Shown here piece after piece: positions 1-20,389 of a DNA stretch of 20,389 nt (within the stretch, counting starts at the first letter, position 1; the number at the start of each line of letters is the position of its first letter). The DNA comes from a virus. Both the position numbers and the translations under genes were made by a program. The DNA lies in the IMG/VR virus record IMGVR_UViG_3300036861_000100, positions 1-20,389 of that record. One strand, 5' to 3'. A model generated the notes under the pieces. The model was not told where the DNA came from and made no database searches. It was given only the letters and a program-made list of their open reading frames with translations.

Positions 1-13
1 AGAGTTTCGTCAT
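1..13 (-). CDS. Start of a further leftward gene (partial, truncated by window edge)
   Basis: Only the first four codons (Met-Thr-Lys-Leu) are present. The ATG at 13 overlaps the TGA stop of the preceding gene as ATGA, the same junction used along this operon, which is the reason for believing it is a real start. Nothing can be said about its function. Confidence 0.5.
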
Positions 14-375
14 AGCCCGAGGCTTTCGAGCCAGTCGGCGATGCGCTCGCGGGCCCAGCGGTGGTCATCATTGAGCCGGTAGATGGGGCTGACATACCGA
101 TGTTCCATCGGCTCGTTAGCGCAAGCCGGACATGGCTGGAAGTAGTAATCCATAGTCGGGAAGTGGGCTCGGATCCGCTCGCCCAATCCATCACTGGCCC
201 GACTCTCGCCGTAGCCAACGAGCATCGCCCCCTCAGCGCACGCTTCGGTCTCATCGTCAAAGCCGAAGCCATCGAACTTCTGCACTGTTGTCAGGCACCC
301 CAACCGGATCGCCTCCGAGGGCTTGATCGGCGTCACCGTCTCGATGGGTGCTGCAACCGTTCGCGTGTCAATCAT
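10..375 (-). CDS. Conserved hypothetical phage protein, 121 aa
   Basis: Function unknown. The protein has a core AIRLG...CAEGA (residues 22-50), a CPAC pair (82-85) and a C-terminal LNDDHRWARERIADWLESLG helix. This layout, a CAxGA core followed by an LND motif and an amphipathic helix, recalls short hypothetical proteins of actinobacteria and their phages. No catalytic motif is visible. The ATG start is well supported by an AGGAAGGAACGA purine-rich ribosome-binding stretch directly upstream. This is the clearest Shine-Dalgarno in the left operon and follows the structured stretch 376-551, so the gene may be translated independently of the coupled genes upstream. Its stop overlaps the next start (ATGA). 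Confidence 0.8.
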   Translation of the reverse strand: MIDTRTVAAPIETVTPIKPSEAIRLGCLTTVQKFDGFGFDDETEACAEGAMLVGYGESRASDGLGERIRAHFPTMDYYFQPCPACANEPMEHRYVSPIYRLNDDHRWARERIADWLESLGL

Positions 376-458
376 TCGTTCCTTCCTTCCGTGGTAGGTG
401 GCCGAGGCTCGGGTGCCTTACGTCCGAGCCCCGGCACAGTCCGCCCCCGGCGGTGTAG

Positions 459-537
459 GAGTCGCCCTCTAGGGCACCTGTCGGGCGACTCGCGAAGCGG
501 AGACTCCGAGAGGGGGTCGGTGTGAGTCCGCTTCGCG
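459..537. repeat. Two adjacent perfect inverted repeats (tandem hairpins)
   Basis: First repeat: CGCGAAGCGG at 491-500 and CCGCTTCGCG at 528-537, 10 bp perfect, with a further ACTC/GAGT pairing inside the loop. Second repeat: GAGTCGCCC at 459-467 and GGGCGACTC at 483-491, 9 bp perfect with a 15-base loop. They share base 491 and could stack end to end in RNA. They lie between the stop at 552 and the Shine-Dalgarno of the gene starting at 375. No T-run follows either arm on either strand, so they are not standard intrinsic terminators. An RNA stability or processing element, or a regulator of the gene at 375, is possible. The stretch 376-551 otherwise holds no gene I can support, apart from the uncertain reading frame 368-637. 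Confidence 0.7.
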
Positions 538-551
538 GGTAGTCCGAGTAG

Positions 552-761
552 TCATCGGAGGTATCCACGGTCGTCATAGCGCCACGCTGGACCTTCTTGG
601 AGCCATGGCCGAGGTCCCTGCCAAACCGAGCAGCCACAGATGTGGTGGACCGTTTCGCCTTCGGGGCCTCGCGTATTCCGACCCACCTTCACGACGCACA
701 TGCTCATGTGGCCAGCTGAGGGATGCGCGCAACGCGGACACATCGGTTTGTGACGTCTCAC
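552..761 (-). CDS. Small zinc-finger-like protein, 69 aa
   Basis: Starts with GTG overlapping the upstream stop as GTGA; an alternative ATG lies at 743. The N-terminal half has CPRC (residues 8-11), then MC and CGC (about residue 43), a plausible four-cysteine zinc site. No recognised family. From about base 640 onward the third-position GC bias of this frame weakens. The neighbouring frame, open from a GTG at 637 to 368, has a more gene-like codon pattern over about 640-520. The C-terminal 25 residues may therefore be wrong, through a frame change or an overlapping second gene. The role is unknown; it belongs to a row of small cysteine-rich early proteins. Confidence 0.5.
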   Translation of the reverse strand: MRRHKPMCPRCAHPSAGHMSMCVVKVGRNTRGPEGETVHHICGCSVWQGPRPWLQEGPAWRYDDRGYLR

Positions 762-1197
762 CGCTTCACCTCCACGAACTCGAACGCCATCGGAGCCCGT
801 GACAGGTGCTCCCGGCAACCGCGGCAGATGTGGCGGACCTGGTTCGTCCGGTCTCCGACGATGCGGACGGCTCCGAGCCGAAACGGGCGGCAACCGTTTC
901 GGCGGCATACATCGCGGACACGGCCTCTGCGACATGGCGGTTGAATGTCTTTACCACTGGCCAGTCTTCGTGATCGCCGCAATCGCATCGTCCGTCGTGG
1001 AGCATGTTGTGCTCCGAAATCAGCGCCTCAATGGCATCCACGTCCAGTCCTACCCCGGCAGCGGCTTCGTTTTCGATGGCGAGGATGGCGTCCAGCCCTT
1101 CACCCTCGTCGTTGTCCACGCCGAGCCCGATGAGCGCTTCGAGCAGCGCCTTCCCCGCCTCCGTCCGTGGCTCCCTGACTGCGCGCTCGTCGGTCAT
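758..1197 (-). CDS. Hypothetical zinc-binding protein spanning two frames (apparent -1 frameshift near 880)
   Basis: The start ATG at 1197 overlaps the methyltransferase stop (ATGA). The first frame gives about 105 credible residues, including a CDCGDHEDW segment and HVAEAVSAMYAAETVAARF. After about base 883 this frame turns into a Ser/Thr-rich stretch with no family character and stops at 766. The -1 frame from the same point reads LGAVRIVGDRTNQVRHICR followed by GCREHLS and stops at 758, with strong third-position GC and a CRGC zinc knuckle. No start codon for the second frame lies near the junction, so one protein joined by a -1 shift fits best. A T-TTC stretch at 880-883 could allow a Phe-tRNA slip; an indel in the assembly is equally possible. 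Function unknown. Confidence 0.5.
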
Positions 1198-1892
1198 AGC
1201 CCGAGCCCCGCGTGCGCCTTTTCGAACACGGTCCACGCCCGGATGGCGTATCCAGCGCCAGTCGAGACGCCCCAGACGCCGACCATCCGCAGCGGTGGTC
1301 GATGCATCGGGACCTGGAAGTGGAGCAGCCCGACACGGCCACCGGGACGAAGCAGGCGGCTCGCCTCGCGGAGTATTTGTCCCGGCTTTGGGTAGTCGGC
1401 TCCGGTGCCGTAGAGGTTCGCGGCGTACTCCTCCGAGTAGGGCGGATCGGCCATGATCCAGTCGAAGGACTCATCTGGGAGGGGAACGTTGCGACAGTCA
1501 GCTACGATGTCAGGTTGCATCTCGGGCCGGATATCGACGGTCGTGCCGATGCGCATTGAGCCGGAGCAGAGGTGCAGCACGGCAGTCGGATCGGTGACAC
1601 CGAGCGTCCCATAGGCCCGGTTGAGGAACCCGATGGGATAGCCACCTCCATCGGGGTGGGCTACGTAGACATCTGCGGGAGCGAACCCGAACAGGACGGG
1701 ATGCCCTTGACCCTGATCGCCGGTCTGTGATGGCATCGACACTCGGCTCATCCGCCCGCCACCAGCTCGCTGCCAAGAGGCAGCCTCGCGCTGGTCCTCT
1801 GTGAGGTGCGACTCATGCCCGCCTTCTGGGCATGGATGCGGAAGGCCGGCGTCGTGGCGACGTTGGATTTCGTTCATTTCGGGGGTGTTCAT
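1194..1892 (-). CDS. SAM-dependent DNA methyltransferase, DPPY type, 232 aa
   Basis: Probably methylates phage or host DNA at an amino group (N6-adenine or N4-cytosine). An SAM-binding motif I-like stretch, VLHLCSGS (residues 105-112), is followed by ADCRNVPLPDESFDWIMADP (131-150), ending in the catalytic DPPY (149-152), and then LRPGGRVGLL (181-190), typical of Rossmann-fold methyltransferases. Motif I precedes the DPPY motif. The protein is short and shows no obvious target-recognition domain, and no restriction enzyme is adjacent, so a stand-alone (protective or regulatory) enzyme is likely. The ATG at 1892 forms an ATGA overlap with the preceding micro-gene. The first ~47 residues look like a separate region, and an internal Met at residue 48 could be an alternative start. 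Methylation of another substrate cannot be excluded. Confidence 0.8.
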   Translation of the reverse strand: MNTPEMNEIQRRHDAGLPHPCPEGGHESHLTEDQREAASWQRAGGGRMSRVSMPSQTGDQGQGHPVLFGFAPADVYVAHPDGGGYPIGFLNRAYGTLGVTDPTAVLHLCSGSMRIGTTVDIRPEMQPDIVADCRNVPLPDESFDWIMADPPYSEEYAANLYGTGADYPKPGQILREASRLLRPGGRVGLLHFQVPMHRPPLRMVGVWGVSTGAGYAIRAWTVFEKAHAGLGL

Positions 1893-1954
1893 CGCGCACC
1901 CACCACGGCCCACATCGTCACGTACACCAGCCGCAACGTGGACAGCCCGGTCAT
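1889..1954 (-). CDS. Micro-protein, 21 aa, single hydrophobic helix
   Basis: A tiny gene with ATGA overlaps at both ends: its ATG overlaps the DUF1643 stop and its TGA overlaps the methyltransferase ATG. The product carries LRLVYVTMWAVV, which matches the C-terminal RLFYVTLWAVV of the 91-aa membrane protein encoded at 2448-2723. It is probably a membrane-inserted peptide. The exact fit between two neighbours and the protein-level similarity argue for a real cistron rather than chance. It could instead be a decayed copy kept for coupling translation to the methyltransferase. Function unknown. Confidence 0.55.
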   Translation of the reverse strand: MTGLSTLRLVYVTMWAVVGAR

Positions 1955-2451
1955 CGGACAGGCTCGTGTGTGGCCAACCACCAGAAGGGCGAGTACTCCA
2001 CGAGTGACGCATCGGCTCGGACATACAGCGGATGGCGCGGATGGCCATTCTTGGTAAAGCCGAGCGCCATCATTGTTCCGAGTAGCCGCGCCACCTCCCG
2101 GTCGCGGTTGCGGTACGAACCGCCGGCGCCCCATGCCGCGACGATCATTGCCGACTCCCAGTACACGGCCTCCAGGTGTGCGTCATTGAGTGGACCCACG
2201 GCGGCTGAGGCCGCGTCTCGCATGACACGGGGATTGGTGGCCCGGAACGCGAACAGGTTGGCCATGATTAGTCCGCCGTAACCCCACCGCTTCGCGAAAC
2301 CTATGCAACGACGAATCGTCGGGTCGTCCTGCGTCTCGTCAGCCGTCGAGGGATTGAGGCCAATGAACGCGACGAGCGGACCGTCGTCCCACTGGCGGCG
2401 CAACTGGTAGCGGTACATGCGGTCCGACGAAAACACGGCCCCAACTGTCAT
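1951..2451 (-). CDS. DUF1643 family protein, 166 aa
   Basis: Shows the hallmark of DUF1643: IGLNPSTADETQDDPTIRRC (residues 30-49), then FAKRWGYGGLIMANLFAFRA (52-71), and later AAWGAGGS (105-112). The biochemical activity of the family is not established; members are common in phages and mobile elements of bacteria. The length is normal for the family. The start at 2451 is fixed by the ATGA overlap with the upstream membrane protein and by alignment of the family motif, with GGAAGGGG upstream as a weak ribosome-binding site. An open reading extends further upstream in this frame but lies inside the preceding gene. Confidence 0.85.
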   Translation of the reverse strand: MTVGAVFSSDRMYRYQLRRQWDDGPLVAFIGLNPSTADETQDDPTIRRCIGFAKRWGYGGLIMANLFAFRATNPRVMRDAASAAVGPLNDAHLEAVYWESAMIVAAWGAGGSYRNRDREVARLLGTMMALGFTKNGHPRHPLYVRADASLVEYSPFWWLATHEPVR

Positions 2452-2723
2452 CCCGCCGCCCCTTCCGGTGTCACGACAGCCCAGAGCGTCACGTAGAACA
2501 ACCGACCCGCCGAGACCATGAGCCCAGCCACGAACGCAGCAGCGGCCATCTGACGCCACGTCAGCCGCTCTCCGAGAGCCTCGTACCAGCCGAGCCGTTC
2601 GAAGGCGAAGTGACAGAGGGTGCCGAGGCCGACGAGGGCGAGGACGCTGGTTGCTGCGTACTCCCAGGCACGCCAGAGCAGCAGGATGAAGCCAACGACC
2701 AGCCCGAGGACGGATTCGATCAT
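2448..2723 (-). CDS. Small multi-pass membrane protein, 91 aa
   Basis: Hydrophobic segments at about residues 3-18 (VLGLVVGFILLLW), 24-40 (ATSVLALVGLGTLCHF) and 58-85 (MAAAAFVAGLMVSAGRLFYV onward) predict two or three transmembrane helices. There are no charged holin-like tails and no lysis gene is adjacent, so a holin role is unsupported. The last helix contains FYVTLWAVV, repeated in the 21-aa micro-protein downstream of DUF1643. The start overlaps the previous stop (ATGA) and the stop overlaps the DUF1643 start (ATGA). The role is unknown; a membrane-acting early protein such as superinfection exclusion is one possibility. Confidence 0.75.
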   Translation of the reverse strand: MIESVLGLVVGFILLLWRAWEYAATSVLALVGLGTLCHFAFERLGWYEALGERLTWRQMAAAAFVAGLMVSAGRLFYVTLWAVVTPEGAAG

Positions 2724-2965
2724 GCCGCTGCTCTCTGTCGATATCGTCGATCACGCGCGTTCTTACACGTCCGACATCCTCGACGGGGCGGCCCAGTACG
2801 TGTGGGCCAACGTGTCAGTGGGTGCCCATAGGGACAGACCGTCTTGTGGGCATTTCGGGCCGCAATGCTCGTACTTCGGAGGTTGTTCACCCAACCGAAC
2901 AGACCAGCGGTCGTGTCGACCTTCTCCGCGAACCGAACAGCGAGAGGCGCGTGCTTGCCGGTCAT
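2720..2965 (-). CDS. Small zinc-finger protein, 81 aa
   Basis: The C-terminal half carries VCPYGHPLT (about residues 43-51) and GCRTCKNARDRRYRQR (about 63-78), a C-x3-H...C-x2-C arrangement with a basic tail. It resembles the zinc-binding segment preceding HNH nuclease domains in small phage proteins, but no HNH catalytic triad is present, so it probably binds DNA or RNA without cutting it. Both ends form ATGA overlaps with neighbours. Exact function unknown. Confidence 0.65.
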   Translation of the reverse strand: MTGKHAPLAVRFAEKVDTTAGLFGWVNNLRSTSIAARNAHKTVCPYGHPLTRWPTRTGPPRRGCRTCKNARDRRYRQRAAA

Positions 2966-3147
2966 GCGACCCTCGACAGATCACGGGCCAAGCCATTCGG
3001 CCGCTGCCTTGCAAGTTGCAGCCAACGCGGTGCCGCCACGACGCGCGGACAAGGACATTCAGAGGGTGCGCAACGACAAGAGACGCAGCGGGAGCCGCCG
3101 ACTACGATGCGGGCGGGGCCGTCACAATTGCGGCAGGTGGTGTTCAT
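2962..3147 (-). CDS. Small cysteine-rich (zinc ribbon-like) protein, 61 aa
   Basis: Six cysteines lie in the first 34 residues: CRNC (5-8), CVSCRC (21-26) and CPC near 32-34. This spacing suggests a treble-clef or ribbon zinc site, followed by a basic, Arg-rich C-terminus. No known family. It sits directly after the HTH regulator with an ATGA overlap and overlaps the next gene in the same way. A transcriptional or nucleic-acid-binding accessory role is plausible but unproven. Confidence 0.6.
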   Translation of the reverse strand: MNTTCRNCDGPARIVVGGSRCVSCRCAPSECPCPRVVAAPRWLQLARQRPNGLARDLSRVA

Positions 3148-3344
3148 GCTACTTCGTCCCTTGCCGCCGCGATGGCGTCAGCCAGCGATCGGCGGTACTG
3201 CAGCTCGCGGGCGGGGGTGATGACCGCAGACCGCTCCAAGGTATGGACAGTCGCGCGAGAGACCCCCATCCGTGCGGCAATCTCGACCACGGTGATCTCC
3301 GCTCGGCGGCGTTCGGCTCTCAGATCCAGTCCAGTGATCGGCAT
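3144..3344 (-). CDS. XRE (Cro/C1)-type HTH regulator, 66 aa
   Basis: A single helix-turn-helix domain: LRAERRRAEITVVEIAARMG (8-27) then VSRATVHTLERS (28-39), the Cro/C1 signature with a recognition helix at SRATVHTLE. A Cro-sized protein of 66 residues with no C-terminal dimerisation or peptidase domain. It heads the leftward operon. A TTGACA / TAATGT promoter ends six bases before the ATG and there is no Shine-Dalgarno, so the message is probably leaderless, as lambda cI is from PRM. A 19-base palindrome covers its -35 box, so self-regulation is likely, together with control of the divergent glycosyltransferase gene. Whether it is the lysogeny repressor or a Cro-like early regulator is open. 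Confidence 0.8.
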   Translation of the reverse strand: MPITGLDLRAERRRAEITVVEIAARMGVSRATVHTLERSAVITPARELQYRRSLADAIAAARDEVA

Positions 3345-3350
3345 GAGGGA

Positions 3351-3379
3351 ACATTAGTCCCGTACTAGACAACTGTCAA
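3351..3379 (-). promoter_or_regulatory. Leftward promoter of the HTH operon (leaderless)
   Basis: On the minus strand a perfect TTGACA (3379-3374) is followed by a 17-base spacer and TAATGT (3356-3351), which fits the TAnnnT -10 pattern. Only six bases separate the -10 from the ATG at 3344, placing the transcription start at or next to the A of the ATG. The -35 box lies inside the palindrome 3362-3380, so a bound repressor would block RNA polymerase. Confidence 0.7.
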
Positions 3380-3380
3380 G
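3362..3380. promoter_or_regulatory. Candidate operator 1
   Basis: GTACTAGACAACTGTCAAG contains the inverted repeat CTAGACA / TGTCAAG (one mismatch) around a 2-base centre. It matches operator 2 at 16 of 19 positions and covers the -35 box of the leftward promoter. It is a likely site for the adjacent HTH protein. Confidence 0.65.
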
Positions 3381-3425
3381 CCGCTAGATAGTGCCATGCC
3401 AACTGCTAACCCGTCACGCACGATA

Positions 3426-3444
3426 GTACTTGACAGGTGTCAAG
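3426..3444. promoter_or_regulatory. Candidate operator 2
   Basis: GTACTTGACAGGTGTCAAG contains a perfect 7-base inverted repeat, CTTGACA / TGTCAAG. It lies 64 bases from operator 1, about six helical turns, so the two sites face the same side of the DNA. It sits just upstream of the preferred start (3468) of the plus-strand gene. A TTGACA at 3430-3435 could serve as a rightward -35, but I see no convincing -10 at the right distance. Confidence 0.65.
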
Positions 3445-3467
3445 ACATAGCGGAGACTCACCGTCCG

Positions 3468-4292
3468 ATGTCGTACCGACCATCGAGCAAGCCGCTCCGG
3501 GGGCGATGGCATCGGCCGACGATGTTCGGCCTTGCGATACTCGTACTCACGTTCGGCGGCCTTGTAGGATGGGCTGCCTATGGAGCCTTCGCGTCGCGTG
3601 GACTCGTCGGGGTCGACTTGTCGCTGTTTTCCGAGCTGGGTCGGCGGTTCGCCGAAACCGGGACTCAATATGCTCCGTTCCAGTTGGCGGGTCCGTATCA
3701 ATACGACGCGGGCTCGGGCTCAACCGACGTCTCGGCGATGCCTGGACTCTATCCGCCGCTGGCGGGGCCGATGTTCGCCCTCGTGCGCTTCCTCCCTAAA
3801 CTGCTGTGGTGGATCATCCCGTTGGGCCTGACAACGTGGCTCATCATCCGATGGCATCCGGCTCCGTGGATGTGGCCGGTGATGGCCCTCGCCACTTTGT
3901 CACCAAATACCTGGGGCTCGCTCATCGCCGGGAATACGACGATGTGGATCGTCCTGTTCGTGGCGGCCGGATTGCGTTGGGGCTGGCCTGCCGCGTTGAT
4001 CGTAATCAAGCCGACGTTTTTGCCGCTTACCCTTGTCGGCTGGCGCAGCCGGTGGATGTGGATAGGGCTCGCCGCATCCCTCGGTCTCACTGTGGCTCTG
4101 GCCTCGGAACTCGGTCGCTATGTCGTCGTTATCGGGAACGTCCGCGGTGCCAGTCCGCTCTATTCCCTTGCCGATCTACCTTTCGTACTGATCCCGGTGT
4201 GGGCCTATATCGCCCAGTCCACGGTAGCCAGGCCGATGCGCATGTTGATCCCGACCGGCTCGCCGCCGACGCCACCTGAATACAGCAGGTAG
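3468..4292 (+). CDS. Membrane glycosyltransferase-like protein, GT87 (DUF2029) type, 274 aa
   Basis: Likely moves a sugar from a polyprenol-phosphate donor to a surface glycan at the membrane (GT-C fold). The N-terminus is Arg-rich, then a first membrane helix (about 19-40) leads to an outside loop with VDLSLFSELG (Asp50, the position of the GT-C catalytic Asp). PGLYPPLAGP (92-101) matches the YPP motif of GT87, and AGNTTMWIVLFVAAGLRWGW plus IKPTFLPLTLVGWRSR (180-195) match its later conserved block. Six or seven helices are seen. It is shorter than usual (~400 aa) and may be a minimal or C-terminally shortened form. The start is uncertain: ATG 3396 is also in frame, but that stretch includes operator 2. 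Its last 88 bases overlap the end of the opposing propeller gene. It is the only plus-strand gene, and divergent from the HTH regulator. Confidence 0.7.
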   Translation: MSYRPSSKPLRGRWHRPTMFGLAILVLTFGGLVGWAAYGAFASRGLVGVDLSLFSELGRRFAETGTQYAPFQLAGPYQYDAGSGSTDVSAMPGLYPPLAGPMFALVRFLPKLLWWIIPLGLTTWLIIRWHPAPWMWPVMALATLSPNTWGSLIAGNTTMWIVLFVAAGLRWGWPAALIVIKPTFLPLTLVGWRSRWMWIGLAASLGLTVALASELGRYVVVIGNVRGASPLYSLADLPFVLIPVWAYIAQSTVARPMRMLIPTGSPPTPPEYSR

Positions 4293-5179
4293 AGAACTCC
4301 GTCTAGCCAGATCGGGCACGAGTCAAAGACGGCCGCGCTGTCCCAGCCGAATCCGCTGTGGTCGAGCACGTGCTGCTCGTACTCGAAGGCCGCGCCGTCA
4401 TCGACCGTTCGGTGGCGGTTGATCCAGCGTGAGGCTCCCGAGGCGTTGGCGTCGTGGAAGATCGAGTACTCGGTGTCGCTCGACGCGAGCACGGCAGGCG
4501 CGCCAAGCTGCTCAGACCACTCGCCAGCCTCGTACGTGAACAGGAAGCGGCGGTCGGTAAACGTGATTCCGTCGGCGCTGAGGGCCGTCTGGATGGAGCG
4601 CAGACCTGACGACTCCCAGAGCCCGTGGAACAGCTCAATCGTCCCGTCGGAGCGGATGCGAGCATTTGGGTCGAACGTGTGGAGCTGGCCAGCCAGGATC
4701 GGGATGACCGGCGAGCCGCCGTTCTCGGACATCCACGTCAACAGGTCAGACGAGGACAGGGCATAGATTTGCGAGGCCCCCGGCCAGTTCTGGATGTACA
4801 TCAGATAGTCGCCAGCGCCGCGGCGGAGGATCGTCGGCGCGACATGGCTGAACGCCGAGTAGACCGGGTTCGTCGCCTCGCGCGTCCAGGTGATGAGGTC
4901 CTCGGAGTAGGCGAGGCCCGTGTGCCACGTCGTCGAGTCCGAGGTCCCCGAGTACGACATGACGAACAGGCCCAGGTCCTCGTCGAAGTAGCACGACTCG
5001 CCACCGACCTCGCGGTCGTCCCACTGGCCCGAGGTGCCCGGCAAGAACACGGGGTTGCTGACGTATTTCGTCAGCGCGCCCGGCAGCGGGTCGCCCTGCG
5101 GCGGCAGGCCGCCCGCTGCCGGCGGTGGTGGGGCGAACGATCCGCTGCCGTTCGTTGCTCCGAGGAGCATCCGCATCAT
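4205..5179 (-). CDS. Five-bladed beta-propeller protein, glycoside hydrolase-like, 324 aa
   Basis: The last gene of the tail cluster, probably a virion-attached enzyme or lectin acting on host surface polysaccharide. After a Pro/Gly-rich linker (12-35) there are five repeats of the pattern acidic/aromatic - hydrophobic strand - Gly-x-Tyr-Leu strand - Ala-x-Ser-x-Asp-x-x-x-Trp: residues 50-100 (ending GLAYSEDLITWTR), 110-150 (ending ALSSSDLLTWM), 165-208 (ending TALSADGITFTD), 222-268 and 279-322. This is the signature of GH32/43/62/68/117/130-type propellers. Candidate catalytic acids near the blade entrances are Asp54/55, Asp170 and Glu223. Assignment to one GH family is not possible by eye, and a purely binding propeller is an alternative. 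The start overlaps the preceding fibre stop (ATGA). Confidence 0.7.
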   Translation of the reverse strand: MMRMLLGATNGSGSFAPPPPAAGGLPPQGDPLPGALTKYVSNPVFLPGTSGQWDDREVGGESCYFDEDLGLFVMSYSGTSDSTTWHTGLAYSEDLITWTREATNPVYSAFSHVAPTILRRGAGDYLMYIQNWPGASQIYALSSSDLLTWMSENGGSPVIPILAGQLHTFDPNARIRSDGTIELFHGLWESSGLRSIQTALSADGITFTDRRFLFTYEAGEWSEQLGAPAVLASSDTEYSIFHDANASGASRWINRHRTVDDGAAFEYEQHVLDHSGFGWDSAAVFDSCPIWLDGVLYLLYSGGVGGEPVGINMRIGLATVDWAI

Positions 5180-6027
5180 GCGGGGGCACCGCCGGAAAGC
5201 GTCCAGGCCTTGATGTTGCGGTAGTTGGTAAGCGACCCGAGGGTCATCAGACCCAGGAAGTTAGCCGACGCGATCCACGATACCGTGTTGCCCATGTGGA
5301 AGTTGTTGATGATCGTTCCATCCTTGTAAACCGTCAGCATCTCGCTACTTAGGACGAGGCGGAGTTTGTAGTAGGTATCGAGGTTGACGGTGGTCGTGGT
5401 GGAGAGGAGCTGCGCGACACCGTCGCGGTTGATGTCGATCTTGCCTGTGCCACGGTCGAGGATAACGCTCAGCCCATTGGTGTTGGTTCCGTCGAAGCCG
5501 ATGACGAGTCCGCCCTGTATGTTCGCTCCGCCGCCTTGGCCGGCAGTTGGGAAGCGAATCTCGGCCTCGTAGATGACGCCGAACCCGAGCGGGATTGCGG
5601 TGTTGTACTTCGCCTTGAAGTTTGAGCCAGCGGTGTTGGTCTGGTTGATCGTCGTGCCGTCGCTCGCCCATGTTCCAGCCGCCGCAGTGAAGTTGGCAAA
5701 CGAGGCGCCATTCTCATTGACATCCTGCGTCCACGAAACGCCACCAGCACCGACATCGGCCATCGTCGCGAAGACATTGCCCGCGGCCGGTGCCGCGGCT
5801 CCCGCGAGCGCATCGGCGATATCCTGGCCAGACGAAGCCGTGATGATCGCATCGAGGTCAGATGAGCCGCCGAGAGTCGCCCATGTCGACCACGTCGACC
5901 CGTCCGACTGGTAGATGAGCGAGTGCGTCGTGCAGGAATAGAGCGTCCCTTGTGGGATGTCCGTCGCCGCAGGGCGGCTGGCGTGATCACCCTCGAGCAG
6001 ATGGTCCGAGAAGCGGGTGGTTGCCAT
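5176..6027 (-). CDS. Tail fibre / receptor-binding protein with lectin-like C-terminus, 283 aa
   Basis: The N-terminus has a short virion-attachment pattern seen in phage fibres (PQGTLYSCTTHSLIYQSDGS, then TWSTWATLG, residues 25-53). The C-terminal part (about 108-278) reads as a concanavalin A/LamG-like jelly roll: alternating beta strands, IYEAEIRFP, GGLVIGFDG, YYKLRLVLSSEMLTVYKDG and a closing NIKAWTLSGG. This suggests glycan binding at the tail tip. The ATG at 6027 is preceded by AGGAGAG at good spacing. The stop overlaps the start of the propeller gene, so fibre and enzyme are probably made together and may form one tail-tip assembly. Confidence 0.7.
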   Translation of the reverse strand: MATTRFSDHLLEGDHASRPAATDIPQGTLYSCTTHSLIYQSDGSTWSTWATLGGSSDLDAIITASSGQDIADALAGAAAPAAGNVFATMADVGAGGVSWTQDVNENGASFANFTAAAGTWASDGTTINQTNTAGSNFKAKYNTAIPLGFGVIYEAEIRFPTAGQGGGANIQGGLVIGFDGTNTNGLSVILDRGTGKIDINRDGVAQLLSTTTTVNLDTYYKLRLVLSSEMLTVYKDGTIINNFHMGNTVSWIASANFLGLMTLGSLTNYRNIKAWTLSGGAPA

Positions 6028-6036
6028 CGTGCTCTC

Positions 6037-7095
6037 CTACAGCGGGATCAACGTGGGGATGAGGGAGTCGTCGCCGTCCCAGACGAGGACTGGGTCGCCC
6101 GCGACGACGGTGGTGAGCGGCATCCAGACGGACGTGTCGTCAGCCGGGTCACTGGCTCCGGGAATCGTCACGGTCACGGCATCGCCGGCCGCTGTCGCGG
6201 TAACACCCGACCCGACGAAGTCGAGCGACGTCGCAGCGGTGGTGAGCGGCGTTCCCTCGTCATCGACTTCGAGTACCGACGAGCTCCCACCGCCCGCGAA
6301 GAACCCGTACCAGTTCGTCCCGCCGTCCCGCGACATGAGCAGCAGCAACGATGTCATCGAAGCGGTCGTGTCGAATGCCGCCTCCAGCGCCGCGGCGTTG
6401 ACGACGGACGAAGGCAGGTCGATCGTCCAACCCCCGGTCCCATCTTCGGCGAGCTCGAGGACCATCGACGCCACTAAGCCGGACGTGGCCCCGCTCAGCG
6501 TGAACACGCAGTCGGCGTTGAGGGTCCCCGAGTGCCAGCCCGTCAAGGCCGAGAACGTCTCCGTCGAGCCGAGGTTGCCGTGGGCCTGGTAGCCTATGAC
6601 CTTCGACGCCAGCTCCTGTAGCGCCGCTTCGACATCGGTGGCCGTGAAGTACCCGCCAGCATCCGCGATCGAGACGGCCGAGGCGATGACGCTCGATGTG
6701 ATCTGGGCGAACGTCAGGGCGTTCGTCCCGAGCACAGGGGCCGTGGTGTTCGTGTTCCGCCAGAGCGTTCCGCCGTTCGTGCTTCCGGCTATCACGTAGA
6801 CGATTGCGCCCATGACCTCTGAGGCAGGCACGGAAGTGGTCGCGTCCTGATCCATGTCGAAGTCGCGTATCGGCGTCACGCCCGCGAGATAGATGCCGTT
6901 CTGGCTGCCGGTGCTCTGGTCCTTGACGAGGACCCGATCTCCCGCGGCGAGGGTCACCCCGTCGATGGAGTCGCCTGCGTTGAGGGCAGTTGAGATCGTG
7001 ACGTTCGCGGTCGTGGCGACGCGGCACGGTTGCTTCCACGAGACGCCCCGGTGCATCTCCGGGATGTGCGAGATACGGCCTGTCGGATCGGGCAT
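6037..7095 (-). CDS. Tail fibre-like structural protein, 352 aa
   Basis: Residues 23-75 carry a phage fibre module: CRVATTANVTISTAL, then DGVTLAAGDRVLVKDQ and NGIYLAG. It is found repeatedly in tail fibre and baseplate-attached proteins. The rest is Ser/Thr/Gly/Ala-rich with predicted beta strands, including a segment near residues 145-165 (GGYFTATDVEAALQELASKV) that is also common in phage fibres. It lies one base after the tail-tip protein and ten bases before the next fibre, consistent with a stepwise tail-tip structure. No enzymatic motif is visible. Confidence 0.7.
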   Translation of the reverse strand: MPDPTGRISHIPEMHRGVSWKQPCRVATTANVTISTALNAGDSIDGVTLAAGDRVLVKDQSTGSQNGIYLAGVTPIRDFDMDQDATTSVPASEVMGAIVYVIAGSTNGGTLWRNTNTTAPVLGTNALTFAQITSSVIASAVSIADAGGYFTATDVEAALQELASKVIGYQAHGNLGSTETFSALTGWHSGTLNADCVFTLSGATSGLVASMVLELAEDGTGGWTIDLPSSVVNAAALEAAFDTTASMTSLLLLMSRDGGTNWYGFFAGGGSSSVLEVDDEGTPLTTAATSLDFVGSGVTATAAGDAVTVTIPGASDPADDTSVWMPLTTVVAGDPVLVWDGDDSLIPTLIPL

Positions 7096-7096
7096 C

Positions 7097-9115
7097 TCAG
7101 CGGCCCTGGTACGTCACTTGGACCAGCTCTCCGACGGCCGGAGCGAAGCCGAGGGTGAAGTCTCCAGTGGCCCCGTCGAACGACGTCACGGCCCCAGTCT
7201 GGTCGAGGAGGTCGACATAGACCGTCAGCGAGCCATCCGCATAGGAGAAGCTCGTGGTAAACGTCGTCGTTGTCCCGTCGCCAACGCCGATCGTCTCACG
7301 GTAGACCGTCTGTCCCGGCATCGGTGGGTTGCCGGCATTCGAGCAAGAGAGGCCGATCGATAGGGCATACCAGGGATCCGCCCCGCCCGGGAAGGTGACG
7401 CTGGCGCTGTAAGAGCCTGAGGCCGACGCGACAGACCGTTGCTCGAGGTAGCGGAAGGAGTGAGTCGTGATGGTCAGGTTGTCGTCGAAGATGACGCTGT
7501 AGTTGGCATCGGCGGTGAATGATCCGATCGAGACGCCATCCGTGGCGATGGAGAAGGCCGAGATCAGGAGAACCGGTGCCCCTGAAATTGGGGTGACAGC
7601 CGTGAACACCGCCGGAGTGCCCGCGCCCGAGGTCGAGGAGAGGACGATGTCCTCAAGATTGGCTCCGGAAATCTCCATGACGTAGCAGGACGTCGGGTTG
7701 CTCGGCGGATCACCCCCACCGGGTACATTGTCGAAATAGATCCCAGTCTCCGTTCCGTCCGAGATCTTGCCGAAGAACCCGAGGCCGTCGCTGCCACTGC
7801 CTCCGGGTCCGACTGTGACGAGTTGATCCCAACCGCTCGCCGTATAAGATGCTCCAATGCCGTTGCGATCCGTTCGCAGGACCAGCAGAACATTCCCTGC
7901 GGTCGGGGTGAACGACCAATCCCAGGTGTAGGGGAGCCCGAGTGCTCCGGCCTCGTCGTTGACGATGGTCGGCGGACCGCTACAAGGTTGCGGGGCAGGG
8001 AAGACACCCGGATCCCCGCCGCCCGCCTGGTTGATGCCCTTCGTCGAGAGCTCCAGTTGGACATCGTAAAAGTCGTTCCCGCCTGCGGTCAGGGTCAGCG
8101 TCCGACGGGTGACACGCGTCCACGTGAACGTGTCGTAGTGGGGGATGTGCTCGAAACGGACCTGGATTCGCATCCCGGCTTCGATGAGATTGACCTTGTC
8201 CGACGGCAGCCGCATGACGCAGGTGATCGTGTCGACCTGCGCCGCGTGCGTCGTCAGGAAGGTGTCGGCGTGGAGGCTGGCGCTCGTGAGGTTGTTGTTC
8301 CGATCCGATTCGTACACGCCGTCGCGGTGGATACCGAACTCGGTAAACGTCGAGCCGAGCTGTCGGTAGAGCGTTCCCCCGACATAGCTGATGTAGACGC
8401 CGTCATAGATCGCGTCGCCCGATGCGTCGAGAGATGATTCCTGGTAGGGCCAGAAGGTGACGGTGTCGTCCACGTCGGACAGGACATTGCTGATCCGGAG
8501 CGTCGAGTCGTTGATCGCCGAGACAGCCTCGCCGTAGAACAGGCTGACCTCCTCGCCGGGGGCGGCCGAGTCGTCCCAGTAGACGAAGAATACCCAGCGT
8601 CCAGCCGTGGCGGCGGTGACGATGTCGGACAGGACGTCATCGGCGTACTTCCCGCGGTAATCCGTCTCGTCGTAGCTCCACACGTTCGCCATGACGAAAC
8701 CGTTGTCGAAGACGACGCCGGCCATTCCGACGGTCGAGAGGAGCCACGTCAGGCGGTCCGAGCCCGTTTCCTTGGGACGATTGGCTGCCGCTCCCCGGAG
8801 GACCCGGAGGTGGAGGAGGAAGTTGAGATCGGCGATCTCGAGTTCCCAGATGCGCCCCGGACCGTTGCGGTACGGCCCACGTGAGATCTTGACGTCGTAC
8901 ATGAACCCCGTGAAGCAGCGGGGCTGGGCGCAGTCCGATTCCTCGACGATGAACGGTTGGAGCTGCTTGAGATCGAGGACCCCGTCGGGATCCTCGATCC
9001 TCACCCCGGACGTGGCGAACGTGCCATCGGCCGCCGATGTCAGCGAGGCGATGCCGCCCTCGAGGAGGATCTGTCCCGCCCGTTCCGAGCCCGCGTAGGT
9101 GATCGAGAGGGTCAT
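7097..9115 (-). CDS. Large tail-tip / minor tail protein, 672 aa
   Basis: Follows the tape measure gene with an ATGA overlap, the place of distal tail and tail-associated hub proteins. The N-terminal ~360 residues look like a baseplate hub: beta-rich, GVRIEDPDGVLDLKQLQPF early, then a Tal-like region ending near YDVQLELSTKG. Residues ~380-590 form a beta-sandwich-like module (TAGNVLLVLRTDRNGIGASY, later YALSIGL), possibly carbohydrate-binding. The last ~70 residues (from about 602) match a small fibre-docking domain with TTFTTSFSYADGSLTVYVDL and a closing APAVGELVQVTYQ. It may combine functions that other siphophages split over two or three genes. Domain limits are estimates. Confidence 0.7.
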   Translation of the reverse strand: MTLSITYAGSERAGQILLEGGIASLTSAADGTFATSGVRIEDPDGVLDLKQLQPFIVEESDCAQPRCFTGFMYDVKISRGPYRNGPGRIWELEIADLNFLLHLRVLRGAAANRPKETGSDRLTWLLSTVGMAGVVFDNGFVMANVWSYDETDYRGKYADDVLSDIVTAATAGRWVFFVYWDDSAAPGEEVSLFYGEAVSAINDSTLRISNVLSDVDDTVTFWPYQESSLDASGDAIYDGVYISYVGGTLYRQLGSTFTEFGIHRDGVYESDRNNNLTSASLHADTFLTTHAAQVDTITCVMRLPSDKVNLIEAGMRIQVRFEHIPHYDTFTWTRVTRRTLTLTAGGNDFYDVQLELSTKGINQAGGGDPGVFPAPQPCSGPPTIVNDEAGALGLPYTWDWSFTPTAGNVLLVLRTDRNGIGASYTASGWDQLVTVGPGGSGSDGLGFFGKISDGTETGIYFDNVPGGGDPPSNPTSCYVMEISGANLEDIVLSSTSGAGTPAVFTAVTPISGAPVLLISAFSIATDGVSIGSFTADANYSVIFDDNLTITTHSFRYLEQRSVASASGSYSASVTFPGGADPWYALSIGLSCSNAGNPPMPGQTVYRETIGVGDGTTTTFTTSFSYADGSLTVYVDLLDQTGAVTSFDGATGDFTLGFAPAVGELVQVTYQGR

Positions 9116-11019
9116 TCGGCGATGACCCGGCCGAGGCGCGAGCCGGACTGCGAATGGAGGACCATGTCGCGGAGCGTCACCGTCGTCCGGTTGGTGATGG
9201 GAACCGTGAGATGCACGCTGAGGTCCTTGTCCTTGACAGCCTCCGTGGTGGCACGGGAGGCAGCCGTAGAGCGATTCTGAGCAGACTCGATGCCCTGTGC
9301 GCCACGGATATTGGCTGCGATCTGCCCTGCACTGGCGGACTTCACCACTCGGCCGACATTGGATGCTGCATCCTTGACCTGTTCGAGTTTGTCCCGCGCA
9401 ATGTTCGCTGCCCGTCGGATTGCAGCCTGAGAACCGGAATCGGCATCCTTGATGGCGGATATCGTGCTCTGTGAAGTCGATTCCAAGTCGGCGATCTTGC
9501 TGACCAGCGCTGACCTGGTTGCAATCACCGAATCCTTGACACCATCGATGTTCAGGGCAAAGGCCGTCCCCTGCGGGGTGATGCCACTGTTGAAGTCGGC
9601 TATCTGACCATCGATCCCGGCGAGCGCACTCTTGAGATCAGCAAGTGAGGCGCCACCCGTGAAGCTGGCGGTCTGGGACGCGAGCCCTGTCTCCTGTTGT
9701 TTGTTGGCAGCCGTGATGCCATCGACAAACGCGCTCTTGCCGATCTCGAAGATAGCGGCCGCGGCAGCAACGGGAAGGACCACCTTGAGAGCCGTCGATA
9801 CGAGACCTCCCCCGCCTGCACCCGCTGCCCCTGCAATGCCGCCCGCTCCCGTAACGTTGACAACGCCGCCATTGACGTTGACGACGCCCGACACGAGTTG
9901 CTTGAGAACGGACGAGATAAGTCCTCCCGCAAGGTTCGTCACGAGGCCGCCCGTCAGTTTGTTGATGGCGAACCCGGATACGAGAAGGGTTTGAAGCTGC
10001 GGCGGAAGTGACTTGAATAGTCCTACGGCACCTTGGACGAGAGCGAAGGTTGCCTTGGCTGCTGAGGCGACGATCGGTGCGGCCTCTTTGGCCGTCTGGA
10101 ATGCACCCTTGAGGAAATCGGCACCCTGTTTCAAATTCTCATCGGAGAAGAGCCCCGCCAGGGAATCGCCAAGATCCTTCGCGCCCTTCACGACTGCCGG
10201 ATCGGCGAGGAATGTTGACAGCCCATCCGCCACCTTGCCGATGACCGGCAGAAGCGCAGTGGCGAGTGTCTTCTGCAGGTCTTCGATCGAGTCCCGGAAC
10301 TTGGCGACCTTACCTGCCGTCGTCGATCCACCGGCCAGGAACGACCCCCCGAACTCAGTGTTGAGCTCTTTCAGGATGAGCTTCTGAGCGTCGAGGGTAT
10401 GGCCCGTCTCAACCAATCGTTTGATGACGGTGATCTGATCGGCGGAGAAGTTGACACCGACTCGACGGAGCGCGGTGATGCCCTTGATCGGATCCTGCAG
10501 GGCCTTGCCGATCTGAATGACCGACCCCTGGAGATCCGTCCCGAGGGCAGTGGACATATCGAGAGCCGCCGCGATGGCGGGCTCGAATGCGTCCTTGCGG
10601 ATGGCCGTGAACGTCAACAGGACGTTCTCGGCCGATTGAATGACCTTGTCGTCGATCGTCGCGTTGAGACCTTCGTATTTCTCCGCGAGATCCCGGATGC
10701 TCCCTGCAGTCTCACCGGCAACGCCATTGGTTGATTTCAGGACGGCATTTGTCTGTGTCGTGACGGTCTCTAGCTCTGCCAGCGACTTCAAACCGATGGC
10801 TACCTGCGAGGCGAGGATGCCGATTCCACCGGCTGCGATGAGTGCCCCGTTCTTGATGCCGGTTCCGATCTGCTGACCGGCTTTTAGTGCGCGCGTGTGC
10901 ACCGAGTCAAAGCCAGCGTCGAGCTTCCCGATCGTACCGAGGGCCTTATTGGCATTCGGCGTGAACTTATCCTGTAATTCGAGGCTGGCGATCAGGCGCG
11001 CAGTCTCAGCGCTTGGCAC
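9112..11019 (-). CDS. Tape measure protein, 635 aa
   Basis: Sets tail length and is the scaffold for tail tube assembly. It lies right after the tail chaperones, and is long and Ala-rich. Helical stretches and hydrophobic segments occur at about 56-80 and 350-425 (GGIAGAAGAGGGGLVSTALK and following). The TP901-type tape-measure signature ALQDPIKGITALRRVGVNFS is near residues 170-190. Using the usual ~1.5 angstrom per residue, it implies a tail of roughly 95 nm, short for siphophages. Its start overlaps the end of the frameshifted chaperone by 14 bases. No lysozyme or peptidase domain is visible. Confidence 0.9.
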   Translation of the reverse strand: MPSAETARLIASLELQDKFTPNANKALGTIGKLDAGFDSVHTRALKAGQQIGTGIKNGALIAAGGIGILASQVAIGLKSLAELETVTTQTNAVLKSTNGVAGETAGSIRDLAEKYEGLNATIDDKVIQSAENVLLTFTAIRKDAFEPAIAAALDMSTALGTDLQGSVIQIGKALQDPIKGITALRRVGVNFSADQITVIKRLVETGHTLDAQKLILKELNTEFGGSFLAGGSTTAGKVAKFRDSIEDLQKTLATALLPVIGKVADGLSTFLADPAVVKGAKDLGDSLAGLFSDENLKQGADFLKGAFQTAKEAAPIVASAAKATFALVQGAVGLFKSLPPQLQTLLVSGFAINKLTGGLVTNLAGGLISSVLKQLVSGVVNVNGGVVNVTGAGGIAGAAGAGGGGLVSTALKVVLPVAAAAAIFEIGKSAFVDGITAANKQQETGLASQTASFTGGASLADLKSALAGIDGQIADFNSGITPQGTAFALNIDGVKDSVIATRSALVSKIADLESTSQSTISAIKDADSGSQAAIRRAANIARDKLEQVKDAASNVGRVVKSASAGQIAANIRGAQGIESAQNRSTAASRATTEAVKDKDLSVHLTVPITNRTTVTLRDMVLHSQSGSRLGRVIAE

Positions 11020-11625
11020 CGACGATCCTCCGCAGTGTTGACACGTTGCCTTCCTCGGCCATCCGGTTGGCCCGAATCAGGCGGCCGACGTCGAGCTCGG
11101 CGATAAGCTGGAGTCGCCACCGGGCGCGGTTGATGTCGTCTCGGTGGAGGCCGTCGGGATAGTGGTAATCGAGGATTGCTTCGATGGCTTCGGGCTCTTC
11201 CGCGAGGAGTCCGTCGGCAGAGATGTCGATCCGGCCGTCGGCGTAGGCGGCGAGGACGTCCACACCGGATTGAGCAAAGGGCGCATCACCGCCCCGTAGT
11301 ATTTATCGGCCTCATCACCGACGAGCTGGCCGACCAGATCGTTCTCCAGGATTCGCGCCCGAATCTCGGCCTTGGTCACGGAAACGGGCTTCCCCTTGCC
11401 GTCGAGGACGCGCCATGACTCGACGCCGAGCAAGACGTATTGCTCGGTCGTCGTGGCTAGGAATTGGGCTGTGCTGGCGCCGGGATCCATCTCCTTGAGA
11501 ACGGCCGACGCCCATCGGATCGCGGTGATCTCGTGAAATCCGAGCTTCTCCTTGAGGCTGACAGTGTCTCCATCGGGATGCCGAACGTCGCCATCCTTCG
11601 GATCGCAGATGCAAGGGATGTCCAT
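11006..11625 (-). CDS. Tail assembly chaperone, -1 frameshift product (gpGT-like), 206 aa
   Basis: Made by reading the 0 frame from 11625 for 117 codons to CCCTTTG (11281-11275), slipping back one base, then reading 89 residues to the stop at 11006. The joined sequence crosses smoothly (AVMRPL then AQSGVDVLAAYADGRIDIS). The -1 frame is closed by TAA just upstream, which limits the slip to this short stretch. The -1 extension continues LLAEEPEAIEAILDYHYPDG and ends 14 bases inside the tape measure gene. Position between tail tube and tape measure genes, plus the slippery heptamer, is the classic lambda G/GT arrangement. The protein coats the tape measure during tail assembly and is absent from virions. 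The start may instead be GTG 11628 (GTGA overlap with the tail tube gene). Confidence 0.85.
11077..11625 (-). CDS. Tail assembly chaperone, unshifted product (gpG-like), 182 aa
   Basis: The same start as the shifted product, but read in one frame to 11077. The first ~125 residues are a credible folded protein (SLKEKLGFHEITAIRWASAV, later YVLLGVESWRVLDGKGK). After the slip site the frame encodes about 60 residues very rich in Ser, Thr and Pro. That is the look of an out-of-frame reading over the -1 coding region, so this tail is probably tolerated rather than functional. The unshifted form is expected to be the major product. Confidence 0.7.
   Translation of the reverse strand: MDIPCICDPKDGDVRHPDGDTVSLKEKLGFHEITAIRWASAVLKEMDPGASTAQFLATTTEQYVLLGVESWRVLDGKGKPVSVTKAEIRARILENDLVGQLVGDEADKYYGAVMRPLLNPVWTSSPPTPTAGSTSLPTDSSRKSPKPSKQSSITTIPTASTETTSTAPGGDSSLSPSSTSAA
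11275..11281 (-). promoter_or_regulatory. Programmed -1 ribosomal frameshift site CCCTTTG
   Basis: In frame it reads C-CCT-TTG, fitting the X-XXY-YYZ rule: Pro-tRNA moves CCT to CCC and Leu-tRNA moves TTG to TTT. Four bases downstream, ATCCGG can pair with CCGGAT about 30 bases later, with a GGACGTCC palindrome in the loop. This is a possible stimulatory structure; its stability was not computed. Confidence 0.8.
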
Positions 11626-12695
11626 CACGAGGCCGCCGAGCCGAGGTCAGAGGCGTGGAGCGAGTTCTTGATGACGCTCGAGAAGAAGCCATCGAACTCG
11701 TCGGGATCGTAGAAGGCGTGGCCGGTCAGGACGATGACGGCGTTGCCGGCGGACTCGCCCTCGGTCCGGGTGTAGTACCGCATCGGCATCTCGACGATCC
11801 ACGAGTACGGCGTCGCGCCAGAGATCATCACCGTCGAGGTGAAGGCGAGGCGGACGTAGCGGTCCACGGCCTCCTCGCTGAACCAGGCGTCGGTCTCGGA
11901 GCCAGTCCCGACGGTGTCGGAGGTCTTGGCGAGCGTCAGGGCGAGTTCCACCGCGTAGCCGGTCCGCGAGCGGTCGCTGACATCGAAGGTCTGGGTCGCG
12001 TCGGCGAACCGCTTGTCGTCGTTCGTCTGGCTGATCGTCATGGCAAACGTATGAAGGGCGTTGGTGATCTGCGCCGCTCCGAGCCCTGCTCGGGTCGAGG
12101 CGATGTAGATGCCCATGTCCTTGAGGTAGACGATGGCCTCGTTCGGATCGACGTTCAATGCAGTCGGGACGCTGGGAGAGGGCGGGCTATCGGTCGAGCT
12201 GTTGGACGCCGCTGAACCGAAGCGCCAGGTCATCGATGTCGTCAGGGCCCCGAGACCTTCCGGCCCGGTGATCTCGACGCTGTCGAGGATGCCGTCGCCG
12301 AGCTGGTACCAGTCGTCGGTGACGTCGTCGCCGAACTCGTAGGTGAAGTTGCTGGCATCGTCGAGCGGATCCACCGCGGACGGCTCGTGGGTCCATGTCT
12401 CGATCACGCCACCGATCGGGTTGACGTTGCCGCCGAACACGCCTTCCATGACCAGAGGCAGGGTGTTGTAGCGGAGCTGCGGATCGGTCAGGGCCGCCGT
12501 GAAGGCTCCTACTCCGCGATCCGGGGCGACGGTGGTGACGATGGAACCGACATCGACATCGGGGTCGTTCCATTGCAGATCGACCGATGGGACGCCCTTG
12601 AAGGGGTAGGCCCTGGTGGCGGCGACCTTCGTTCCGAAGGTGTCCTGCCGCCCAAACTGCTGCTTGCGAAGACGTACAAGTCCTGCGACGGTCAT
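11625..12695 (-). CDS. Major tail (tube) protein, 356 aa
   Basis: Assigned mainly by position: after the tail terminator and before the frameshifted chaperone. The composition is that of a tube protein: beta-rich, few Lys or Cys, with repeated TWRFGS / TVAPDRGVGAFTAALTD strands and a C-terminal region with YSWIVEMPMRYYTRTEGESA. N-terminal residues 1-35 (RLRKQQFGRQDTFGTKVAAT) resemble the start of tube proteins that describe an input offset (reference shift). The ATG has a good AGGAGA six bases upstream, unlike most genes here, as expected for a highly expressed protein. The 77 bases before it contain only a weak CCGCC/GGCGG hairpin (12722-12739). Confidence 0.75.
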   Translation of the reverse strand: MTVAGLVRLRKQQFGRQDTFGTKVAATRAYPFKGVPSVDLQWNDPDVDVGSIVTTVAPDRGVGAFTAALTDPQLRYNTLPLVMEGVFGGNVNPIGGVIETWTHEPSAVDPLDDASNFTYEFGDDVTDDWYQLGDGILDSVEITGPEGLGALTTSMTWRFGSAASNSSTDSPPSPSVPTALNVDPNEAIVYLKDMGIYIASTRAGLGAAQITNALHTFAMTISQTNDDKRFADATQTFDVSDRSRTGYAVELALTLAKTSDTVGTGSETDAWFSEEAVDRYVRLAFTSTVMISGATPYSWIVEMPMRYYTRTEGESAGNAVIVLTGHAFYDPDEFDGFFSSVIKNSLHASDLGSAAS

Positions 12696-12772
12696 TGGGT
12701 TCTCCTGCGCTAAGGGGGTGTCCGCCTACCGACCGGCGGGTGGTCATGGAGACCCGGTGATTCGGTTATCGT

Positions 12773-13201
12773 TCAGCCGCCGGCAAAGCCCTCCAACGTA
12801 ATGACGGTCGCGTAGTAGGACTTCTGCTCCGTTGGCGGAAGCCAGTCCGGAACGTAGTTGGGATCGTCCTCGACGCCGCGGGGCTCGAGGATCGTGTTCG
12901 CCCCGGCCGCGTGGTACTGGGCAGTCGTCCAGTCGACCCAGCCGTCAACGAAGACATCCGCCTGTTCGACAGCGTCCTTGGAGTCGAACAGGCCATGGAT
13001 CACGACAACTTCTACCGACACGAGCCGCTGGCGGATGCCGTCGAAGGTGATCCGCTCGCTGATGCGATCCACGAACCCTGTCGGGGGATAGAGCGTCCGT
13101 GGTCGGCCGGGATAGACCTGGAGCTTGAGGTTCGCCGTGGCCGCGTAGTCGTCGAGCATCGTCGCGGCGGCCGTGCGGATGTCCGCTCGGAACGTGGTCA
13201 T
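12773..13201 (-). CDS. Tail terminator / tail completion-like protein, 142 aa
   Basis: It lies between the gp10-like protein and the tail tube gene, the usual place of the tail terminator that caps the tail and joins it to the head. The N-terminal helix (FRADIRTAAATMLDDYAA, 4-21) followed by beta strands LKLQVYPGRP and RLVSVEVVVIHGLF and a C-terminal YYATVITLEGF is the fold order expected for this group. No direct motif proves it. ATGA overlap with the upstream gene. Confidence 0.6.
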   Translation of the reverse strand: MTTFRADIRTAAATMLDDYAATANLKLQVYPGRPRTLYPPTGFVDRISERITFDGIRQRLVSVEVVVIHGLFDSKDAVEQADVFVDGWVDWTTAQYHAAGANTILEPRGVEDDPNYVPDWLPPTEQKSYYATVITLEGFAGG

Positions 13202-13617
13202 GCCGCCTCATTCCAGAGCTTGATCATCATGTCCTTCATCGGGTGCTTCTTGAGCGCCGCCTGGGCGGATGCCGCCTTGAACGGGCGTGCGGCGATCCGA
13301 CCCTTGTGGGCCTTCTTCGTGAAGATCGTCCCGCCGCCCCGGCCGGTGAAACCATGAAGCGAGCGGCCCTTGGCGGTCACGTCATGGGCCGCGGATCCGG
13401 CGTCGACGAAGTTGGACGTGTAGTGCGCGACGACGGTCGCCCGCTTTTGCGTGGCGTTCCGGCGCCGGATGGATGCCTTGAGCCGCCCGGTCTTCACAGG
13501 CACACGCGAACGGGCCTCCTTGGCCGTCTCGTCCGCCCACGTTCGGCCGTAGCCCTTGAACGTCAGCTTGACCGCCTTGACGCGGGCGAGGAGTTGCGAA
13601 GCGCCCTTGAGGCTCAC
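13198..13617 (-). CDS. HK97 gp10-like neck/tail completion protein, 139 aa
   Basis: Carries the HK97 gp10 family pattern: an amphipathic N-terminal helix, then VPVKTGRLKASI (39-50), the YTSNFVDAG strand (66-74) and RPFKAASAQAALKK near the end (111-124). Proteins of this family join the head and tail. The GTG start at 13617 overlaps the micro-gene stop as GTGA. Highly basic. The stop overlaps the next start (ATGA). Confidence 0.8.
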   Translation of the reverse strand: MSLKGASQLLARVKAVKLTFKGYGRTWADETAKEARSRVPVKTGRLKASIRRRNATQKRATVVAHYTSNFVDAGSAAHDVTAKGRSLHGFTGRGGGTIFTKKAHKGRIAARPFKAASAQAALKKHPMKDMMIKLWNEAA

Positions 13618-13682
13618 GCCTTCTGTGTCTTCTTCTTGTCGGCTTCGCGCTTCGCGATGGCCTTCTTCGTCTTGTCGCTCAT
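13614..13682 (-). CDS. Lysine-rich micro-protein, 22 aa
   Basis: ATG at 13682, preceded by GGAGAG with a 5-base spacer; the stop overlaps the next gene's GTG as GTGA. The peptide begins MSDKTKKAIAKREADKK and is almost entirely Lys, Ala, Asp and Glu, so it would be a charged helix. A proper Shine-Dalgarno and exact overlap support real translation. It may work as a small nucleic-acid- or protein-binding helix, or simply as a leader that couples translation to the gp10-like gene. Confidence 0.6.
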   Translation of the reverse strand: MSDKTKKAIAKREADKKKTQKA

Positions 13683-13683
13683 G

Positions 13684-13977
13684 TCAGCTCTCCGTGAGGA
13701 ACCGGATGCGTCCGGACTTCGTATCTCCGCCGCCCGTTACGGCGACCTTGAGCAGACCGAACACGACAACGGGTGACGTGGGCTGCCAGAAGTCCTCCGC
13801 GGCCAGGCCGGTCAGGGTTCGCAGGGTGGTACCGGCGCTCTCGTCGGTGACGAGGATGTCCGGCGTCTCGAGGTCGCCCGGGTCCGTGTAGATCGCGCGT
13901 ACCGAACCGAAGAACGGTCGTTCGTAGGTGAACGCGCCGGCGTTGTCCGTTCGGATCAGCACGGTCCGGGCACTCAT
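13684..13977 (-). CDS. Head-closure / head-tail joining protein, 97 aa
   Basis: A small beta-rich protein (VLIRTDNAGAFTYERPFFGS, VRAIYTDPGDLETPDILVTD, VVVFGLLKVAVTGGG) placed between the connector and gp10-like genes, where siphophages encode head-closure proteins. No signature motif can be named, so the role rests on gene order. ATGA overlap with the upstream connector gene and one base before the micro-gene's ATG. Confidence 0.55.
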   Translation of the reverse strand: MSARTVLIRTDNAGAFTYERPFFGSVRAIYTDPGDLETPDILVTDESAGTTLRTLTGLAAEDFWQPTSPVVVFGLLKVAVTGGGDTKSGRIRFLTES

Positions 13978-14294
13978 GCGATGCCGAAGACGCGGCGGTA
14001 GCCGGAGATGAGTGCCTGGTAGACGGGATCCCGCGAGATGCTCGCGGGTAGCCCGCTCCGCGAGCCGACGCCGGCCGCCGCCTCGGGCCGGAGGGCCATC
14101 AGTTCGGCCATGCGGAGGGCGGCCTGGGAGAGCTTGTCGGTGGGGGTATCGACAAGCTCATCCCAAGCGCCCACGTCGGCCTTGACCTTGATGATCGCTG
14201 AGGCCAGGACACGGTCGAGCGTGGTCGACCAGTCGCCAACGTTCTCGACGTTGAGAACTTGGGCGAGCTCTTCCGTGTCCGGCCAGTCAGCCAT
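13974..14294 (-). CDS. Head-tail connector (adaptor) protein, 106 aa
   Basis: The gene directly after the capsid gene. Mostly alpha-helical: TEELAQVLNVEN, TTLDRVLASAIIKVKADVGA, LSQAALRMAELMALRPE and ISRDPVYQALISGYRRVFG. This is the gp6/gp15-like adaptor pattern of helices that dock below the portal. The start at 14294 is three bases after the capsid stop. Confidence comes from order plus helical layout. Confidence 0.7.
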   Translation of the reverse strand: MADWPDTEELAQVLNVENVGDWSTTLDRVLASAIIKVKADVGAWDELVDTPTDKLSQAALRMAELMALRPEAAAGVGSRSGLPASISRDPVYQALISGYRRVFGIA

Positions 14295-14297
14295 CGG

Positions 14298-16310
14298 TCA
14301 GGAAGCGACGTTGTAAGCGGTGAAGGCCGCGGGATACCACGGGGCCGGGTACAGGAGCCCGACAAGCGCGATGTCGCGACCCGCGAGAGTCGGGTTGTCG
14401 GCCTGGAGGGTGTAGGTGCCCGACTCGGCCCACGCGAAGCCGGACGACGGTCCCACGATCGCGTACGCGCCGTGCGCGTCGAGGGTCGGGACGTGGACCG
14501 GCCGGAGGCCAGAGATGACGCCCGTGATTCCGCCGGCCACCGTTGCCGAGGCCGTGAGGCCCGGATAGAGCGGCTGGTTCGTCGTCGACGCCTTGGCGTC
14601 GATGAACTCGCCGACCGCCTGCGTCGACAGCCAGATCGTGTCCGGCGGTCGGCGGATGGCGTCGAAGCTGGCGACGAACGCCGCTCCGAGGAGGAGGTTG
14701 TTCGGGTTGAGCGCGGTGCCCGCCCCGACGCCGCCGATGGCGTTGAACAACGCCTGGATGGCCTGGTCCTCGGACTCGATGGCGTACGCCTCGCCGAGCA
14801 GCTCCATCCACAGGTCGAGGAATGACGGCGAGGACTTCTTGATGATCTGGATGGACAGGTCGCCAGCTCCGGCGATCGTGATGGCGTCGAAGTCGGTCGA
14901 GGTGATGATCGTCTTGCGGGACTCGACCTCGGTCTTCTCTGCCGACTGGACGCCCGCTAGCGGCCGCTGGGTGATGACGGGGACCGTCAGCTTCATTGTC
15001 TCCGGCTCCTCGAGCCGGCGGGTGGAGCTGAGGAACGGCCGCGATGCGTCGATGACGCCGATCATCTCCTTGAGATAGGTCGGCGGGACGACGCCCGGGT
15101 TGTCCGTCGTGATCACATCGTCGAGGGCGCGCATCTGCGCCTGCGGGATCTGCTCGCCGTTGATGAGCCGGACGACGGTCTTGAGCCATTCGCCCTTGCT
15201 AAACGTCGGCGTCGTTGGAGCAGGGTTCGGGATCTCGAAGCTCGAGCGGGCCTGCTCCTCCATCTTCTCGAGTCGCTCGAAGAACTTCTCCTGAACGGCT
15301 TGGAACGCGGCGGAGCGCGCCTCGATCTGGCTGATCGCCGAGAGAATACGATCCGGAGTTGCGTCGACCCCGTCGACCGGGGCCTCCTGGGTCTCGGTCA
15401 CGGGTTGATCCTCCTGCGAGCGAACTGCAAGAACGGTCGCCTGCTCGCCGTAGGCTGGCCGGTAGGTCATGGATGCGCCCGTGAGACGGACGCGGTTGTG
15501 GACGCGGACCCGGCGGCCGTTCCTCTGCTCAATGACGGTCCCGCCGGGGACCTCTACGAACTCCGCCGAGACACCCCGGACGATCCGGTCCTCGGCTAGG
15601 GCTAAGGCTTCATCACCTCCCTGGGTACGGGCGATGCGGAACGTGGCGTAAGGACCATCGGAGCCCTCCCAAACGCGGATCGAGCGACCCTGCGGACTAC
15701 GCGTGAGGACGGGCTGGCCGTTCTGGCCGAGCCCCATTGAGGCGGCGTGTTCCATGCCCATGAACAGGAGGCCGTCATCAGGCGTTCCGAGGGTCGCGCC
15801 GCGTCTGAACTCCTCGGGACCCTGGCTTGTCTCGATCGTCTTGTTCCACGGCAGGAGCCGCATATCGACTTCGCGCTTCGCAGCGTCGCGGACTTGGATG
15901 TCGGCCGGATCTACGGGAACCTCGGTCGGCTCGGTGGCCGGAGTGACGACTACCTTCTCGTCGCCAACAGGCGACAGGACGATGTCGGTCTTCTCCGCTT
16001 CCTCCGTGGAGATAGCCGGCTGGGTCGTTACTTCGGCGTCCGGCTCCTCGACGCGGTTCTGTTCCATGTGCGCCGAGAGGTGCGACTCCGCTCGTGCGTG
16101 CATCGCCTCGGGCATATCGGCCTGCGGCTCGCGCGACAGGGCGTTTCGGAGGTGAGGGAGATCAACTTCGCCGGACGCGTTGTGATGCGGGAGCTTCCGG
16201 AGGTCGCGTGGGGTGGTCTTGCCGTCCTCGTCCTTCTCCCCGCCGGGAAGGATCACGGCGAACGCGCTATCGGGAAGGTCGTTGATGTAGGCCGTGTCCC
16301 ATTCAGCCAT
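14298..16310 (-). CDS. Fused prohead protease - major capsid protein, 670 aa
   Basis: Three parts in one chain. Residues 1-85: a small domain (DLPDSAFAVILPGG, later DLPHLRNALSR) seen at the N-terminus of various phage head proteins. Residues ~149-297: HK97-type prohead protease, with likely catalytic His188 (MGMEHAASMG) and Ser248 (RGVSAEF). Then a charged helical scaffold-like stretch (320-355) and an HK97-fold capsid domain (about 370-670; SFLDLWMELLGEAYAIESED, later GLLYPAPWYPAAF). Separate proteins in HK97; here the enzyme would cut itself free during maturation, probably near 355-370. The start is chosen at 16310: it overlaps the upstream stop by 8 bases and has no good Shine-Dalgarno, suggesting coupling. 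No stop or frame break separates the parts. Confidence 0.85.
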   Translation of the reverse strand: MAEWDTAYINDLPDSAFAVILPGGEKDEDGKTTPRDLRKLPHHNASGEVDLPHLRNALSREPQADMPEAMHARAESHLSAHMEQNRVEEPDAEVTTQPAISTEEAEKTDIVLSPVGDEKVVVTPATEPTEVPVDPADIQVRDAAKREVDMRLLPWNKTIETSQGPEEFRRGATLGTPDDGLLFMGMEHAASMGLGQNGQPVLTRSPQGRSIRVWEGSDGPYATFRIARTQGGDEALALAEDRIVRGVSAEFVEVPGGTVIEQRNGRRVRVHNRVRLTGASMTYRPAYGEQATVLAVRSQEDQPVTETQEAPVDGVDATPDRILSAISQIEARSAAFQAVQEKFFERLEKMEEQARSSFEIPNPAPTTPTFSKGEWLKTVVRLINGEQIPQAQMRALDDVITTDNPGVVPPTYLKEMIGVIDASRPFLSSTRRLEEPETMKLTVPVITQRPLAGVQSAEKTEVESRKTIITSTDFDAITIAGAGDLSIQIIKKSSPSFLDLWMELLGEAYAIESEDQAIQALFNAIGGVGAGTALNPNNLLLGAAFVASFDAIRRPPDTIWLSTQAVGEFIDAKASTTNQPLYPGLTASATVAGGITGVISGLRPVHVPTLDAHGAYAIVGPSSGFAWAESGTYTLQADNPTLAGRDIALVGLLYPAPWYPAAFTAYNVAS

Positions 16311-16551
16311 CGACGCGAACCGTGGCGTCGTTGGACTCGGGTCCCAACCGATCGACGATGTCAGCCTTCGTGCCGCTCGCGTCGACGCCACGCGCCTCGG
16401 CGAGCTCCACCAGCTCGGCCTTCTTCAGCGAAGCGACATCGGGAACGGCGACGGGTGCGACAACCACGCGAGCGACTGGTCGGCGAACGACCGAGAGGTC
16501 ACGCCCGGATGATCTGATCGAGAAGCTGCCGAGTCGTGAGACTTGCGGCAT
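16303..16551 (-). CDS. Small SAP/HeH-domain protein, 82 aa
   Basis: The C-terminal half contains SLKKAELVELAEARGVDASG, followed by TKADIVDRL, a helix-extended loop-helix (SAP/LEM/Rho-N-like) fold known from DNA- or RNA-binding proteins and often found in small phage proteins near head genes. The N-terminus is Arg/Val/Pro-rich. The ATG at 16551 has a strong GGAGG eight bases upstream, clearly better than the in-frame start at 16578. It is the first gene behind the promoter at 16678-16705 and overlaps the protease-capsid start. It may bind DNA in or near the prohead, or link portal and capsid assembly. Confidence 0.7.
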   Translation of the reverse strand: MPQVSRLGSFSIRSSGRDLSVVRRPVARVVVAPVAVPDVASLKKAELVELAEARGVDASGTKADIVDRLGPESNDATVRVDG

Positions 16552-16677
16552 AACGAAAACCTCCAAGCACCGTGACATTCACGGAGCTCGGAGGCTCTCG
16601 ACGGAAGCACATTCGATGGCCCAGGCGGTCGAAGCCGCGCGGCGGGCCCGTTTATACAGTTATATGCAGTTACCGGC

Positions 16678-16705
16678 AGTGTATGCGCAACTATTGCGAT
16701 GTCAA
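16678..16705 (-). promoter_or_regulatory. Leftward promoter for the capsid genes
   Basis: On the minus strand a perfect TTGACA (16705-16700), 16-base spacer and TACACT (16683-16678, TAnnnT type). It sits in the only sizeable gap of the structural operon (16552-16830), upstream of the GGAGG-led SAP gene. Directly downstream is a tandem 10-base repeat (TATACAGTTA TATGCAGTTA on the plus strand, 16653-16672), possibly a regulator site. The rest of the gap shows no gene I can support. Confidence 0.6.
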
Positions 16706-16830
16706 GCAGTTCGACGCCAGAAGTAGACGACAACGTACGGCGGAAGACTCGATCCGTCGGCTACGGCAGCGCCGGTATGCGATTGCGCCGCATGGTTCGA
16801 CGCCTGCCCAACGGTGTGGCCATAGGACGC

Positions 16831-18204
16831 TCACGCTGCCTCATATTCTTTCTTGCAGCGAGGACAGCGGCCTCGCCAGTCTGACGTGAGGAGCTTGCCG
16901 CACGTCGTCAGGATCCCGTTCCGGAGGCGGCGTCCATCGCATCGGAACTCGGTCTGGACGGTGCGGAGCTCGGGCATGTTCGCGGGAACCGCCGCGGGCG
17001 ATGAGAAGGGGACCGGGGCGAACTCGATGTCACCGGGCGTCAGGCCCTCGGCCTCACGGGCCATCGTCGCGGCCTCGACCGGACCGATGACGCGCGAGGC
17101 GATCTCGTAGACCTCCCAGCGGGTCTTCGGGCTGGCGCGGAGGAAGCCTTTGACGTTGAAGCGCGCGACCGTCGATCGGGGGAGCAGGTCACTGAGATGC
17201 TGCTCGATCGGCTCGAGGTAGTCCGGCACGAGCGGCGTCTTGACGAACCGCGTGAAGACCTCGTCGATGTTCTGGTAGGTGAGCGACGAACCGGGGCGTC
17301 CGTACTCGAGGAGCTCGCCGGGGATACCGAACATGTTGCTCGCGTCGCCCTTGTTCTCGTGGCGTGCATCGAGCATCTGTGCGCCCTGCGGGTTGACCGG
17401 GAAGTCCCGGATGTCCTCGATACCGTCGTCCGTGACCATTGGCGTGTTCGGGTCGCGGCCCATGACCTGATCGCGGAGCGTGTCGGCCTCGCGCTTCGCC
17501 GTATCGGGATCTTCCGAGAGCGAGCCCGCGGCCTTGATCCAGTAGGACGGATTGCCGCCGGCGTAGAAGTTCGCCGCCCATTCCTGTGACTCGACTGCCA
17601 CCGAGGCGGCGGCTCCGCAAAGCTGGAGCGGTCCCGCTCCACGCTGGAACGGGCCTGAGATCGTCGCCTCGTCAGGAAGAAAGGTGCCGAGGATCATGTC
17701 CTCGCGGCGCATCTCCTTGTCGCGCCACATGATCTTCGGCCGCAGGCGGTCGTCGGTCCGTTCGACGATGATCTCCCACGGCGGTACGGCGATCAGGGAC
17801 AGGACGCTGTTGTCGGGTGCGCGCTTGGCGACCCACCACCAGAACTCGCCGCGGGTCGCCATATAGAACGCCGTGTCGCGGTAGAAGTCGCGGGGGATGC
17901 GGAACGGATCCGGCCGCTTGACGAGCTGAGGCGTGTCATCGTCGTCGAGCTTCTCGCCCTTCCGGTACGCCTCGACCGCCAGTGATCCTGTCGTGTTGGA
18001 GATGAGCGCCACGGCCCGGAAGATGGCAGGAGTCCCAAGGGCCTCCCTGACCGATGCGGCGCGCCACGGCGATGCCCGCAGGCCCATGATTCGGAGCAGT
18101 TGCTCGTTCAGGCTTGGGAACTCGGTGGGCTCGATCGTCCGCGTCTGGACTTCTTCACGCGGAGCAATCGCCATCATCGTCTGGATCTGGTCCCAAAGCG
18201 CCAT
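16831..18204 (-). CDS. HK97-type portal protein with C-terminal zinc ribbon, 457 aa
   Basis: Forms the dodecameric DNA entry/exit channel at the capsid vertex. Portal features: SVREALGTPAIFRAVALISN (51-70) near the N-terminus, RGEFWWWVAKR, FYAGGNPSYWIKA, and the late SNMFGIPGELLEYGRPGSSL followed by TYQNIDEVF stretch typical of HK97 gp3-like portals. Length is normal. The start at 18204 has GAGGG upstream and makes a TGATG overlap with TerL; the frame is open further upstream, but inside TerL. Unusual is the tail (420-457): Cys422, CGKLL at 435, and CPRCK at 447-451 form a probable zinc ribbon like that of Mu Com-type proteins. Confidence 0.9.
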   Translation of the reverse strand: MALWDQIQTMMAIAPREEVQTRTIEPTEFPSLNEQLLRIMGLRASPWRAASVREALGTPAIFRAVALISNTTGSLAVEAYRKGEKLDDDDTPQLVKRPDPFRIPRDFYRDTAFYMATRGEFWWWVAKRAPDNSVLSLIAVPPWEIIVERTDDRLRPKIMWRDKEMRREDMILGTFLPDEATISGPFQRGAGPLQLCGAAASVAVESQEWAANFYAGGNPSYWIKAAGSLSEDPDTAKREADTLRDQVMGRDPNTPMVTDDGIEDIRDFPVNPQGAQMLDARHENKGDASNMFGIPGELLEYGRPGSSLTYQNIDEVFTRFVKTPLVPDYLEPIEQHLSDLLPRSTVARFNVKGFLRASPKTRWEVYEIASRVIGPVEAATMAREAEGLTPGDIEFAPVPFSSPAAVPANMPELRTVQTEFRCDGRRLRNGILTTCGKLLTSDWRGRCPRCKKEYEAA

Positions 18205-19622
18205 CACATCACCCTCGGAGAAGCGGGCGTCGGGCCACTCGCCAGCCACACAGCCCGGATGGCGGCCAGCGATGCGGGTATCGGACGATCGTCGAGAGCC
18301 CGGACGGCATGGTAGCTGCCGGCCTCTCCGTTCGGCTTGCGTGAAGTCCACGTCAGGTCGTCGGTAATCGGGCCCGCCTCGGCCCAGCGGAGTCGACCGG
18401 CGCTGACGAGGTTGACGAACTGGGCCGAGGCGTTGGCGTACTTCTGGCCCGCGATCGGCTCCGTTTTCTTGAGGTACTTCACGAGTTCGGCATCGGTCAG
18501 GGGGTCGAAGCCGACGAGCTTCGCGCCGATTCGGGAAGCGAGCGCCTTGACCTCCGTTCCCAGGGCATCGGTGTCGACAGGATTGCCCGTGACATTCATC
18601 AGCAGCTTGAGCGCCACCCCATCTCCCTCGCGCCAGGCCATAGCCACCGCAGCCCGCTGGCCCTTCGGGTCCATGCTCACGGCGAGGACGGGACGAACGG
18701 GCTTACCGAGTGAAGCCACCCGGCAGAGGACCCATGCATATTCATCGATTAGTCGCTCTCTCATGGTCGTGACCCAGCGGCACAGGTGCTCGGTCTCGAA
18801 GATCGCAAGAGTCCCTGCGATCATGTTGGTCCGATACTCCGTCTCGAGCGTCTCGAGAATGGCCGGGTCATGGCCAAGAGTGGGGTTTGCCTCGGCCCAT
18901 CCCTGAATGTCGTCGGCCGCTCGGCCTGGAGAGGCAGACCACTCTAGGTATGCGAGGACCGGGTCGGTTTCGGAGCGAGCTTTTAGGGCGTTGAGGACAG
19001 CCGAATCCTCGGTTCCAGCGTTGGACAGATAGACCATCTGCGGCTTCTTGGAAACGGTCAGGGTCGGCTTCGCGGCCCCGATGAATCCGTGATCCTCCAT
19101 CTCGCGCAACTCATCGACGATGACAAGATCATTGGACGGTCCGCGCGCTCCACCTTTAGTCGGGGCGACGATCCTGTACTTGCCGCCGCCGATGAGTCGG
19201 ATTTCCTCATGCCCCACTGCGTAAGAGATCGCACGCTTCTTGGGTAGGTCGTTGGGAAAGTGTTCTTGCAACAGCGTCGCGACTTCCTCGTGGACCTCGC
19301 GTGGGAGCTTCGCGTTCTGCGCGGTATGCATGACTTTTTGGCCAGCGAGTAGCCGCTGCATGATGAGAGGCACGAGTAGCTTCGTCTTGCCATTTTGGCG
19401 GGCGACGATGACTGCAACCTCTCGGTAGAGCCACTTGCCAGTCGAGGCCTTCGCGGTCAGATACTTAGCTGCTCTCTCCTGCCAGGGGTACAGGTTGATT
19501 CCGACCGAGGCGGCGAACGCTCGGTAATCGGCGGCTTCCGTGAGCAGCGGCGTCGGCGGGGCGATCCGAGGGGAATCCTGTCCCTTTAGCTCGACTCGAC
19601 GGGCGCGGGCGGTCACTGCCAT
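18204..19622 (-). CDS. Terminase large subunit, 472 aa
   Basis: ATP-driven DNA packaging motor and nuclease. Walker A-like ARQNGKT (74-80), Walker B LVIVDE (166-171, with catalytic Glu171), coupling motif LSNAG (199-203), and a RuvC-like nuclease domain with Asp318 (VSMDPKG), Asp373 (GFDPLTD) and Asp444/445 near the C-terminus. The length is normal for HK97/phi-type TerL. The ATG at 19622 lies two bases after the HNH stop. No small terminase lies between the HNH and TerL genes. Confidence 0.95.
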   Translation of the reverse strand: MAVTARARRVELKGQDSPRIAPPTPLLTEAADYRAFAASVGINLYPWQERAAKYLTAKASTGKWLYREVAVIVARQNGKTKLLVPLIMQRLLAGQKVMHTAQNAKLPREVHEEVATLLQEHFPNDLPKKRAISYAVGHEEIRLIGGGKYRIVAPTKGGARGPSNDLVIVDELREMEDHGFIGAAKPTLTVSKKPQMVYLSNAGTEDSAVLNALKARSETDPVLAYLEWSASPGRAADDIQGWAEANPTLGHDPAILETLETEYRTNMIAGTLAIFETEHLCRWVTTMRERLIDEYAWVLCRVASLGKPVRPVLAVSMDPKGQRAAVAMAWREGDGVALKLLMNVTGNPVDTDALGTEVKALASRIGAKLVGFDPLTDAELVKYLKKTEPIAGQKYANASAQFVNLVSAGRLRWAEAGPITDDLTWTSRKPNGEAGSYHAVRALDDRPIPASLAAIRAVWLASGPTPASPRVM

Positions 19623-19624
19623 GT

Positions 19625-20308
19625 CTACGCCGCCCGCTTGACGGAATTACAGCGCAAATGCGCGAGTTGCGTATTCCCGTATGTGTGGCTGCCACCTCGC
19701 GCTAGGGCAACGGCATGATCTAGTGATGCCGACAACGGGTGAGGGTAGATGAGTGTTCGATCGACAGTACCTCGACATAGTTGACAGATCCAAGCATCGC
19801 GTTCAAAGACCTGAAGCCGGAACACCTTGGTGCCGCGGCCACGGTTGCCTACTTGCTCTGCGCGTCGCCTTTGTCGATCCGCTATGCGATGAGCAATCGT
19901 GCCATGTTCCGGTGAACAGAAGCGCCGATTACTTGTTCCGATGAACGACGTGCCGCAATGAACGCACGCCCTGACGGCTTGTGGCTTCCGAGGTCGCGGC
20001 ACTCGCTTCCGAGGTTGACGCATCTTTGCTGAACAGATGGGCGAGCAATAGCGTTGGGACCGGCCGCTCGTTCCAGATCGGATGAACGATCCCGAGCAAC
20101 GTCGGCACGATCCCAAAGAAACAGCGGGAAGCCGCTCCATTTTCGTCCGTACTCGGCGGACATAGGTTGCTCGATGGTAATTTCTGGCGGCGGCCCGATG
20201 ACACTCTCGACACCAGCTTGAAAGGCCATCGCGGCACTTGACCATCGCCGGAAAGTCGGTTCCGGGCTTGACGGTCTGGCAATGGCGACAACGCTTCGGG
20301 TCCACCAT
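19625..20308 (-). CDS. HNH endonuclease with three N-terminal zinc motifs, 227 aa
   Basis: The C-terminal ~65 residues are an HNH nuclease: FERDAWICQLC (zinc pair), then LDHAVALARGGSHTYGNTQL and AHLRCN, giving the Asp-His, Asn and His catalytic set. Three earlier cysteine groups (CRHC...CREC at about 7-36, CRRC...CSPIC at 68-92, CVHC...CSPEHG at 115-135) are likely zinc fingers for DNA binding. HNH proteins beside the terminase are known from HK97 gp74-type phages, where they help genome cleavage during packaging. A homing-type nuclease is the alternative. The start ATG at 20308 is preceded by a weak GGAAGG. Confidence 0.85.
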   Translation of the reverse strand: MVDPKRCRHCQTVKPGTDFPAMVKCRDGLSSWCRECHRAAARNYHRATYVRRVRTKMERLPAVSLGSCRRCSGSFIRSGTSGRSQRYCSPICSAKMRQPRKRVPRPRKPQAVRACVHCGTSFIGTSNRRFCSPEHGTIAHRIADRQRRRAEQVGNRGRGTKVFRLQVFERDAWICQLCRGTVDRTLIYPHPLSASLDHAVALARGGSHTYGNTQLAHLRCNSVKRAA

Positions 20309-20389
20309 CGCCTAACCGCGCCTTCCGAAGATCGTTCGACGCCGGGTTGAAGGAGTAGAGGAGGTCTTTTGCATATAAAAAAGCGACAG
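20309..20389. other. Right-edge non-coding stretch with T/A run
   Basis: No gene can be supported. On the minus strand it begins CTGTCGC followed by six T, which could be the 3' arm and U-tract of a terminator whose other arm lies outside the window. On the plus strand a strong GAGGAGGT lies near 20352-20360 with only a TTG start possible. Both readings need sequence beyond the edge. Confidence 0.25.

Follow-up and report, generated by a model that had tools for sequence, protein, structure and literature searches.

A GT87-like membrane protein gene in the putative repressor position of an uncultivated phage

Introduction

What is a gene resembling a membrane glycosyltransferase doing in a phage, head-on against the gene that closes the tail operon? 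The locus lies in a virus record of 20,389 bases, classed as a fragment and analysed here in full (the window, G000). A first-pass annotation had paired the membrane protein, P0001 (plus strand, 274 aa), with a glycosidase-like tail protein, P0002 (minus strand, 324 aa).

The tail-to-terminase operon of the window runs on the minus strand, and its terminase is ~30% identical to those of named actinobacteriophages and 44-60% identical to those of IMG/VR contigs. One of these relatives, IMGVR_UViG_3300034155_000007 (G001), has a terminase 55% identical to that of the window; IMGVR_UViG_3300035458_000016 (G011) and IMGVR_UViG_3300020203_000236 (G437) were also compared. The features discussed below are collected in Table 1.

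Table 1. Features of the locus, in window coordinates
Feature	Position	Strand	Remarks
Cro-like small HTH regulator gene	3144-3344	-	66 aa; points away from the GT-like gene; Pfam HTH_31 above cut-off (E 3e-6)
Probable HTH-gene promoter	3351-3379	-	TTGACA (3379-3374), 17 nt, TAATGT (3356-3351); read from sequence
Operator-like palindrome 1	3365-3380		CTAGACAACTGTCAAG; G001 counterpart at L028:8476-8489
Degenerate middle operator	3398-3411		TGCCAACTGCTAAC; aligned with the intact G001 middle operator TGACAGTTGTCAGG
Operator-like palindrome 2	3429-3444		CTTGACAGGTGTCAAG; includes the -35 of the plus-strand gene
Probable plus-strand promoter	3430-3458	+	TTGACA (3430-3435), 17 nt, GAGACT (3453-3458); weak -10; read from sequence
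P0001 ORF	3468-4292	+	274 aa; 5-6 hydrophobic segments
First 16 codons of P0001	3468-3515	+	MSYRPSSKPLRGRWHR; from immunity-repressor N-terminus, by start-similarity test and DNA alignment with G001
GT87-like membrane body	3516-4292	+	D50, YPP 95-97, GN 155-156, K181 of IKPT; hhalign, shuffles, PimE mapping
Convergent overlap	4205-4292		88 bp; GT frame run-on into antisense of tail gene
P0002 ORF, last gene of tail operon	4205-5179	-	324 aa; weakly GH130/propeller-like
Tail-operon protein	5176-6027	-	283 aa; lectin-like look by eye; no family match

Results

Resemblance of the plus-strand protein to GT87

ORF calling reproduced both genes at the positions first given for them, together with their 88-bp tail-to-tail overlap at the 3' ends. 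No Pfam, NCBIfam or PHROG family matched P0001 (0 families at E 10), and a search of the record for GT87 (PF09594) was negative, the curated Pfam cut-off not being reached by this protein. When P0001 was aligned by hhalign with a profile built from GT87 proteins of actinobacterial genomes, the score was 40.7 (E 4e-5), with residues 9-209 running collinearly along template columns 19-227 of 443. Sixty block shuffles of the protein, which preserve local composition and hydrophobicity, scored 16.7 on average (sd 3.7) and 29.1 at most. PimE, a solved GT87 relative (PDB 9dm5) in which W319 is essential (PMC12041525), could be mapped onto P0001, with D58 falling on D50, Y92 on Y95 and K195 on K181, so that the catalytic Asp and the donor Lys are retained. 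Q163 of PimE is changed to N156, W319 and H321 have no counterpart, and the C-terminal half of GT87, including the SPISWxHHW motif, is missing. The reading frame of P0001 is open throughout its 274 codons, and its GC3 of 0.74 is of the coding type. A single-sequence AlphaFold model was too poor for use (pLDDT 50), and Foldseek returned no match.

Judged from its sequence, P0001 is GT87-like across its first ~200 residues, which correspond to the catalytic module, and is not a full GT87 member. To that extent support exists for the annotation, in which a tail-operon gene converges with one for a GT87/GT-C-like membrane protein, although the family cut-offs were missed and the C-terminal half is absent. 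Alternatively, P0001 might be a short polytopic membrane protein of the superinfection-exclusion or holin-like kind that merely resembles GT87. The lack of family matches and the length of 274 aa would fit such a protein, as would the unrelated short membrane segment found in the same place in G001 and the 2-TM protein beside the G437 repressor. We regard this as quite improbable, as the GT87 match is collinear, includes the D, YPP, GN and IKPT positions and lies far above shuffles that keep hydrophobicity.

Neither P0001 nor P0002 had a usable homologue in IMG/VR or GTDB genomes when these were scanned by exact short peptides, a scan that distant relatives may escape. Nothing usable was found for either protein among phages, nor among plasmids for P0001, the only one of the two searched there. 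Across 396 Actinomycetota genomes the search with both proteins gave weak N-terminal matches only (E about 1e-3), in frames without a multi-TM ORF, and a DNA pattern for GLRWGWPA had four matches over IMG/VR, none of them a glycosyltransferase. Both proteins are absent from every relative examined. The gtrA and gtrB families were not found among the neighbouring genes from 1194 to 11019 of the window, and the defence-system models that were run gave no match. The window also encodes a DUF1643 protein (1951-2754; Pfam E 3e-42; PHROG 3230 E 1e-56), frequent in unrelated IMG/VR contigs; a methyltransferase-like gene (1194-2048) comes next and overlaps it.

The tail protein and the convergent overlap

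The first-pass annotation took P0002 for a five-bladed, glycosidase-like tail protein, a description that the searches support weakly. Its matches to GH130 stay below threshold in Pfam (E 0.029, 13.8 bits against a cut-off of 26) and in NCBIfam (GH130-type; E 0.0042, 16.5 against 450), a 1,2-beta-oligomannan phosphorylase in the PDB was reached at E 0.22, and all GH130-type matches fall in one and the same stretch. P0002 carries three S-x-D-x-[IL]-T-[WF] motifs, where 0 of 20,000 shuffles had two, for a pattern picked after the sequence had been viewed. A general repeat test gave p 0.39 and the single-sequence AlphaFold model, with a pLDDT of 34, was too poor for use.

The ATG of P0002 overlaps the stop region of the adjacent tail-operon gene (5176-6027) by 4 nt. 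The product of this neighbour looks lectin/LamG-like on inspection and may be a carbohydrate-binding partner of the tail tip. The tail operon of G001 was seen by eye to encode a GT2-type glycosyltransferase-like protein (L028:13243-14631) just upstream of a 742-aa collagen-like protein with G-x-x repeats (L028:11018-13246), and the two might form a glycosylation pair for a virion fibre.

The annotation had further proposed that the two proteins break and then remodel host glycan, with the antisense overlap making their expression mutually exclusive. The antisense frame entered by the GT-like gene is stop-poor, with a mean run-on of 158 bp, the codon-position G+C within the overlap follows the tail gene, and the overlap at the same place measures 4 nt in both G001 and G011. 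An overlap of 88 bp is therefore ordinary and needs no special explanation, and we rejected it as a regulatory device. The partners are not conserved either: the syntenic locus of G001 has a 2-TM membrane segment opposite a tail protein of 371 aa, and that of G011 a GDSL hydrolase opposite one of 1124 aa. With run-on in a stop-poor frame accounting for the overlap, and with relatives lacking the pairing, neither the cut-then-remodel scheme nor mutual silencing finds support. Both proteins do have a carbohydrate-active resemblance and their genes are adjacent, but with neither partner kept in the syntenic relatives we consider the paired model highly improbable.

An immunity-type control region

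The most informative feature of the locus, at 3144-3515, extends from outside the interval first annotated to just within its edge. The HTH protein encoded there is 65% identical to its syntenic counterpart in G001. Its ATG follows the TAATGT hexamer by 6 nt, so the gene is probably leaderless. The operators in the window are of the TTGACA-NN-TGTC type, and three such palindromes stand beside the HTH homologue in G001; the TTGACAGGTGTCA within palindrome 2 is identical in G011. A consensus promoter scan listed neither the HTH-gene promoter nor the plus-strand promoter. The spacing suggests that both start codons would be at or near the start of transcription (leaderless or nearly so), with operators covering the -35 boxes. 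A divergent HTH gene and shared palindromic operators are both present, as in a cI/cro-type immunity region. No intact repressor gene and no other repressor homologue were found in the window, which is a 20-kb fragment. A link to lysogeny is indirectly supported by the immunity-type operators together with the repressor-derived start described below, neither of which figured in the first-pass annotation.

A repressor-like start

This same promoter region leads, in G011, into a complete HTH repressor, MAYRPALHGPKGDWGRF, a protein of 149 aa that begins MAYRPALHGPKGDWGRFLDQMRRERDW and sits behind the same TTGACAGGTGTCA; its own HTH_31 match is sub-threshold (E 0.011). The window gene starts with MSYRPSSKPLRGRWHRP and continues into the GT87-like protein. 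In an ungapped comparison with the start of the G011 repressor, the window gene scored 29, the best of 3,379 candidate phage starts (next best 18, mean -18, sd 9.3); the best-scoring start was the syntenic gene. The divergent ORF of G001 begins VYRPSKNSPQTAWARHLDQVLRDRDW; a short membrane segment follows, which stops where the tail operon is reached. When the G011 repressor was used as query in an unguided search, it recovered residues 2-33 of this ORF (47% identity, E 8e-6), nothing else in G001 and nothing in the window.

The G001 fusion joins 33 repressor residues to a different membrane segment, which gave no match to the GT87 profile. A likeness of this segment to the C-terminus of Chloroflexota-type GT87 proteins was considered, and the profile test gave it no support. 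The start test and the match to residues 2-33 of G001 indicate that two relatives carry repressor-start fusions with differing break points and membrane continuations. We read this as replacement of the repressor gene by an envelope-protein gene that kept the operators and the start. An assembly chimera at the fusion is unlikely, given that the same gene is independently fused in G001.

In G011 the slot that separates repressor and tail operon is taken up by a GDSL hydrolase gene (L137:3706-4524; Lipase_GDSL_2 E 2e-24) whose product has an apparent signal peptide; the gene is convergent with the tail gene with a 4-nt overlap. G437 has an HTH protein in the same place, upstream of an 85-aa protein (L145:7070-7327) that has two hydrophobic segments, carries a CxxC zinc-ribbon-like tail and is convergent with the tail genes. 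Across four phages, the slot is repeatedly filled by genes for membrane or secreted proteins. An integrase is present in G011, G008, G016 and G021; none was found in G000 or G001, both fragments in which absence is weak evidence.

Discussion

Our proposal is that the plus-strand gene holds the position of the immunity repressor in a temperate-type phage switch. What the analysis shows is a Cro-like HTH gene, operators, and a divergent gene whose opening codons derive from a repressor and whose GT87-like (GT-C) membrane body ends at the tail operon. Recombination or deletion may have swapped most of the repressor for an envelope-protein gene that probably once stood in the cargo slot separating the repressor from the tail operon. 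The promoter that once served the repressor would then direct production of P0001, early in infection and up to shut-off by the HTH protein, or in the lysogen if a repressor exists elsewhere. Acting on a surface glycan or glycolipid, P0001 would add sugar from a polyprenol-linked donor and thereby change the receptor so that superinfection is hindered; no special part would fall to the antisense overlap or the tail propeller. The basis for proposing sugar transfer and a superinfection block is the GT87 resemblance and the known conversion systems. Surface modification by P0001 is inferred, and remodelling with exclusion is a plausible reading of what the protein might do.

The explanation as a whole, a repressor-slot fusion making a receptor-altering GT87-like envelope protein from the former repressor promoter, seems to us evenly poised between right and wrong. 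In its favor, the same slot and start occur in G001, with its HTH homologue, three operators and repressor N-terminus, and in G011, with its complete repressor; the GT87 match retains D50, Y95 and K181; G011 and G437 have cargo slots; the window has no other repressor homologue; and G000 and G001 have no integrase. Against it, the C-terminal half of GT87 is missing, Q163 is replaced by N and a full-length homologue was found nowhere. The repressor similarity in the window spans 16 codons and is to a protein that is itself a sub-threshold HTH_31 match, a repressor or integrase could lie outside the 20-kb fragment, and the lack of a GT87 match in the G001 segment allows separate origins for the two fusions.

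The main rival reading is that the fusion is a non-functional by-product, in which the repressor was lost through illegitimate recombination and what remains in frame is a truncated GT87 fragment of host or cargo origin, giving a virulent deletion derivative with an ORF that has no role. The missing C-terminal half and SPISWxHHW motif, a P0001 C-terminus that is antisense run-on, the decayed middle operator and the different fusion in the same gene of G001, without an integrase, would all be accommodated, and the deletion end-point inside the repressor gene of phage D29 (PMC5712189) is a precedent. However, the frame has remained open with coding-type GC3, the catalytic Asp and donor Lys survive, and four phages have a membrane or secreted protein encoded in the slot, and we hold a by-product to be possible but doubtful. 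A bolder form of the proposed fusion would have repressor immunity traded for envelope modification, with the repressor promoter, operators and start codons driving a compact GT87-type enzyme, the old switch timing a superinfection-excluding receptor change, and envelope genes capturing the slot repeatedly in related phages; this strikes us as unlikely.

If the fusion is functional, it illustrates how the dormancy switch of a temperate phage can be remade to alter the host surface, and conversion genes would have a concrete route to immunity control. Even as a relic, it documents that in-frame fusions at a single locus have repeatedly cost a group of uncultivated phages their repressor, and it marks the interval from repressor to tail operon as a place to look for exclusion genes. 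The genes and coordinates first annotated were right and the GT87 intuition was good; it is the repressor-slot fusion that deserves to be followed.

Comparison with known systems

The polyprenyl-phosphomannose mannosyltransferase PimE (GT87; PDB 9dm5; PMC12041525) shares with P0001 a collinear N-terminal module with D50, Y95 and K181, whereas P0001 is half its length, has N156 for Q163, lacks the W319/H321/H322 motif and falls below every family cut-off. The gtrABC serotype-conversion cassettes of phages P22, epsilon34 and SfV (PMC2629481) are similar in providing a phage-borne polytopic membrane glycosyltransferase, and P0001 would likewise use a polyprenol-linked sugar; the window gene differs in having no gtrA or gtrB neighbours and in lying in a repressor slot instead of its own operon. 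Mycobacteriophage D29 is a clear-plaque repressor-deletion derivative of a temperate parent (PMC5712189) that has lost most of its repressor gene and persists, as the window phage may have, although no membrane-enzyme ORF has been described as fused to the D29 repressor start. In the lambda cI-rexAB operon and RexAB-type systems, exclusion-type genes lie downstream of the repressor and one of them encodes a membrane protein (PMC12894663). The likeness is one of location, a membrane-type cargo at the repressor position; in the window, by contrast, the cargo appears fused to the repressor start and takes the place of the repressor itself.
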